Part shown: positions 1 through 64,000 of the stretch, one piece after another
How positions within the stretch are numbered: position 1 is the stretch's first letter
How the letters are laid out: each line of letters opens with the position of its first letter
Source: Campylobacterales bacterium
GTDB lineage: Bacteria; Campylobacterota; Campylobacteria; Campylobacterales; Sulfurimonadaceae
Length of the DNA: 64,000 nt
Direction of reading: 5' to 3'
NCBI GenBank assembly: GCA_026390165.1
Contig: JAPLGM010000004.1
Coordinates: 1 to 64,000 of the forward strand
Notes under the pieces: generated by a model
Told to the model about the DNA's origin: nothing
The model's input: the letters and a program-made list of their open reading frames with translations, nothing else
Databases searched by the model: none
Position numbers and translations under genes: made by a program

Positions 1-423
1 TTGGATTTTATCCCCAAACAATACGAAGAGATACCCGAATTTAATGAAGCATTCTTAATAGCGACACGATACAAATGGAATAAAGAAGATATGAGAGTCT
101 ATGATTGGGTTGCTATGAAAGAGAGAGATGAAGAGAATGCGCTAAGAAAAGCTAGGGATACGGCTCTTGCTAAGGGGAGAGAAGAAGGACTGGCGCAGGG
201 CATTGAGAAAGGTCGAGAAGAAGGGATGGAAAAAGGGATGGAAAAAGGGATGGAAAAAGGGATGGAAAAAGGGATGGAAAAAGGGATGGAAAAAGGGATG
301 GAAAAAGGGATGGAAGTAAAGGCCATTGAAATTGCCCAAAAATCAATTTCTCAAAATCTTGATAATAAAACGATCTCTTTGATAACTGGACTTACGGAAG
401 AGTGTATTGAGCGTTTACGGTAA
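1..423 (+). CDS. Rpn family nuclease/putative transposase, C-terminal part (5' truncated by window edge)
   Basis: The visible 140 residues look like the C-terminal end of the Rpn/PD-(D/E)XK nuclease transposase family (recombination-promoting nucleases). These proteins typically end in a charged helical tail rich in G-x-E-x-G repeats. The sequence is open at base 1, and the TTG there is not a credible start, so the catalytic N-terminal half lies outside the window. Residues 40-70 are a charged helix (KARDTALAKGREEG). Then come seven exact GMEK units and a short C-terminal helix ending LTEECIERLR. The gene runs toward leuC, which is convergent. Family assignment rests on the tail only, so it is moderate in confidence. 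Confidence 0.6.
   Translation: MDFIPKQYEEIPEFNEAFLIATRYKWNKEDMRVYDWVAMKERDEENALRKARDTALAKGREEGLAQGIEKGREEGMEKGMEKGMEKGMEKGMEKGMEKGMEKGMEVKAIEIAQKSISQNLDNKTISLITGLTEECIERLR
223..315 (+). repeat. 12-bp tandem repeat encoding GMEK units
   Basis: Seven perfect copies of the 12-mer GGGATGGAAAAA lie at 223-306, followed by a partial copy to 315. Each unit encodes Gly-Met-Glu-Lys in frame. Perfect identity points to recent replication slippage. Copy-number change in multiples of 12 bp keeps the reading frame, so tail length may vary between strains. Confidence 0.95.
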
Positions 424-484
424 AAAATTACATCCCTGTGAATGACTCTCCACTTTTTACAACTTTGTTGATCAGAGAAGCTGT

Positions 485-504
485 GCTAAGAGAAACCTCT
501 TAGC
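485..504. terminator. Terminator-like hairpin between the Rpn gene and leuC
   Basis: A perfect 8-bp inverted repeat (GCTAAGAG / CTCTTAGC) with a 4-nt loop overlaps the leuC stop codon in the convergent gap between the two genes. Neither strand has a clear T-run after the stem, so intrinsic termination is only a possibility. Confidence 0.4.
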
Positions 505-1771
505 TTAGGATGGTTGCGGGATCGGTGATAACTCCCGTGATCGCCGATGCGGCAGCAACAGCAGAGTTCGCCAAATAAACTTTAGAGCTGCGTGAACCCA
601 TGCGTCCGACGAAATTGCGGTTGGTCGTAGCAATGGCAACTTCGTTATCGCCCAAGATTCCCATGTATCCGCCCAAACATGCACCACACGTAGGGTTAGA
701 GACAACACCGCCCGCATCGATAATAATGTCGATGTAGCCCGCTTTGGTTGCTTCCCGTGCGATTCGCTGTGTCGCGGGGGTGACGATGAGGCGAACGTCG
801 GGGTGGACCCGCTTGCCTTTGAGAATCTCAGCGGCGATTTTAAGATCTCCTAAACGGCCGTTCGTGCAACTGCCGATAAACGCTTGGTCAATTTTGATAC
901 CATCACTCACGGCTTGGCTAAGGCTGTGACCGTTGGATGGCAAAAATGGGTATGCGATAACGGGTTCGAGGTTTCCGACATCGATTTCAAGGATTTGGAC
1001 GTACGTCGCATCGTTGTCTGAAGTGTGAATTTTCGGTTCACGTGCGAGAGGTTTATCGGCTAAAAATTCTGCTGTGATTGCATCATACGCGACGATACCA
1101 CTTTTTGCCCCCGCTTCGATTGCCATGTTACACATACTGAAACGGTCATCCATACTAAGATATTGGATCGTACTTCCTGTAAACTCAAGGGTACGATAGA
1201 GGGCACCATCAACGCCGATAAGGCGGATAATTTCTAAGATAATATCTTTACCCGTCGTGTAGTGTCCCGGTTTTCCTGTGAGGACAACTTTGATACTTTC
1301 AGGAACTTTGAACCAGTTCCCCCCTGTAATCATGGCAAATGCCAAATCGGTTGAACCCATCCCTGTAGAGAAAGCTCCCAATGCTCCGTGAGTACACGTG
1401 TGGGAGTCAGCACCGATGATAACGTCACCCGGAACTACGAGCCCTTTTTCAGGAAGCAATGCGTGTTCAATCCCCATGTCTTTTTCATCGAAGAAGTGTT
1501 TCATTGCATATTTTTTCGCAAAATCACGGCTGATACGCGCTTGGTTGGCAGAGGCAATATCTTTGGCAGGGATGAAGTGATCAAGGACGATGGAGAACCC
1601 CTTTGGGTTGGCAAGTGCCGTCGCGCCTGAATCTTCGAATGCTTTGATCGAGATCGGAGTTGTAATGTCGTTTCCGATCACCATATCAATAGGACAGCGG
1701 ATGATTTCACCTGCGTAGACGGGTCGACCGACGTGGTCGGAAAATATTTTTTCTGTAATGGTTTGGTGCAT
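500..1771 (-). CDS. leuC: 3-isopropylmalate dehydratase large subunit
   Basis: Aconitase-superfamily enzyme that isomerises 2-isopropylmalate and 3-isopropylmalate in leucine biosynthesis, working with a small subunit (LeuD) that is not in this window. The 423 residues match the short LeuC/HacA-like form common in archaea and in Campylobacterota. The 4Fe-4S ligands are visible: Cys in GSCTNGR (about residue 303) and the pair in PTCGACLGG (about 363 and 366). The N-terminal GADSHTCTHGALG and GSTD motifs and the C-terminal NRNFVGRMGS motif are also present. The start ATG (MHQTITEKIF) fits the family. It is convergent with the Rpn gene and is the last gene of its strand here. A homoaconitase-like role cannot be excluded from sequence alone. 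Confidence 0.92.
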   Translation of the reverse strand: MHQTITEKIFSDHVGRPVYAGEIIRCPIDMVIGNDITTPISIKAFEDSGATALANPKGFSIVLDHFIPAKDIASANQARISRDFAKKYAMKHFFDEKDMGIEHALLPEKGLVVPGDVIIGADSHTCTHGALGAFSTGMGSTDLAFAMITGGNWFKVPESIKVVLTGKPGHYTTGKDIILEIIRLIGVDGALYRTLEFTGSTIQYLSMDDRFSMCNMAIEAGAKSGIVAYDAITAEFLADKPLAREPKIHTSDNDATYVQILEIDVGNLEPVIAYPFLPSNGHSLSQAVSDGIKIDQAFIGSCTNGRLGDLKIAAEILKGKRVHPDVRLIVTPATQRIAREATKAGYIDIIIDAGGVVSNPTCGACLGGYMGILGDNEVAIATTNRNFVGRMGSRSSKVYLANSAVAAASAITGVITDPATILS

Positions 1772-1827
1772 AAGAATACCTTCTAAAGGGGCTAAATAAT
1801 GGCGCGATTATATCATAAAAGCCCCCT

Positions 1828-2523
1828 CTAATCGAGTTTAAATTCGAGGGTTAATTGCATCTCTTTGGGAAAAGATTCGGATAATTGATCGGGTATTTTA
1901 ATACCGGATGCGGAAGCAACGGCAAGTTTGGCGGCATCATGGAAGATACTCTCCCCTTGATTGATCGTAATGTCATGGATAGCTCCCGTATTTTCGAGAA
2001 CAAAATGGACATTCACTTCTCCCTCCATTCCGCGCCGCCGCGCAGAGGGGGGATACTGGAGCAGTTGCTTGATTTTGGTTCGCAACGATGCTTTAAAGGA
2101 TTGCATTTCGTTCGTTAAATCGGCTTTTTGTACGGGTTTAGCGGGAACTTGAACGGGTGGTGCAACAGGTGCCGTAGAGGGTTTTACGGCGATAATGGGC
2201 GGTGTATTGGAAATGATCGGTGGTGCTATTTGCTGGGTGGAAGCTTGTAGCGTCGGCGTTGATACCGTTTTTTGGAGAGGAGAAATAGGAGAGGATAGAG
2301 GGTCTATGGGTGTGGCCAAAATAGGTTCCGGCGATTTTACAGGTACAGGACGTTTTGGTTGGACAGAGGGGGTGACCGCCGAAACCGCAGGGGAGAGCAA
2401 GGTGATATGTTTTATCGGGAGTACAAACGGCTGAAGGGGAGGATGTCTTGAAGTGAGCAGTAAAAGGGGAAAGAGTGCCATCAATGAGTGAAAAGCGAAT
2501 GAAATTCCGAAGGCTTTGTTCAT
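1828..2523 (-). CDS. tonB: TonB-like energy transducer (231 aa)
   Basis: Couples the proton motive force (through ExbB/ExbD, not seen here) to outer-membrane receptors. Layout: N-terminal membrane anchor at about residues 5-25 (FGISFAFHSLMALFPLLLLT), a long Pro/Ser/Thr-rich periplasm-spanning region (about 30-130), then a C-terminal TonB domain with the YPPSARRRGMEGEVNVHFVLENTGAI signature and the ending MQLTLEFKLD. I chose the start at 2523 because its ATG overlaps the TGA of the upstream gene (ATGA). The longer open frame to 2877 lies inside that gene. It is the last gene of the five-gene operon headed by the TonB-dependent receptor at 7198, so it is probably dedicated to that receptor. Confidence 0.85.
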   Translation of the reverse strand: MNKAFGISFAFHSLMALFPLLLLTSRHPPLQPFVLPIKHITLLSPAVSAVTPSVQPKRPVPVKSPEPILATPIDPLSSPISPLQKTVSTPTLQASTQQIAPPIISNTPPIIAVKPSTAPVAPPVQVPAKPVQKADLTNEMQSFKASLRTKIKQLLQYPPSARRRGMEGEVNVHFVLENTGAIHDITINQGESIFHDAAKLAVASASGIKIPDQLSESFPKEMQLTLEFKLD

Positions 2524-3167
2524 AACCGTATCCATCCTGTAAAAATAGCTATGCCGACACCTGCGAGGAGGATCGGGGCTATGTGCTGTAAAATATTCCG
2601 ATACTGTGAGAGATGGTTGAGACTCTCTTTGAGAATGGCCGTGAGAACCACCGAAAAAAAGAGAAACCATAGTAGTGTCGCACCCAGACCGAAGGCCAAG
2701 CCATAGGCTATCGCCCATCCAACAGAAGTAGTTGTGGCACTGAGTGTCATCATGGTGACAACGGGCGCGCATATTGACATCGAGAGCAGCATTCCGGTCA
2801 TAAATAGAGCGACGTTGCCCTGCGGAATAGTGGGTATAGAACTGCAACATGAGGCAGACGCTCTTAGTGAAAACCACAACCGTCCTGCGAGGATCAGGGT
2901 GACACTGCCAAGCATATATCCCATCGATGTTGTGTCACTGATAAGAGATTTCATCCTAGTTGCTCCGAGATAGGCGATGAGGGAGAGGAAAATATAGCCG
3001 CTGATACGCCCTAGACTGATCGGGAGTAAAACTTTCAAACTTTGTTGCCGTGTTGTGCTATTGGCTAAAAGGATCGGTGAGAGCAACGGCATACACGTGA
3101 GCATGCAGGCGGTCGCTCCGTAGGAGAGGGCGACGAGAAAGAGGGAGAGAAGTGTCATTGCCTCCAT
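2520..3167 (-). CDS. TauE/SafE- or CcdA-like polytopic membrane protein
   Basis: 215 residues with about six predicted membrane helices. It resembles proteins annotated as sulfite exporter TauE/SafE family or cytochrome c biogenesis (DsbD/CcdA) transmembrane proteins. Helix 1 contains a Cys-x3-Cys-x-Pro element (ACMLTCMPLLSP) and helix 4 contains a Cys-Ala-Pro (SMSICAPVV). This pairing recalls the two redox cysteines that CcdA/DsbD use to carry electrons across the membrane. A loop has an extra SCC at about residue 105. An AAAGGGTG ribosome site lies just before the ATG. It sits between the 4Fe-4S membrane protein (4-bp gap) and tonB (4-bp overlap). The electron-transfer role is inference. 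Confidence 0.65.
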   Translation of the reverse strand: MEAMTLLSLFLVALSYGATACMLTCMPLLSPILLANSTTRQQSLKVLLPISLGRISGYIFLSLIAYLGATRMKSLISDTTSMGYMLGSVTLILAGRLWFSLRASASCCSSIPTIPQGNVALFMTGMLLSMSICAPVVTMMTLSATTTSVGWAIAYGLAFGLGATLLWFLFFSVVLTAILKESLNHLSQYRNILQHIAPILLAGVGIAIFTGWIRL

Positions 3168-3171
3168 CGAT

Positions 3172-4173
3172 TCACCCTTTCCAGCATTTATCGATTTTGG
3201 TCCGTTTTTTAAAGGAGACTTTGGATGAGGTGAGAATCGTAAAGGGACCGTATTTGACGTTCATCACCCCATCATGTGGACAAAATTCGACGCATCGTCC
3301 GCAAAGGGTACAATCGCTATGGGTGATGTTTTCATTTATCGCATGTTTTTGGATTTCAAAAATATCCATAGGGCAGGCTTTGACACAGCTTGAACAGCTG
3401 TCACAGTGTGAATTGCCGTTTTTAACGAGGCGTAAAAGACCGATTTTTTTGAACAGTGTCTGCATCGGGAGGATCGGACAGATACGGCAAAACGGCTGAC
3501 GAACGAAGAGGGAAAGGGCAATCATCAATCCAAATAGTAAATCGGCGATAAGAGAGAGGGTAAAATAGCCCCACGAAGCCTGAGAGATATATACCTGTGA
3601 CATATCTCCTGTCATTGCCGTTGTCATAATACGGCTAGGGCAGATGGAGCAGTAAGGATTTCCCCACTCATGTCCCAAAAATCCGATACCGGTTAAAAGG
3701 GGGAGCATTAAGACTAAAAAGAGAAAAATAAACCATTTGATCGGGCGGATTTTAGTGACCGTTTCGCGCGAAAGGCTCCCCAACTGGGTGAGTCCAAGTT
3801 TGGTGCCGATCATTGTGATCGTCTCTTGGAAAAATCCGAGGGGACAGAGCCACCCGCAAAACGCTTTGTTGAGGATAAGGATTAAAACAGCGACGGTTCC
3901 CATCGTAATCAGCGTCCCCATCAGTGCTTCCATTACCCCTGCATTTTGTGTAAAGAGGGTAGAAACACGGTGATCCATTTGATGCTGAAGCGGGATCAGG
4001 GCACAAAAATCTCCCCCGCTCTGATCATAAGCACATGAGAGGGCAGGGAGATTTTGGGTTAGTTTGTCCCCTGTATAAAAGGTGGTGAAAATCGTTGCAC
4101 CGTAGACGAAAAAGACAAATGCGGTAAGTTGTATGACGCGACGAAGTGCTGTTACTGTGAGTAATTTATCCAT
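3172..4173 (-). CDS. NapH/NosR/CcoG-like membrane 4Fe-4S protein
   Basis: 333 residues: five or six membrane helices with cytoplasmic iron-sulfur motifs. The membrane part carries CGWLCPLG (about residue 106), a CSICPSR motif and CRICP, as in the polyferredoxin membrane family (NapH, NosR C-terminus, RdxA/CcoG). The C-terminal domain has two classic clusters: CDSCSSCVKACP and CTLCGRCVEFCP. Such proteins pass electrons between quinol or cytoplasmic donors and periplasmic acceptors. It overlaps the upstream gene by 8 bp, in an operon with a TonB receptor and no terminal reductase. A role in reducing an imported metal or a periplasmic partner is inference. The true NapH and NosR genes normally sit with nap or nos clusters, which are absent here. 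Confidence 0.8.
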   Translation of the reverse strand: MDKLLTVTALRRVIQLTAFVFFVYGATIFTTFYTGDKLTQNLPALSCAYDQSGGDFCALIPLQHQMDHRVSTLFTQNAGVMEALMGTLITMGTVAVLILILNKAFCGWLCPLGFFQETITMIGTKLGLTQLGSLSRETVTKIRPIKWFIFLFLVLMLPLLTGIGFLGHEWGNPYCSICPSRIMTTAMTGDMSQVYISQASWGYFTLSLIADLLFGLMIALSLFVRQPFCRICPILPMQTLFKKIGLLRLVKNGNSHCDSCSSCVKACPMDIFEIQKHAINENITHSDCTLCGRCVEFCPHDGVMNVKYGPFTILTSSKVSFKKRTKIDKCWKG

Positions 4174-4981
4174 GTTTGATCCCTTTTTTGGTGCGTCGAT
4201 AGAGGAATATTCCCCCTAAAAATCCGATAAATATGGCACCGGCTCCGTAACTTTGCGATTGCCAATAATCGTTGGGGTTGAGTGAATAAGGCATAGTCAA
4301 ACTGCTTTTATAAAGGTGTTCACCATCATGATGTTCCGTAGAAAGGAGGAATTCGGAAGGTTTATTTTCACTGCGTCCTACCTGAACGTTTTTAAAATCA
4401 TTGGGGAGGGTGATTGAAAAGGCACCTGCTTGATCCGTTGTATAGGTTTGTGCTGGAGTGTCATGAGTCTCTAACGTAACGGTGGTATTGGCGAGCGGTT
4501 TTCCCTGAAAATGGAGAAGAAAACGGTACGCTTTTGTGGCGGTATATCGGTCATGTTCACGGTATAACGGGTCAGGGACGATCTCCAAATTTGTTTTAGG
4601 GAGTGCTGTAAGTTTAGTCGGAGAGACTTTACTCGGACGCCCTTGTTGGGATAGATAGCGAATAGCACTGTAGGTGCTGTTGGTATCATACCCCTTTGCC
4701 ACCATTGCATAGTATCCCCCCATAGAGGGTTTTGGCAGCATTACGGTGTTGGCTTTAAAAGAGAGCGGCTTTTCGGAGAGGTCAGGGAGGATGAGGTGTG
4801 CCGAAGTGTTTCCCTCTAAATTCATGAGAGAGAACATGGTACTTTCCCCTTTCCCGTGACCGCCGTGTTTGGATGCACTCTTTTTCCCCGCATCGCATCC
4901 GTGTGGAGCCCAATAGACCACTCCATCACCATATCCCCAAAGGGTGGCGGCGGTGAGGAGTATTAAAACGGTTTTTTTCAT
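4166..4981 (-). CDS. Periplasmic DUF4198-like protein with C-terminal membrane anchor
   Basis: 271 residues with a signal peptide (MKKTVLILLTAATLWG). Next is a His/Gly/Lys-rich stretch at about 28-46 (HGCDAGKKSASKHGGHGKG) that could bind metal. A beta-rich region follows, with a carboxypeptidase-regulatory/DUF4198-like segment (GKPLANTTVTLETHDTPAQTYTTDQAGAFSITLP), and a C-terminal helix (AGAIFIGFLGGIFLYRR) ends in a positive tail. DUF4198-like proteins commonly accompany nickel, cobalt or other metal transporters. It lies 9 bp downstream of the TonB receptor and has a good AAGGAGAG ribosome site. Metal chaperone or receptor partner is the best guess; the substrate is unknown. Confidence 0.6.
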   Translation of the reverse strand: MKKTVLILLTAATLWGYGDGVVYWAPHGCDAGKKSASKHGGHGKGESTMFSLMNLEGNTSAHLILPDLSEKPLSFKANTVMLPKPSMGGYYAMVAKGYDTNSTYSAIRYLSQQGRPSKVSPTKLTALPKTNLEIVPDPLYREHDRYTATKAYRFLLHFQGKPLANTTVTLETHDTPAQTYTTDQAGAFSITLPNDFKNVQVGRSENKPSEFLLSTEHHDGEHLYKSSLTMPYSLNPNDYWQSQSYGAGAIFIGFLGGIFLYRRTKKGIKHG

Positions 4982-4990
4982 CTTCTCTCC

Positions 4991-7198
4991 TTAAAATTTA
5001 ACAGACAAGCCTGCCGTATAGACACGCCCCGGATTGACGGTTAATGAGAGATCTTCTTGATTATAGAGTTTGTTGTAATCGCGGTCATTGCTTGCACGAG
5101 CCGTATTAAAATAAAAGGTGTCAAAAACGTTATCGACACGGGCGAAAATATCGAACGTGTAATTCCTCCATTTCTCCGAGTGGCGGGCGAGGAGATTGAC
5201 AACGCTGTACCCCGCCATTTCGAGCTGATTGAGCTCATCGGCGTAGTAGCTTGATTTTGCCGTTAGTTCGGCAGAGAACAAGGTCGAAGGGGTAATATTA
5301 TAGTTTCCGATCACGTTAAGGGTATGGGCTGAGGTGCGGGGTATCTTTTTACCCCCTAAATCATAATGTACTTGGGTAAAACCGGCAGCATAAGGGTTAC
5401 CCAGTCCCAGATAGAAATTATCGTATTGAGTGAAATAGGCATCAAGATAGGTATAGGCTACATCGAATGAGAATGTTTTTTGTGTATCACTTTTAAGGGA
5501 GAGTTCTGCCCCACGGCTACGCATTCCCCCAATATTTTCATACCGTTGCGGCGTGGCGGTTGATGCGGCGGCATACTGCCCGATAGAGGACATAATGAAA
5601 TCTTTGCGATCAATGAAAAAGAGGTTCGCTTCGTAGGTGAGTAGGGTGTTAAGTGCCGGAAAATTGCCCCGTACCCCTACATCATAGTTAACGGCCTCTT
5701 CAGGTTTGAGATCAGGATTGCTGAGTGTTTTGGTGGTTGAGGTGGGGGCATTGTCTCCGACAAATAACTGCTCAATCGAGGGGGCACGAAATCCCGTGGA
5801 ACGATTCATAAAGAGCGTCGTCGAATCGTTTAACGCATGGGTTAATCCGACGCGGTGAGAGTAAACATCAAAACTTTTTTGGGTTGGAAGATGGGTTTGC
5901 CGATCATCATTATCCAGTTGTATATGATCATACCGTCCGTTAAGGGTGAGGGTTGTTGCCTCATTAAGGGGTACTTTAACCTCCATATACGGAGCATAGA
6001 GCTGTTCGGTTGTTTTATTGTCTCCCGTCACTGTACCCGCTTTACTAAGGGGAGCTTTAGGAGAGGGGCTGGATTTGAAATCGACCAAATAGGAGGTTTT
6101 ATTATCATAGAGATTGTTCCGCAAATCGGCCCCTAGCATATAGGCGATGCTTTTTCCTTCACTGCGGTATTCACTCTTAAGCCCGCGCTGTATTTGGTGG
6201 TAATCATTGAAGGTCGTATAGGCATTATCTGACGTGACAACTTTTCCGGTTGCGTCGTATTTTTGCGGCGCACTGACAAATTGCGTATCATCTCCGTATT
6301 GATAGAGATTGACAAGGAGATTGGAGTTGTTGCCGAAATCTTTCGCATAGGTGAGGAAGAGTTTGAGAAGTTCAACATCATAAAGGCGTGAATAGTCGCG
6401 CCCTCCGCCGTCTATACCCGTAGAGATACTTTTAGGATCATTCAATGCTTGCGTCATCCCCCCAACGGTTCCGTGCGTGTCTTTATTCCGTTGTGAGGCA
6501 TCGATTCCGAAGGTCACGTCACTGCTATCATCGATGTAGTATTGCAATTTTCCATTAGCATAACGGGATAAATACGCGGAATCAGCCCAGTAGCCGTCAC
6601 TCTTTCGCTCACTGATTTGTAATCGGGTGTTCAATGTTTTATTCGCAAATGACGTTTCCCCCAATAGTTTTTGGTATCCGAAACTGCCGAATTCTGAAGC
6701 AAGCATCGATTTATTGCTCGCCCCCTTTTTGGTCGTAATAATGACGGCTCCCGAGAGGGCATCATCCCCGAAAAGATACGATGCTCCCCCTTTGATTACT
6801 TTGATAGAGGCAATATTATCGAGGTCGATATTAACGGCTCCCGTCCGCTCAAATACGGGAACGCCGTCAATAACTACGGCAACTCCAGGTTTTTCCCCCA
6901 TATAACGTTGATTTTCAACTCCACGAATATGAATTTTTAAGGTATCACCCGATTTTATTTCGGTCGTAATTCCCGGTATAGCTTGTAAAACTTGTTGAAT
7001 ATTTTCGATATGCGCTTCATCGACTTTTTGTCCCTCAATGGTTGCGGTGGAGGAGGTTTCGGTTCGTTTAGCATGAAAACGGTCATCAATCGTTGTGGAG
7101 TCAATACCGATGACGCCGAGATCTTCGGTCGCAAAGCATGCGCCTGCGATAAGGGTGGATAAAAGGATACTGTGGGTAATTCGACGTGGATTGGACAT
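4991..7198 (-). CDS. TonB-dependent outer-membrane receptor
   Basis: 735 residues. A signal peptide (about 1-23) precedes a plug domain (about 50-170) with IRGVENQRYMG, a VAVVIDGVPVFE segment, and IASIKVIKGGASYLFGDDALSGAVIITTKKG. The rest is a 22-strand-type beta barrel with GFRAPSIEQLF and a C-terminal strand ending in Phe (GRVYTAGLSVKF), which suits Bam recognition. It is the first gene of a five-gene operon (receptor, DUF4198-like, 4Fe-4S membrane protein, CcdA/TauE-like, TonB). The context suggests uptake of a metal or metal chelate. An AT-rich palindrome at 7275-7291, in the shared divergent promoter region, could be a metal-regulator site. The substrate cannot be read from the sequence. 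Confidence 0.88.
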   Translation of the reverse strand: MSNPRRITHSILLSTLIAGACFATEDLGVIGIDSTTIDDRFHAKRTETSSTATIEGQKVDEAHIENIQQVLQAIPGITTEIKSGDTLKIHIRGVENQRYMGEKPGVAVVIDGVPVFERTGAVNIDLDNIASIKVIKGGASYLFGDDALSGAVIITTKKGASNKSMLASEFGSFGYQKLLGETSFANKTLNTRLQISERKSDGYWADSAYLSRYANGKLQYYIDDSSDVTFGIDASQRNKDTHGTVGGMTQALNDPKSISTGIDGGGRDYSRLYDVELLKLFLTYAKDFGNNSNLLVNLYQYGDDTQFVSAPQKYDATGKVVTSDNAYTTFNDYHQIQRGLKSEYRSEGKSIAYMLGADLRNNLYDNKTSYLVDFKSSPSPKAPLSKAGTVTGDNKTTEQLYAPYMEVKVPLNEATTLTLNGRYDHIQLDNDDRQTHLPTQKSFDVYSHRVGLTHALNDSTTLFMNRSTGFRAPSIEQLFVGDNAPTSTTKTLSNPDLKPEEAVNYDVGVRGNFPALNTLLTYEANLFFIDRKDFIMSSIGQYAAASTATPQRYENIGGMRSRGAELSLKSDTQKTFSFDVAYTYLDAYFTQYDNFYLGLGNPYAAGFTQVHYDLGGKKIPRTSAHTLNVIGNYNITPSTLFSAELTAKSSYYADELNQLEMAGYSVVNLLARHSEKWRNYTFDIFARVDNVFDTFYFNTARASNDRDYNKLYNQEDLSLTVNPGRVYTAGLSVKF

Positions 7199-7274
7199 TT
7201 CACTTCCTTAAAAAACTGAATTAAGAGTGCGAGTATGAAGAAATAGTGTTACATTTGTGTTAAGTGTAGAAAAT

Positions 7275-7291
7275 AATATTTTATTAATATT
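7275..7291. promoter_or_regulatory. AT-rich inverted repeat, possible operator (Fur-like)
   Basis: Two AATATT half-sites separated by five bases (7275-7280 and 7286-7291) lie in the divergent promoter region between the TonB receptor operon and arsC. The composition is reminiscent of Campylobacterota Fur operators but is not an exact match. AT-rich palindromes occur by chance, so this is a weak candidate. Confidence 0.25.
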
Positions 7292-7303
7292 AAGGAGTGA
7301 CGC

Positions 7304-7309
7304 TATAAT
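7304..7309 (+). promoter_or_regulatory. Candidate -10 element for arsC
   Basis: TATAAT lies 20 bases before the arsC ATG, with an AAGGGA ribosome site in between. The -35 region is only AT-rich, as is common in Campylobacterota. Confidence 0.45.
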
Positions 7310-7329
7310 ATCGCCAAAAAAGGGACACA

Positions 7330-7674
7330 ATGACAACCATCTGGCACAATCCGAAATGTTCAAAATCACGCGAAGCGTTAAAACTCCTTGAAGAGAGAGG
7401 GGAAGGGATAGAGGTGTTTAAATATCTCGAAACGGCTCCTTCACGAGAAGAAATCGTTACCCTTTTAGCCAAACTGGGACTTTCAGCACGGGAGCTGATG
7501 CGAACGAAAGAGGATTTGTATAAAGAGTTGGCGTTGGCAACGGTAGAGGAGGAGTCGGTGCTTATTGATTCGTTGGTGGAGCACCCAAAACTCATCGAAC
7601 GCCCGATCCTCATTCAAGGCAATCGTGCCATCATCGGTCGTCCTGTGGAGAGGGTAATAGAGTTTTTAAGCTAA
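7330..7674 (+). CDS. arsC: Arsenate reductase, glutaredoxin type
   Basis: 114 residues of the ArsC/Spx thioredoxin-fold family. The catalytic Cys is in HNPKCSKSR (residue 10). The sequence also shows LGLSARELMRTKE and HPKLIERPILIQGNRAIIGRP, where the Arg before Pro matches the arsenate-binding cis-Pro region. It reduces arsenate to arsenite with glutathione/glutaredoxin-type reductant. No arsR, arsB or acr3 is adjacent, so it may be a housekeeping ArsC-family reductase rather than part of an ars operon. Its 3' end overlaps the convergent deaminase by 4 bp. Confidence 0.88.
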   Translation: MTTIWHNPKCSKSREALKLLEERGEGIEVFKYLETAPSREEIVTLLAKLGLSARELMRTKEDLYKELALATVEEESVLIDSLVEHPKLIERPILIQGNRAIIGRPVERVIEFLS

Positions 7675-8132
7675 TAGAGCTGTTTATCCTCTTTTGCCCC
7701 CCATTGGGCAAAGAGGGCTTTGCTCTTTTCACTCTCCAGAGGATGTAAATCGAGTGCTTGTTCGGGATTGCAAATCATGGTATAAAATTTTGTATCATCA
7801 AATCCCGCTCTTGTCGCATCTTCCCTCGTGCTTCCGTAATAGACCGTCGGTATCCGAGCCCAAAAAATAGCCCCCATGCACATAGGGCAGGGGTAACAGG
7901 TCGTGTAAAGAATACAGTCGGAGAGATCAAAACGTCCTAAGAGATGAGAGGCTTTGCGAATGGCATTTATCTCAGCATGAGCGGTGGGGTCGTTGGTTTT
8001 TAATACTTCGTTATGAGCACGTGCGATTACTTTTCCATCGCAGAGTATAACGGCACCAAAAGGACCTCCATCATTGTTCTCCATCCCTACAATTGCTTCT
8101 TTATAGGCGATATCCATCCATTGCGTTATCAT
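7671..8132 (-). CDS. guaD: Guanine deaminase (cytidine deaminase fold)
   Basis: About 153 residues, close to Bacillus subtilis GuaD in length and motifs. Zinc ligands are in PTAHAEINAIRKA (His plus catalytic Glu) and CYPCPMCMGAIFWAR (two Cys). GGPFGAVIL and ATRAGFDD are further GuaD-like features. It converts guanine to xanthine in purine salvage. The ATG at 8132 overlaps the TGA of the upstream M15 gene (ATGA), so I prefer it to the GTG at 8147, which would add five residues. An adenine deaminase gene lies elsewhere in the window (32076-33698). tRNA adenosine deaminase TadA is a less likely alternative. Confidence 0.85.
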   Translation of the reverse strand: MITQWMDIAYKEAIVGMENNDGGPFGAVILCDGKVIARAHNEVLKTNDPTAHAEINAIRKASHLLGRFDLSDCILYTTCYPCPMCMGAIFWARIPTVYYGSTREDATRAGFDDTKFYTMICNPEQALDLHPLESEKSKALFAQWGAKEDKQLY

Positions 8133-8881
8133 TTCTGAGAGAGACACTCGGGTGCTAAAAGCTCAGGACGATACTCAAAGTGCATCGTGTCATAGTGGTA
8201 CCATCGTCCTCCCCAAATAAAGCCGTGTTTTTCAAAGATGTGAACAATAGACATTGGCATTGTATTGCGGTAGCCGATGTGGGCTGTCTCTGATGGAGCC
8301 TCATCTTTCCAATATTGCGTTTTGGTGGGGGCGAGGTCGATAGCGATACCGAAACTGTGCATGGAGAGACGATCGGTATCTTTGATGACGCGATAGGCGT
8401 AGGTGGTTGCCCCCTCTGCCCAGATACGGTCACTTTTTGGCAGTTTGGCAATCTCTTGACCGATGGTGAAAAGTTTTTTATCAACTCCTCCGATTTTAGT
8501 GACGGGGAGTTTGATTTTCCCTTTTAGGGTTGCCCACTCTATTGTGACGAGATTTTTTTCGATTTCTTTTTGGTCTTTGCCATAGAGGGCTTGAAAAAAG
8601 GGTTGATAGCGAAGCCGTCCCGGATCGAAGAGATAGGGGGGAGGGGTATCGATCCCCCCTGCGTCATAGCGTTGGCTTAGCTGCATTTCCAGGTCGCCAT
8701 TGTTGATCTTTTCGTCCCATGTCCCCTTGGCACTTTGGGTATGGTAGGGGAGAATAGTCCCATTTTTTAAGGTCACGGCTGTCTCATTGGCGGAGGTGAT
8801 GAGACTTGGGTACCCTTGTATGTAACATTGAGGTGTTGCATAAAGTGATACTGCCAGCAACCCTAGAACTAATAATTTCAT
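8129..8881 (-). CDS. Secreted M15-family peptidase (D-Ala-D-Ala carboxypeptidase-like)
   Basis: 250 residues with a signal peptide (MKLLVLGLLAVSLYA). The zinc site of family M15 is visible: RLSMHSFGIAIDL (His and Asp) and, near the end, FIWGGRWYHYDTMHFEYRPE (Asp, Met-His-Phe-Glu). It probably cleaves peptidoglycan stem or cross-bridge peptides in the periplasm. The open frame extends to 8956, but the ATG at 8881 starts the signal peptide and follows a GGGGCAAG ribosome site. It is translationally coupled to guaD by a 4-bp overlap, with no obvious functional link. Confidence 0.82.
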   Translation of the reverse strand: MKLLVLGLLAVSLYATPQCYIQGYPSLITSANETAVTLKNGTILPYHTQSAKGTWDEKINNGDLEMQLSQRYDAGGIDTPPPYLFDPGRLRYQPFFQALYGKDQKEIEKNLVTIEWATLKGKIKLPVTKIGGVDKKLFTIGQEIAKLPKSDRIWAEGATTYAYRVIKDTDRLSMHSFGIAIDLAPTKTQYWKDEAPSETAHIGYRNTMPMSIVHIFEKHGFIWGGRWYHYDTMHFEYRPELLAPECLSQK

Positions 8882-9051
8882 ATCTTGCCCCTTGTAAAAT
8901 GATTCTATCGAATACGCCATAAAAAATGGATTAAAACTCTCCCCCAGCGGTTTCATAAATCAAATAATTGAAGTATAATTACACACTTAAAAAAAAGTAA
9001 AATTTTTATAATAATTAATAGTAAACTTCACTAAGTGTAGGTGCCCTCATT

Positions 9052-11013
9052 ATGTCCCATAAAACAACGTATACAAAAATTGCAGCAAAAATTATTTTTA
9101 TGACGATGGTCGTTACTCTCTTTTTTGGTTTTTTCTACAGTGAGTATATGAAAAAAGATGCTATCTCAAAACTTGCCCATCAGGATGCCAAAAAAACCAG
9201 TGCGCTTGTTTTTGAAACTCTCTATTCTGCTATGCAACGAGGGTGGACGAAAGAGGACTTGAGAGAGATTATCAATAGGCTCAACCGTGTAGATAAAAAT
9301 ATGAAAGTCAATGTCTACCGAAGTGAGATTGTTGCCAACCGTTTTGGGGAGATAGCCAACGATAAAAGAGCCAGAGAGTCCAACGCCGATATTGCACGAG
9401 CGCTCAAAGGGAGCGAGGTTCTCAATATTTCAGAGGGCAATTTTATTGAGTATTATTATCCTGTTACCGCCAAAGAGAACTGTTTGAAATGTCATACCAA
9501 TGCCCGTGCGGGGGATGTGCTTGGGGTGATTGATGTTTCGTACCCGATAGAGGATTTAAAAGTCTCTCTCAATGAGATGATTAACTTTTTCATCCTTTTT
9601 ATTATTGTTTTTTCCCTGATCATTTATACGGCGATCTTTATAGAGCTCAATCAATATTTGATTAAACCGATTAAAAATTTTGCTAATGTCATTAAAAATA
9701 TCACCTCTTCTCAAGATATGAAGAAACGAGTTGAGGTTAATGATAATATCGAAGAGATTGATTCGATCAAAGATGTTTTCAATAGTATGCTTGATTCGAT
9801 TGAACATCAATTTTATTTTGACAGCTTGACCGGACTTGAAAACAGACGAAAGCTTACGGAAAAACTCGAAGAGGGAGAAAGTGCATTTTTGATGATTATC
9901 AATATTGATTCGTTTCAAGAGATCAATGATCTCTATGGAGATGAAACAGGGGATGTTATTTTAAAAGAGTTTGCCCTCTTTTTAAAAGAGATTATGCCAG
10001 AGAAAGAGGGGCTGTATCGCCTTCATTCGGATGAGTTCGCCCATTTTTGCACCCGAGGGATGGATTTGCATGACTTTAAGCTCTTCGTCTCCGTTTTATG
10101 TGAGAAAATTTCCAAAAAAAGTTTTAATATTGATGGTAAAAGTGAGGTAAGTTTGAGTGCCACCATTGGAATCTCTTATGGGACAGATTCGTTGCTTGCC
10201 AATGCCGATGTTGCTCTCAAACTGGCGAAAAAGTCTAAAAAGAACTTTTTGATTTATGATGAAACCATGTCAATGGCAAAAGAGTATGAGAAAAATTTTG
10301 ATTGGACGAAGCGATTAAAAAAAGCAATCGAAGAGGATCGGATTGTCCCTGTTTTTCAGCCGATTGTGGAGACCAAAACGGGAACAATCGTCAAATATGA
10401 GGCGCTAATACGAATGGTGGACGATAAAGGGTTGTATATTTCCCCCATCCACTTTTTGGAGCTTGCCAAAAAGAACAAGCTCTACCATCAGTTGACGAAA
10501 ATCATGCTCGATAAAACGTTCAAAATATTCGAAAATTTGCCCTATATCGTCTCGGTTAATATTTCGGTGGAAGATATTTTAAACAAAGAGATGTACCAAT
10601 TTATCCTTGCAAAATTAAAGGATAGCGGTATTGGTAAAAAAATAGTCTTTGAGATTATCGAGTCGGAGGGGATCGAAAATTTCTCCCTTATTTTAGAATT
10701 TATTGAGAGCGTGAAATACTACGGGGCAAAAATTTCAATCGATGATTTCGGGACGGGGTACTCCAACTTTGAGTATCTGATGAAACTCAAAGTTGATTAT
10801 ATCAAAATAGACGGTTCGATGATTAAGAATATTGACACCGATCAAAACTCTCAAATGATTACAAAAACGATTGTTAATTTTGCCAACAATATGAAGATCA
10901 AGACGGTTGCCGAGTTCGTCCACTCTAAAAATGTGGCGGATAAAGTGAAAGAGCTTGGGGTGGATTATTCGCAGGGGTATTATTTCGGAGCACCAAAAGC
11001 AACCATTGTATAA
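9052..11013 (+). CDS. Membrane heme-c sensor with degenerate GGDEF and intact EAL domain
   Basis: 653 residues. Helix 1 is at about 12-30. A periplasmic domain (about 31-175) contains a covalent heme motif CLKCH (144-148), as in DUF3365/Tll0287-like heme sensors. Helix 2 is at about 176-198, followed by a HAMP-like linker, GGDEF (about 250-415) and EAL (about 420-653). The GGDEF signature is HSDEF (residues 325-329), so cyclase activity is doubtful. EAL motifs are intact: YEAL (449-452) and DDFGTGYSN (from 564). The likely activity is c-di-GMP phosphodiesterase, regulated by redox state or a gas ligand on heme. The ligand is inference. It is a single gene followed closely by two more c-di-GMP genes. 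Confidence 0.85.
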   Translation: MSHKTTYTKIAAKIIFMTMVVTLFFGFFYSEYMKKDAISKLAHQDAKKTSALVFETLYSAMQRGWTKEDLREIINRLNRVDKNMKVNVYRSEIVANRFGEIANDKRARESNADIARALKGSEVLNISEGNFIEYYYPVTAKENCLKCHTNARAGDVLGVIDVSYPIEDLKVSLNEMINFFILFIIVFSLIIYTAIFIELNQYLIKPIKNFANVIKNITSSQDMKKRVEVNDNIEEIDSIKDVFNSMLDSIEHQFYFDSLTGLENRRKLTEKLEEGESAFLMIINIDSFQEINDLYGDETGDVILKEFALFLKEIMPEKEGLYRLHSDEFAHFCTRGMDLHDFKLFVSVLCEKISKKSFNIDGKSEVSLSATIGISYGTDSLLANADVALKLAKKSKKNFLIYDETMSMAKEYEKNFDWTKRLKKAIEEDRIVPVFQPIVETKTGTIVKYEALIRMVDDKGLYISPIHFLELAKKNKLYHQLTKIMLDKTFKIFENLPYIVSVNISVEDILNKEMYQFILAKLKDSGIGKKIVFEIIESEGIENFSLILEFIESVKYYGAKISIDDFGTGYSNFEYLMKLKVDYIKIDGSMIKNIDTDQNSQMITKTIVNFANNMKIKTVAEFVHSKNVADKVKELGVDYSQGYYFGAPKATIV

Positions 11014-11058
11014 TGGCTAAATAGGTAGAATAAAAAAAAGAGAACAAGAGGTATACGG

Positions 11059-12396
11059 ATGTTTTTTCCTACGCTTGGAGCAATTGCGACGACGGATGTT
11101 GCGTTGGTTGATATTCATGAAACCATTCGTGACGCACTGACGATGATGCATCAGCATAATCATCGCAGTATTGTTGTCAAAAATGGGAGTGTCTATTATA
11201 TTATTACGACGAAAGATATGATTGCCCTCAAGACGGACGGGATTGCATTCGATACCCCTTTATCACAGATCAAGCTTCGTGTTTTGCCGCTGATTGACAA
11301 AGAGAGTAATATTATCAGTGCGTTGAGTCTTGCCAGCCAAACGGATGAACATATCTGTGTTTGCAACGCCGATGGGAGCCTCTATGGATTGATTACCAAC
11401 AGTGATATTATCTCCAGTGTTGATCCTCAGGTGATTATGGAGAGTTTACAGATCGGGACGATTTTTGATAAAAAATACGGTTTCAAAAGTTGCACGGCGG
11501 ATATGAAAATGGATGAGATTCTCCCCTATATGAAAGATGCCCCCAATGATTGTATTATTGTTTTAGAAAATAATTTACCCATAGGTATTTTGACCTCCAA
11601 GGATCTGTTACGGCTTATATCGGAGTCCGAATCCAATTTGGGGAGTGTATCGGAGGTGATGTCCTCACCCATTGAAACCATGAATATGAAAGATTCTATC
11701 AGTGATGCCCTTGAATTTATTAAAGCACGTCATTATAAACGGATTGTGGCGGTGGATGATAGTGGGCATGTTGCTGGGATTGTAACACAGCAAGATTTGA
11801 TCGCCCGCACCTATCTCAAATGGTCTCAGTTGGTGAATGAACATTTTCAAGAGTTTGAAGAGCTGACCAAAATTTTGCAACAGCGTAATCGTGATCTTAC
11901 GATATGGGCAACGCAAGATGCTCTGACGGGACTGCATAACCGTCATATGTTCAGTGAGCTTTTTGATAAAGAGTTAGCGACGATGAAGCGGTACAAAACG
12001 AGAGTCTCCGTCATTATGATGGATTTGGACTATTTCAAACGGGTGAACGATAGGTTTGGGCATAACATCGGGGATTATGTTCTAAAAACGGTTGCCCAGA
12101 TGGTGAAAAGTTCTGTTCGTGAGGCGGATTTATTGGCACGTTGGGGAGGGGAGGAGTTTGTATTGCTCTTCCCTAATTCAGGATGTGATGAAGCGTATAT
12201 AGCGGCTGAAAAAATTCGTAAAGTTCTTGAATCGTTTCGTTTTGATGAGGTTGGGCAGATGACGTGCAGTCTGGGAATCACGGAAGTGGTGGAAGAGGAT
12301 ACGTTAGAGAGTGCTATTGAACGAGCGGACGCGGCATTGTACCGTGCCAAAGAATCGGGGCGAAATCAAACCATTACCTGTGAGGCGCGATTATGA
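11059..12396 (+). CDS. CBS-domain diguanylate cyclase
   Basis: 445 residues, cytoplasmic. Two pairs of CBS domains (Bateman modules, about 1-125 and 130-265) precede a short coiled coil and a C-terminal GGDEF domain (about 285-445). The active site is GGEEF (363-367) with an upstream RxxD inhibitory site (R354, D357), so both cyclase activity and product inhibition are expected. CBS pairs usually bind adenosine nucleotides, so c-di-GMP synthesis may respond to energy state. It overlaps the next gene by 4 bp (ATGA). The neighbour has the same N-terminal architecture, which suggests the pair shares an ancestor. Confidence 0.88.
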   Translation: MFFPTLGAIATTDVALVDIHETIRDALTMMHQHNHRSIVVKNGSVYYIITTKDMIALKTDGIAFDTPLSQIKLRVLPLIDKESNIISALSLASQTDEHICVCNADGSLYGLITNSDIISSVDPQVIMESLQIGTIFDKKYGFKSCTADMKMDEILPYMKDAPNDCIIVLENNLPIGILTSKDLLRLISESESNLGSVSEVMSSPIETMNMKDSISDALEFIKARHYKRIVAVDDSGHVAGIVTQQDLIARTYLKWSQLVNEHFQEFEELTKILQQRNRDLTIWATQDALTGLHNRHMFSELFDKELATMKRYKTRVSVIMMDLDYFKRVNDRFGHNIGDYVLKTVAQMVKSSVREADLLARWGGEEFVLLFPNSGCDEAYIAAEKIRKVLESFRFDEVGQMTCSLGITEVVEEDTLESAIERADAALYRAKESGRNQTITCEARL

Positions 12397-14912
12397 AAAT
12401 AGTAACACTAAAATCAATCCTCTCTGCGACAACGGTCTCATTAACCTCGCATAAATTGGTTTCGGATGCGTTGGGATTGATGGAAAAGCATGGGATTAGC
12501 TCTATTGTGATTGTAGACCATGATCATTGTCCCGTTGGGATTTTTACGGAACGGGATGCGCTGAGGATTGTTAGTGAAATGCTTGATATTACTACCTCCT
12601 TGCATGCGGTGATGACACCCAATCCATTTTGTGTAGTGGAGTCGATGCACCTTCACGATGCCTATAGAGTTATGGAAGAAAAAGGGTTTCGTCATTTAAT
12701 CGTTGTTGATGAAGTGGGGTGCTTTAGGGGGGTTGTCAGTGAGGGGGACTTCTTGCGCCATATGGGGTTTGAAGATTTGACAAAATTTAAAATTGTTTCG
12801 GAAGCAATGAGTAATTCTCTCCTTATTGTTGAGACTACGATGTCATTGGTCGATGCGGCAACACTCATGAGTGAACGCAAATGCGATTATGCTGTCGTGA
12901 TGGAAGGTTCTCATCCCGTGGGAATGATTACGGAGCGTGACATTGCGGGACGATGTGCTCATATTGGGGCACTGTGTGATGAGACGGTTGCCCAGTTGCT
13001 TCAAGTCAATATCCATTTTATCCATAAAGGGATTCCGTTGCATGAAGCGGCATCTCTGATGGAAGTGCATAGCGTTCATCAGCTTGTTGTGGTGGACTCT
13101 CATGGAAACTTGGTCGGATTGTTAACCCGCCACGATGTGCTTCATGCCGTTCACGGTGCCTATTTTGAATTTTTACTTCGGGTGATTGATCAAAAGAGTG
13201 CGGCGATTGACAAGATGACCGAGCGAAAAGAAGAGCTTACCAATGAAAAAAAAGCGGTTGAAAAAAATGAGCTGAAACTTCGGAAACTTTTGGAAGCACT
13301 TCCCGATGGGATGGCTCTGGTGGATAGTTCCACGATGAAAGCGGTGGAGTTCAATCATATTATACATGAACGGTTGGGGTACACCGCACAGGAGTTCGCG
13401 GAACTTACCATCTCCGATTATGAAATGATCGAGACACCCGAAGAGACGTACCGTCGCGGTGATGAAATCGCACACAAGGGGCGGGACAGTTTCGAGACGA
13501 TTCATCGCGCCAAAGATGGGACTCTTTTCAATGTGTGGATTAATGTTGTTGCGATCGAGTTGGACGGAAGACCCCATTTGATTGCCGTGTATCGAGATAT
13601 CGGTGAGCGCAAGCGGCACGAAGAACAGTTGGAAGCATTGGCCAATTATGATCCGTTAACAGGATTGGCAAATCGGACCTTTTTTTCATCGCATCTGCAT
13701 CATTCGATTGAGAAGGCGAAACGGCATAAAGGACAAATCGGACTCCTTATGTTTGATTTGGATCGTTTCAAAGATATTAATGACAGTTTTGGGCATGGGG
13801 CGGGGGATGAGTTACTGCAACAAGTCGCGCAACGGTTTGAAACGAGATTACGGGAGGGCGATATTATTAGCCGTTTGGGGGGAGATGAATTTGGGGTTCT
13901 TTTGGACCATCTCAGCCATCCAGAAGAGGCAGGTCGGATTGCCAAAGAGATGATTGATGTAGTAAGTGCCCCGTATACGCTTATAAGCAGTGCGCAGGTG
14001 CATGTTGGAACGAGCGTGGGGATTGTCCTTTTCCCAGATCATGGGGACAATGCTTCTGAGTTACTTCAGCATGCGGATGCCGCACTGTACAAAGCAAAAG
14101 GGGAAGGGAGAGGGACGTATCGCTATTATAGTGATGAATTGACCGATTCGGCACGTCGTCGAATCGAGTGTGAAACCCAATTACGCCGTGCGGTTGCTCA
14201 TCATGAATTTGAAGTCTATTATCAGCCGCAAGTTCATATTGCGACGGGGCGAATTATAGGAGCGGAAGCGTTGATTCGCTGGAATGATCCCGTACGGGGG
14301 TTGATCTCACCCGTAGAGTTTATCCCTCTCGCTGAAGAGACAGGCTTGATCGGGGTGATCGGTGAATGGGTGCTGAATGAGACGTGCCGACAGGGGAAAA
14401 TCTGGCTGGATCAGGGACATCGGTTGACCCTTGCCGTCAATCTCTCTGCCCATCAGGTACGCCATCAAAACATTCCTGAAATGGTCAAAAATGCCCTTGG
14501 AGCAACAGGATATCCAGCGGATAAGCTTGAATTAGAGATTACTGAAAGTGCTCTAATGCAGCGTGAAGAGGAGACGGTGGCGATGCTGCATATTTTACGT
14601 GCACTGGGGATACGACTGGCAATTGATGATTTTGGTACAGGGTATTCGTCCCTTTCGTATTTGAAACGATTCCCGATCGATGTTCTAAAAATCGATAAAA
14701 GTTTTGTGGACGATCTCCCCTTTGATACCGATGATATGGCAATCGTCACGGCGATTATTGCGATGGGGAAGGCGTTAGGGTTTCAAATATTGGCGGAAGG
14801 GACGGAGAACATTGAGCAAATCGATTTTTTAAAAGAGAAAGGGTGCACGATGTACCAAGGGTATTATAAAAGCCGCCCCGTCCCCGCAGCGGAGTTTGAA
14901 AAACTCCTCTAG
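12393..14912 (+). CDS. CBS-PAS-GGDEF-EAL dual c-di-GMP enzyme
   Basis: 839 residues, cytoplasmic. Four CBS domains (about 1-265), a coiled coil, a PAS domain (about 296-410, ending AVYRDIGERKRHEEQ), GGDEF (about 412-580) and EAL (about 585-839). GGDEF is canonical at 496-500, with an RxxD I-site just upstream (REGD). EAL is canonical (AEAL at 624-627; DDFGTGYSS from 745). Both activities could be real, with the CBS and PAS modules choosing between them. It is translationally coupled to the CBS-GGDEF gene. The stop lies 8 bp from the convergent CZB-GGDEF gene. Confidence 0.88.
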   Translation: MKIVTLKSILSATTVSLTSHKLVSDALGLMEKHGISSIVIVDHDHCPVGIFTERDALRIVSEMLDITTSLHAVMTPNPFCVVESMHLHDAYRVMEEKGFRHLIVVDEVGCFRGVVSEGDFLRHMGFEDLTKFKIVSEAMSNSLLIVETTMSLVDAATLMSERKCDYAVVMEGSHPVGMITERDIAGRCAHIGALCDETVAQLLQVNIHFIHKGIPLHEAASLMEVHSVHQLVVVDSHGNLVGLLTRHDVLHAVHGAYFEFLLRVIDQKSAAIDKMTERKEELTNEKKAVEKNELKLRKLLEALPDGMALVDSSTMKAVEFNHIIHERLGYTAQEFAELTISDYEMIETPEETYRRGDEIAHKGRDSFETIHRAKDGTLFNVWINVVAIELDGRPHLIAVYRDIGERKRHEEQLEALANYDPLTGLANRTFFSSHLHHSIEKAKRHKGQIGLLMFDLDRFKDINDSFGHGAGDELLQQVAQRFETRLREGDIISRLGGDEFGVLLDHLSHPEEAGRIAKEMIDVVSAPYTLISSAQVHVGTSVGIVLFPDHGDNASELLQHADAALYKAKGEGRGTYRYYSDELTDSARRRIECETQLRRAVAHHEFEVYYQPQVHIATGRIIGAEALIRWNDPVRGLISPVEFIPLAEETGLIGVIGEWVLNETCRQGKIWLDQGHRLTLAVNLSAHQVRHQNIPEMVKNALGATGYPADKLELEITESALMQREEETVAMLHILRALGIRLAIDDFGTGYSSLSYLKRFPIDVLKIDKSFVDDLPFDTDDMAIVTAIIAMGKALGFQILAEGTENIEQIDFLKEKGCTMYQGYYKSRPVPAAEFEKLL

Positions 14913-14920
14913 GGGCAAGT

Positions 14921-16207
14921 TTACTCGACCCGATTCCTCCCATTTTTTTTGGCGAGATAGAGTTTTGCATCGACTTCAGCGACATAGCGCGAAATGGTCT
15001 CTTTGAGGATACAATTTGTGCTGTCGGTATTAATGGCAATGACGCCGATACTGACCGTATAATGAAGCGGTGTTGTCTCAAACAGCACCTCTTGGGTTGC
15101 GGTATAGTCGCAAATTTTCTGGGCGATTTTGCGGGCATTGGTTTGGGATGTAGAGGGGAGGATAATGATAAACTCCTCTCCCCCGAAACGAAACATAAAA
15201 TCAGATTTTCGTAAAACAGTGCGGAGAATTTCCGAAAAGTTTTGGATCACCTGATCGCCTGCCAGATGCCCGTAGGTGTCGTTGATCTTCTTGAAATAAT
15301 CCAAATCGCACATCATGATAGAGCATTGTGTTTCGGTTGCTTTGGCAATTTCGATTTGAGTAGAGATGATTTTTTCAAACAATCGGCGCGTCAGCAGCCC
15401 TGTCAAGGGATCTTTGGAATACTCCTCGATCATCAGCATATCGTGGATGATAGCAATTTCGTTCCCAATTTCCAGAGAGATGTAGTTGATCCTCTGCATC
15501 AAATGGATCAAAGTTCGTGCCGTTTGAGTCCTGTTCTGGCACTGCAAAACGACATCCAAAGCAAGAGTGTGAAGGGACTCGTGAAGGCGATTGACCTCTT
15601 GAAAATTGGTGGAGGCAATGGAACGGATTGACATAGTGTGGAGCCATTTTCCAAAAGAACAGTTGCGGGGGTTCATCTCGGGGCTGGGATACTCATCCTC
15701 ATAGTTTTCAATATAGTTAATCAGCTGAATCATCCATTCGATATGGTGTTGATAGTGGATCATCATATTTTTTTCGATCAAGTTCGTAATATGGGAGAGT
15801 CGCAGATGGTTCTTTGTTGCCAGACGGCGGAGAAATTTATGAAAATAGGCCTCAGTGATTTGCATTTCGAGTTCGTCAAAATAATGGTCGAGTTTTTTGA
15901 TATTTTCCAAATCTTCCTCTTGGGAGAGGGTGCGTATGAGACTGCGATAAATGGTGAGAAGTTCGCTGTAAACGAACATAAAAGGGATATCATGGGTGAC
16001 ACAAAAGTAAACGAACTCCTCTGTTTTCTCTTGTGCTTCACTCTCATCGCGACATTCTAAAAGGGTAAGAAAAAGTTTCTTGTGCTCACTAATTGCGTCA
16101 GCGTACTCAAAACGATCCCCATCAATATACGTCTCAGGTTGAAAATCAAGATAAAAATTATCCATAGTTACTTGGATCTCAGGCAAATGATTTTCGGTTT
16201 TAAACAT
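14921..16207 (-). CDS. CZB-domain (zinc-sensing) diguanylate cyclase
   Basis: About 428 residues. The N-terminal helical region (about 40-140) is unassigned. A central chemoreceptor zinc-binding (CZB) domain has its His in the MIHYQHHIEWM helix, the Cys motif CSFGKWLH (about 183) and a late His in LHESLHTLA. A C-terminal GGDEF domain carries GGEEF at about residue 343. This resembles E. coli DgcZ, where zinc binding to CZB inhibits the cyclase. I place the start at ATG 16207, which has a GAGGGGG ribosome site; a GTG two codons earlier is possible. It runs convergent to the CBS-PAS-GGDEF-EAL gene. Confidence 0.82.
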   Translation of the reverse strand: MFKTENHLPEIQVTMDNFYLDFQPETYIDGDRFEYADAISEHKKLFLTLLECRDESEAQEKTEEFVYFCVTHDIPFMFVYSELLTIYRSLIRTLSQEEDLENIKKLDHYFDELEMQITEAYFHKFLRRLATKNHLRLSHITNLIEKNMMIHYQHHIEWMIQLINYIENYEDEYPSPEMNPRNCSFGKWLHTMSIRSIASTNFQEVNRLHESLHTLALDVVLQCQNRTQTARTLIHLMQRINYISLEIGNEIAIIHDMLMIEEYSKDPLTGLLTRRLFEKIISTQIEIAKATETQCSIMMCDLDYFKKINDTYGHLAGDQVIQNFSEILRTVLRKSDFMFRFGGEEFIIILPSTSQTNARKIAQKICDYTATQEVLFETTPLHYTVSIGVIAINTDSTNCILKETISRYVAEVDAKLYLAKKNGRNRVE

Positions 16208-16257
16208 ACGCACCCCCTCTTGATAAAAATCAAATCAAAAAGAGATTATGACACATA

Positions 16258-17031
16258 CTAGCGAAAAAATTCAATCAGCCCCATAACGATCTCAATGAGG
16301 ATCAGGATAATAATAATCCACTCCAAAAATTCACTTTGTTTGTGATTGAGGAGGTCCATTACGAGCATCACATCCTCTTTGATCTGAGAGAGTTTGGAGA
16401 GGGCGATTTCGTGACGGTCATAGAGTTCGAGGATCAGCGCCATTTGGTTATAGAGCGCTTCTGCTTGGGTATCATCCCACAAAATATTGGGCTTATCAAG
16501 GAGGAGGAGATTGCCCACCATATCGTGCCGCATCAACGCTAGTTGTTTGACAAATTTCAGCAAGGAGGGGCGACGGGTGATGGAGAAAGTGTGGATCGAT
16601 TCAATGATTTGGCGATTTTTGGAGAATAGGGAATCGAGCTGTTTTTCGTACCGTTCCAATCCCACACTCTGAGAGACAGCGAGGGCAATGAGCTTGAGAT
16701 TGAGGGTGGTGGGATTTTTGAGAAAAATAGCTTCGTTGGTGATGATAAAAGGGTCCGATTGATCGGGGTTGATTTCGATGGGATAATCTTGATAGATCAG
16801 CTGCTCTTCCTCCGTTGTAAGGGAGAGCCCCATCTTAGTGAGCGCTTGAAGAATGGTTGCTTTTTCATCTGCAATCAGAGTAAGAACGTCGAAGGGGGCA
16901 AGGACAATGTGTAAAAGTTCATTTTTCCCATAATAGCTGTTTTCGATCCCCTTTTCGAGGGATATATCAAGGGCATACTCAAGGGCAGATCGGTTGATCG
17001 GCTTGGAGAGATTCAACGAGAGGAGGTTCAT
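16258..17031 (-). CDS. RMD1/YagE family (DUF155) protein with C-terminal membrane helix
   Basis: 257 residues. The body carries features of the RMD1/DUF155 family: VSQSVGLERYEKQLDSLF, then a helical hairpin with LLKFVKQLALMRHDMVGNLLLLDKPNILWDD and YDRHEIALSKLSQIKEDVMLVMDLLNHKQSEFLEWIIIILILIEIVMGL, ending in a single membrane helix. The eukaryotic relatives (yeast Rmd1, Rmd8, human RMND1) act at membranes, RMND1 in mitochondrial translation. The bacterial function is unknown. An AAAGGA ribosome site precedes the ATG. It lies just downstream of two unrecognised genes on the same strand. Confidence 0.75.
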   Translation of the reverse strand: MNLLSLNLSKPINRSALEYALDISLEKGIENSYYGKNELLHIVLAPFDVLTLIADEKATILQALTKMGLSLTTEEEQLIYQDYPIEINPDQSDPFIITNEAIFLKNPTTLNLKLIALAVSQSVGLERYEKQLDSLFSKNRQIIESIHTFSITRRPSLLKFVKQLALMRHDMVGNLLLLDKPNILWDDTQAEALYNQMALILELYDRHEIALSKLSQIKEDVMLVMDLLNHKQSEFLEWIIIILILIEIVMGLIEFFR

Positions 17032-17092
17032 GGTAGTCCTTTACTCCGATTTTTATTATTATACCCAATGCAAATTACAGCAGAGAAATAGG

Positions 17093-17977
17093 TTATTCTC
17101 TCCCAATAATATCAAAAATATTGACCCCGTCAGGAAGGCGTGTTGTCCCCTCTCGGAAGCTTCGGGTGTGGGCAATGAGCCGTTTGAAATGTTTGCGTAG
17201 ATGATACGCATCGGGGACGTTGGGGCGGAACCAATCCCCTTTGGCACTAAAGAGCCAATCGATCCCTGTCTTGACATCAAGCACGGAGTAGCCTTGCGTG
17301 TCAATGAGAATTTTAATTTGTTTCGCCCAGCTCATCACATCAAACGGCTCTTTAAATTGGGGGTCGATGGAGGAGAGACGACGGATAAAATACTGCGCCA
17401 TCTCAAACTCTGCTGATGTGGGTTTATTCTCTTCGAGTTGGGAAGGAGTGGCAATGGCGGGTGCTTTGGATGCCACCTCGCGCCGTACCCACTTCTCAAA
17501 CTCCGCATGCCAATCAAACGAACGACGATTTTGAGAGCGTTGATGAAAGTTGAAATCATCGAAAACCTCTCGTCGTAGCCCCTCACGATCACACACCTCC
17601 AGTGCATAGCCGTGAAGCTCTTCGAAGGTCTCATTGGAGAGGTTGAGATAGTAGTTGCTGTCGCTGTATTGGGTCGCGACGAGAGCCGTTTCAGGGATAC
17701 TAACAGAGGGTGCGATAGGTTCTAATCGGTAGAGGATCATTACCCCATCGGCTGTCTTTTCACGGGTTGTTTTCAGCATCTTTTTGACAACGAGGCTATC
17801 GAGTGCTTCGACCACTTCCCTGGAACTGTGGCGTAAAAGTTCAGCGAGAAACGAAGCACTCAACGCTTTGGATTGTCCTCCCCACACAAAAGAGTGACGG
17901 ACGATAAGGGGAAGTAACGCACGCTCCAATAGAGTTAAATCATCACGGTCGATGAGAGAGGAGGGGATCACTATCAT
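17093..17977 (-). CDS. Unrecognised protein, possibly replication-associated
   Basis: 294 residues, soluble. The N-terminal third looks like a winged-helix fold (LLERALLPLIVRHSFVWGGQSKALSASFLAELLRHSSREVVEALDSLVVKKML). The middle holds FDWHAEFEKWVRRE, and the C-terminal part has WFRPNVPDAYHLRKHFKRLIAHTR. Both resemble segments I associate with DnaT/DnaD-type or phage-O-type replication accessory proteins. That link is weak, and I do not assign a function. It overlaps the upstream unknown gene by 4 bp (ATGA), so the two are probably made together. Confidence 0.5.
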   Translation of the reverse strand: MIVIPSSLIDRDDLTLLERALLPLIVRHSFVWGGQSKALSASFLAELLRHSSREVVEALDSLVVKKMLKTTREKTADGVMILYRLEPIAPSVSIPETALVATQYSDSNYYLNLSNETFEELHGYALEVCDREGLRREVFDDFNFHQRSQNRRSFDWHAEFEKWVRREVASKAPAIATPSQLEENKPTSAEFEMAQYFIRRLSSIDPQFKEPFDVMSWAKQIKILIDTQGYSVLDVKTGIDWLFSAKGDWFRPNVPDAYHLRKHFKRLIAHTRSFREGTTRLPDGVNIFDIIGRE

Positions 17978-18579
17978 TTAGGTTTTCTCATCAAGGCACG
18001 TTTGGTGGGGGTGGCGATAGAGGGTTGTGTCTGTTGCCGTTGCCGCTCCAGTAACAGTAGCGCGTACTCGTGAGCAACTCGTCCCTCAAAAAGCCCCCGA
18101 TCCAGCGAGACGTAATCATAAATCCACCGTTTCGTGAGGGTTCGGATTACCTCTATGTCGAGAGAGTCTAATAATGGCTCTGTCGAACTTGATTCTTTTA
18201 TTGAGGTAAAACGGACGTTTTCAAACCGCTCTAGGGCACTTTGTTCACGGTTACGCTCATCGGTGATGCTGCGACGCAAGTCGTACATTAACGTATAAAG
18301 TTTTTCTCCCCGCATGTGGGCTTCGAGTTCGAGGGGGGATCGTTGTTCCTCCAGAAGCTCATGGGCAATCAACGAGATTTTTTCAATCCCCGTCTTGTAG
18401 GGAAAATCACGACTGGAGAGGCGACGGAGAAACTCACTGTAGCGATTGGTACTGATAGGGCGAATGAGTTCATCGATGTGAGAGCGCAAGAAAACGTCCT
18501 CGTCAATTTTGAAATAGTTCATCAGCGAGGTGACAAACTGAGTACGGATTTGATCATCGGTTGGGGTATATTTTTGCAT
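17974..18579 (-). CDS. Conserved-looking hypothetical protein (201 aa)
   Basis: Not recognised. It is soluble, mostly helical and charged. Features are an Arg-rich segment (MYDLRRSITDERNREQSALERFENVRF), an aromatic WIYDYVSLDRGLFEGRVAHEYALLLLERQRQQ helix and a basic C-terminus (PTKRALMRKPK). It overlaps the following winged-helix-like gene by 4 bp and diverges from the histidine kinase at 18667. The only support for a function is the operon with a possible replication accessory protein. Confidence 0.55.
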   Translation of the reverse strand: MQKYTPTDDQIRTQFVTSLMNYFKIDEDVFLRSHIDELIRPISTNRYSEFLRRLSSRDFPYKTGIEKISLIAHELLEEQRSPLELEAHMRGEKLYTLMYDLRRSITDERNREQSALERFENVRFTSIKESSSTEPLLDSLDIEVIRTLTKRWIYDYVSLDRGLFEGRVAHEYALLLLERQRQQTQPSIATPTKRALMRKPK

Positions 18580-18666
18580 TTGCGAAGTATAACATCTTCC
18601 TTATTCAAGGTGGAATAGAAAGTGTGGTAAGATGAGTGAAATAGAAAAGTAACAGGGAGTGTTTCT

Positions 18667-20253
18667 TTGCCGATAGATACCTTGACACTAAAAGAGCAGC
18701 TGAAGGAGCGTTTACGTTCGAATAATCCGGAATACCGGTATTACAAAACGATTTTTAATACTATCAGCGACATGATTGCCGTTACGGATGGGGAGGGTGT
18801 TTTTGATGCAAATATACCATTTTTGAATTTTTTTGCCCCTGTTATGGGGGAGAATTTAGAATCTTTTCGCTTTTGGGAACTTTTTGAAAAAATTGAGAAG
18901 TTTGGCTATGTCTACGATGGGTACCAAAACAAGCGGTGGTTTGAGACGATTTTGGAGGGGACGAAAAAGCATTATACTATTGGAGTGCAGATGGGGGGTG
19001 TTTTACATACATTTAACATCTCTCTCAGCCCCCTAGATGCATCAAATGCTATTTATATTGCTACACTAACGAACGTAACGGACATTATGTGCTATAAAAC
19101 TACCCTTGAAGAGGGGATCAAAAGCAGTGTTGAGGATCGAGATAAAACGCACTTCTTACTTGCCCAATATGATAAAGCGATTGAAGCAGCAACCTTGGTA
19201 TTTAAGTGCGATTTAAGAGGGACGATTACCTATGCCAATAGAGCGCTGAGTGAAATGATGCTGTATGGAAAGGGTGAATTAGTAGGGATCCATTTTTCGG
19301 TGTTACGAGGGAAAAGTATGAGCCATGAGAGCTATCGCCATATTTGGAAGAGGGTTCAAAGTGGCAAAATTTATAAAGGAACCTTGGAAATTGAGGATAA
19401 GCTGGGGGGATCCCATTACTTGGATGTCTCTTTTATCCCTATTCAAGATCATGAGAAAAAAATTGTTGAGTTCTTTTCCCTCTCGCATGAGATAACCGAA
19501 GTCGTGGAAGCAAAAAAGATGGCAGTTAAAACTCTCAAAGACAAAAATAAATTTTTCGATCAAGTCTCTCATGAGCTGCGTACCCCTTTAAATGCTATTA
19601 TTAACTTTACCGACAGTGCATTGGAGAGTTTTGATGAAATTATTGACGATGCAGAGAGCCGCGAGCTGGTGCGAATGTACATTGAGCGTTCCCATAAGAA
19701 TTCGTTGCATTTGTTGCAGCTGATTAATTCGTTGCTGGACATGGCGAAACTTCGCGCAGGAAAAGAGCAGTATCTCATGGATTCGACAGAGGTTATAACA
19801 CTGGTACGAGAGGTGTATGAGAGCACCAGTGCCCTCAATACAAAAGAGGCGCTAGAGTATCTCCTTGAAGTTCCGCCAACTGCGGTGTATATTCAAAGCG
19901 ATGAATTGAGGTTGCGCCAGATTATTACCAACCTCATCTCCAATGCGATCAAATTTACCGAATGGGGGTTCGTGCGGCTTTATGTGCATACCGTGGCGGA
20001 TGAGTGTTGGATTGAAGTGGACGATAGTGGAATTGGGATTCCTGAAAATAAGCTTGACCATATTTTTGAGCCATTTGAACAAGTGGGTGTTCATGATATG
20101 GGGACAGGGTTAGGTCTTGGTATCGTCAGCGAATATGCAAAAGGGATGGGGATGACGCTCAAGGTAACGTCCGTATTCGGCGAGGGGAGCTGTTTTACCC
20201 TAAAAATTCCAATACTAAAAACTGAAGGGGAGAGTGTTGAATGGAAAAAATAA
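18667..20253 (+). CDS. PAS-domain sensor histidine kinase
   Basis: 528 residues, no membrane helix, so a cytoplasmic sensor. Two PAS-like regions (about 15-140 and 165-285, the second ending FFSLSHEITEVVEAKK) precede HisKA with the phosphoacceptor His302 in QVSHELRTPLNAI. HATPase_c carries the N box (NLISNAIKF), DDSGIGIPENKLDHIFEPFEQ and GTGLGLGIV. It starts with TTG at 18667 after an AGGGAG ribosome site, since no better start is nearby. It overlaps the response regulator gene by 13 bp, which defines a two-component pair. Confidence 0.87.
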   Translation: MPIDTLTLKEQLKERLRSNNPEYRYYKTIFNTISDMIAVTDGEGVFDANIPFLNFFAPVMGENLESFRFWELFEKIEKFGYVYDGYQNKRWFETILEGTKKHYTIGVQMGGVLHTFNISLSPLDASNAIYIATLTNVTDIMCYKTTLEEGIKSSVEDRDKTHFLLAQYDKAIEAATLVFKCDLRGTITYANRALSEMMLYGKGELVGIHFSVLRGKSMSHESYRHIWKRVQSGKIYKGTLEIEDKLGGSHYLDVSFIPIQDHEKKIVEFFSLSHEITEVVEAKKMAVKTLKDKNKFFDQVSHELRTPLNAIINFTDSALESFDEIIDDAESRELVRMYIERSHKNSLHLLQLINSLLDMAKLRAGKEQYLMDSTEVITLVREVYESTSALNTKEALEYLLEVPPTAVYIQSDELRLRQIITNLISNAIKFTEWGFVRLYVHTVADECWIEVDDSGIGIPENKLDHIFEPFEQVGVHDMGTGLGLGIVSEYAKGMGMTLKVTSVFGEGSCFTLKIPILKTEGESVEWKK

Positions 20254-21620
20254 AGCTATTAATTGTTGATGATGTAGAAGATAATCGGTTGGTATTGCGG
20301 GCGATTTGTCGGAAACTCAAAGGGTTTGAGATTTATGAAGCCGTTGATGGTCATGATGCCGTTGATAAATGTCAGGCACTCCTTCCCCATATCATCCTCA
20401 TGGACGTAATGATGCCGCGACTTGATGGATTTCAAGCCTCGAAGATCATTAAAGAGCGTTACCCGAAGACGATTATTATGGCGGTAACGGCTGTTATTGA
20501 TCCGAAGATGGAAGAGAATATGGCAGCGATTGGGGTGGCAGCGTACATTCGTAAACCAATTGATAAAGAGTTGATACGCTTAAAGCTAGAAAGTTATGCG
20601 GGAGCCCTTTCGTTAGGGGGAAAAGAGAGGGAAAAAAGTAGCAATAACGCGATTGCTCTCAATCCATTTAACGAGGATATCCGTAGTTTTAAAACAATTT
20701 TTGAGATTCATAGTATGGATACGATTATGGATTTTGGGATGTGGCTGTTGATGAGGTTTGAGTGTGCCCGCACTAGAGTGTGTACCAATATTGACAGAGT
20801 TATTGAATTGTTGTACGAACTGCTTCGTCATGAGGTCAAAAGTGGAGCAAAGATAACGATTACGATTGAAGAGAATTTTGATGAGATGTTTATCCAAGCC
20901 CCTTTGCAAAAGCCCATTAAGCACGATGCGATGATTGATCATTTGATTCGTGTCTTGGGAAATGGGTGTTTGATTACAGAGAAGAGGGCAGCATTTCGTA
21001 TTTCATTAGCCTCATTTGAGATGAACGACATCCACATCCATCATAAAAAAGAAGAGCCAATTGCGGTGATAGAGAATATACCCAAAGAGAACCGCACTTT
21101 GGGTGCAACAGAACATCAGGTACTGAGAGAGAGCTTTATTCACAAAGTAACGGCACCTGAATATGTTAAAAGTCTCGATGCCGATGCGTATGGGGAGATA
21201 CATGATCTTTATGAAGCGCAGGGGGAGTGGACATCGTGGGAAAAAACACTATCGCTAGAGGGGAGTGAAGAAAATTTTTATAATTTTGCGAATGAAGTGC
21301 TCGGGGCGTATACCAATGCTATTAGTGCTTTGTATGAATTTTCAGGGCTCTCCTATGCCATTGTGTCTCTCTCGACACTCTTAAAAACACATGGTGATAT
21401 TCTCGCAAACGATGACGTCAAACGTGCCAATGTCCTCATGTTTTTAGAGGGACTTAAGCATGATCTCACCTCATGGATACACCATATTTTTGAGATTCAA
21501 GATGCGTTGGATATCCACTACCTTGATGCCTCCTTTTTCAGTTCGTGCATGCAAATTGAATCGATACTAACCGGAACGGAAGTCGATTTGGGAAGTGATG
21601 AGGAGATGGAATTTTTTTGA
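20241..21620 (+). CDS. Response regulator with unusual C-terminal region
   Basis: 459 residues. The N-terminal receiver domain (1-125) has the acidic pocket VDDVED, the phosphoacceptor Asp55 in ILMDVMMPRLDG, the conserved Thr/Ala (MAVTAV) and Lys (YIRKPID). The remaining 330 residues match no DNA-binding or enzymatic domain that I recognise. They are helical, include a RFECARTRVCTNIDRVIELLYELL segment, and end with a very acidic tail (EVDLGSDEEMEFF). The 13-bp overlap with the kinase gene shows they work together. Output is probably through protein contacts. Confidence 0.8.
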   Translation: MEKIKLLIVDDVEDNRLVLRAICRKLKGFEIYEAVDGHDAVDKCQALLPHIILMDVMMPRLDGFQASKIIKERYPKTIIMAVTAVIDPKMEENMAAIGVAAYIRKPIDKELIRLKLESYAGALSLGGKEREKSSNNAIALNPFNEDIRSFKTIFEIHSMDTIMDFGMWLLMRFECARTRVCTNIDRVIELLYELLRHEVKSGAKITITIEENFDEMFIQAPLQKPIKHDAMIDHLIRVLGNGCLITEKRAAFRISLASFEMNDIHIHHKKEEPIAVIENIPKENRTLGATEHQVLRESFIHKVTAPEYVKSLDADAYGEIHDLYEAQGEWTSWEKTLSLEGSEENFYNFANEVLGAYTNAISALYEFSGLSYAIVSLSTLLKTHGDILANDDVKRANVLMFLEGLKHDLTSWIHHIFEIQDALDIHYLDASFFSSCMQIESILTGTEVDLGSDEEMEFF

Positions 21621-21682
21621 TAAATTCGCTAAAATACAGAGGGCATTTATAATGTGCCTAAACACAGGTAAAAAGGCTCCCA

Positions 21683-22798
21683 TTGTTAACCATTAATGCT
21701 ACCGTAATTCCCCACGGAGACGAAGATCTCGGGGACAATCTCCTCTACTACGACTATAATATCGACCACCTTTTATCCCTGCAAGCCAAAGGGCTTACAA
21801 TGGAAGACGAAAGTTATGTAAGTGCCTTTAGGTCGTTCGAGGGGGAGGTGTATGAAAATTACATCTACGAAAAACTCCTCCGATTTGCGACGAATGAACC
21901 GAAAATTAAACAATTTATTATCAAAGGGCCCCACAAAAGCCGTACCCATGCCCAAAGCGATGCCCTCTCGGTGAGTTGGAAAGGGCAGATTATCTATCGT
22001 GCCCGCCACAAAGAGATCGGGGAGTTTGACGGGCTCCTTTTTACCGATAAAGAGCTCTATTTTATCGAGATGACCTTAGTGAAATCGGTAAGCAACCTCA
22101 AAAAACGGCTCCGCAAAAAACGGGCATTGCTGGAAGTATTATTTCCCCGCTATAACGTTCGCTCCATTTTAGTCCTCAACGAGGGGGCAACGGGGACAAC
22201 AGAACTTCCGCCGTATGCGAGTGTTTGGTTTACTAAGCCCTACAGTGCTGCCCATTTGTTACAGCGTATGAGTACAAACTCACAACGTGCCCCTATGATC
22301 TGCGTTGAGAGTGATAAAATTGCCCACGCCCAAGAGATCCGAACATCATCCTTTAAATATTACGCGACGTTATCATGGATGGTCCGCTCGCTTCGTAATG
22401 GAGCATCCATTGATTGGGATTTTTTCCGTAAACCTGCGACCCAGCGGTATCATGATATTTATACCAAAATCTATATCGGGTATTTGGAGAGGGAGGATTT
22501 TCATACCCTCATCCCCTCCCTCTCTTTTGAAAATTCTCAGGCCACCCGTGCGGTAGTAGCGATCGAAAAGGATCACTCAGGGGGATATTTCCTCACCTAT
22601 TTCCTCCGTCATTCGGGTAAAAAACTGGATAATGTTACGATAGTGGATGGAGTTGCAAAAGTGGCAAAAAAAGATCCTCTAGGAATCACCCTCACCGAGA
22701 TGAATCATTTGGATAAGATGATGGATTCGAGTTTTGCTTTAACCCTCGATCAGCACCGTGACATTCACACCATGTTGAAGACGATTATTCATAAATAA
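21683..22798 (+). CDS. Hypothetical protein with nuclease-like motif
   Basis: 371 residues, soluble, TTG start. I do not recognise the family. Residues around 112-130 read IGEFDGLLFTDKELYFIEMTLVKS. That arrangement (Asp, spacing, then a hydrophobic strand with Glu-x-Thr and a following Lys) recalls a degenerate PD-(D/E)XK nuclease core. A basic patch follows (NLKKRLRKKRALLEVLFPRY). The gene lies 62 bp after the response regulator and ends inside a 15-bp perfect hairpin. It may be a restriction-like or card1-like nuclease fold, but activity is unproven. Confidence 0.55.
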   Translation: MLTINATVIPHGDEDLGDNLLYYDYNIDHLLSLQAKGLTMEDESYVSAFRSFEGEVYENYIYEKLLRFATNEPKIKQFIIKGPHKSRTHAQSDALSVSWKGQIIYRARHKEIGEFDGLLFTDKELYFIEMTLVKSVSNLKKRLRKKRALLEVLFPRYNVRSILVLNEGATGTTELPPYASVWFTKPYSAAHLLQRMSTNSQRAPMICVESDKIAHAQEIRTSSFKYYATLSWMVRSLRNGASIDWDFFRKPATQRYHDIYTKIYIGYLEREDFHTLIPSLSFENSQATRAVVAIEKDHSGGYFLTYFLRHSGKKLDNVTIVDGVAKVAKKDPLGITLTEMNHLDKMMDSSFALTLDQHRDIHTMLKTIIHK

Positions 22799-22808
22799 TC
22801 GTCTTCAA
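22775..22808. terminator. Long perfect hairpin over a stop codon
   Basis: A 15-bp perfect inverted repeat (22775-22789 and 22794-22808, loop CATA) spans the TAA stop of the preceding gene. It is followed by CCCCCTTCC rather than a T-run. It probably ends or stabilises the upstream transcript before the ABC operon begins at 22886. Confidence 0.6.
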
Positions 22809-22885
22809 CCCCCTTCCTTTCATCAAAAATTCATAATTTATGTGTATCATTTGTAACAAAGAGGTATAACCCTTAAAGGATATAG

Positions 22886-23965
22886 ATGATAACTCCCCTC
22901 AAGGCGCTACGCAAAAATCGTTTTAAGACGGCACTTATTTTTATGAGTATGAGTGTCTCGATTTCGGCGATTTTTCTCATCAGCGCCATTTCGGGAGGGG
23001 TGGTGAGTATGTACAGCGCGATGCTCAAAACCGATGGAGATATTATTGTCACCCAAAAAGGGATTGCCGATACTTTTTTCAGTGACATTAACCGTTCCCA
23101 AATGGGTTCAATCGCAAAAATGGAGGGGGTCAAAGAGGTCACTGCCCTCATTTTTGGTGCCGCCCCCGTCGATCCTCTCCCTATTGTAGGAATCTATGGG
23201 GTGAGCGAGAACCGTTTTAAAAGCTATGCTCTAACGCAGGGGAGTTCTCCCCAAATGGGTGAAGTGATGTTGGGATCAAAAATCTACGAGACGCTCAAGC
23301 ATCCCAAGACAATTTTGATTTCCAAAAAGAAGTTTGTGGTGAGCGGCGTGTTTAAAAGCAAAATCGGATTTGAAGATGGCGGTGTGGTGATGAATGTGGA
23401 GGATGGAGGGGCATTGTTTCATAAAAGTGCTTCGATTTTTCTCATTACCCTCAGCGATTTGGGGAAAAGCGATTCGCTGATAAAGAAGATCAATACCCTT
23501 CTCCCTGAGGGGGAGGCGAAAACAACCGACAGTTTTATCGATTCCTACAATCAGTTTAAGATCATCAAAACCAGTTCGGATGTAATCGGAGCAATGGCGT
23601 TTTTGATGGGAATTTTGGGGATTGTGAGTATGATGAGTATGGTGGTGAATGACCGTAAAGGGGAGTTTGGAATTATGCGCTCGATTGGACTCTCATCGAG
23701 AACGATTATTTTTAAACTTTTGAGCGAAACGTTGATTATCGCCGTATTGGCGTTTGCTGTGGCGTGGGGGGTATCGCAAGGGGTGCTGGAACTGATAGAG
23801 CATGCCGATAAATTCCAAGGGTATATCAATGGAGAGATCACGTTCACCTTGTTGTGCAATGTTTTTATTGTCTCGGTGACGATGGCGCTTTTGGGGACAC
23901 TTCTCCCTGCCATTTATGCGGCGCGTATTGATCCGATGAGTTTGATTCAGCGAGGTGGTGCATGA
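22886..23965 (+). CDS. FtsX/MacB/LolC-type ABC transporter permease
   Basis: 359 residues. One N-terminal helix (about 17-40), a periplasmic MacB-like domain (about 41-225), then three C-terminal helices in the FtsX domain (VIGAMAFLMGILGIVSMMSMVVNDRKGEFGIMRSIGLSS; the coupling segment precedes the last two helices). This layout fits type VII ABC (mechanotransmission) systems, which move lipoproteins, peptides or other periplasmic cargo rather than importing solutes. AAAGGATATAG precedes the ATG. It is the first gene of an operon reaching 28243. The substrate is unknown. Confidence 0.83.
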   Translation: MITPLKALRKNRFKTALIFMSMSVSISAIFLISAISGGVVSMYSAMLKTDGDIIVTQKGIADTFFSDINRSQMGSIAKMEGVKEVTALIFGAAPVDPLPIVGIYGVSENRFKSYALTQGSSPQMGEVMLGSKIYETLKHPKTILISKKKFVVSGVFKSKIGFEDGGVVMNVEDGGALFHKSASIFLITLSDLGKSDSLIKKINTLLPEGEAKTTDSFIDSYNQFKIIKTSSDVIGAMAFLMGILGIVSMMSMVVNDRKGEFGIMRSIGLSSRTIIFKLLSETLIIAVLAFAVAWGVSQGVLELIEHADKFQGYINGEITFTLLCNVFIVSVTMALLGTLLPAIYAARIDPMSLIQRGGA

Positions 23966-24597
23966 ACATCATCGGCAGTGCGTTAGAGCACTATTACGGA
24001 CAGGAGTATATTTTACGCGGGATTGATATTGAGATTAAAGCAGGAAGTTTTACGGCGATTATCGGGGAGAGTGGGAGTGGAAAGACAACGTTGTTGTCGA
24101 TTCTCTCCACCTTATTAAACCCGACACTCGGATCGGTAACGTTTGATGGAAAAACGATTGCAGAGGTGGGGAATATTGACACGTTTCGTCGCCATAACAT
24201 CGGGTTTGTCTTTCAGTTTCATTATCTTATCTCGTATCTGACCCTCAGAGAAAACGTGGCACTGGCGGCATTGGATGAGACATTAATTGATCCGTTGATG
24301 GAGAGTTTGGGGATTGAGCGTTTGGGGGGGCGTTACAGTGATGAGGTCTCAGGTGGTGAGCGTCAACGCGCGGCGATTGCCCGCGCCCTTATCAACCGCC
24401 CCAAAATCGTTTTTGCCGATGAACCGACGGGGAATTTGGACAGTAAAAATGCCCTTGGGGTATATGAACTTTTTAAACGTTTTTCAGATGAGGGGACGGG
24501 ATTCGTCGTCGCGTCTCACGATAAAAAGCTAGCAGAGTATGCCGATACAATTATCGAAATGGAGGATGGCATTGTTAAAAAAATTTATCAACGATGA
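23962..24597 (+). CDS. LolD/MacB-type ABC transporter ATPase
   Basis: 211 residues, typical of LolD-family ATPases. Walker A is GESGSGKTTL, the Q-loop lies in VFQFHYLISYLTLRENV, the signature is VSGGERQRAAIARAL, Walker B is KIVFADEPTGNLD and the H-loop is VASHD. It overlaps the permease gene by 4 bp, so the two form one transporter. Its last codons overlap the start of the next membrane protein. Confidence 0.9.
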   Translation: MNIIGSALEHYYGQEYILRGIDIEIKAGSFTAIIGESGSGKTTLLSILSTLLNPTLGSVTFDGKTIAEVGNIDTFRRHNIGFVFQFHYLISYLTLRENVALAALDETLIDPLMESLGIERLGGRYSDEVSGGERQRAAIARALINRPKIVFADEPTGNLDSKNALGVYELFKRFSDEGTGFVVASHDKKLAEYADTIIEMEDGIVKKIYQR

Positions 24598-26116
24598 GTT
24601 ACCACTTCTCCTCTTTTGGCTCATTTTAGGACTTGTTGCAGGGCTTATTTATTCGCTGGAGTTGATTGGGGTGGATGAGTCGATGATGTTGCTCTCTCCA
24701 CAACGGGCGCGATCGCTTCATATCTCACAGATGTTGTACGGATTCTTTCCCTTGATCCTTTCGCTTCTCCCTTTTGCCCTCTTTGAAAAAGAGGGGGTAT
24801 TGACCCAAAATGCCCTTAAGAATCTGCGCCGTTATTTCGTCCTTTGGAACGTTTTTTTACTCTTTATGAGTGTTTCGATACTCTTTGGCAATATTCGAGG
24901 GTTACCGTTTTACGATTTTTCCTATCAACTCAATTTTATCCTCGCCTTTAGCGGTGTTTTTTATCTTATCGCACTCACGGATGCGTTGCGGTCGTATGAA
25001 AAACGCCCGTTATGGGTGAATGTCTCGTTATTGGTTGTGATCAGTGCCCCTATCGCCCTCATCGTCCTGATGAATCCGCAATACGGTCAGGTGGAACAAA
25101 CCTTAGTCGGTCCTCACGGGGATAACACGCTGGGGATGAGTTTCGCCCTCATTCCCCTCTATTATTTGCTCATAAAACTCAGTGCTACGAAGCCATTTAC
25201 TCCACGATGGAAAGGGCTTTGGATACTTCCACTGACCGGATACATCATCTCCCTAGTCATCCGTAACTTTTTCCATAGTTTGAGCTATAACGAGGAGTGG
25301 TTTTTTCAATATTTAACCCTCTTTTATCTCCCATTATTATGGAGATGGCTCCGTGATGCAGGGGTGACCTTTCGTACGAATGCGTATCTAATCCTTTCGA
25401 TCATAGCCTTTATGTTTGTCAATATTGAGGGGAATATCCTTTTTATCCCCGAAATACGAGTACTGATTCATCGCAACGATTTGGTTGTCGGACACGCCCA
25501 TATCGCGATGGGGCTTGGGGTAGCGTTTATGGCATTGGCACTTCTCCATCATTTTCTTCCACAGCTGTTCCGCCGTTTTTATGCCATTGTGTGGACGGGG
25601 GTGATGAGCTTAATGGCGCTGGTTCTTAGTGGTGCAGGCTTCATTGAAGCGGGGGTTATGAACAAAAATATTGATCTGTTTTTGGGATTACGGACGCTTT
25701 TGGGTGTGGTATTGCTTGTATTGGTGCTCAAAATTACCTACAATCGACTCCGGTTCCCTATTAATTCTCCCCTAAAATTCTACCATTTGAGCGGTTTTTT
25801 GAGTGATGCAGGGGGAGGATTGATCCTTATGCTTGCAGGAAACTGGCTTTTTAAATTGCTTGGATTTCATTTTAGCGGAACGTATGAGTATGTGGTATTC
25901 GCTTTTATGATCGGGACGGGGATGATTCACTGGGCAGGATTACACGGTGATGGTGAAGCCATGGGAAGCCTCAGTGCAACGATCCGTTTGATTGTCTCGG
26001 CGACGTTTGCATCGCTGTATATGGCAGGAACGTTGGACTCAATTGCCCTTCTCGTCGCCCTCTATGACGGAGGCTATGCTTTGATCTATTGGCTTATTTT
26101 ACGAGGTGGGAGGTGA
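24572..26116 (+). CDS. Heme-copper-oxidase-like membrane protein (divergent subunit I/NorB-like)
   Basis: 514 residues with about 12-14 membrane helices. A helix-II-like His is present (RSLHISQMLYGFF, residue 50). A late helix carries HRNDLVVGHAHIAMG (His308 and His310), resembling helix X of oxidase subunit I/NorB, followed by LLHHFLP. The usual helix-VI copper-B motif (W-x-x-HPE/HH) is not visible: the equivalent stretch reads EEWFFQYLTLFYLPLLW. I chose the TTG at 24572 because GGAGG sits six bases before it; ATG 24566 has no spaced ribosome site. The family assignment is moderate. It may bind heme without oxygen or NO reduction. Confidence 0.6.
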   Translation: MLKKFINDELPLLLFWLILGLVAGLIYSLELIGVDESMMLLSPQRARSLHISQMLYGFFPLILSLLPFALFEKEGVLTQNALKNLRRYFVLWNVFLLFMSVSILFGNIRGLPFYDFSYQLNFILAFSGVFYLIALTDALRSYEKRPLWVNVSLLVVISAPIALIVLMNPQYGQVEQTLVGPHGDNTLGMSFALIPLYYLLIKLSATKPFTPRWKGLWILPLTGYIISLVIRNFFHSLSYNEEWFFQYLTLFYLPLLWRWLRDAGVTFRTNAYLILSIIAFMFVNIEGNILFIPEIRVLIHRNDLVVGHAHIAMGLGVAFMALALLHHFLPQLFRRFYAIVWTGVMSLMALVLSGAGFIEAGVMNKNIDLFLGLRTLLGVVLLVLVLKITYNRLRFPINSPLKFYHLSGFLSDAGGGLILMLAGNWLFKLLGFHFSGTYEYVVFAFMIGTGMIHWAGLHGDGEAMGSLSATIRLIVSATFASLYMAGTLDSIALLVALYDGGYALIYWLILRGGR

Positions 26117-27066
26117 ATTTTTTGGTACTTGTCCTTAGCTCTCAACTGCTGTACTATCTCCTTATTGCGCAGACAGGAGTCGTCGGAGCCTTTGATTCGC
26201 ACATCTACGATCTTTATACCCTCCCCATTGGAGGCATGATCGGGACACTCTTAAGTGCGTATTGGCATCATCATACGATACAATTTGAGCTTTATTTTTT
26301 GTTTGGGATACAGATTATTATCTCATGGTTTTATCCTGACTACTCGTTGGGGATGTTATTCGTATTGGGATTTGTAGTCGGGTATACAACCCCATTATTA
26401 CTCTATTTATTTGGCTCCCAAAGTCAATTTCAACTGGCATTAGGATTGGCAATTTCGTATGTAATAGGGACGGCATTGTATACCTACCCTTTTTCGATGC
26501 GTGGAAATATTGCACTTATTTTGCCCCTTATCTCGGTGGTGGCATTACGCTTTAGCCCTTTCATTCGCATCAAGCCTTCTGCGGTGAAAAAGCTTGATTG
26601 GCGTGTAATTGCGATGATGATGGGTTGGATTTTTGTTGATTCGGCACTTTTTGAAACCTTGAGCCGTTCAGGGGATAGGGATATTTGGAGCCACTACACG
26701 CTATTGATCCTCACCTCCCATTTGCTGGGGGTATATCTGGCCTATCGGTATAAAAAAAGCTTCACCTCTCAAGGGTGGATCATCTGGATTTTATTCATTC
26801 TCAGTTATATACTGTATTATTTTCATTACTCTTTGGTTTTGGCGATTGTCTATCCACTCGTTATTTCGTACTATAATGTTTTATTATTTCGTACCCTTGT
26901 TGAGATACGGGATATTCGTCTCATTGCCCTTGCCATGGTTGGGGTGGGTTGGATCGCCACGTCGGCTGCGAATGCGGTCGCGCTAACCCATCAATTATGG
27001 GTGGTAGTGGCGGTGTTAGGTTTATTTAGTTTCGCGTATCCATTTTATTTTAGGAGAGTGTCATGA
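26113..27066 (+). CDS. Polytopic membrane protein of unknown function
   Basis: 317 residues with about ten membrane helices and short loops. Several helices carry aromatic and His residues (SAYWHHHTIQFELYFLFG; LYYFHYSLVLAIVYPL; NAVALTHQLWVVVAVLG), so heme or quinone binding is conceivable but not shown. The GTG start at 26113 overlaps the preceding stop (GTGA) and has a GAGG ribosome site six bases upstream. A TTG at 26122 is the alternative. It always needs its neighbours for interpretation: heme-copper-like protein upstream, YceI downstream. Confidence 0.6.
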   Translation: MNFLVLVLSSQLLYYLLIAQTGVVGAFDSHIYDLYTLPIGGMIGTLLSAYWHHHTIQFELYFLFGIQIIISWFYPDYSLGMLFVLGFVVGYTTPLLLYLFGSQSQFQLALGLAISYVIGTALYTYPFSMRGNIALILPLISVVALRFSPFIRIKPSAVKKLDWRVIAMMMGWIFVDSALFETLSRSGDRDIWSHYTLLILTSHLLGVYLAYRYKKSFTSQGWIIWILFILSYILYYFHYSLVLAIVYPLVISYYNVLLFRTLVEIRDIRLIALAMVGVGWIATSAANAVALTHQLWVVVAVLGLFSFAYPFYFRRVS

Positions 27067-27593
27067 TAGGTAAATTAAGTTTAGTAGCGGTTGCATTGAC
27101 CGCTTCCATGGTTGCAGGGAATCTCTCATTTGAGTCAGGGGTAATCAAAGCCCATACCGAAGTATTCGGTGACAAAACGATAGATCCAATGACTAAAAAA
27201 GCAACCTCCCATTTGTCGATGGAGTCTAACCCTTCAACGTTAAAAGGGACAATGGAGGTATCTGTTGGGGATCTTTTCAGCGATAATAAAAAGCGTGATG
27301 ATCATATGCAAGAAGTGCTTGAATCGTCTAGTTTTCCTAAAACTACCTTTGATATCAAAGAGGTTGTTGCCAAAGGGGGCGAGCATTATACCCTCAAAGG
27401 GACGATGAATCTGCATGGTGTGACGAAACCGATCAGCTTTGAGGGGACGATTGCTGATGAGAGTGGTAAAATCCATATTAAAGCAACCAGTGCATTGAAA
27501 ACGACCGATTTTGGGATCAAACCGATTACGATGATGTTTTTGACGGTACGCGATCAGGTTGATTTGAGTGTGGATGTTGTGTTAAAACGATAA
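27063..27593 (+). CDS. YceI-family periplasmic lipid-binding protein (copy 1)
   Basis: 176 residues with a signal peptide (MIGKLSLVAVALTASMVAG). The lipocalin-like YceI barrel shows FESGVIKAHTEV, the KRDDHMQEVLESSSFPKTTFDIKEV motif and the YTLKGTMNLHGVTKPISFEG signature. It ends SVDVVLKR. Family members bind long isoprenoid chains such as polyisoprenoid or ubiquinone. It overlaps the upstream membrane protein by 4 bp. It is paralogous to the gene at 27713. Confidence 0.88.
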   Translation: MIGKLSLVAVALTASMVAGNLSFESGVIKAHTEVFGDKTIDPMTKKATSHLSMESNPSTLKGTMEVSVGDLFSDNKKRDDHMQEVLESSSFPKTTFDIKEVVAKGGEHYTLKGTMNLHGVTKPISFEGTIADESGKIHIKATSALKTTDFGIKPITMMFLTVRDQVDLSVDVVLKR

Positions 27594-27681
27594 ATTTCCC
27601 CGATTCGGAGAATCTTAGCCGAAAAAGCTACCTCTTTTGTGGAGGTGAGCTTTTCAAACCACTCCAAAGGTTTGTTTCCTC
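27590..27681 (-). pseudogene. Fossil 3' end of an MBL-fold hydrolase gene left by tandem duplication
   Basis: Read on the minus strand, the sequence between the two yceI copies encodes NKPLEWFEKLTSTKEVAFSA followed by KILRIGEIYRFN. This matches the C-terminal end of the intact MBL gene at 28204-29115 (NEPLEWFERLVSEKAPPFTA then KVLRIGEIYRFN). It is only about 30 codons long, with no start. Immediately next to it on the plus strand is a copy of the 3' end of the upstream membrane gene plus the yceI ribosome site. It marks the junction of a duplication. Confidence 0.85.
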
Positions 27682-27717
27682 TAGCGTATCCATTTTATTT
27701 TAGGAGAATGTCATGAT
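27678..27717 (+). repeat. Copied yceI leader (duplicate of 27027-27068)
   Basis: About 24 bases from AGCGTATCCATTTTATTTTA through the AGGAGA ribosome site and ATG repeat, nearly exactly, the end of the gene at 26113-27066 plus the start of yceI copy 1. Here it is non-coding for the membrane protein and only supplies the ribosome site of yceI copy 2. Confidence 0.85.
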
Positions 27718-28243
27718 GTTGAAATTAAGTTTGGCAGCCGTTGCATTGACCGCTGCTGTTTTTGCAGGAAATTTGTCGTTTGAATCGGGAGCTATCAAAG
27801 CCCATACGGAAATGGCTTTGGATAAGAAGATTGATCCGGTTGCCAAGAGGGCAACATCCCATTTATCTATGGAGTCCACTCCCTTGACATTAAAAGGGTC
27901 TATTGACGTATCGATGGCCGATCTGATTAGCGATAACAAAAAACGAGATGCTGATATGCAAGAGACTCTGGAGTCTTCTTTATTTCCTAAAGCGGTATTT
28001 GAGCTCAAAGAGGTTGTGGCCAAAGGGGAAGATAATTATCTTCTCAAAGGGACGATGAATCTGCACGGCGTGACCAAACCGATCAGTTTTGAGGGGAGAA
28101 TTACCGAAGAGAGTTCACACGTGCGTATTCAAGCTTCCAGCGTTCTCAAGATGACTGATTTTGGGGTCAAACCGCCTAAATTACTATTTTTGAGCGTACG
28201 CGATCAGGTCGATTTGAGTGTTGATATTTCGTTGAAACGATAA
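27713..28243 (+). CDS. YceI-family periplasmic lipid-binding protein (copy 2)
   Basis: 176 residues, same length and layout as copy 1. Signal peptide MMLKLSLAAVALTAAVFAG, then FESGAIKAHTEM, KRDADMQETLESSLFPKAVFELKEV, YLLKGTMNLHGVTKPISFEGRI and SVDISLKR. Most residues agree with copy 1, with differences spread along the protein, so the duplication is not brand new. Its 3' end overlaps the convergent MBL gene by 40 bp, the same relation that copy 1 has with the fossil MBL fragment. Confidence 0.88.
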   Translation: MMLKLSLAAVALTAAVFAGNLSFESGAIKAHTEMALDKKIDPVAKRATSHLSMESTPLTLKGSIDVSMADLISDNKKRDADMQETLESSLFPKAVFELKEVVAKGEDNYLLKGTMNLHGVTKPISFEGRITEESSHVRIQASSVLKMTDFGVKPPKLLFLSVRDQVDLSVDISLKR

Positions 28244-29115
28244 ATCTCTCCGATTCGGAGCACTTTCGCCGTAAAAGGGGGGGCTTTTTCGCTCACTAAT
28301 CGCTCAAACCACTCCAAGGGTTCGTTCATCGGTTCATCGGAGAGGTTGAAGGTGCCGTAATGGATGGGGATAAGTGTTTTAGCCCCTAAATCGGTGCATG
28401 CCTGAATCGCTTCGGGAGGATTGGTGTGGTTGTGTTTCATGATTGCTTCGGGACGATAGGCTCCGATAGGTAAAAAGGCTTCGTCGATCTCGAATTTCTC
28501 TCCGATCTCTTTGAAATGCTCACCCATCGCGCTGTCCCCAGAGTGATAGATACCGTGATTGCTTTGTTGAATAACGTATCCTCCCCATAACGCTTTGTTG
28601 GTGTCAAAAGGGGTTCGTTTGCTCCAGTGTTTACTCGGGGTAAACGTAATCAAAAGCTCTCCGATCGCCACCTCCTCCCACCACCCCAGCTCAAAATACT
28701 TCTCACGGGAAATATGCCCCTTTAGATACCGCCAAAAACCTGCGGGGGCGACAATAATCGTCTCAGGATTCTTTCTGAGAAGTGCCAAAACGGAAGGTTT
28801 ATCAAAATGGTCGTAATGGGCATGAGTGAGTAGGATTACATCGGCGTATAATTGCTCTACGGGTATGGGGAGAGGAGTATAACGGCGGTACATGGGAATA
28901 TTCCCTACTATCGGATCAATAGCTATTGTTGTTTCTCCTAGATGTATCCACATACTTGCGTGCCCCAGCCAAAGGGCATACTCCCCTTTGGGGAGCGTAT
29001 CGTGATACTCGGTCGTCATTGGAGTGTGGAGAGGATGAGGCGGAGTGAAACGTCTTGAAAGTTGCCATTTGAGTATCGTTATCAGAGAGAGGTTAGGTGA
29101 GGTGTAGGGGTCCAT
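28204..29115 (-). CDS. MBL-fold metallo-hydrolase (UlaG/NAPE-PLD-like)
   Basis: About 303 residues from ATG 29115. The metallo-beta-lactamase core shows GHASMWIHLGETTIAIDPI, the HAHYDHFD metal motif, SKHWSKR, YHSGDSAMG and IPIHYGTFNLSDEP. The pattern fits the UlaG/NAPE-PLD branch of zinc hydrolases acting on phosphodiesters or lactones. An upstream GTG (29163) would add 16 residues but lacks a ribosome site. There is no clear signal peptide. The 3' end overlaps yceI copy 2 on the other strand. The substrate is unknown. Confidence 0.82.
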   Translation of the reverse strand: MDPYTSPNLSLITILKWQLSRRFTPPHPLHTPMTTEYHDTLPKGEYALWLGHASMWIHLGETTIAIDPIVGNIPMYRRYTPLPIPVEQLYADVILLTHAHYDHFDKPSVLALLRKNPETIIVAPAGFWRYLKGHISREKYFELGWWEEVAIGELLITFTPSKHWSKRTPFDTNKALWGGYVIQQSNHGIYHSGDSAMGEHFKEIGEKFEIDEAFLPIGAYRPEAIMKHNHTNPPEAIQACTDLGAKTLIPIHYGTFNLSDEPMNEPLEWFERLVSEKAPPFTAKVLRIGEIYRFNEISTLKST

Positions 29116-29332
29116 TAAAGAGATCTTTTTGGGAAATAATAGCACGCTTTTGGTAAAGAGCACGGGAGAATAATAGTGGGTTGCTTTATGGGCTAAAAAG
29201 GGGGTACAATCTTTAGGGCTATTTACTCGTATATTCTTGAATGGATCTCCATGTAGACCAACTATTTCTGTAAAATCTGCTACTTTTTAAGGGGTAGGTG
29301 CGTTGTTACAACAAATATTAGAGGGGCGTAGA

Positions 29333-32047
29333 ATGATTAAGGAAAATTCAAAAACAGAGTTAGAGCAAATTTATACGCTTGAAATTGAAAATGCTAAGTA
29401 TAAACAGACTCAAATTCAATTACGTGAAAGCGAAGAAAAATACAGACAATTGTTTGAGAATTCGCGTGATGCCTTGATGACTTTATCCCCTCCCTCATGG
29501 AAGTTTAGCAGTGCAAATAAAGCTGCCCTGCAATTATTTGGGATAGCAAGTGTAGCTGAATTCACGGCCCTTGGTCCATGGGATATTTCGCCACAGCAAC
29601 AGCCGGATGGACGCTCTTCTACAGAAAAAGCGCAAGAGATGATTGAGACAGCGATGCGGGATGGTTCCAATTTTTTTGAATGGGAACATCAGACTATTGA
29701 TGGGAAAGTTTTTCCTACAGATGTGTTGATTACACGCTTGGAATTGAGCGGACAAATACTGGCACAAGCCACGGTACGTGATATCACCAAACACAAACAG
29801 ATGGAAATGCTACTCAAACAAGAGCGAGATTTTTCCAACCGGCTGATAGAAACTGCGCCGGTCATCATAATGGTACTAAGCCCGGAAGGTAAGATTGTCC
29901 GCTTCAATAACTACATGGAAATAATCTCAGGTTATTCTTTGAAAGAGGTGGAAGGAAAAGATTGGTTTGACACATTTCTTCCGGAAGATCAGAGAGAAAA
30001 AACAAAGAGGGTATTTCTCCACGCCATCGACGATATTCAAACGAATGGCAATGTGAATCCAATCCTTACAAAAGAGGGCAGTCAAAAACTGATTGAATGG
30101 TATGATAAGACACTGAAAAACGCAGAGGGCAATACCATTGGTCTTCTTTCCATAGGACTAGATGTTACCGACCGTAAGCAGGCGGAGGAAGCATTTCGTA
30201 AAAGCGAAGAGAAATTCCGCGCCCTCGTCGAGTCGACAAGCGACTGGATATGGGAAATCGATACGCATGGAAGCTATACCTATGTCAACCCTCAGATCGA
30301 AAAGCTGCTGGGATACCGCCCCGAAGAAGTATTGGGCAAGTCCCCTTTCGACTTTATACCTCCGGAAGAGGTTCAGCGCGTCATCGATATTTTCGTAGAA
30401 CTTCTTGATAAGCGTGCGCCGATGATTACACTGAGGAACACCAATCGCTGCAAAGATGGCAGTCTGAAAGTTTTAGAGACGAGCGGGGTCCCTTTTTTCG
30501 ACGAAAAAGGGGAGTTTGCTGGCTACCGGGGGATAGATCGTGACATCACTGAACGCATAAGAATGGAAGAAAAACTAAATCTCTTTCGCCTACTGTTAGA
30601 TCACTCTAGTGACGCTATCGAAATAATAGAGCCTTCTACGATGCGTTTTTTGGATATCAATGAGACGGAATGCAAAACATTGGGCTACAGTAAAGAAGAG
30701 ATGCTCTCCATGAGTGTTTTTGACATTGACCCGATGTTTGACGCTGAGGCAATGAAAGAGACGGAAAAGAAGCTTTTCCAAGAAGGAAAACTTCAATTAG
30801 AAGGTATGCATCGTCGTAAAGATGGGTCGCTATTCCCTGTGGAAGTCAGCGTGACACTTATCGAACATGACAAAACGTATATATTGAGCATTGCACGGGA
30901 CATTACCGAACGTAAAATTGCAGAACAGGCGCTACGTGAGAGCGAGGAAAAATTTCACAGCATCACTGCCTCTGCTCAAGATGCAATTATTATGATGGAT
31001 AATGGCGGAATAATATCGTATTGGAACGAAGCAGCTGAGAAAATATTCGGTTATTCTGAAAAAGAGGCCCTCGGGCAGATACTCCATACTTTTATTACAC
31101 CACAGAGGTTTTTAGCAGCACACCTAATAGGCTTTGCACACTTTAAAGAAACAGGAGAAGGGCCGGTTGTCGGGAAAACACTCGAGCTTGTTGCCGTGAA
31201 AAAAGGGGGGATGGAATTTCCTATAGAACTTTCCCTCTCTGCCACCATGATCGGTGGTTTATGGAATGCGATCGGCATTATCCGCGACATCACCGATCGC
31301 AAAAAGATGGAGTCAGAACTAAAACGCAAAGATGAGATGATGATTGCACAGGCAAAACAGACGGCTATGGGGGATATGATCGCTATGATTGCCCATCAGT
31401 GGAGACAGCCTCTTACTATTATAAGCATGGGTGCCAACAATCTTCAAATAGCGGTTGAACTGGAAGAGGAGATAACCCTTGATTTACTGAAAGAATATTT
31501 AGAGACGCTTAATAAAGAGGTAGAAGAACTCGCTAAGACGATTGATAATTTTAGTAACTATTTCAGACCAAACCAATCAAAAGAGTATATAAAGATAGAA
31601 GAGGTGTTAAAGAGTACTCTTGATATTATCGGTATAAGTTTAGAGAATGAAAAAATTACACTGAACCTAAAAAACAGTAGCCAGAGCCCTATTTTTATTG
31701 TTAAGAGTTCATTGATACAGGTTTTACTCAATATTTTTAGCAATGCAAAAGAAGTATTAGTTGCCAACAAAGTCGAACACGCCAGCATCACTACACGTGT
31801 CAGTGAAACAAAAGAGGCAATCACACTCTCTATTTGTGACAATGGGGGGGGAATCCCTCCCTCTATTATGGGTAAAATAGGTCAGCCCTATTTTACGACA
31901 AAACAAGAGTTTAATGGTGTCGGGCTGGGTTTATATATCTCCCGTACAATTGTAGAAAAACATCTTTGTGGAACGCTTACGTGGCATAATGAAGACAAAG
32001 GTGCCTGTTTTGTGATTACTTTAAATACGCTACCACTGGAGCGTTGA
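29333..32047 (+). CDS. Multi-PAS sensor histidine kinase
   Basis: 904 residues, soluble. About five consecutive PAS/PAC modules (roughly 25-140, 150-270, 275-400, 405-525, 530-650) end in the repeated phrase DITxRK. A HisKA-like region has the phosphoacceptor His688 in MIAHQWRQPL, the form common in Campylobacterota kinases. HATPase_c shows NIFSNAKEVL, CDNGGGIPPSIMGKIGQPYFTTK and GVGLGLYISRTIVEKH. ATG 29333 follows GAGGGG; TTG 29303 also has a ribosome site and would add ten residues. No response regulator is adjacent, so it is an orphan kinase. Confidence 0.86.
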   Translation: MIKENSKTELEQIYTLEIENAKYKQTQIQLRESEEKYRQLFENSRDALMTLSPPSWKFSSANKAALQLFGIASVAEFTALGPWDISPQQQPDGRSSTEKAQEMIETAMRDGSNFFEWEHQTIDGKVFPTDVLITRLELSGQILAQATVRDITKHKQMEMLLKQERDFSNRLIETAPVIIMVLSPEGKIVRFNNYMEIISGYSLKEVEGKDWFDTFLPEDQREKTKRVFLHAIDDIQTNGNVNPILTKEGSQKLIEWYDKTLKNAEGNTIGLLSIGLDVTDRKQAEEAFRKSEEKFRALVESTSDWIWEIDTHGSYTYVNPQIEKLLGYRPEEVLGKSPFDFIPPEEVQRVIDIFVELLDKRAPMITLRNTNRCKDGSLKVLETSGVPFFDEKGEFAGYRGIDRDITERIRMEEKLNLFRLLLDHSSDAIEIIEPSTMRFLDINETECKTLGYSKEEMLSMSVFDIDPMFDAEAMKETEKKLFQEGKLQLEGMHRRKDGSLFPVEVSVTLIEHDKTYILSIARDITERKIAEQALRESEEKFHSITASAQDAIIMMDNGGIISYWNEAAEKIFGYSEKEALGQILHTFITPQRFLAAHLIGFAHFKETGEGPVVGKTLELVAVKKGGMEFPIELSLSATMIGGLWNAIGIIRDITDRKKMESELKRKDEMMIAQAKQTAMGDMIAMIAHQWRQPLTIISMGANNLQIAVELEEEITLDLLKEYLETLNKEVEELAKTIDNFSNYFRPNQSKEYIKIEEVLKSTLDIIGISLENEKITLNLKNSSQSPIFIVKSSLIQVLLNIFSNAKEVLVANKVEHASITTRVSETKEAITLSICDNGGGIPPSIMGKIGQPYFTTKQEFNGVGLGLYISRTIVEKHLCGTLTWHNEDKGACFVITLNTLPLER

Positions 32048-32075
32048 AACAATGTATCCGTATAAAGGAGATGAT

Positions 32076-33698
32076 ATGCATATTAGAGCCAATTTAGTTG
32101 ATATTATGTTACGGCAGATAAATCCTGTTGACGTTATCGTACGTGAGGGGAAGATTGTATCGATAACCCCTACGACGGAAGAGTGTTTTACCTACATTCT
32201 CCCCGGGTTTATTGATGCCCATATTCATATCGAGAGTTCGATGCTCATCCCTAGCGAATTTGCCCGTTTAGCCGTTTTACATGGCACAGTAGCAACGGTA
32301 TCCGATCCTCATGAGATTGGTAATGTTCTTGGAGTAGAAGGGGTGGAGTTTATGCTTCATAATGGAGAGGAGAGTGATTTCAAATTTTATTTTGGGGCAT
32401 CTCCTTGTGTTCCGGCAACCCCTTTTGAGACGAGCGGTGCACGCTTGGATTCTAAGGAGATTGAGACACTTCTGAACAATCCGAAAATTTACTTTTTGAG
32501 TGAGGTGATGAATTTCCCAGGGGTACTTGGAGGAGATGAAGAGCTTTTGAAAAAAATTGCGGTTGCGCACGCTTTGAACAAACCGATTGACGGCCATGCT
32601 CCAGGGCTTAGGGGAGAGGAGCTGACCCGTTATATCGCGGCAGGAATTACGACCGATCATGAGGCGTTTAGCTATGAGGAGGGGCGTGAAAAACTTCAAA
32701 AAGGGATGAAGATTCTCATACGTGAAGGGTCAGCGGCAAAAAATTTCAATCCCCTTCACCCACTCATCGATGAATTTTATGAGCAACTGATGTTTTGCAG
32801 TGATGACCGCCACCCTAATGACTTGTTGAGAGGGCATATCAATGAGCTGGTATGCCGTGCCCTTAAGCTGGGGCACGATTTGTTTCATGTTTTACAGATC
32901 GCCTGTATCAATCCCATTGTCCATTATGGATTGGATGTGGGGATGCTTCGTGTCGGAGATTCCGCCGATTTTATCGAAGTTGCCGATTTGGTTGATTTTA
33001 AGGGGTTAAAAACTGTCATCAATGGGAAAATTGTTGCTGAAAACGGCGTTTCTTTACTCTCTTCGATCAAGGTAAAACCCCTCAATAAATTTCATGCCCA
33101 CCCCAAAACGGCCGCTGATTTTGCCGTAGCGTGTTGTGAGAAAACAGAAGTGATTGTAGCGTTGGATCATGAGTTGATTACCCATGAGATGAAAGAGCAC
33201 CTTGCGTGTCATGACGGGGATGAGATTGGCGATATTGAGCGGGATCTATTAAAAATCGCCGTCATAAACCGTTATGAAGATCATCCCCCCTCCGTCGCTT
33301 TTGTCCACGGTTTTGGACTGAAAAAGGGGGCTGTTGCGTCAAGTGTTGCCCACGATTCCCATAATATTATTGCCGTAGGGTGCAGTGATGAGGAGATTGC
33401 GAGGGCTGTAAATCTCGTTATTGAATCCCGTGGCGGTGTCAGTGCCGTAGCGGGGGAGGAAAGCGACGTGATTGCGTTGGATATTGCTGGGATTATGAGT
33501 TCTCAGGATGCGTTTGAGGTTGCCCATCGTTATGAAAAATTAAGCAATTGGGTCAAAGAGGAGTTAGGTTCGACATTGAGCGAACCCTATATGACGTTAT
33601 CCTTTATGGCACTGTTGGTAATCCCTGAGCTTAAACTCAGTGACAAGGGGCTTTTTGATGCCAACAATTTTCGTTTTATCCCTACTTGCAAGGCTTAA
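32076..33698 (+). CDS. ade: Adenine deaminase
   Basis: 540 residues of the amidohydrolase superfamily, COG1001 type. Metal-binding motifs are visible: PGFIDAHIHIESSM, SDPHEIGNVLG, DGHAPGLRG and a second-domain VAHDSHNIIAVG. GGVSAVAG and the MTLSFMALLVIPELKLSDKGLFD ending are typical. It deaminates adenine to hypoxanthine in purine salvage. The start at 32076 is set by AAGGAG five bases before the ATG; the open frame begins earlier at 32052. It follows the kinase gene by 28 bp and may be cotranscribed with it, but the two need not be linked in function. Confidence 0.92.
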   Translation: MHIRANLVDIMLRQINPVDVIVREGKIVSITPTTEECFTYILPGFIDAHIHIESSMLIPSEFARLAVLHGTVATVSDPHEIGNVLGVEGVEFMLHNGEESDFKFYFGASPCVPATPFETSGARLDSKEIETLLNNPKIYFLSEVMNFPGVLGGDEELLKKIAVAHALNKPIDGHAPGLRGEELTRYIAAGITTDHEAFSYEEGREKLQKGMKILIREGSAAKNFNPLHPLIDEFYEQLMFCSDDRHPNDLLRGHINELVCRALKLGHDLFHVLQIACINPIVHYGLDVGMLRVGDSADFIEVADLVDFKGLKTVINGKIVAENGVSLLSSIKVKPLNKFHAHPKTAADFAVACCEKTEVIVALDHELITHEMKEHLACHDGDEIGDIERDLLKIAVINRYEDHPPSVAFVHGFGLKKGAVASSVAHDSHNIIAVGCSDEEIARAVNLVIESRGGVSAVAGEESDVIALDIAGIMSSQDAFEVAHRYEKLSNWVKEELGSTLSEPYMTLSFMALLVIPELKLSDKGLFDANNFRFIPTCKA

Positions 33699-33734
33699 TC
33701 TGTTTTTGCGAAGCATTGCTTTGCGAGGAGACTT

Positions 33735-34382
33735 TTACACCCACTCTACAACCTCTTTTATCCTCTTCCTCTCATCCCACTTCAGTTTCAGCAGTTCGGG
33801 TTCGTCTAAAAATTTACTTACATATCCGAGGGTGAGATACCCGACTAATTTATACTCGTTGGAAATCCCCAATATCTTTTTTACTTTTTTGGCTCTCAAA
33901 ATACTGACCCAGCCCACCCCGACATTATGGGCTCTTGCCATCAACCATAAGTTTTGAATCGCACACACGACACTGTACTCCCCCATCTTTTTCTGAGTGG
34001 TTTGACCGAGGATGGTTTTGGTCGGTTTTTGGTAGAGTACCGCGATATTGAGAGGGGCTTCTTTGATCCCTTCCAATTTTAAAGAGGTGTAAATAGAGGT
34101 GGTTGGAAACATCTTGGCGGCTTTGGTGTTCTCTTTTCGAAATTCGTGATAAATTTCATCTCTCTTAAGGGGATCTTGGACGAGGATAAATTTCCATGGC
34201 TGAGAAAAACCGACCGATGGAGCCAAAATAGCGGCTTCCAGAATCTCTGTGAGAATGGCATCTTCTATTGGCTTATCGAGAAAATGGTGTCCTCTCACAT
34301 CCCGCCGTGCCGATAGAATTTCTTTTAAAACTCCCTGTTCCTTCGTGTCAAACACTTTTTGATCTTTACAGAGGCTAATCAT
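33735..34382 (-). CDS. bluB: 5,6-dimethylbenzimidazole synthase (BluB)
   Basis: 215 residues of the nitroreductase fold with BluB-specific features: ARRDVRGHHFLDKP, ILAPSVGFSQPWKFI, LEGIKEAPLNIAVLYQKP, and MGEYSVVCAIQNLWLMARAHNVGVGWVSIL. BluB breaks down reduced FMN with oxygen to make DMB, the lower ligand of vitamin B12. It overlaps btuC by 4 bp at the end of the cobalamin uptake cluster. This placement supports the B12 assignment and suggests lower-ligand supply for salvage. A generic nitroreductase is the fallback, but the motifs favour BluB. DMB synthesis by BluB requires oxygen. Confidence 0.88.
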   Translation of the reverse strand: MISLCKDQKVFDTKEQGVLKEILSARRDVRGHHFLDKPIEDAILTEILEAAILAPSVGFSQPWKFILVQDPLKRDEIYHEFRKENTKAAKMFPTTSIYTSLKLEGIKEAPLNIAVLYQKPTKTILGQTTQKKMGEYSVVCAIQNLWLMARAHNVGVGWVSILRAKKVKKILGISNEYKLVGYLTLGYVSKFLDEPELLKLKWDERKRIKEVVEWV

Positions 34383-35332
34383 CGTTGTTTCCCTTTCAAA
34401 ATCAAATAGATAAAAAACGGCCCCCCGACGAAGGAAGTGACGACCCCGATGGGGACTTCCGACACGGTTCCCAAATTCCGACCAATGAGATCACACGCAA
34501 CCAAAAACACACCTCCGTAAAAAAAGACAGGGAGTATCAGTTTATCACTGCTTTTTTTACTCAAAAGTTTGATAACGTGAGGGATAACAAGCCCCACAAA
34601 TCCAATGGGTCCTACGATGCTGACACTTACACCGACGCTTAGTGAGACGAAGAAAAGGAGGATTAAATTGACTTTCTTGATCTCCACCCCTTTCAAAAAA
34701 GCGTTTTCATAGGAGGTGAGGATGAGACGAAGTTCTTGTTTGTATCGCAGCACAACCGCCAACAGCCCCAACGCCGCAATCATCACGGGAGTGACATTAT
34801 TGAAGCCGACAATATTCAAACTCCCCATCGTAAAGCGCAGTATTGAGTAGCTTTGCTGTAAATCGCTGATATAAAAGAGAACCATCAACGCAGCAGAGTA
34901 GAAGAAGGAGAGGGCTACCCCGATCAGCAAAAGTGCATTCGTCTGCATTGCCGTGAGGGTTCGGGCGAAAATAAAGAGGAGAAGCACCGTAGCAAATGCC
35001 CCTAAAAAGCTAAAAAACGGGGAGAGGGCAAGAAGGGATGTCGGTAAAAAGACGATAGCAAACGCGGTGGCAAGGGTTGCACCGCTAGAGATACCAAGGG
35101 TAAAAGGGGTGGTGAGGGCATTTCGAAATACCGCTTGAAAGACCAATCCCCCCAACGCCAAAATCGCACCGCTGGCAAAAGCAACAATGACACGGGGAAG
35201 GCGCAAATCCCAAAAGAGGAGATACTCCATTGCATCAGGATCGAGAATTTTACGAACATTCAGAGGGGTCTCTCCGATAAAGGGGGAAATTGCCAAAATG
35301 ATGAGTGCCAAGAGTAACATAAAGAGCTTCAT
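34379..35332 (-). CDS. btuC: Cobalamin-type ABC transporter permease (FecCD family)
   Basis: 317 residues with about ten membrane helices. FecCD/BtuC motifs are present: LPRVIVAFASGAILALGGLVFQAVFRNALTTPFTLGISSGATLATA, then GPIGFVGLVIPHVIKLL, and the C-terminal EVPIGVVTSFVGGPFFIYLILKGK. The family imports cobalamin, heme or siderophores. The neighbours (BluB, DUF4430 protein, BtuB-like receptor) favour cobalamin. It overlaps both bluB and btuD by 4 bp. Confidence 0.87.
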   Translation of the reverse strand: MKLFMLLLALIILAISPFIGETPLNVRKILDPDAMEYLLFWDLRLPRVIVAFASGAILALGGLVFQAVFRNALTTPFTLGISSGATLATAFAIVFLPTSLLALSPFFSFLGAFATVLLLFIFARTLTAMQTNALLLIGVALSFFYSAALMVLFYISDLQQSYSILRFTMGSLNIVGFNNVTPVMIAALGLLAVVLRYKQELRLILTSYENAFLKGVEIKKVNLILLFFVSLSVGVSVSIVGPIGFVGLVIPHVIKLLSKKSSDKLILPVFFYGGVFLVACDLIGRNLGTVSEVPIGVVTSFVGGPFFIYLILKGKQR

Positions 35333-36027
35333 TGGTAATTCACCATAAAGAAATCCTCTACCCGTCGAATCGAATGGCCGAAGAGTCGGTTGAGATTTTC
35401 TTCTTCAAAAAAATGTTCACAACGTCCGTCATAAACAATAGCGCCATGTTGTAAGAAAATCACCCTAAAACCCAGTTTGAACGCCAAATTAAGATCATGG
35501 GTAATAACGATTTTGAAACGGTCGTCATTTTTTAACAGTTCAAAAATCTTGATTTTCTTGTCGCTGTCAAGATTGGCAGTGGGTTCGTCGAAAAGGGTGA
35601 GGGTTGCGTTGTGCAAAAGGGCACTGGCGCACAAAACCAATTGACTCTCACCGCTGCTGATGGCACTGCACGACTTATTTTTCAAGTGGTCAATCTCTAA
35701 CCGTCGCAAAACATTCTCTATCTCTTCGTAGGGTGTCCCATTTAAGAGGCTGAGTTCCAAAAATTCGTGAACATCAATATACTCATCAAAAATTTCAAGT
35801 TTCGAGGGGACAAAATTGAGATATTTCGCCCGCTCTTTTGCGCATAGGTCGGAGACTTTTTTATCCTCAATCGTTATCGATTCGTTTTCCAATAGATGGA
35901 CGATTGCCTGAGCAAGTGTCGTTTTACCCGCACCGTTGGAACCTAAAATCACGAGATTCTCATTTTCAAGGGTAAAGGAGATGTCGCGTAGGTAGTGGGT
36001 GGTGAGGTGGTTAATATTTAGGGTCAA
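35329..36027 (-). CDS. btuD: Cobalamin-type ABC transporter ATPase
   Basis: 232 residues. Walker A is LGSNGAGKTTL, the signature is SSGESQLVLCASALL (an unusual SSGES in place of LSGGQ), Walker B is LTLFDEPTANLD and the H-loop is VITHDLNLAFKLG. It partners BtuC (4-bp overlap) and the BtuF-like protein upstream of the AT-rich island. Its TTG start overlaps the end of the small gene at 36011-36334 by 17 bp. That overlap suggests the island was inserted right at the original start of btuD. Confidence 0.83.
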   Translation of the reverse strand: MTLNINHLTTHYLRDISFTLENENLVILGSNGAGKTTLAQAIVHLLENESITIEDKKVSDLCAKERAKYLNFVPSKLEIFDEYIDVHEFLELSLLNGTPYEEIENVLRRLEIDHLKNKSCSAISSGESQLVLCASALLHNATLTLFDEPTANLDSDKKIKIFELLKNDDRFKIVITHDLNLAFKLGFRVIFLQHGAIVYDGRCEHFFEEENLNRLFGHSIRRVEDFFMVNYQ

Positions 36028-36334
36028 TTAGTACAACACTTTTTTTGAGTTTAAATATAAAAAGTTCGCTGTCTAACTCGGTTTCAAATAAATCCAAAAT
36101 ATCAGTTAAAAAGTCTTTCTTTTTCAAAGAACTTTTACTGAATCCACATAAAATATCCATCTCATTGAGTAAAGCTTTTTTAAACAACAATCCTTTATAC
36201 AGAGGATAAATTCCTATAATCTTTTTTATATTTTTGTCACTTAGAGTGGCGTTTAAAAGATATTTTAGGATGAAGTAAAACTTCAGATTTATATTAAATT
36301 TGCTTTTTTCTATAATTAGTTTTCCAGCTTGCAT
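36011..36334 (-). CDS. Hypothetical protein in AT-rich island (107 aa)
   Basis: Not recognised. It is small, Lys/Ile/Leu/Phe-rich, with codon use and AT content unlike the flanking cobalamin genes. It overlaps the btuD start by 17 bp. It could be a small partner of the nuclease, an immunity-like protein, or spurious coding made by the insertion junction. There is no signal peptide or clear membrane helix. Confidence 0.45.
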   Translation of the reverse strand: MQAGKLIIEKSKFNINLKFYFILKYLLNATLSDKNIKKIIGIYPLYKGLLFKKALLNEMDILCGFSKSSLKKKDFLTDILDLFETELDSELFIFKLKKSVVLIDPKY

Positions 36335-36362
36335 TTCTTTCTTTCCTTGTGTAGTTAACGTT

Positions 36363-36599
36363 TCATAAATAATTCTCTATGATATTATGCAATGTATCTT
36401 CATGGTCGTGTTTCAGCATCATTCTAACAAGATAATCAATTTTATCTTCTATTTCAAGTTTAGAAATTAATTTATTTAAAAAATCAAAGCTACCATACTC
36501 AAGCTCGAAAAAATATAAATGAAGCTCTTGTTCCATACAGCCATTATAATCCAATAAACATTGCCCAAAATATTCAATTTTTTCATTAAGCGTTAACAT
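36363..36599 (-). CDS. Small acidic hypothetical protein in AT-rich island (78 aa)
   Basis: Not recognised. It is acidic and helical (MLTLNEKIEYFGQCLLDYNGCMEQELHLYFFELEYGS; HDHEDTLHNIIENYL). It overlaps the nuclease gene by 7 bp, indicating cotranslation. The size and charge would suit an inhibitor or immunity protein of the upstream nuclease, but nothing in the sequence proves that. Confidence 0.5.
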   Translation of the reverse strand: MLTLNEKIEYFGQCLLDYNGCMEQELHLYFFELEYGSFDFLNKLISKLEIEDKIDYLVRMMLKHDHEDTLHNIIENYL

Positions 36600-37366
36600 A
36601 TTTCTCCTAGTAAGTGATATTCTTTGGTTGTTTTAGACTGTATTATGCGTTCTTCAAACGTTAAATTTTTGATGGGGTTTTCAATGGTGAGAAAACTAGG
36701 AACATCATTCATATTTAACACGAGCGTCACAATATAGTCATTTTGATATTCTAATGCTTTTTTGTACTCATTTTCTGTAAGTCTAAATCTGCCTTTTTTC
36801 GCACGGATACCTTTTACTTCTGCTAAATAAGTAGAATTATTAACATTTACCTGAAAATCATATCCGTCACCAAATAGTCGAGCATCTTCCAAACTTCCAG
36901 TATTGAATTGATTAATGGTATTAAAATTATTCATAAAGTAAATTTCTGCTTCCAATCCAGTTTCTTGAAGTTTTTTAAATCTTGATTTAACGATTGGTTT
37001 CACGCTGATGGCAATATCTTCAACTGCATAATTTTCTTTCATGTAAAGCTTGACGATATTAGCATATCCTTTTACATCTTCAACCCCAAATAAATTATCT
37101 ATCAAAATTTTTCTATGGATGTAAGTATCACCTTTTTGCCACCAACCTTTTCTTCCATTATCTGGAAAAAAATGGTCAAATAAATCCATTCTATTTTTTA
37201 CCGTTCCTACTGTTTCCGCTATATTATTTAGTACACAATATTCATAAAAAGCTGTTTTTGTAGTAAATCCAAATTCTTTTATAAAATCATCACTAAATTT
37301 TGAAAGCCCATAACCGATGAGATTAAGAATTTCGTAATTTTGATGTTTATTTCCAGTTTTTTTCAT
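36593..37366 (-). CDS. DUF3883/Mrr-like PD-(D/E)XK nuclease, probably a restriction enzyme
   Basis: 257 residues. The C-terminal domain has the nuclease core GYDFQVNVNNSTYLAEVKGIRAKKGRFRLTENEYKKA (Asp, then Glu-x-Lys), as in DUF3883 proteins. The N-terminal part (YEILNLIGYGLSKFSDDFIKEFGF; NRMDLFDHFFPDNGRKGWWQKGDTYIHRK) matches a family I recall beside cytosine-5 methyltransferases, so a type II-like restriction role is likely. Catalytic residues look intact. Its ATG overlaps the stop of a methyltransferase remnant (ATGA). The codon use is AT-rich compared with the flanking cobalamin genes, which points to horizontal transfer. Confidence 0.72.
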   Translation of the reverse strand: MKKTGNKHQNYEILNLIGYGLSKFSDDFIKEFGFTTKTAFYEYCVLNNIAETVGTVKNRMDLFDHFFPDNGRKGWWQKGDTYIHRKILIDNLFGVEDVKGYANIVKLYMKENYAVEDIAISVKPIVKSRFKKLQETGLEAEIYFMNNFNTINQFNTGSLEDARLFGDGYDFQVNVNNSTYLAEVKGIRAKKGRFRLTENEYKKALEYQNDYIVTLVLNMNDVPSFLTIENPIKNLTFEERIIQSKTTKEYHLLGEIC

Positions 37367-37503
37367 ACTTGTTTTATATCCCCTAAAGCTCTTTCAAATC
37401 CTAATTGTATTCCGCCAATACCTGCAAATAAATCAATTGCTTTAAGGCTATTTTCTTTTTTACTATCCATATTAAATAAGTTTCTTCCCATAATGTGTGT
37501 CAT
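37363..37503 (-). pseudogene. Truncated cytosine-5 DNA methyltransferase, N-terminal 46 codons
   Basis: On the minus strand an ORF begins at ATG 37503 after GGGGAG with ideal spacing. It encodes 46 residues including LKAIDLFAGIGGIQLGFERA, which contains motif I (FAGIGG) of m5C methyltransferases. It then stops at TGA 37363-37365, overlapping the nuclease start. The catalytic PCQ, the target-recognition domain and all later motifs are missing. It is most simply an internal or C-terminal deletion of a restriction-modification methylase. The remnant still supplies translation initiation upstream of the nuclease. Confidence 0.85.
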
Positions 37504-37609
37504 TATATTTCTCCCCATGGTAGATAAGAAGATAATACAAAAATTGTAATATTTATGCTAAAAATATGTCATTTTGCAATATTTTATAGCTACGAAATTT
37601 ACTAAGCTT

Positions 37610-38458
37610 TCATAGTAAATTTTTTCTTATATTATACCCGTTCACTTCCCTCAAAACCCCACCAAAATCATCAATAAAATGGACAACCCTATCACTTGGA
37701 ATCCCTGCGTATTCCCCCTCTTCGATAAAGATAGAGTGGGTTCGAGAAGCATTGATCGGAAGGTTGCGCCACGGCTTAAGAACCATTTCTCGTGTGATAT
37801 GCCGCTCTTTCATCAAGGGGGCTAGAATAATCACAATATCAGGATTCATGGTGAGGATTTTTTCAAGATTGAGGACGGGTTGCCCTTTTCGGCTGCTTTG
37901 CAATGCGTTTTGATTCCCGCTGGCTTCGATAACTTCATCAAAATAGAGATTTTGCCCTGCCACATAGATCTCTTTGGAGAGGTCGGTGGGAGAGCCGATG
38001 ACGATGAGAATCTTTTTATTTTTGACCACTCCTTTTACAGCCAATAGCGATTTATCTATTTTTTGGATTATAAGAGCTGCTTTAGCTTGGGCGTGCAACG
38101 GATTTGCTATGGCAGTAATCGCTTTTTTGATGGAGTCAATGGTGTCGATTTTGAACACCATCGTTTTGATCCCCAGTTGGGTCAATTTTTGGGTGAGAGG
38201 AAGATTGTTGTCTTGCATCACGACAAGATCGGGGGAGAGTGCCAAAATTTTCTCCAGCGAAGGGGAAAAGTATCCTCCCACTTTTGGTTTTTGGATCGCC
38301 TCTTTAGGAGTGGTACAATACTCAGTATTGGCGACTACCTTTTTTCCCGCATCCAGCGCGAAAAGGATCTCGTTGATAGCAGGGCTGAGGGCAATGATCC
38401 GCTCGTACCCAAATAACGGAATCGATAAGAGGAGGAGAAAAAACCATCTCAATAACAT
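37610..38458 (-). CDS. btuF: Cobalamin-type periplasmic binding protein (BtuF-like)
   Basis: About 282 residues with a signal peptide (MLLRWFFLLLLSIPLFGYE). Family features are RIIALSPAINEILFALDAGKKVVANTEYC, PKVGGYFSPSLEKILALSPDLVVMQ, and the late MNPDIVIILAP. I chose ATG 38458, which follows GGTGGAAG; the frame extends to a GTG at 38479. It overlaps the DUF4430 gene by 10 bp. Downstream the cluster is interrupted by the AT-rich island before btuD and btuC. Confidence 0.85.
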   Translation of the reverse strand: MLLRWFFLLLLSIPLFGYERIIALSPAINEILFALDAGKKVVANTEYCTTPKEAIQKPKVGGYFSPSLEKILALSPDLVVMQDNNLPLTQKLTQLGIKTMVFKIDTIDSIKKAITAIANPLHAQAKAALIIQKIDKSLLAVKGVVKNKKILIVIGSPTDLSKEIYVAGQNLYFDEVIEASGNQNALQSSRKGQPVLNLEKILTMNPDIVIILAPLMKERHITREMVLKPWRNLPINASRTHSIFIEEGEYAGIPSDRVVHFIDDFGGVLREVNGYNIRKNLL

Positions 38459-38796
38459 GCTTCCACCTTGTACACCCACAGCATACTTTTTTCATTCTTT
38501 AGAACATAATCTTCTGCCATTTTTTTGACAGAGTTTCCATCGATGAGATAGAACCATCCGAACTTTCCGACCTTTGATGTCACCCCGTCAATGGAACGGA
38601 CAAAGGTGAATCTTCCCGTTTTGACAGTGACAATATCGCTTACTTGTTTGAGCAGTTCGAGGGCTGTTGACCCCTCGTTGTAGGTTGTCGTGACCACCTT
38701 ATCGGGTGTACCATTGCCATAGAGAATAGTTACTTCAATATCGTTCGCCAACACACTCAAAGAGAGTGCGAAGAACCAAAGGAGAATTTTCATCAA
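38449..38796 (-). CDS. DUF4430 periplasmic protein, probable cobalamin-binding accessory
   Basis: 115 residues with a signal peptide (about 1-18). The rest is one DUF4430 domain, related to the C-terminal domain of transcobalamin and intrinsic factor. It shows VTILYGNG, STALELLKQV and the KFGWFYLIDGNSVKKMAEDYVLKNEKSMLWVY signature. It lies between the receptor (4-bp overlap) and btuF (10-bp overlap). It may hold cobalamin or assist the receptor on the periplasmic side. That role is inference from family and position. Confidence 0.82.
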   Translation of the reverse strand: MMKILLWFFALSLSVLANDIEVTILYGNGTPDKVVTTTYNEGSTALELLKQVSDIVTVKTGRFTFVRSIDGVTSKVGKFGWFYLIDGNSVKKMAEDYVLKNEKSMLWVYKVEACY

Positions 38797-40598
38797 AAGG
38801 AAGCTTTTAACCCTGCATAAAAGGCACGAGGGCTTGTTGCATAGCCATTGACTGTTTGGTAGTATTTATCGGTGATGTTATCCATCTTGCCGTAGAGACT
38901 GAATGTTTTGGAGAGCTCATAGTTAACGACGACATTGACAACGGTATATTTTCCTGTTTCTATCTTTGATGTCGTCCAATCCGCGTTATACTGAATATCA
39001 GCGCGTGTTCCGACATACTCTCCAAATAGCCCCAAATGGAGTTTATCTATACCGTAATAATCAACCCCAAATTTTAGATTCTCTTTGGCACGACGCAGTA
39101 AATCAATCCCATCTTTGTCTTTGGCACTGAGTTGGGTGTAGTTCAAAGAGAGAAGGGTTTTCTGGAATATCTCTTTTTTGTACTCCGCTTCGAAGCCTTT
39201 GAGGGTAGATGCCCCTTTGATATTATTGTATTTGTAGGTGTTCATATCAAAATCGATCATATCGTTAATGGTGTTATAAAAATAGGTCAATACGACCCCT
39301 TTATACCCTATTGAGGCATCAAAACTTTTGGTACTTTCAGGGGTTATATTGGTACTCCCGTAGGGACCATAGAGGTTGTAAATCGTCGGGACATTATACG
39401 CTGTTCCATAGTTCGATGAAACATACAGCTGTTTTTCGAAAGTGTGTTTTATCCCAATTTTTCCTGTCGTTTTATTATTAAACGCATCGTATTTATCCAT
39501 GCGTACCGATTCAGTCAGGGTCGTTTTATCGTTAAAGGTATTGCTGTTGATGGCAAACAGTCCATTATTGGTGTATTTGTTGTTGAGACTATTGCGATGC
39601 TCAAAACTTTTCGTATCGGCTCCGATGAGGAGAAAATCACTTTTTTGATACGGGATTTTGGAGCTAACGCCGTACTCTGTGACAACACCATCAAACGCAG
39701 GGCTATAGCTATCTTGAGGATAACCTCTCTTAAACGAGGAGCGTTTTGCATAGAAATTTACTTCATTGAAGCTATCAATGTGATTAAAATTCAATGAGGA
39801 GAAAGTATCTTTCGTCGTACTGTTATAGATTCCGTTTGGATTGGCGTAGGGGTCGCCTTGGGTTTTTGCAGCGATTATCGTATGCGCTAGGTCAACTTTA
39901 TTGGACTCGTTGAGGTTATATCCCGCTTTGAGTGAGGTGGTCGTATTTTTGTAACCATCATTTTCAAGTGATTTGAGATCAACCCCCTTGGGGGCTTGGG
40001 CACTAAAACCATTGGTATCGACGTGTGTTGAGCTTGCTTTGACGTAATATTTATCGGTAGCGTACGAGGCACTTGCACCATATTTATTGGTATTGAAACG
40101 TCCAACTTCACCGTTAAGGGTTCCGTGAAGTCCCAGTTGCACCCCTTTGGTGATGATGTTGATAACGCCGGCACTTGCATCGGCGCCCCAAACACCGCTT
40201 TGGGCCCCTTTGACGACTTCGATACGCTCAATATCGGTAATTATTAAATTCTCGAAGGGGGCACCGCTTAACCCTGTCGGGTCGTTGTAGCGGATACCAT
40301 CGATAAGGACGAGAACCCTCTTGCTGTCGAATCCCCGTACATAGAGAGAGGTTGCTGTTCCCAGCCCCCCATTGCTCGTAAAGCTGATTCCCGAAAGGGA
40401 GTTCAATGCCTCTGTAACGGTCGTGTAGTGTTTTTCTTCCATCTCTTGTGCTGTGATGATATTGACATTTGCTGTCGTCTCTTTGAGAAATTGTTCTGTT
40501 TTGGTGGCAGTAACGACGAGGGGCTCTAAGGTGAGGCTATTGGCAGAAGCGACTAAAGTTGTGGCGGCAATGAGAGAGAGGGTTGTTTTTTTGAACAT
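38793..40598 (-). CDS. btuB: TonB-dependent cobalamin receptor (BtuB-like)
   Basis: 601 residues, about the length of BtuB. Signal peptide 1-19, a TonB-box-like LEPLVVTATKT, then plug motifs (ALNSLSGISFTSNGGLGTATSLYVRGFDSKRVLVLIDGIRYNDPTGLSG; IERIEVVKGAQSGVWGADASAGVINIITKG). A 22-strand-type barrel ends PRAFYAGLKASF. An AAGGATTTTT ribosome site precedes ATG. It heads the B12 cluster (receptor, DUF4430, BtuF, then BtuD, BtuC, BluB past the island), which is the main reason to call cobalamin. I see no B12 riboswitch upstream. Confidence 0.85.
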   Translation of the reverse strand: MFKKTTLSLIAATTLVASANSLTLEPLVVTATKTEQFLKETTANVNIITAQEMEEKHYTTVTEALNSLSGISFTSNGGLGTATSLYVRGFDSKRVLVLIDGIRYNDPTGLSGAPFENLIITDIERIEVVKGAQSGVWGADASAGVINIITKGVQLGLHGTLNGEVGRFNTNKYGASASYATDKYYVKASSTHVDTNGFSAQAPKGVDLKSLENDGYKNTTTSLKAGYNLNESNKVDLAHTIIAAKTQGDPYANPNGIYNSTTKDTFSSLNFNHIDSFNEVNFYAKRSSFKRGYPQDSYSPAFDGVVTEYGVSSKIPYQKSDFLLIGADTKSFEHRNSLNNKYTNNGLFAINSNTFNDKTTLTESVRMDKYDAFNNKTTGKIGIKHTFEKQLYVSSNYGTAYNVPTIYNLYGPYGSTNITPESTKSFDASIGYKGVVLTYFYNTINDMIDFDMNTYKYNNIKGASTLKGFEAEYKKEIFQKTLLSLNYTQLSAKDKDGIDLLRRAKENLKFGVDYYGIDKLHLGLFGEYVGTRADIQYNADWTTSKIETGKYTVVNVVVNYELSKTFSLYGKMDNITDKYYQTVNGYATSPRAFYAGLKASF

Positions 40599-40661
40599 AA
40601 AAATCCTTGACGATAATAATAATTTTTGTGTGGGTCATTACGAATGCAATGAAATTAAAAA

Positions 40662-40826
40662 TCAGTCGTTATTGGGAGGGGAGAGTGCTGCGAGGGTATA
40701 AACGGGACAAACAGGGCATATCCAATCAATACGGGTAATGTTTTGGAGAAGGCGGACTTCAGAGGCGTACGCTTGAATGGCAGCAAGAGAAAAATAGTTT
40801 CTACCAAACCCGCGAGGTGCATGCAT
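40662..40826 (-). CDS. Possible 54-residue protein with CPVC motif upstream of btuB
   Basis: On the minus strand a 54-codon ORF (MHAPRGFGRNYFSLAAIQAY..., ending ALSPPNND) fills most of the gap between the transglutaminase gene and btuB. It contains WICPVCPVY, a Cys-x2-Cys pair with prolines. AAAGG lies nine bases before the ATG. Codon use resembles the neighbours. It could be a metal-binding or redox small protein cotranscribed with btuB, or chance. I know no family for it. Confidence 0.35.
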   Translation of the reverse strand: MHAPRGFGRNYFSLAAIQAYASEVRLLQNITRIDWICPVCPVYTLAALSPPNND

Positions 40827-40867
40827 ACGTATTTGCCTTTAGAAAATGTGGCGAATTGTAGCGTAAA

Positions 40868-41719
40868 TTAACACTGACTGACCCACACCCCCACATCAAG
40901 CGTTGAATCTGCCGTTCCTATGAATGATCCCGCTATTGGGGGGACGGCTTCTGGCAATCGTGCAACGGCTACGGCTATGTGATCGCTTCCGACAATTTTT
41001 CCGATAGTGGGATCAAACCCTTTCCATCCAGCACCGGGTAAGTAGACTTCAGCCCACGCATGGGTTGACCCGATTTCTGCCACCATGAGCGGCGCATAAA
41101 GATACCCGCTCACAAAGCGCGAAGCCAGTCCCAAGCATCGTACTGTTTCCATAAAGAGAAAGGCAAAATCACGGCATGATCCTGTACCACATTCGAGGGT
41201 CAAAATGGCACTTTGTACTCCTTGCTCTTCTCTGGCTCGATAGGCGAGGGTTCGATTAATGTACTCAGCTATCTGCCGCAGTAGTGTATAGGTCTGAATC
41301 TTTTCTCCAGGGTGCCAAAAATTTTCAATCCATTTATTGATAATACGAATCGTCTCATTATCAGGCAGTGCTCTATATTGGGAAAGTAAAATAGCCTCTT
41401 CATTTTGATAGGTAAAGGGATAAAGCAATGCGTAATCACTCACTAGAAAATCAAGTGGGAATTCATTGTATTGTTGAATAATTACTTCACTCTCTATAAA
41501 TAGTTGACTTACCGAGAGGCTAAACGTGGCAATAGCGACCGAATTGCCCTCAACATCCCGATGCCAAAGGAGGGTGGCCTCGGGTGTGATTTTGAGGGAA
41601 AATGATTCAATACGCAGTTCATAGTCCTCTCTAGGGCGTAGCAGTAGGCTATGGGGAGAAAGCGTTATATTGGCAGAATAATTATAGTAAGTACGATGAA
41701 TAATTTTATAGCGCTGCAT
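40868..41719 (-). CDS. Transglutaminase-like family protein
   Basis: 283 residues, cytoplasmic (no signal peptide). An N-terminal beta region of the bacterial transglutaminase type (YKIIHRTYYNYSANITLSPHSLLLRPRED) is followed by the papain-like core with catalytic Cys in GTGSCRDFAFLF, His in GSTHAWAEVYLPGAGW and Asp in KGFDPT. Members act as peptidases or amidases; some sit beside circularly permuted ATP-grasp proteins, not seen here. This is not the LapG-type (DUF920) protease that releases adhesins. An AGGACAAACC ribosome context precedes the ATG. Confidence 0.83.
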   Translation of the reverse strand: MQRYKIIHRTYYNYSANITLSPHSLLLRPREDYELRIESFSLKITPEATLLWHRDVEGNSVAIATFSLSVSQLFIESEVIIQQYNEFPLDFLVSDYALLYPFTYQNEEAILLSQYRALPDNETIRIINKWIENFWHPGEKIQTYTLLRQIAEYINRTLAYRAREEQGVQSAILTLECGTGSCRDFAFLFMETVRCLGLASRFVSGYLYAPLMVAEIGSTHAWAEVYLPGAGWKGFDPTIGKIVGSDHIAVAVARLPEAVPPIAGSFIGTADSTLDVGVWVSQC

Positions 41720-41887
41720 GGTTTGTCCTGATAGTTTGATCTTGATCTATTTTCTTTACACTAATATGCTGAGAGGTTGGTTGTAATGCAGGTCCAAACT
41801 GGTTCGTAGCCACATACTTTAACTCCTTTGGCGGAGTAAATGGTATTAAAAACATAAATAAACTTTATAGCATCATAGTAGTACTAT

Positions 41888-41902
41888 CTATATTTAATAT
41901 AG
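41888..41902. repeat. 15-bp AT-rich palindrome in a long intergenic region
   Basis: CTATATT-T-AATATAG is a perfect inverted repeat inside the AT-rich 41720-41997 stretch, which otherwise holds no gene I can support. It may be an operator for the transglutaminase gene or simply AT-rich chance. Confidence 0.3.
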
Positions 41903-41997
41903 TATAAACAGTTTAATTATAAATAGTTATTTTTTCTAAGTTATAAACCTATTTTAAATGTTTGAATTGTCTTAAGTTATATTTAAAGTACTTTTTA

Positions 41998-42396
41998 CCT
42001 CTGGGCAAACCGCAAGTTCGAGGCTATCACCATATGCTTCAGATGATAAACGCCATTATGACGAAAGCCCCTGAGTTTAATTCGAGAGGATGAGAGTGTG
42101 ATTGTCAATGCCTGTGAAGCAGCCCCCTATAGAGTTGCAACACATGTAGACAGACGTGCCAAATTTTGGATTAAGGCGCAACCGTATTCACTAGAACATA
42201 TGCTTGCCAATGATGAGCTGGTCGAGAAGTTCGTAGGTGGAACGGTGTATCAAGCTTTTTTGAGTGCCAAAAGCTATCACCTTGTCTCTTTTTCGGTCCT
42301 TATGTAAAGCTTGATTTCGATCTTCATGGTCAAACGCCGGGGCTAACTTCAACCAATATTCCAATTAATACGAGAATAGCTACGGTACATGGATAG
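41998..42396 (+). pseudogene. Phosphatidylserine decarboxylase remnant in three pieces
   Basis: Three adjacent fragments in different frames read as a PSD of the long (fungal-type) family. The first, from 42001, gives LGKPQVRGYHHMLQMINAIM and then TKAPEFN before a stop at 42091. The second, about 42087-42277, gives DESVIVNACEAAPYRVATHV through QPYSLEHMLANDELVEKFVG and GTVYQAFLSAKSYH. The third, about 42275-42396, gives CLFFGPYVKLDFDLHGQTPG and TSTNIPINTRIATVHG, then stop. The segments between them, including the Gly-Ser/Thr self-cleavage site that forms the pyruvoyl group, are deleted. The enzyme would make phosphatidylethanolamine; this copy cannot. Confidence 0.85.
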
Positions 42397-42490
42397 TGAA
42401 TCCCTGTACCACGTAGAAATACTATTCCGTTTTAGCTTTGACCGATGTGGCACCGATGTCTAAAGAAGTCTCTGTGTGAAAGTTGAAATA

Positions 42491-44062
42491 TTAACTTTTA
42501 AACTGACCCAGCTTGGTGTTGAGCTGTGTTGCTGATGTGTAGAGTTCATTTGCAATTTTGGAAATCTGTTGAATCTCCTCTTGGTTACTTTGAGAGAGAT
42601 TCGACATTTGAGAAACATGCGTAATGATCGTATGGATTTTCGTTGCCATCACTTGGGAGGTTTCAACACTGCGACGACTGGCATCGACGTTGGATCGTAA
42701 CGCACTAGATGCCGAATCAATTTTAGAATCAATTTCTATGCTCCGCTCGGCGAGACGTTCGATGTTTTTACTGTTAGCGCTCATCATATCGGATGAGTCA
42801 GAGATGGATTGAATAACAATAGAGATGGTAGAGTTGATTTCCGTAAGGCTTTTTTGTGTCCGTTCGGCAAGCTTGCGTACTTCATCGGCAACGACGGCAA
42901 ATCCGCGACCGTGTTCCCCCGCCCGCGCCGCCTCGATGGCAGCGTTGAGCGCGAGAAGATTCGTCTGATCGGCAATATCGGAAATGATCCCTAGTACACC
43001 GCTCACACTGGAGGCATCTTGGGAAAGTTGGTTAAAGCGTTCGGCTAAATCATTGGACATTTGGGTCGTATGATGAACTTCACTAGTGATAACGTTGGCA
43101 ATATCACGAACCTGCCCAAGTTCTTGTTCCGTTGATCGGCTATTTTCGAGTGTTGCCTTCGCCATAGCGACGCTCTCTTCCAGTGTTGTTCCGATTTCTG
43201 TAGCGGTTGTGTTGGTATTTTGAGCAATCAAATTGGTTTTTTCCGATTGTGCTGAAAGATTGGTAGCAGCAGAGTTTAACGCAGCAGTAGAACTTACTGC
43301 CGAACGGGTGATTTGTTTGGTATCATTAATCGTCGCTTGAATTTTCTCGATAAAGCTATTAAGGTACGCACTGGCGATTCCTATTTCGTCGTTTTTATTA
43401 AGAATAGGAAGTCGTTTCGTTAAATCGCCGTTTCCGTGTGCCAAATCGGAGGAGACTTGATCGAGCTCTTCGATGGGGTGGATGATACTACTACCGGTAA
43501 AATAATTAATTGCAATCAAGATAAGGGCTAAAAAACTTCCTAAAAAAGCGAACCATTTGAAGAAGCTGGATTGAAGAGCATCGAAATAATCGGCTTTGTT
43601 GATTCCGGGGATAACCCACATATCCCATGCTGGGATATAACGGTAAGCGGCGATTTTATCCTGATCCGTTGTTGCTGAGACATACTCATAAATCCCTCCA
43701 CTTTTATCGGCACGGATATGATCGATATAATCGTGCCCTGCTTTGTTTTGCCCCTCATCTTTGGGGTGGATAGTCATTGTCCCAGCCGCATTGATGAAGT
43801 AAACGTAACCGCTTTGACCAACTTTGATACTTTTAATATCCTCTTTAAACCCATTGTCTTTGTAGGCATCGGGTTTGATTGACGCGATATAATTGACATT
43901 CTTTTCCAGCGCATCGGCAACGGTATTGAGATCACCAATCATAATAGCTTTGATTGATGAGGTCGCGAGGATGTATGCTACAATCACGCTTACCAGTATT
44001 GCCCCAACGGCGGCAACGAGATTAAAAATAAATTTCGACTTGATCGTACTGAAAATACCCAT
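42491..44062 (-). CDS. Methyl-accepting chemotaxis protein with periplasmic Cache domain
   Basis: 523 residues. Helix 1 (about 11-33) and helix 2 (about 175-195) enclose a single-Cache periplasmic sensor ([52 protein letters not shown]). A HAMP domain (about 196-250) follows, then a signalling domain with the conserved hairpin tip [36 protein letters not shown]. There is no C-terminal receptor pentapeptide. This Cache type usually binds small organic acids, but the ligand cannot be read here. It is monocistronic and diverges from the NFACT gene. Confidence 0.9.
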
Positions 44063-44148
44063 TGATAAACCGCCTATCTCTTAAGTTTTATTAGATATTC
44101 TAATCCTTTTTTGATAAGGTACTTCTGAAATAAGGAAATAACGATTTT

Positions 44149-45486
44149 ATGAAACACTCTCACCTCTCCCAAATCATCAACTTTATGCAACCATTCCAAC
44201 AAATTGAACGGGTTTACCGTGTGAGCGATACCCAAATCGTCATTGAATTTGATCGCCATACCGTATGGACATTTGATATGCGGCGTGATAATCCGATGAT
44301 TTTCAGCGCCCCAACGACCAAGCGGACCAAAATTTATCAAGCCCCTTTTGATGTCCTCCTTGCCAAACGGCTGAACCGCTCCTCACTTCAATCAATCACG
44401 ATGCACAACAACGATAAAATTCTCCGTATTGTCGTGAGTACAAGCGGTTCGTATAAGTCTGAAACGACCATTTTACAGTTCGAATTTACGGGAAAATATA
44501 CCAATGTCATCCTTCTCGATAAAGATGAGATTGTTTTAGAAGCGTTGCGTCATATTGATGAGATGGTTTCTATTCGCAGTGTCCGCGTGGGGGAGATACT
44601 TACTAATCCACCACCGCCTACGTTTACCCCCGTCTTTTATCCCATCGAAGATGTCGAGACCTTTTTGTGCCACACTTACGATGAGTATGCTACCGCTGGG
44701 TTGGAGAGACTCAAAAAAGAAAAATTATCGTTAATTCTCAAGAGGAGACAACAGCTTCAAAAACACTTACGCGCACTCTTGGATGAAGATGCGTTGTTAG
44801 AAGAATCGAGCACAGCGCAACATTTCGGGCATCTAATTTTGGCGAATCTTCATACGATCAAAGGGTATGAAACATCATTAAAACTCAATGATTTTGATGG
44901 AACCCCCCTCGAAATAACGATACCCCCAGAATGTCATGACGGTGCGCGAATGGCTGAGACCTTCTTCAAACGATCTAAAAAGGGGAAGCAAAAAGCGTTG
45001 GGGCTGTTTCAAGAGAGAGAAAATCTCACAGAGAAGATACACCATTTGGAGCTTTTCGCCCATACGATCCGTGAAGCGCAAACCCCTGAGGAGATCACCC
45101 GTCTCTTCCCTGCTAAAGTTGCGGGGAGTAAAACAAAAGCCCATACGAAAGTTTCCGAGGGGATCGAAGAATTTTGGATAGAGGGTGTAAAAGTCTCCTT
45201 GGGGAAAAGTGAACGGGGAAATATCGAACTGTTACAGCGTGCCCGCGCCCGCGATATTTGGCTCCACCTAAAAGACCGCCCCTCAGCGCACGTTATCATT
45301 ACCACCGATAAGCAACAACTCCCCCAAACTATCCTCGAAGCAGCGGCTAAACTATGTGTCGATTTTTCCGTATTTGAGAAAGGGACCTATTTGGTCGATT
45401 ATACCCCCAGACGTGAAGTAAGAGTGCAAGAGGGGGCGAATGTCCTTTATACCAATTATAAAACGGTTAGCATCGAAAAAAAGTAG
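44149..45486 (+). CDS. NFACT family protein (RqcH/FbpA-like, short form)
   Basis: 445 residues. The NFACT-N region (about 1-190) includes QFEFTGKYTNVILLDKDEIVLEALRHID. A coiled-coil region (about 200-320) is followed by NFACT-R with RARARDIWLHLKDRPSAHVIITT and a C-terminal VDYTPRREVRVQEGANVLYTNYKTVSI. RqcH proteins recruit tRNA-Ala to stalled 50S subunits and add alanine tails. This protein is shorter than the roughly 570-residue Bacillus form, as in other Campylobacterota. Which NFACT residues for RNA recruitment remain was not tested. It is 11 bp upstream of a small conserved-looking gene. Confidence 0.83.
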   Translation: MKHSHLSQIINFMQPFQQIERVYRVSDTQIVIEFDRHTVWTFDMRRDNPMIFSAPTTKRTKIYQAPFDVLLAKRLNRSSLQSITMHNNDKILRIVVSTSGSYKSETTILQFEFTGKYTNVILLDKDEIVLEALRHIDEMVSIRSVRVGEILTNPPPPTFTPVFYPIEDVETFLCHTYDEYATAGLERLKKEKLSLILKRRQQLQKHLRALLDEDALLEESSTAQHFGHLILANLHTIKGYETSLKLNDFDGTPLEITIPPECHDGARMAETFFKRSKKGKQKALGLFQERENLTEKIHHLELFAHTIREAQTPEEITRLFPAKVAGSKTKAHTKVSEGIEEFWIEGVKVSLGKSERGNIELLQRARARDIWLHLKDRPSAHVIITTDKQQLPQTILEAAAKLCVDFSVFEKGTYLVDYTPRREVRVQEGANVLYTNYKTVSIEKK

Positions 45487-45497
45487 GGGGTATTTTT

Positions 45498-45806
45498 ATG
45501 GCAGATATTGGTTCCATCGGGGGTGTTATTTATTCTAACCAGCAAATGGCAGGGGTAGCGAGTGAAAAAACAGCACTGTTAAACCGTTTTGACCTCCAAT
45601 CTCTTGCTGCTGCAACGGCAGCCAACAACAAAAATGATGAACTCCAAGAGGTTCGCCCAGCGGAAGAGAATCACAGTGTGGACAGTGACCGTGAACACAC
45701 GAAGGAACAGTCGCAACAAGAAGCGCGACGAGCTAAAAAGCAGAAAGAGCCCCCCCTTCCTGAAGAAGTTTCTAACCCGCTTCATCTGTTGGATGTTAAG
45801 GTGTAA
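45498..45806 (+). CDS. Small hydrophilic protein, Campylobacterota-type hypothetical
   Basis: 102 residues, strongly charged and low in complexity after residue 50 (AEENHSVDSDREHTKEQSQQEARRAKKQKEPPLPEEVSNP). It starts MADIGSIGGVIYSNQQMAG and ends LHLLDVKV. It resembles small proteins I recall in Sulfurimonas-like genomes, with no known function. GGGGG seven bases before ATG supports translation. It follows the NFACT gene closely and stops 2 bp before the convergent HlyD gene. Confidence 0.6.
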   Translation: MADIGSIGGVIYSNQQMAGVASEKTALLNRFDLQSLAAATAANNKNDELQEVRPAEENHSVDSDREHTKEQSQQEARRAKKQKEPPLPEEVSNPLHLLDVKV

Positions 45807-45808
45807 TG

Positions 45809-46978
45809 TTACCGCTCATGCAACGATTCTGAAAATGTTTTCGCGATCGGTTTGATCAAATAGGTGAGGACACTTCGCTCCCCCGTCGTAATATCAACTT
45901 GTGTCGTCATCCCGGGTGAGAGCACTATCTTTTTACCCGATTTGGTAATCATCTCATCAGGTTTGAGGGCAATCAACACCCGAAAATAAAACTTATCCCC
46001 CTGTGCTGTTTTTTCGCTCAACGTATCAGGACTGATATAGGCAACTTTCCCATGAAAAATACCATAAATAGAGTAGTCGTAGGCATCAAGTTTGACGGCG
46101 GCCAATTGACCTTTTTTTACGAATGAGAGATCAGCAGGGGCAAGTTTCGCTTCTACGATGAGGGTGTCATTAGAGGGAACCAGCTCCATAATCACATCTC
46201 CAGGACGAACACGTGCCCCTTGGGTCGTGAGAAGGATATTTTTGACGACGGCATTCATGGGGGAAGTGATACTGGTTCGCTCCAAGGTTACATCACGATC
46301 AGCTAACTCTTGCTCTTTGGTGGAGAGGTCCTCTTCAGCTTTGGTCATATCGGCTTGGGAGTCTTGGAAATATTTATTCTTTTTATTGGAGATTTGCCCT
46401 TTGAGATCGGCAATTTGTCGTTTGAGACGGATAATCTCCGTTGCTCCGATGTCCCCTGTCTTAAGGAGGGGGAGGTTGAGATCGAGTTCGTCTTGAGCGA
46501 GTTTAAGGGACTCATTAAGGGCGGAGACTTCATCATTCATCGCCTGCTGTCGTCGATGAAACAGTGCCGTTTGGTTCGCCATAAAATCGGGGTATTGATG
46601 GACGAGAGGGGGGAATATGAGAGGGTGCCCGAACACTTCCGCTTTGAGCCGTACAAGGGTTGCTTTCAGCGCTGCCACTTTGGCGATACTGTCATCATGG
46701 GCGGCTTGTGCTTGGGATTTTTCGAGGGTTGCTAGAATCTCCCCTTTTTTGATATTCTGCCCCTCTTTGACGTACACCTCTTGGATGACCCCATCATTGG
46801 CGGCTTGAATTTGCTGTGTTTTAGCTGCAGCGATCACTTGTCCCGTCGCGTGGGAGATTTGGTTCAGAGATGTCGAGGAGGCCCATAAAAAAAAGGGGAC
46901 GAGAACCAAAAATAGGGTTCCGAAGATAATCGTCAGCGGATGTAGCCGTGAGAGTAAAGGAAGATTATTAGAAGTCAC
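45809..46978 (-). CDS. Type I secretion membrane-fusion protein (HlyD/LapC family)
   Basis: 389 residues. An N-terminal helix (about 14-34), then a lipoyl-like half (TGQVIAAAKTQQIQAANDGVIQEVYVKEGQNIKKGEILATLE), a long coiled coil (about 90-250), the second lipoyl half (ERTSITSPMNAVVKNILLTTQGARVRPGDVIMELVPSND) and a beta-barrel region. This links the inner-membrane ABC exporter to TolC. GTG start overlaps the exporter stop (GTGA). It is the last gene of the three-gene secretion operon that faces away from the giant adhesins. Confidence 0.88.
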   Translation of the reverse strand: MTSNNLPLLSRLHPLTIIFGTLFLVLVPFFLWASSTSLNQISHATGQVIAAAKTQQIQAANDGVIQEVYVKEGQNIKKGEILATLEKSQAQAAHDDSIAKVAALKATLVRLKAEVFGHPLIFPPLVHQYPDFMANQTALFHRRQQAMNDEVSALNESLKLAQDELDLNLPLLKTGDIGATEIIRLKRQIADLKGQISNKKNKYFQDSQADMTKAEEDLSTKEQELADRDVTLERTSITSPMNAVVKNILLTTQGARVRPGDVIMELVPSNDTLIVEAKLAPADLSFVKKGQLAAVKLDAYDYSIYGIFHGKVAYISPDTLSEKTAQGDKFYFRVLIALKPDEMITKSGKKIVLSPGMTTQVDITTGERSVLTYLIKPIAKTFSESLHER

Positions 46979-49056
46979 GATGGGGTTCCTTGTTGTACGG
47001 GTTGTTGGGGTGTGGAGAGTTTTTGAAGGACCGTATCGCGTGGTCCATCCATGGCAATCCCTTGTGGTGTCATAACGATAAGACGGCTGACCAGCCGCAA
47101 TAAGGAGGGTTTATGGGTAACAAGAATAAGGGTGTCCGTAGGACGAATTAGTGTTACCAACAGTTCAATAAGCCGTCGTTCACTCCCTTCATCCATGCTT
47201 GCCGTTGGTTCATCCAGCAGCCAAACACTTGGTTGTGCAAGGACGAGGCGGGTGATGGCTATGAGCTGTTTTTGCCCCCCTGAGACACTCTCTCCACTCT
47301 CAGGAACGGCACTGTCAAGTCCGTGAGGCAAGGAGCTGACCAGTTGCATCAGCCCTGTTTTTTTACACGCATCGGTAATTTGCTCATCGCTAATCCCCAC
47401 CATTCCTAACGTAAGATTGTCCCGAAGGGTTCCAGAGAAGAGTTTGGTGGATTGAGGGAGATATCCGATACTCTTGGCAATCCATTCACGAGAGAGGTGT
47501 TGTAAATCAAGTCCATCGAGAAATATTTTCCCCTCTTTTGGGGCGTAGAGCCCAGCTAGAAGTTTCAGTAACGTCGATTTACCCGAACCGATCACCCCTA
47601 AAATCCCCACTTTATTCCCTGCGGGGATAAGAAGCGATGGAAGGGACAGGGTAGGGGTATTCTCTTGATATTCAAAAATAAGATTTTGAAGGGTATAGGC
47701 AGGATGTACACTGCTTGGGGAGAGAGGTCTCTCAATGGTATGGTTGTCACTGCGCAGGGCAAAGACATTCTCCAAATCTTTGATTGAAATTTTAGCACGC
47801 CCCCATTGGACGAAGAGGTTGGGGATCATCGCAATAGGGGCGAGGACACGCCCTGAGAGGATAGTAATGGCGATCAATCCCCCCATCGTAAGGTCACTAC
47901 TGGTGCTGACGATATACGCCCCCATGGCAACAAGGGCAATATAGCTAAGCTGTTGAAAAAAGGCGGAGAGGTAGCCGGAGAGTTCACTGTAATGACGAAT
48001 CGCAATATCATCATCAATGGAGTCTTTGGTAAGGGCGTTCCATCGGTTGAGGGAGTTCCATCCTGCTCCTGAGGCTTTGATACTCTCTGCCCCGTTGACC
48101 GTTTCGACGAGGAGTCCTAGCTTTTTGTGCGATGCCATGGACGACGAGGCAGAGAGGGCATCGATTTTATGACGGAACATACTTCCCACCAGTACCGAGA
48201 TAACCAAAAAGCCAACAACTATCATCCCCATCTTTGTCCCACCAACGAAGAGTATAACAACTAAAAAGAGGAGAGAAAAAGGGAAGTCGATCAAGATGTA
48301 CATCGCCGCTGAAGAGATAAAGGTGCGTACGGAGTTGTAGCTTTGAAGCTGTCCCGAGAGGGTTCCGATACTGTGGGGCATACTGTCAAGGCGGATTTTA
48401 AGTAATCGTTGAAAAATAGTGTGGGAATACGCCATATCCATATTTTTAGAGGCATGATCCAAGATGGAGGAACGGGATACCTTTACGAGCATCTCCAAGA
48501 ATATCGCAATAAATACCCCGACGCTTAAGGCAATAAGAGTAGAAGTCCCCTGAGTAGGGATAACACGGTCGTACACTTGCATACTGTAAAACGAGGTTCC
48601 AAGGGCGAGGAGGTTGATCGTAAAGGAGGCAATCGCCGCATAAATAAGGGAACTTTTTTGCTCCAATGCCACTTTTTTGAACATCTCTTTGGCAGTGGAA
48701 AACTTCCCTGCATGTTTGCCAGGACGCAGAGGGCGAAAGAGCGTCCCATCCGGGAATTTCTCACGTCCCTCTACGATATTAGCACTCTCGGTTGTCCACT
48801 TTCCATCCGACTCGTGGGCGAATAGTATCCCAACTTCTCCATCAGGGGCAAGGGAGAGCATGGGGAGCATAACGGCAGAAGGGGCTTTTTGCCACGGAGT
48901 GCGTTCGAGTCCAAAGGCGTGAAGTACCTCATTATAAAATGCTTTATTCGGTGTTTTTGCTTCCAACGCGGCTTTCGTATGAGGTGGGAGATGACGCCCT
49001 GAGATTTTGAGAAGGAGACTCTCTTCTAAGAGCCATTTGGTTTTAGGGATACTCAT
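46975..49056 (-). CDS. Type I secretion ABC transporter (LapB/HlyB-type, degenerate C39 domain)
   Basis: 693 residues. The N-terminal domain (about 1-125) resembles peptidase C39 but lacks the catalytic Cys, as in exporters of RTX adhesins that are not cleaved on export. Six membrane helices (about 140-420) include SMQVYDRVIPTQGTSTLIALSVG. The ATPase shows Walker A GVIGSGKSTL, signature SVSGGQKQL, Walker B VWLLDEPT and LVTHK. It overlaps TolC and HlyD genes by 4 bp each. The substrates are probably the adhesins encoded at 50486 and 62119. Confidence 0.9.
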   Translation of the reverse strand: MSIPKTKWLLEESLLLKISGRHLPPHTKAALEAKTPNKAFYNEVLHAFGLERTPWQKAPSAVMLPMLSLAPDGEVGILFAHESDGKWTTESANIVEGREKFPDGTLFRPLRPGKHAGKFSTAKEMFKKVALEQKSSLIYAAIASFTINLLALGTSFYSMQVYDRVIPTQGTSTLIALSVGVFIAIFLEMLVKVSRSSILDHASKNMDMAYSHTIFQRLLKIRLDSMPHSIGTLSGQLQSYNSVRTFISSAAMYILIDFPFSLLFLVVILFVGGTKMGMIVVGFLVISVLVGSMFRHKIDALSASSSMASHKKLGLLVETVNGAESIKASGAGWNSLNRWNALTKDSIDDDIAIRHYSELSGYLSAFFQQLSYIALVAMGAYIVSTSSDLTMGGLIAITILSGRVLAPIAMIPNLFVQWGRAKISIKDLENVFALRSDNHTIERPLSPSSVHPAYTLQNLIFEYQENTPTLSLPSLLIPAGNKVGILGVIGSGKSTLLKLLAGLYAPKEGKIFLDGLDLQHLSREWIAKSIGYLPQSTKLFSGTLRDNLTLGMVGISDEQITDACKKTGLMQLVSSLPHGLDSAVPESGESVSGGQKQLIAITRLVLAQPSVWLLDEPTASMDEGSERRLIELLVTLIRPTDTLILVTHKPSLLRLVSRLIVMTPQGIAMDGPRDTVLQKLSTPQQPVQQGTPS

Positions 49057-50309
49057 TGTTGTTTTCCTAGCGGTGCGATGAGTTCACCTGTTTTGAGTTT
49101 AAGACGGTATGTTGAAACAGTGGCAGTAGCGAGAAGATCTTCCAAATTGATCCTGTTTTGGGTCACCTCTTTGGAAGAGTTAACCAGATCAAGCCATTGC
49201 CGTTTTCCTGCGAGAAAAAGGCGGGTATACGATTCCAGTACCTTTTGGGAGGCGTCGATGGAGAGGTTCGTCCCCTGTACCCGATCAAGGGCAGAGCGAT
49301 GATCATCAATGTCCCGCAACAAACTTTGGGTCAGCTCTTGTTCTAGGGTGAGTTTGTTGAATTTCAGCTGTTGGATAGTCGCTTCCGAGGCTTCTATCCC
49401 TGAGATGGAGGATAGTCCGGCTCCTGGATTCATCTGTGCTGAGAGATAAACGATTGAGTTTTCGGCTCCATAGTTCGTATAAACTGACCCTTTTTGGTAC
49501 TCCGCCCTTAAGGAAACAGTCGGCCACAATGCTGCTTTTGCTTTGTTCTTTTCATACTCAGCAGTTTGAATTTGAATGGCAGCTTTTAATACACTGGGAT
49601 GGGTCTTGAGCATTTGTGAAATCATCTCATCCGTAGAGAGTTGTGTATCAGGAGCGGGGTTGCGATCGGCATCAAGGGAGCATGAAATATCAGGCTCTGA
49701 TGTGATAAGGCGCAGCTGTGAACAAGCTGTTTTTTCCGCTATTTTTGCAATGGTGAGATCGGTATTTATTTGAGCTAAACGTGATTTGATGAGCTCTTCA
49801 TCGGCAAGGGAGGAGACCCCTGCTTCGATACGACGATTGAGCATACCGTTGAAATCATCGAGCTGTTTTTGCCCCTTGGTAAGGGCATGCACCCGCCCCC
49901 GTGCTTGGGTAAGATTTTGAACCGTTTGGAGGAGACTGTCGATGAGGGTATAGGCATTTTCATCCAATGCCACTTCCGATTCATGCTGTTTAGAGACGCT
50001 GATATTATAGGTCGCATCGATTCTCCCCCCTGCCCATAATGGTTGTTCAAGACGAGCTAAGGTACTGCTATTTTTCCCTCCCCCTACATCAATCGACGGA
50101 GTGGGGTAATAGCCCCATTTCGCCCCATCCACACCACTTTTGGAAGCTTTGATCTGCATACGCGATGCCCCTAGCTTTGGATGGGTTTCGAGGATGCGGG
50201 TTATGAGTGGATCGAGGGTGGAGAGGTTCGCATCACTGGAAGCGCACCACAGGGTTGATGTGAGTGTCAATAAAAAAGGGAGTAATAATTTCAAATAGGC
50301 AACTTTCAT
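49053..50309 (-). CDS. TolC-family outer-membrane channel (LapE-like)
   Basis: 418 residues with a signal peptide (about 1-25), two outer-membrane-efflux (OEP) repeats of long helices, and typical phrases such as TRILETHPKLGASRMQIKASKSGVDGAKWGYYPTPSIDVGGG and the second-repeat MLKTHPSVLKAAIQIQTAEYEKNKAKAALWPTVSLRAEYQKG. It is the first gene of the secretion operon and diverges from the adhesin gene, with a 176-bp shared upstream region. Confidence 0.88.
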   Translation of the reverse strand: MKVAYLKLLLPFLLTLTSTLWCASSDANLSTLDPLITRILETHPKLGASRMQIKASKSGVDGAKWGYYPTPSIDVGGGKNSSTLARLEQPLWAGGRIDATYNISVSKQHESEVALDENAYTLIDSLLQTVQNLTQARGRVHALTKGQKQLDDFNGMLNRRIEAGVSSLADEELIKSRLAQINTDLTIAKIAEKTACSQLRLITSEPDISCSLDADRNPAPDTQLSTDEMISQMLKTHPSVLKAAIQIQTAEYEKNKAKAALWPTVSLRAEYQKGSVYTNYGAENSIVYLSAQMNPGAGLSSISGIEASEATIQQLKFNKLTLEQELTQSLLRDIDDHRSALDRVQGTNLSIDASQKVLESYTRLFLAGKRQWLDLVNSSKEVTQNRINLEDLLATATVSTYRLKLKTGELIAPLGKQQ

Positions 50310-50436
50310 TGAATGGATTATGACTTATGAGCTGTAACTCTACACATAAGTATATTAAAAAGAAATAATATCTGTGAAGAGTAAAATTAAGTTTTATTTT
50401 AAGTAATATAACGTAATAATAATGCAAACTGGGTTT

Positions 50437-50442
50437 TATAAT
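50437..50442 (+). promoter_or_regulatory. Candidate -10 element for the giant adhesin
   Basis: TATAAT 44 bases before the ATG at 50486, in an AT-rich divergent region (50310-50485). The -35 region is not well defined. No sigma-54 motif is visible. Confidence 0.45.
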
Positions 50443-50485
50443 TAAATCTAGTATGAATTCCAATTTATTAAAAGGGTGGTTGCCA

Positions 50486-53400
50486 ATGTTAAAAATGACT
50501 GTAAACGGAAAAGTGGTTGAAGGGTCGAAAGTTGTAATTCAAAATGGGGATAAAATTATTATCACCGATATGAGTACAGGGCAATCACCCATAAAAATGA
50601 TTACCAAACATGTTAATAAAAGTCTTCAGATTTTTGAAGAGGGGGTCGCGGAACCTTCATTGGTTTTAGACGATTACTATGCACAAGGGGTATCGGCACA
50701 ACTGTCAGGTATTGATGCCAGTGGTGGATATGTCGATTATTCGGTAGCAAGTGATACGGGGTCGATGGAACTTTTAACTACTGAGCCTGTTGTTGCCGCA
50801 AGTACAACAGCAACTGCTGCCTCTACAGGGCTCTCCACGATGGAAATGGCAGGTATTGGACTGGGAGTGATAGCCGTAGGTGGAGGAATTGCCCTTGCCG
50901 CTGGCGGTGGTGGTAGCGATACTAAAGATACAGTAGCACCTGCAGCACCGACGCTTGTTCTGGCGACAGATTCGGGAGCGAGCACTACGGATGGAATCAC
51001 CAACGTCGCGACGGTAAATGTGGCTGGTTTAGAAAGTGGAGCGACGTGGCAATACAGCTCAGATAATGGTGTGACATGGATAACGGGAACAGGGACAAGT
51101 TTCACCGCGACAAGTGGCGAGCATACCTACCTCGTTCGTCAGACGGATACAGCTGGTAATGTCAGCACTATAAGTACTGCAGTGAATATTACGGTAGATA
51201 CGACAGCTCCAACTCCCGTATCAATGAGCGCATCTGGAACAACTGTATCCGTTGTGTTTAGTGAAGCTATGGACACTCTTCATCTCCCTTCCAATGCTTT
51301 TGAAATTCTTGTAAATAATGTTTCTAGCGCCGTGTCGGGTATATCCGTTACTGGCAATACCGTCACTTTAACACTTGCTTCTGCATTGAGTACAGGGGAC
51401 AGTGTTCAGATCCGTTATTCTGATCCGACCGTGAGTGTAGATGATATAAATGCCGTTCAAGACAGTGCTGGCAATGATGCCGCTTCATTCTTATCGGGTA
51501 TTGTTGCCGATGGGTATGTTCGCAGTGCCGAAGTGTGGGTCGATGTTGATGGAGACGGAAACGTTAATCCCGACAAAGATTATTTTGTAGGGCTAACGAA
51601 CAGTGACGGGAATTACTTTATTCCCGATTCTGCACCATCGGGGACGATTATTGCGATGGGTGGGGTCAATATCGATTCTGGTATCCCTAATACCATGGTG
51701 CTTAAAGCCCCAGAGGGTTCTAGCGTTATTAATCCATTGACGACCTTGGTTGAAGCAACGATACAGGATTCAAAAACAACCTCAACTCCCTTAACGGTAG
51801 CAGAAGCATCAGCCAAAGTTGTTACGGCATTGGGACTAACAACGGGAACGGACTTAACCACCTACGATCCTCTTATAGCCGTAAATAGCAGTGATCCTAC
51901 AGAAAAAGCAAATGCGGTTGCTTCTCAAAAAGCGGCAGCAACTATTGCGACGATTATAACCCTCGCTGCTAATGCATCAGCGGATGCGACAGCGGCAACC
52001 AATACGATTATTAGCAATATGGTGACGGAGATCAAAACGTCCACGATAGATCTAACAAATACCACTGTTATGATGAGTGGTGTAGCTGTTGATTCAGCTG
52101 TAACTGCTGAGATTGATAGCGCTTCCACTGCGATTGCCTCAGCACTGACAATAACTGCAATTACTACCGCTCAATCTGAAGCTCTTGACACCATCGCCCC
52201 TGGAGCATCGACCCTTACCGCCGCAACAGCGACCAACGACATAACCCCTACTGTCCATGTCAATCTTGATGTCACCTCCACAAATGGAAAAGCTGTGGTT
52301 GCAGGCGATACAGTGATTTTAAAAGCTGATGGTGTTCAAGTAGGAACAACAACTCTCACCGCAGCCAATATCGTAGCGGGATATGTCAATATTAATACTT
52401 CAGATTTATCCGATGGGAGCCATAGCCTTAGTGGAGTGGTTGTGGATCATGCTGGTAATAGTGGAGATTCTTATCCTGTTAAAAATATTACAATTGATAC
52501 CAGCGTTCCAATAGCTACGATTACGATGTCTGATACGGCACTAACTATTGGTGAGACCTCTACGGTTACTGTTAAATTCTCCGAAGCAGTAACGGGCTTT
52601 TCTAATGCTGATGTCACCGTAGCCAACGGAACACTCTCTACCTTAGCCTCTACCGATAACATCACATGGACAGGTACCTTTACTCCAACAGCAAATATTA
52701 CAGATGCCACCAATCTTATTCGATTGGCAAACAGCTATACCGATAGCGTGGGCAATCCGGGAACAGTTGCTACGAGTGGTAACTATACGATCAATACAAC
52801 TACGATAAATGTTGATATGATAGCCCCAACGGCAACTATCACAATGTCCGACACAGCATTGAAAATGGGTGAGACTTCGATGGTAACCGTTACATTCTCT
52901 GAGGCAGTAACAGGCTTTAGCAATGACGATGTCACCGTCGCTAATGGAACACTGGGGACATTAACCTCTACGGATAATATTACATGGACGGCAACCTTTA
53001 CTCCGGCCGCCAACGTGGAAGATACGACCAATGTTGTCACCCTCGCGTCAACCTATACCGATATTACAGGTAATATAGGGGCAACGGAGAGTAGCGTCAA
53101 TTATACGATCGATACCAAAGCCCCTGTTTTCTCTTCAAGTGAAATAGCAACAGCAATCAATGAAAACAGCGGAGTAAATCAAGTGGTTTATACGGCTATG
53201 GCTGATGACATTTCTGTGATTACCTACGCTCTTAAGCCATTATCGGGAGATGTAGCACTCTTTACTATTGATTCAGCAACAGGGGCCGTAACCTTAATCG
53301 ATAATCCAGATTATGAAACAAAATCAAATTACAGTTTTACTGTTATTGCAACTGATACAGAAGGTAATGCCAGTGAGCAAGTAGTATCGTTAGCTATTAA

Positions 53401-56400
53401 TAATATTAATGAGGCGCCTACTGTATCAGCCCCTATTATTCTTACTGATGTAGCCGAAGATAGCGGAGCTATCACCATTACTGCTGAACAGCTCTTAGCC
53501 AATGCTAACGATATAAATGGCGATATCCTCACTGTAGCGAACCTTAGTGCAACTTCCGGAATCCTTGTGGATAACATGGATGGAACATGGAGTCTCACAC
53601 CGGATGCCAATTATAACGGAGAGATTACCCTTAACTATGACGTTACAGATGGAATGGAAACCGTAGCGACAACGGCTACGCAAGTGGTGATTGCAGTCAA
53701 TGACGCACCGACAGTAAGTGAACAAATTAGTAATGTTGGGTTGATTCAAAATGATTCATTTGTATTAGATACGAGTAATAAATTTGAAGACATTGATAGT
53801 AATACATTAACTTACTCTGTAACAGGATTGCCTACAGGGTTAACCCTTGATCCTATAACAGGAGTTATTAGTGGGAGTGTAAATGATCAGTCAGTAGCTG
53901 TATTTGATTTAGGTTTATTTGAACCAAGTTCAACAGAAGGTTCAGCACTCAAAATGGTTGTAAAGACAACTGAAGCCAACCAAACTGTTGAGATAAATTG
54001 GCAGTTTCTCTCCGGTGACTATATGCCATATAATGATTTCGCTTTTATGGTCATTGATAATGGTATCGTGAAGAAAATTGCAAGTGTAGAATCAACTGGT
54101 AGTAATCATGATATAGGCACATTTATTTCTGGAGAAGCTCACGTTGAATCTGTAATATTTGAAGAGGCAGGAATGCATACGATTGTTTTTGGTATGCTAG
54201 ATTACGCAGACGGTGTATGGACATCAGCAATTGATATTACTGGTTTATCCATTACCCCAGAATATGTAAATACAATTGGAGAGGTAACTTCTACGGAAAG
54301 TGGATGGAGACTTCAAACAAATGGTGCTTCACGAGATGATATAAGCCAATTTGTCGGAGGGGTGGGTGTACACACGGTTACTGTTACTGCAACAGATGAA
54401 GATGGTAATAATGTGTCTCAAACATTTACAATCTTGATTTCTAATACAAATGAAGCTCCGACGAGTAGTAGTATTGAAACTCAACACGTCAATGAAAATT
54501 CTCCTTTTGTATTAGATACTTCTTTAGCATTTCAAGATATTGATTCGGGGGATGTTTTAATTTACTCAGCATCCGGTATACCGGCAGGCTTTAGTATAGA
54601 TGCTGTCACAGGGGTTATTAGTGGAACTCCTACTAATTCAGAAGTCGGTGATTATACTGTAATTGTAACGGCAACAGATTTATTTGGGCTTAGTGCTTCG
54701 TCTTCATTTACCTTGAATGTAATAAATGTAAATAACGCCCCCGTCGTATCAGCCCCCGTTGCCCTTACTGATGTTCTCGAAGACAGCGGTTCAATCCTCA
54801 TTACGGCAGAGCAGCTGTTGGCAAACGCCAGTGATATAGACGGAGATACGCTTAGTGTAGCCAATCTTAGTGCATCCGCCGGAACCCTTGTGGATAACAT
54901 GGATGGAACATGGAGTCTCACACCAGACACTAACTACACGGGAGAGATTACCCTTAGCTATGAGGTTAGTGACGGTACAGAAATGGTAGCCGCAAGTGCA
55001 CTACAAATGGTTACTTCGGGGAATCATGCACCGGAGTATATAGGTACAGGATCTGTCTTAAATGGATTTGAAGATACACCAATGGTTGTAGTAACAGAGG
55101 CTATGTTACTTGATAATTTTGTAGATATAGACGGTGATTCTCTTTCTATCGCTAATCTTAGTGTTTCAAGCGGAACATTGACTGAGAATAGTGGTTCATG
55201 GACGTATACCCCTGAAGCAAACTATTCAGGGGCAGTAACACTTTCCTACACTGTCAGCGATGGTGTTGAGATGGTGAGTCATAATCTTGATATGAATATT
55301 GCACCTGTCGATGATCATCCAGTGTCATCTGATGCAGATGTTATTGTTGCTGAGGATACAACAGTGACAGGCGCTCTTCCTCCACTCTTTGACATTGAAG
55401 GGGATGGTGCAGTGTATGTGAAAGGGATCGATCCTGCACATGGAGTTGTTACTGTTATGGAAGATGGCTCCTTCACATATACGCCGAATGAGGATTATAA
55501 CGGACCGGATAACTTTACCTTTACAGTAACTGAAACTACAGGTGCTATTTCCAATAAACTGGATTATGTATTTGTAATGGATGATACAGGGTCCATGGGT
55601 GGAACCATTGATAGTGTTAAAACAAATGTATCAAATTTTGTATCACAACTTGTCGCAAGTGGAATTGATGCACAATTTGGATTTGTTCGATATGGGGAAA
55701 ATTCTGAAGGTGCGGCAACATTCTCAGGCTTTTACAATGCGACAACTGTCGATGATTTCCAAACAGCTTTGGGGACAGTATATGCGCATGGTGGCGCTGA
55801 TGCTCCTGAATCAGGATTAGAGGCACTTATGCTGGTACAAGATGAAACGCAAGTTGGGTTTCGGTCTGATGCATTAAAGCATGTTGTTGTACTGACAGAT
55901 ATTACCTTTAAAGATGCAGCGACAGGATTTGACTATTATAGCGGACCCGCATTGTATACAATGGATCAAGTCATTACAGAATTACGAAATGATGGAATTA
56001 TTGTGGATGTCGCTGGGACAACAAGTGACTATCCTGATGATGCAGGTCAACTCCCATCGATTCAATACGCACAAATTACAGGTGCAACGGGTGGAACTGT
56101 GTCTGATGTCTATGATCCAACTTTTTATAGTGAAGGTTTTAATGTATTTAGCCATTACTATACCGTTAGTGTTGATGTAACTCCAGTCAATGATGCCCCC
56201 GCAGTAAGCGCCCCTGTTGCTCTTACTGATATAGCGGCAAATAGCAGTTTAGTCCTCATTACGGCAGAGCAGCTGTTGGCAAACGCCAGTGATGTAGACG
56301 GAGATACCCTCACTGTAGCCAATCTTAGTGCATCTGCCGGAACCCTTGTGGATAACATGGATGGAACATGGAGTCTCACACCAGACACCAACTACACTGG

Positions 56401-59400
56401 AGAGATCACCCTTAGCTATGAGGTTAGTGACGGTACAGAAATGGTAGCTGCAAGTGCACTACAAATGGTTACTTCGGTTACTTTTGTTGATATAGCCGAA
56501 GACAGCGGTTCTGTCCTCATTACTGCAGAGCAGCTGTTGGCAAATGCAAGTAATGTAAATGGTGACACCCTCACCGTAGTCAATCTTAGCGCATCAGCAG
56601 GAACCCTTGTGGATAACATGGATGGTACGTGGATACTCAGACCGGACACCAATTATAATGGAGAGATCACCCTTAGCTATGAAATTAGTGATGGGATAGA
56701 ACTAGTAGCTGTTACAGCTATTCAAATGGTTACTCCAGTCAATGACGCCCCCGTTGTAAGCGCCCCTATTGCTCTTGTTGATATAGAGAAAAATAGCGGT
56801 TCAGTCCTCATTACGGCAGAGCAGCTGTTGGCAAATGCAAGTGATGTAGACGGAGATGCTCTTAGTGTAGCCAATCTTAGTGCATCCGCCGGAACCCTTG
56901 TGGATAACATGGATGGAACATGGAGTCTCACACCAGACACCAACTACACGGGAGAGATCACCCTTAGCTATGAGGTTAGTGACGGTACAGAAATGGTAGC
57001 TGCAAGCGCTATTCAAATGGTGATTTCTATAGTAATAAGTGCCCCGGTTATCCTTACCGATGTAGCCGAAGACAGTGGGTCAATTCTCATTACCGTAGAG
57101 CAACTCTTAGCAAATGCAAGTGATATAAACGGTGATATCCTTACCGTAGCCAACCTTACTACCACTGCCGGAACCCTTGTGGATAATATGAATGGAACAT
57201 GGAGTCTCACACCGGACACCAACTATAACGGAGAGATTCTCCTTAATTATAGCGTTAGTGACGGGATGCAAGTGGTAGATACGAGTGCACTACAACTGGT
57301 TACTCCTGTGAATGATGCCCCCGTAGTAAGCGCCCCTGTTGTTCTTGCTGATTTAGTGGAAAACAGCGGTTCTGTCCTCATTACGGCAGAGCAGCTGTTG
57401 GCAAACGCCAGTGATGTAGAGGGTGACACCCTCATCGTAGCCAACCTTAGTGCATCCGCCGGAACCCTTGTGGATAACATGGATGGAACATGGAGTCTCA
57501 CACCGGACACCAACTACACGGGAGAGATCACCCTTAGCTATGAGGTTAGTGACGGTACAGAAATGGTAGCTGCAAGTGCACTACAAGTGGTGACTTCTAT
57601 AGTAATAGGGGCCCCTGTTATCCTTACCGATGTAGCCGAAGACAGCGGTTCAATCCTTATTACCGCAGAGCAACTCTTAGCAAATGCAAGTGATGTAAAC
57701 GGGGACCCTCTCACCGTAACCAACCTTAGTACAACTGCCGGAACCCTTGTGGATAACATGGATGGAACATGGAGCCTCATACCGGATACCAACTATAACG
57801 GAGAGATGCTCCTTAATTATAGCGTTAGTGACGGGACGCAAGTGGTAGCTACGAGTGCACTACAAGTGGTTACTCCTGTGAATGATGCACCGGTTTTCGG
57901 CTCTTCTAATGATGCCGTGAATATCTTAGAGAATGGGACAGGGGCTGTCTATCAAGCAGATGCGTCTGATGTCGATGGTGATACTCTAAGCTATACTCTT
58001 TCCGGTACGGATGCGGAGGATTTTAATATCAATGCCCAGACAGGAGCAATCAGTTTCAAATTCATTCCAGATTATGAGACACCTAAAGACGCAAACAGTG
58101 ATAATCAATACGACATTGTCGTTCAAGCCGTTGATCAACAGGTAGCAGTGGCAGAACAGACAGTCTCTATCGGGGTGGACGATGTATTAGAAGGTGCAAT
58201 TTATGCAGTTTCCGTAGGAACAGTAAACGTATCAGTAGCTTCTGGTAATAGCCTTATCAACACGCTTGGAGGTTCAAGCGGTTTTGGTAATGACTACTTG
58301 TATCGGAACGATGATGGTTCGACAGGGCTAGTTGATATCACATCGGTATTCCCTGATGGTGTTACGATAGGAGACCATACCTACACTAGCTTTTATATCA
58401 ATAACAACGGGAATGTCACGTTTGCTTCTTCTCAATATACCTACACACCCTACGTTATTACCGGGACAACGAGTAATCCTATTATCGCCCCTTTCTTCGC
58501 TGACGTTGATACACGAGGGGGTGTGGTGACACCTACCGAGGGGGGAACTTCAACCGGATCAAATCTTGTATGGTGGTCTATGTCTCCGGATCAATCGGCG
58601 ATTTATATTACATGGGATGACGTTGGATATTATGGCTCCCATACCGATAAGCTGAATGCATTTCAATTGGTGATCTATAATACGGGAAACAGCTCGATGG
58701 CAATGGAAATGCGATACGAAGATATGAACTGGGTAACGGGTGACGCAAGCGGGGGAAGTTATGGGTTAGGCGGTACGGTAGCGCGTGCCGGATGGAGTTT
58801 AGGTGATGGTGTGCATTATGCGGAATTGAGCCAATCTGGAGTTCAAGATCAGATGCTGTCACTTGAGGCGCAAAGTAATATTAACCATGCAGGGGTCTTT
58901 TTGTTCAGTGTTAACGAAGGGGCTGTTTCATCGTATTTGACAGCACTTTTACCAGAGGGAGGAAATGTCGGAATAAGCAGTTCAACATTGACGGTGATTG
59001 ATGGACAGCATCCTGCAGATGATATAATATTTACCGTAACGGCGATTCCTCAACACGGAACTCTTCTCTTGCAGACAACAGGAGGCGTGGTAAATATGAG
59101 TATTGGCGATACATTTATGCAAAGTGATATTAATGCCGGTTATTTGACCTATCAGCATGACGGTTCTGAGAACTTTACGGACAATTTTAGTTATCACGTA
59201 GAGAATGCGATTGAATCGCTGAATGATACCTTTACGTTTAACATAACACCGGTGAACTATGCCCCCGTCATTACAGCTCCCATCATACTTAATGCTGTAG
59301 CCGAAGACAGCGGTTCAATCCTCATCACCGCAGAGCATCTGTTGGCAAATGCAAGTGATGCAGACGGGGACACCCTCACCGTAGCTAATCTCACTGCAAC

Positions 59401-61960
59401 TGCTGGAACACTAGTCGATAACATGAATGGGACGTGGAGCCTCACAGCGGATGCTAACTATAACGGAGAGATCACTCTTAGCTATGGGGTTACGGATGGA
59501 ATTGAAACGGTAGCTACAAGTGCACTACAAATGGTTACTCCTGTGAATGATGCCCCAGTAGTAAGTGCTTCTGTTATCTTTACTGAAGTAGCCGAAGACG
59601 GTAGTTTAGCCCTCATTACGACAGAGAAACTCTTAGAAAACGCAAGTGATGCCGACGGTGATACGCTCACTGTAGCCAACCTTAGTGCATCAGCAGGAAC
59701 CCTAGTAGATAATATGGATGGTACGTGGAGCTTCACACCGGATGCCGGCTATACCGGAGAGATCACCCTTAGCTATGATATTAGTGATGGAATTGAGAGT
59801 GTAGCGACAACAGCGATAATTGATTACACTCATTTATTAACTATTATCGATGGTACGACTGGAGATGATGTTCTCTACTCCAGTTCAGTCGTTACAGTAA
59901 TAATGAATGGGAAAGAGGGGAATGATTCTCTTTCCGTCGATAATTCCAAAACTGTAACCCTTGATGGAGGAGTCGGAAACGATACTCTCAATGCCTCTTT
60001 TTACAATGGGGGGTATACGCAAACAGGGGACACAAGTATCAACTACCAACTCAATGGCGGTACGGAGGATGATACCCTTAATGCGAATGGTTATGCGTAT
60101 AGCGGATATGGGATGGTGAATCTAGCCCTCGATGGGGGAATCGGTAACGATACCCTTACTGTAAGTGAAAATTATAGCTCTTGGTATTACAACTACGGCG
60201 CAATCAAACAAGCAACCCTAAGCGGCGGTGATGGAGATGATAGACTCACTGCGTCAGGGGTACTCGAACTCACCCTTAGCGGAGGAGCTGGAAGCGATAC
60301 GTTTGCCTTAACTACAACGCAAGTTCATACACAGCTCGCCTCATTGCAGTTTTCTACCCAAGTAGCGACTGAGGCAAACGGTTGGGATTCTGGACTTGTC
60401 ACCGTCGATGGACGTGCGATGGAGATTACTGACTTCACCGCAGGCGTGGGTGGAGATGTATTGGATATCAATGACTTGTTGTTAAATGGGTCAACAGGAT
60501 TTGACGGAACGAATCCATTTGCATCAGGATATTTGAGCTTTGTTCAATCAGGTGCGGATACGTTGGTGCAGTTTGATGCTGATGGAAGTGCAGGAAGTGC
60601 TAATACATTGAGCACTATTGCAACATTGAAAAACACAACAGCAACAGAAGTGACCTCGGATAACTTCGCTCCGAACTATCCACTCGATGGAAGTGCGATA
60701 GCGGGAGAGAGCATTGTCGGTACTGATAATAATGATAATATTGTAGGAACATACGGCGCAGATACCATTACAGGATTAGCGGGTAACGATACTATCGACG
60801 GCAGTTACGGCAACGACACGATTGATGGAGGGGACGGCAGTGATAGTATCACCGGAAACCTCGGTAACGATACGATGTACGGGGGAGCAGGAGACGATTA
60901 TATCTACGATAATCAAGATGCAAGTAGTATGGATGGAGGAGAAGGTAATGATACCCTTCAAGCGTACGCAGCTAACAGTAACCAAACCTTACTAGGGGGA
61001 GTTGGATCAGACTACTTGTATGCACAAGGACAAAGCATTCTTCTCAACGGCGGTGATGACAATGATTATCTCGCTGCAAGCGGTTCGGTTGAGGGGACAC
61101 TCTTGGGCGGAAGCGGTGATGATTCTCTCCAAACCGATTCAGTCGTTACAGTAATAATGAATGGGGAAGAGGGGAATGATTCTCTTTACGTCAATAATTC
61201 TAAAACTGCAACCCTTGATGGTGGAGCAGGAGCTGATATGGTTAATGCTTATTTCAATAACGGTTCTTTCATGAATACGGGTGATACAAGTATCAACTAC
61301 CAACTCAATGGCGGTACGGAGGATGATACCCTTAATGCGAATGGTTATGCGTATAGCGGCTATGGAATGGTGAAACTAGCTCTCGATGGGGGAATCGGTA
61401 ACGATACCCTTACTGTAAGTGAAAATTATAGCTCTTGGTATTACAACTACGGTGCGATCAAACAAGCAACCCTAAGTGGCGGAGAGGGAGATGATAGACT
61501 CACGGCTTCAGGGGTACTAGAACTTACCCTTAACGGAGGAACAGGAAGCGATACGTTTGCCTTAACTACAACGCAAGTTCATACACAGCTCGCCTCATTG
61601 CAGTTTTCTACCCAAGTAGCGACTGAGGCAAACGGTTGGGATTCTGGACTTGTCACTGTCGATGGAAGAGCAATGGAGATTACTGACTTCACCGTAGGTG
61701 TGGGTGGAGATGTATTGGATATCAATGACTTGTTGTTAAATGGGTCAACAGGATTTGACGGAACGAATCCATTTGCTTCAGGACACCTAAGCCTCGTACA
61801 ATCAGGAGCGGATACGTTGGTGCAGTTTGATGCTGATGGAAGTGCAGGAAGTGCTAATACATTGAGCACTATTGCAACGTTGAAAAATGTTGAGGCTACT
61901 CAAATTGTGGAAAATAATTTTGATCAACTGTACACTAATATAACACCAGCTGTTTTATAG
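50486..61960 (+). CDS. Giant multidomain RTX-type adhesin secreted by type I system (3824 aa)
   Basis: A BapA-like prefix (1-100), then Gly/Ala segment GLGVIAVGGGIALAAGGGG (about 130-150). Next: Ig-like and SwmB-like repeats, an EF-hand-like DVDGDGNVNPD, two FSEAVTGFSNxDVTVANGTL Ig repeats, a cadherin domain (to about 980), and eleven tandem-95/cadherin-like repeats of about 95 residues. A von Willebrand A domain (about 1691-1893, MDDTGSMGG metal site), a nidogen-like domain (2595-2815) and a CSPG repeat (2830-2923) interrupt them. RTX nonapeptides (GGxGNDTL) and a VCA0849-type secretion module, present twice, form the C-terminus. I chose ATG 50486 (after AAGGGTGG) by match with the second adhesin; the frame opens at 50453. 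It is probably exported by the adjacent TolC/ABC/HlyD set for surface attachment. Confidence 0.9.
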   Translation: MLKMTVNGKVVEGSKVVIQNGDKIIITDMSTGQSPIKMITKHVNKSLQIFEEGVAEPSLVLDDYYAQGVSAQLSGIDASGGYVDYSVASDTGSMELLTTEPVVAASTTATAASTGLSTMEMAGIGLGVIAVGGGIALAAGGGGSDTKDTVAPAAPTLVLATDSGASTTDGITNVATVNVAGLESGATWQYSSDNGVTWITGTGTSFTATSGEHTYLVRQTDTAGNVSTISTAVNITVDTTAPTPVSMSASGTTVSVVFSEAMDTLHLPSNAFEILVNNVSSAVSGISVTGNTVTLTLASALSTGDSVQIRYSDPTVSVDDINAVQDSAGNDAASFLSGIVADGYVRSAEVWVDVDGDGNVNPDKDYFVGLTNSDGNYFIPDSAPSGTIIAMGGVNIDSGIPNTMVLKAPEGSSVINPLTTLVEATIQDSKTTSTPLTVAEASAKVVTALGLTTGTDLTTYDPLIAVNSSDPTEKANAVASQKAAATIATIITLAANASADATAATNTIISNMVTEIKTSTIDLTNTTVMMSGVAVDSAVTAEIDSASTAIASALTITAITTAQSEALDTIAPGASTLTAATATNDITPTVHVNLDVTSTNGKAVVAGDTVILKADGVQVGTTTLTAANIVAGYVNINTSDLSDGSHSLSGVVVDHAGNSGDSYPVKNITIDTSVPIATITMSDTALTIGETSTVTVKFSEAVTGFSNADVTVANGTLSTLASTDNITWTGTFTPTANITDATNLIRLANSYTDSVGNPGTVATSGNYTINTTTINVDMIAPTATITMSDTALKMGETSMVTVTFSEAVTGFSNDDVTVANGTLGTLTSTDNITWTATFTPAANVEDTTNVVTLASTYTDITGNIGATESSVNYTIDTKAPVFSSSEIATAINENSGVNQVVYTAMADDISVITYALKPLSGDVALFTIDSATGAVTLIDNPDYETKSNYSFTVIATDTEGNASEQVVSLAINNINEAPTVSAPIILTDVAEDSGAITITAEQLLANANDINGDILTVANLSATSGILVDNMDGTWSLTPDANYNGEITLNYDVTDGMETVATTATQVVIAVNDAPTVSEQISNVGLIQNDSFVLDTSNKFEDIDSNTLTYSVTGLPTGLTLDPITGVISGSVNDQSVAVFDLGLFEPSSTEGSALKMVVKTTEANQTVEINWQFLSGDYMPYNDFAFMVIDNGIVKKIASVESTGSNHDIGTFISGEAHVESVIFEEAGMHTIVFGMLDYADGVWTSAIDITGLSITPEYVNTIGEVTSTESGWRLQTNGASRDDISQFVGGVGVHTVTVTATDEDGNNVSQTFTILISNTNEAPTSSSIETQHVNENSPFVLDTSLAFQDIDSGDVLIYSASGIPAGFSIDAVTGVISGTPTNSEVGDYTVIVTATDLFGLSASSSFTLNVINVNNAPVVSAPVALTDVLEDSGSILITAEQLLANASDIDGDTLSVANLSASAGTLVDNMDGTWSLTPDTNYTGEITLSYEVSDGTEMVAASALQMVTSGNHAPEYIGTGSVLNGFEDTPMVVVTEAMLLDNFVDIDGDSLSIANLSVSSGTLTENSGSWTYTPEANYSGAVTLSYTVSDGVEMVSHNLDMNIAPVDDHPVSSDADVIVAEDTTVTGALPPLFDIEGDGAVYVKGIDPAHGVVTVMEDGSFTYTPNEDYNGPDNFTFTVTETTGAISNKLDYVFVMDDTGSMGGTIDSVKTNVSNFVSQLVASGIDAQFGFVRYGENSEGAATFSGFYNATTVDDFQTALGTVYAHGGADAPESGLEALMLVQDETQVGFRSDALKHVVVLTDITFKDAATGFDYYSGPALYTMDQVITELRNDGIIVDVAGTTSDYPDDAGQLPSIQYAQITGATGGTVSDVYDPTFYSEGFNVFSHYYTVSVDVTPVNDAPAVSAPVALTDIAANSSLVLITAEQLLANASDVDGDTLTVANLSASAGTLVDNMDGTWSLTPDTNYTGEITLSYEVSDGTEMVAASALQMVTSVTFVDIAEDSGSVLITAEQLLANASNVNGDTLTVVNLSASAGTLVDNMDGTWILRPDTNYNGEITLSYEISDGIELVAVTAIQMVTPVNDAPVVSAPIALVDIEKNSGSVLITAEQLLANASDVDGDALSVANLSASAGTLVDNMDGTWSLTPDTNYTGEITLSYEVSDGTEMVAASAIQMVISIVISAPVILTDVAEDSGSILITVEQLLANASDINGDILTVANLTTTAGTLVDNMNGTWSLTPDTNYNGEILLNYSVSDGMQVVDTSALQLVTPVNDAPVVSAPVVLADLVENSGSVLITAEQLLANASDVEGDTLIVANLSASAGTLVDNMDGTWSLTPDTNYTGEITLSYEVSDGTEMVAASALQVVTSIVIGAPVILTDVAEDSGSILITAEQLLANASDVNGDPLTVTNLSTTAGTLVDNMDGTWSLIPDTNYNGEMLLNYSVSDGTQVVATSALQVVTPVNDAPVFGSSNDAVNILENGTGAVYQADASDVDGDTLSYTLSGTDAEDFNINAQTGAISFKFIPDYETPKDANSDNQYDIVVQAVDQQVAVAEQTVSIGVDDVLEGAIYAVSVGTVNVSVASGNSLINTLGGSSGFGNDYLYRNDDGSTGLVDITSVFPDGVTIGDHTYTSFYINNNGNVTFASSQYTYTPYVITGTTSNPIIAPFFADVDTRGGVVTPTEGGTSTGSNLVWWSMSPDQSAIYITWDDVGYYGSHTDKLNAFQLVIYNTGNSSMAMEMRYEDMNWVTGDASGGSYGLGGTVARAGWSLGDGVHYAELSQSGVQDQMLSLEAQSNINHAGVFLFSVNEGAVSSYLTALLPEGGNVGISSSTLTVIDGQHPADDIIFTVTAIPQHGTLLLQTTGGVVNMSIGDTFMQSDINAGYLTYQHDGSENFTDNFSYHVENAIESLNDTFTFNITPVNYAPVITAPIILNAVAEDSGSILITAEHLLANASDADGDTLTVANLTATAGTLVDNMNGTWSLTADANYNGEITLSYGVTDGIETVATSALQMVTPVNDAPVVSASVIFTEVAEDGSLALITTEKLLENASDADGDTLTVANLSASAGTLVDNMDGTWSFTPDAGYTGEITLSYDISDGIESVATTAIIDYTHLLTIIDGTTGDDVLYSSSVVTVIMNGKEGNDSLSVDNSKTVTLDGGVGNDTLNASFYNGGYTQTGDTSINYQLNGGTEDDTLNANGYAYSGYGMVNLALDGGIGNDTLTVSENYSSWYYNYGAIKQATLSGGDGDDRLTASGVLELTLSGGAGSDTFALTTTQVHTQLASLQFSTQVATEANGWDSGLVTVDGRAMEITDFTAGVGGDVLDINDLLLNGSTGFDGTNPFASGYLSFVQSGADTLVQFDADGSAGSANTLSTIATLKNTTATEVTSDNFAPNYPLDGSAIAGESIVGTDNNDNIVGTYGADTITGLAGNDTIDGSYGNDTIDGGDGSDSITGNLGNDTMYGGAGDDYIYDNQDASSMDGGEGNDTLQAYAANSNQTLLGGVGSDYLYAQGQSILLNGGDDNDYLAASGSVEGTLLGGSGDDSLQTDSVVTVIMNGEEGNDSLYVNNSKTATLDGGAGADMVNAYFNNGSFMNTGDTSINYQLNGGTEDDTLNANGYAYSGYGMVKLALDGGIGNDTLTVSENYSSWYYNYGAIKQATLSGGEGDDRLTASGVLELTLNGGTGSDTFALTTTQVHTQLASLQFSTQVATEANGWDSGLVTVDGRAMEITDFTVGVGGDVLDINDLLLNGSTGFDGTNPFASGHLSLVQSGADTLVQFDADGSAGSANTLSTIATLKNVEATQIVENNFDQLYTNITPAVL
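55560..56170 (+). other. von Willebrand factor A domain inserted in a cadherin-like repeat
   Basis: Residues about 1691-1893 of the adhesin show the metal-ion-dependent adhesion site start (FVMDDTGSMGG), GFVRYGE, HGGADAPESGLEALM and VVVLTDITF. The flanking repeat is split: FTFTVTETTGAIS lies before the domain and HYYTVSVDVTPVNDAP after it. In other adhesins, VWA domains bind protein or matrix ligands using a divalent cation. Confidence 0.8.
58270..58925 (+). other. Nidogen-like (NIDO) domain in the adhesin
   Basis: Adhesin residues about 2595-2815 read NDYLYRNDDGSTGLVDITSVFP, FYINNNGNVTFASSQ, NPIIAPFFADVDTRG, YITWDDVGYYGSHTDKLNAFQLVIYNTGNSSMAMEMRYEDMNW and GGTVARAGWSLGDG. This is the pattern of the extracellular NIDO domain, first known from animal nidogen. 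It precedes a CSPG-type repeat. Confidence 0.75.
59884..60635 (+). repeat. Duplicated C-terminal secretion/RTX module, copy A
   Basis: About 750 bp, repeated in frame 1254 bp (418 codons) downstream. It holds RTX-like GNDTL repeats, the block QLNGGTEDDTLNANGYAYSG, and a type I secretion target segment (FALTTTQVHTQLASLQFSTQ; DVLDINDLLLNGSTGFDGTNPF). In this copy the target lies internal to the protein. Confidence 0.93.
61138..61889 (+). repeat. Duplicated C-terminal secretion/RTX module, copy B
   Basis: Second copy of the module, at the true C-terminus. It is nearly identical over long stretches, with scattered substitutions and codon-level changes. The 500 bp between copies encode a canonical RTX block (GLAGNDTIDGSYGNDTIDGGDGSDSITGNLGNDTMYGGAGDDYI). 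Confidence 0.93.
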
Positions 61961-61996
61961 GAATAGGTGTTATAACCTTTATTTTTTCCCCACTCT

Positions 61997-62020
61997 CCCC
62001 TCAAAGGAGGGGGCTCTTTT
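61997..62020 (+). terminator. Intrinsic terminator between the two adhesin genes
   Basis: CCCCTC (61997-62002) pairs with GAGGGG (62007-62012) around a 4-nt loop. A short G-C run and TTTT follow, 37 bp after the first adhesin's stop. It would limit read-through into the second adhesin gene. Confidence 0.65.
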
Positions 62021-62118
62021 CAAAGATACTTTTTCGTGAAATAATTAAACCTTAAGTGGAAAATGGTGATAATCAGGCACTTACAAGAATTTTTATTCTA
62101 CATTAAAGGTCTCTTCCA

Positions 62119-64000
62119 ATGTTAAAAACAGCAGTAATCGGAAAAACAATCAACGGGGCAACACAAATTACTCGCATAATGGCAATTAGCGGAGATAAAA
62201 TTATTTTGGTCGATGCAACAACAGGCCAGTCACCGAAAAAAGTGATAACGAAAATAGTGGATAAAGACCTTCATGTTTTTGCCGATGGGGCAACGGAGCC
62301 CTCCGTGATTGTTAGCGATTATGCGTTGTATGATCAAACCATTCAAATCTCAGGACTTGGTTCGGGTGGTGAATATGTGAACTACGGAGTGACGACCACC
62401 GATACGATGGAACTGGGAGCCATCAGTGCTGTACCTGCTACTTCATCTGCCCCTTTTATGTCTACTAGTGCATGGTGGGGTGTTGGAATTCTTGCTGTTG
62501 CTGGTGGAGTTGCTGCTGCCGCAGGTGGCGGTGGAAGTAGTGGCAGTAGTACCCCTGTCACAGCTACAACACACACGGCTTCGTTGGTAGATAGTGTTGT
62601 TAGTGGGGTTTCCTATACGACGAGTAGTGGTCTTAGCGGTGTTACTGATGTAAATGGCTCATTCAGTTACAAAGCGGGTGATATTGTCACATTCAAAGTG
62701 GGCAATGCGACGATCGGCACATTCAATACCTCCAATATGAATTCAGATGGTATCGTTATGCCGCAAGATATTGTGGGGGTAGCTAGAACCGACACTACGA
62801 ACACCGCCGTCGTCAATATCGCGCAGTTTTTACAGTCACTGGATAGTAACAATAACCCAGCGGATGGGATTGTTATAAATTCAACTACGGCTTCGTCGAT
62901 AGGCACGGTTTCAGTACAAACGGCTACCGATACTGAGTTTACAACAGCGGGTGTTACGACGTTGGTTGCAGGAGCGACAGCAACTAACAATCTTAATCTT
63001 GTTGTAAATGATACTACCCATCCCACCGCAGCTATCACCCTTTCGGATACTGTGCTCAATAGTGGGGAAACAGCTACAGTTACAATTATTTTCTCTGAAG
63101 CGGTCGTAGGCTTTAGCAATGCGGATGTTACGGTTGCGAATGGAACCCTCAGCATATTATCGAGTCTGGACAATATTACGTGGACAGCTACTTTAACACC
63201 GACAGCAAATATTACCAGTACGGCTAATAGTATTAGTATAGCAAATACTTATTCTGATGTGGCGGGGAATATGGGGACGACAGCGACAAGTGCAAATTAT
63301 ACCGTTAGTACCACCATAGCCCCGCCTCCCCCTCCTTCTCTCATTATTACCGATGATGAAAACGCCGTGGGTAATATTGCTGGCGGAACCATCACCTATA
63401 CTTTCACGTTTAGCGATAGTGTTACTGGTTTTATTGCTGATGATATAGTCGTAACGGGTGGAACTAAAGGGACGTTTAGCGGGAGCGCTGCCGTTTATAC
63501 TTTGGATATAACTCCGATAGCAGGGGTTGAGGGGAATGTAACGGTTAGCGTAGCTTCTGGTGTAGCAATGGGTAGTTCAGGCAGTCAAAACAGTGTAGCT
63601 ATAGCTACTCCTCAAGCGGTAGATATGAAAGCTCCAACAGCAACAATAGTACTTTCCGATACCGCTATCAAAGTAGGTGAGAGTTCAACCGTTACCATTA
63701 TATTTTCAGAAGCTCCTGTAGGATTTAGCGAGCAAGACTTGAGTGTTGCCAATGGAACCCTTTCAGGAGGTGCCTTTGATGTTAGCGGTAAAATTTATAC
63801 AGCGACCTTTACCCCGACAGTCAACATCGAAAGCACTACGAATCTTATTACCCTAGCAAGTACCTATACGGATGTAGCAGAAAATACAGGGGCAGTGGCA
63901 ACAAGTTTGAACTATACAGTGGATGTAAAAGAACCGATTCTTACCATTACGAATGATGAGACATCGAATACGGCGAATATTGCGGGGGGAGATATTACCT
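62119..64000 (+). CDS. Second giant type I secreted adhesin, N-terminal 627 codons (3' truncated by window edge)
   Basis: The frame is open from ATG 62119 to the window end. The first 150 residues parallel the upstream adhesin: MLKTAVIGKTINGATQIT prefix, TTGQSPKKVITKIVDKDLHVFADGATEPSVIV, and a Gly/Ala stretch VAGGVAAAAGGGGS with a di-alanine-Gly that fits a LapG-type cleavage site. Then come Ig-like repeats of the kind FSEAVVGFSNADVTVANGTLS and a Pro-rich linker (IAPPPPPSLIITDDE). AAAGG lies nine bases before the ATG. It lies in tandem with the first adhesin, after a terminator, and presumably uses the same exporter. Confidence 0.88.
   Translation, partial: MLKTAVIGKTINGATQITRIMAISGDKIILVDATTGQSPKKVITKIVDKDLHVFADGATEPSVIVSDYALYDQTIQISGLGSGGEYVNYGVTTTDTMELGAISAVPATSSAPFMSTSAWWGVGILAVAGGVAAAAGGGGSSGSSTPVTATTHTASLVDSVVSGVSYTTSSGLSGVTDVNGSFSYKAGDIVTFKVGNATIGTFNTSNMNSDGIVMPQDIVGVARTDTTNTAVVNIAQFLQSLDSNNNPADGIVINSTTASSIGTVSVQTATDTEFTTAGVTTLVAGATATNNLNLVVNDTTHPTAAITLSDTVLNSGETATVTIIFSEAVVGFSNADVTVANGTLSILSSLDNITWTATLTPTANITSTANSISIANTYSDVAGNMGTTATSANYTVSTTIAPPPPPSLIITDDENAVGNIAGGTITYTFTFSDSVTGFIADDIVVTGGTKGTFSGSAAVYTLDITPIAGVEGNVTVSVASGVAMGSSGSQNSVAIATPQAVDMKAPTATIVLSDTAIKVGESSTVTIIFSEAPVGFSEQDLSVANGTLSGGAFDVSGKIYTATFTPTVNIESTTNLITLASTYTDVAENTGAVATSLNYTVDVKEPILTITNDETSNTANIAGGDIT

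Follow-up and report, generated by a model that had tools for sequence, protein, structure and literature searches.

YceI structures commonly contain isoprenoids or ubiquinone-8, and the gene bcnA is linked or fused to the cytochrome b561 gene lcoA in a system of defence against lipid peroxyl radicals, in which LcoA has been proposed to re-reduce the quinone bound by BcnA (PMC9113575). Type VII ABC systems extract hydrophobic molecules and hand them over to a periplasmic partner, as in the transfer from LolCDE to LolA and from YbbAP to TesA (PMC12646458). Features of both arrangements are combined in a gene cluster at positions 22886-28243 of the window, that is, the entire stretch of 64,000 nucleotides from a Sulfuricurvum-like Campylobacterota genome that was analyzed. 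As in BcnA-LcoA (PMC9113575), a YceI lipocalin is encoded together with a multi-helix membrane protein bearing heme-ligand histidines, and quinone redox cycling is proposed; unlike in that system, the membrane partner is a copper-less oxidase fold instead of a b561 protein, and a type VII ABC pair and a protein of the major facilitator superfamily (MFS) are additionally present. The linkage of a YceI gene to a PF01292 gene by which BcnA-LcoA is recognised is not found in the cluster, and since the sole PF01292 b-type cytochrome of the genome adjoins hydrogenase genes, no separate LcoA was found in this genome. The cluster likewise shares with LolCDE-LolA and YbbAP-TesA (PMC12646458) an FtsX/MacB-type permease, a LolD-like ATPase and a periplasmic partner for lipophilic cargo, with the differences that this partner would be a YceI lipocalin and that the oxidase-like and MFS proteins have no counterpart there. 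The earlier note on this DNA knew of no described system with such a gene set, and no published description was found in the open-access literature on YceI with Campylobacterota, Sulfurimonas or menaquinone and on copper-B-less oxidases. The gene set points to the transport and redox cycling of a membrane lipid, for instance a quinone, and we tentatively regard an envelope system for the handling of quinones or isoprenoids, combining lipid lifting with redox cycling, as its best explanation.

Six open reading frames were confirmed on the plus strand between positions 22886 and 28243, the first five of which overlap end to start. The permease gene (22886..23965, 359 aa) ends in an ATGA junction containing the start at 23962 of the LolD/FtsE-like ATPase gene (23962..24597, 211 aa), the end of which is in turn overlapped by the TTG start codon, with GGAGG located 6 nt upstream and an in-frame ATG at 24566 as alternative start, of the gene encoding the heme-copper-oxidase-like protein without copper B, designated HCO below (24572..26116, 514 aa). 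The HCO stop codon (26114-26116) overlaps the GTG start of the MFS-fold gene (26113..27066, 317 aa; 325 aa from an alternative in-frame TTG upstream at 26089), which is joined by another ATGA junction to the start of the first YceI gene (27063..27593, 176 aa). The second YceI gene (27713..28243) follows after a gap of 119 bp. Overlapping starts, which had been suggested to tie the whole set together, therefore connect the genes from the permease through the first YceI and do not extend to the second. Upstream of the cluster, a candidate promoter or leader block (22818..22859, plus strand) was detected by blastn with 86% over 42 bp in comparison with the nearest relative (L046), in which its counterpart precedes a gene for a secreted protein of about 150 aa; promoter and terminator scans performed no better than on shuffled sequences.

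The genes for the permease, HCO and the MFS-fold protein occur in an identical set of 34 out of 298 Campylobacterota genomes, and dN/dS values relative to the nearest relative range from 0.07 to 0.13 for the four genes tested, which together rule out chance clustering. Among the best 80 loci taken from a scan of 84,980 species based on two peptide patterns, the five genes are kept together despite changes in order (mfs-yceI-permease-ATPase-HCO in Sulfurovum), and the cluster recurs in loci down to about 45% HCO identity. These 80 loci are titled Campylobacterota apart from two generically titled metagenome-assembled genomes (L073 and L124), of which L073 is 51% identical, like the Sulfurospirillum loci; beyond the reach of the two patterns, more distant relatives may exist. 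A mobile or plasmid origin was rejected, with no plasmid match at the DNA or protein level. The operon is real, and it is conserved across genomes as the earlier note had anticipated. With only 34 of the 298 genomes carrying it, the set does not answer an antioxidant need common to the whole phylum.

The permease combines an FtsX C-terminal domain (PF02687, 3e-17) with a MacB-like periplasmic core (PF12704, 1.7e-9), and its profile matches the structures of MacB, LolF, LolE, YtrF and FtsX. The ATPase (PF00005, 1.5e-32) has LolD as its best NCBIfam match (1.9e-55), under the equivalog cut-off, and the LolCDE equivalog scores were not reached by either protein (55 versus 362 bits for LolC/E and 188 versus 308 bits for LolD). 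The domain features of a type VII (mechanotransmission) ABC system are thus present, namely the FtsX C-terminal domain, the MacB-like core and the LolD/FtsE-like ATPase, in line with the assignment made from the sequence at the outset.

HCO matched COX1 with an E value of 2.5e-7, just below the gathering score, which is exceeded by a homolog from the Arcobacter group. Its AlphaFold model (pLDDT 87.8) consists of a 12-helix subunit-I core (residues 1-397) and four extra C-terminal helices that were barely covered by the fold search. NorB (4xyd, Z 27.6) was the top structural match within tie range of CcoN (3mk7, Z 26.9), both over about 380 residues, and the protein accordingly models as an oxidase subunit I (Z about 27) and not as an ordinary transporter. 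Ligand positions were read from a profile alignment to CcoN made with hhalign. H50 (codon at 24719..24721, plus strand) occupies a ligand position of the low-spin heme b and aligns with H64 of the CcoN protein of the genus itself, while the motif H308-A-H310 (25493..25501, plus strand) provides the high-spin (CcoN H361) and low-spin (CcoN H363) heme ligand positions. These three residues are present in 57 of 57 HCO sequences, so that the histidine pair of the low-spin heme from TM II and TM X (H50 and H310) and the high-spin heme histidine of TM X (H308) are kept throughout the family. Moreover, H50, H300, H308, H310, R109 and D303 are kept in 56 to 57 of the 57 sequences at about 45% identity. 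All three copper-B histidines, in contrast, have been lost from the family. An invariant aspartate, D184 (25121..25123, plus strand), stands at the position of the first one (CcoN H223) if the adjacent N-A-V / N-T-L block is read without gaps, and the position of the histidine pair (CcoN H273-H274), filled here by H235-S236 (25274..25279, plus strand) according to hhalign and the family alignment, varies between G, H and E and between P, E, D and S, respectively. The protein thus is what the earlier note had described, a subunit-I-like protein with an HAH motif and without a copper-B motif. HCO shares with CcoN and NorB the subunit-I fold, the three heme-ligand histidines and the H-x-H motif of TM X, and differs from them in the absence of the copper-B/FeB histidines, the four additional helices and the lack of a recognised subunit II-type partner in the cluster. 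Ligand conservation and the modelled fold lead us to infer that HCO binds heme.

The three histidines that form the FeB site of NorB together with a glutamate are absent from HCO, and an ordinary oxidase or NO reductase is ruled out by the missing copper-B/FeB histidines. A glutamate of HCO, E242, is invariant, and D184 and E242, judged from sequence conservation, may serve a different metal or catalytic function. HCO might be an active enzyme or detoxifier in which a five-coordinate heme, with Asp184 and Glu242 replacing the copper site, reduces NO, peroxide or a lipid hydroperoxide with quinol as donor, and the YceI, ABC and MFS proteins supply the lipid substrate or clear the product. The retained high-spin heme ligand H308 in a NorB-like fold, the two invariant acidic residues beside the former copper site and the position of NorB as best match, tied with CcoN, are consistent with this alternative, which nevertheless appears unlikely, since all three copper-B/FeB histidines are gone and the conserved neighbours include no recognised gene of the subunit II or c-type cytochrome kind.

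The fourth protein, previously listed as another multi-helix membrane protein, is indeed a membrane protein and can be specified as a compact MFS fold on the basis of its AlphaFold model (pLDDT 91.6), which matches MelB (7l16) with a Z score of 25.5 over 310 residues in a 12-helix, two-bundle arrangement. Other fold neighbours include the lipid-handling proteins EfpA and MFSD2A. It differs from MelB, EfpA and MFSD2A in comprising only 317 aa and in lacking a detectable sequence family, as searches against Pfam, NCBIfam and PDB profiles gave no match. A CcoA-like copper importer was rejected, as a conserved Met-xxx-Met pattern is absent.

The first YceI protein, a secreted lipocalin (PF04264, 1.4e-20; 74.6 bits versus a gathering score of 23.7), has a hydrophobic N-terminal leader as seen by eye, is divergent in sequence and matches by profile E. 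coli YceI (1y0g, 1.3e-13), H. pylori 3hpe and other polyisoprenoid-binding structures. The two YceI genes are 75% identical at the nucleotide level over 612 columns (27018-27627 versus 27668-28277), and the duplicated segment includes the last 46 bp or so before the start codon, in which the upstream gene terminates. Both proteins are YceI lipocalins, as had been proposed, but the second is a lineage-specific tandem duplicate found only in the window genome among the loci examined, relatives being single-copy, and does not belong to the conserved set.

A convergent gene on the minus strand (28204..29163) encodes a NAPE-PLD-like hydrolase of the metallo-beta-lactamase fold (4qn9, E 1e-39). This gene adjoins the cluster in 28 loci, on the same strand in Sulfurovum. 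A lipid-type hydrolase thus counts among the conserved set; in relatives the enzyme beside the cluster is NAPE-PLD-like or calcineurin-like, never both. The secreted protein of about 150 aa is a conserved addition to the cluster in relatives and has been deleted here, as no gene of this family was found anywhere in the window genome. By eye it has the look of a cysteine-free thioredoxin fold, for which profile matches in Pfam, NCBIfam or PDB provided no support.

The type VII ABC pair, the MFS fold, the lipocalin and the lipid-type hydrolase, along with EfpA and MFSD2A as fold neighbours of the MFS protein, would all suit the export of lipids or glycolipids, with HCO as a structural or substrate-binding subunit that has given up its redox role and keeps its histidines for other reasons. 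The near-complete retention of heme-ligand and heme-adjacent residues in the divergent HCO family is hardly expected without heme and makes this second alternative improbable as well. Assembly of the cbb3 oxidase of the genome, or its supply with heme or copper through a CcoA-like MFS protein, would fit the MFS fold and the CcoN-like HCO, yet it is very unlikely because relatives lacking the cluster, G017, G020 and G023 among them, have a CcoN-type match as well, the cluster is restricted to a minority of the genomes and the Met-xxx-Met pattern is missing. Sensing of NO, O2 or redox state, an idea of the earlier note that received no direct support, would connect the complex to the OmpR-type regulator and histidine kinase located after the cluster in many loci of the Arcobacter group, but a two-component pair is not consistently linked to it in Sulfuricurvum or Sulfurimonas and a sensor has no need of an ABC pump and a lipid carrier, so that this reading has very little probability.

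In the favoured system for quinone or isoprenoid handling, the cargo would be a lipophilic isoprenoid, with menaquinone or a related lipid as the likeliest candidate. The type VII ABC pair would extract it from the outer leaflet of the inner membrane at the expense of ATP and deliver it to the periplasmic YceI protein. HCO, with copper B lost and both heme sites kept, would not reduce O2 to water; instead, its two hemes, paired close to the periplasmic face, might relay electrons from the membrane quinol pool to the quinone or lipid radical bound by YceI, and HCO would fill the role proposed for the cytochrome b561 LcoA in the BcnA-LcoA defence against lipid peroxidation. A probable role of the MFS-fold protein is to transport or flip this lipid or the product derived from it, and damaged or N-acylated lipid may be processed by the adjacent phosphodiesterase-type hydrolase. 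Heme content, ligand, direction of electron flow, order of hand-over and antioxidant role are what we infer in this scheme. The more specific version, an undescribed envelope machine for redox-coupled periplasmic lipid shuttling, in which a copper-stripped oxidase subunit serves as heme electron conduit to lipocalin-carried quinone and is physically coupled to an ATP-driven lipid extractor, is possible though doubtful. If true, the catalytic subunit of an oxidase would have lost its copper centre and been repurposed for lipid or quinone redox chemistry in the envelope, and YceI lipocalins would be loaded by an energised, Lol-like route. The cluster makes the function of YceI proteins directly testable in culturable strains of Sulfurospirillum and the Arcobacter group.

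The cluster in the window consists of five genes that are arranged in series, head to tail and with overlapping ends. The first of them encodes a permease (22886-23965) and is followed by the genes for an ATPase (23962-24597) and an oxidase-like protein (24572-26116); the genes for a membrane protein (26113-27066, with an alternative start at 26089) and a YceI protein (27063-27593) complete the series. The genome of 2.64 Mb that carries it is near-complete and, among named organisms, is most closely related to Sulfuricurvum and other Campylobacterota. The first YceI gene is followed, after 119 bp, by a second one that represents a tandem copy with 75% nucleotide identity (window 27018-28277) and still carries a trace of the preceding gene, namely the 3' end of the upstream gene for the MFS-fold membrane protein. 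This tandem duplication is lineage-specific, and no second copy was seen in the relatives examined.

The relatives of the cluster were collected by one scan of the species collection, from which the best 80 loci were considered. All of them are titled as Campylobacterota or members of this phylum, with the exception of two generically titled MAGs, and they include Sulfuricurvum, Sulfurimonas, Sulfurovum, Sulfurospirillum and the Arcobacter group. The five genes occur together in nearly all loci with a sufficiently long contig, L098 being the one split locus, and the gene order mfs-yceI-permease-ATPase-hco is found in the Sulfurovum-type loci. The distribution of the cluster was additionally determined in an evenly drawn sample of 298 Campylobacterota genomes. 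Hits to the permease, the oxidase-like protein and the membrane protein were obtained in 34 of the 298 genomes each, and the 34 genomes were identical for all three proteins, after ten weak hits (E about 1e-4, most of them in the CcoN region) had been taken out of the count for the oxidase-like protein. Comparison with the nearest relative yielded dN/dS values of 0.07-0.13 for four genes, namely those encoding the permease, the ATPase, the oxidase-like protein and YceI, a set that leaves out the membrane-protein gene because it was not scorable against this relative.

The Pfam COX1 match of the oxidase-like protein from the window is below the cut-off, whereas that of a homolog from the Arcobacter group exceeds it. 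An AlphaFold model of the protein (pLDDT 87.8) matches both NorB (Z 27.6) and CcoN (Z 26.9) over residues 1-397, two results that count as tied since they are no more than 1 Z apart. Residue 397 is followed by four more helices, in which D412, H453, R472 and D499 are invariant. The positions of the heme and copper ligands were assigned by profile alignment with the CcoN protein of the genus itself. According to this alignment, H50 and H310 correspond to the low-spin heme ligands of CcoN and H308 to the high-spin heme ligand, and all three residues are invariant among the oxidase-like sequences; H300 aligns with a further conserved histidine of CcoN. The residue read at the first copper-B position is an aspartate that is invariant in 57 of 57 oxidase-like sequences (Asp184), an assignment that rests on the adjoining N-x-hydrophobic residues because an alignment gap lies just before this block. 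The positions of the copper-B pair are variable in the family and are occupied by Gly, His or Glu and by Pro, Glu, Asp or Ser, respectively. Since the heme ligands are retained and the copper-B positions are changed, the aligned residues indicate that the oxidase-like protein is likely to bind heme and that a heme-copper centre is not likely to be present.

The profile of the permease matched the structures of MacB, LolF, LolE, YtrF and FtsX. The membrane protein of 325 amino acids could not be assigned to a sequence family, and 310 of the 317 residues in its predicted model (pLDDT 91.6) fit the MFS fold, with MelB as a match (Z 25.5); residues D176, E181, R185, R130 and H203 are invariant. 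The YceI protein of the cluster is a true but divergent member of its family, and a canonical YceI protein is encoded alone elsewhere in the same genome. Two genomes of the same genus encode 306-aa proteins in which an apparent rhodanese-type domain is fused to a YceI domain (L136:1510-2430 and L137:872-1792).

Several further genes accompany the cluster. Most relatives (61 loci), including nearly all Sulfuricurvum loci, contain a gene for a secreted, cysteine-free protein of about 150 amino acids that is located either directly upstream of the permease gene or after yceI or hco. No member of this family was found in the genome of the window, where the gene is missing from the corresponding position (22799-22885) and a conserved leader abuts the permease gene. 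The family also occurs outside the cluster, in 67 of the 298 sampled genomes, several of which carry two copies. In 28 loci the cluster lies next to a gene for a NAPE-PLD-like hydrolase and in 37 next to one for a calcineurin-like phosphoesterase, and among the loci examined the two never occur together. An OmpR-type regulator and a kinase are encoded 3' of the cluster in many loci of the Arcobacter group. Further upstream in the window, the region 21683-22798 encodes a 371-aa protein of unknown family that is kept upstream of the cluster only in Sulfuricurvum (21 loci).

In the largely open-access literature searched, neither a description of this gene set nor one of a copper-less oxidase subunit as its conserved part was found. 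The ligands of YceI lipocalins are isoprenoids or ubiquinone-8, and the gene for the lipocalin is, in many Gram-negative bacteria, linked to one for a cytochrome b561 or fused with it; the cytochrome was proposed to re-reduce the YceI-bound quinone in the defence against lipid peroxyl radicals (PMC9113575). The present cluster differs in that a copper-less oxidase fold, which probably retains heme, takes the place of the b561 protein, and the sole PF01292 protein of the genome is part of a hydrogenase operon. These observations together lead us to suggest, tentatively and as a possibility somewhat short of probable, that the permease and ATPase would extract a lipid (quinone), that YceI would carry it and that the oxidase-like protein would supply the electrons, steps that we infer beyond the fold and ligand analysis. 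Every protein of the cluster belongs to a known superfamily, and the cluster may be described as a system of YceI and a heme protein that is combined with a type VII ABC transporter.
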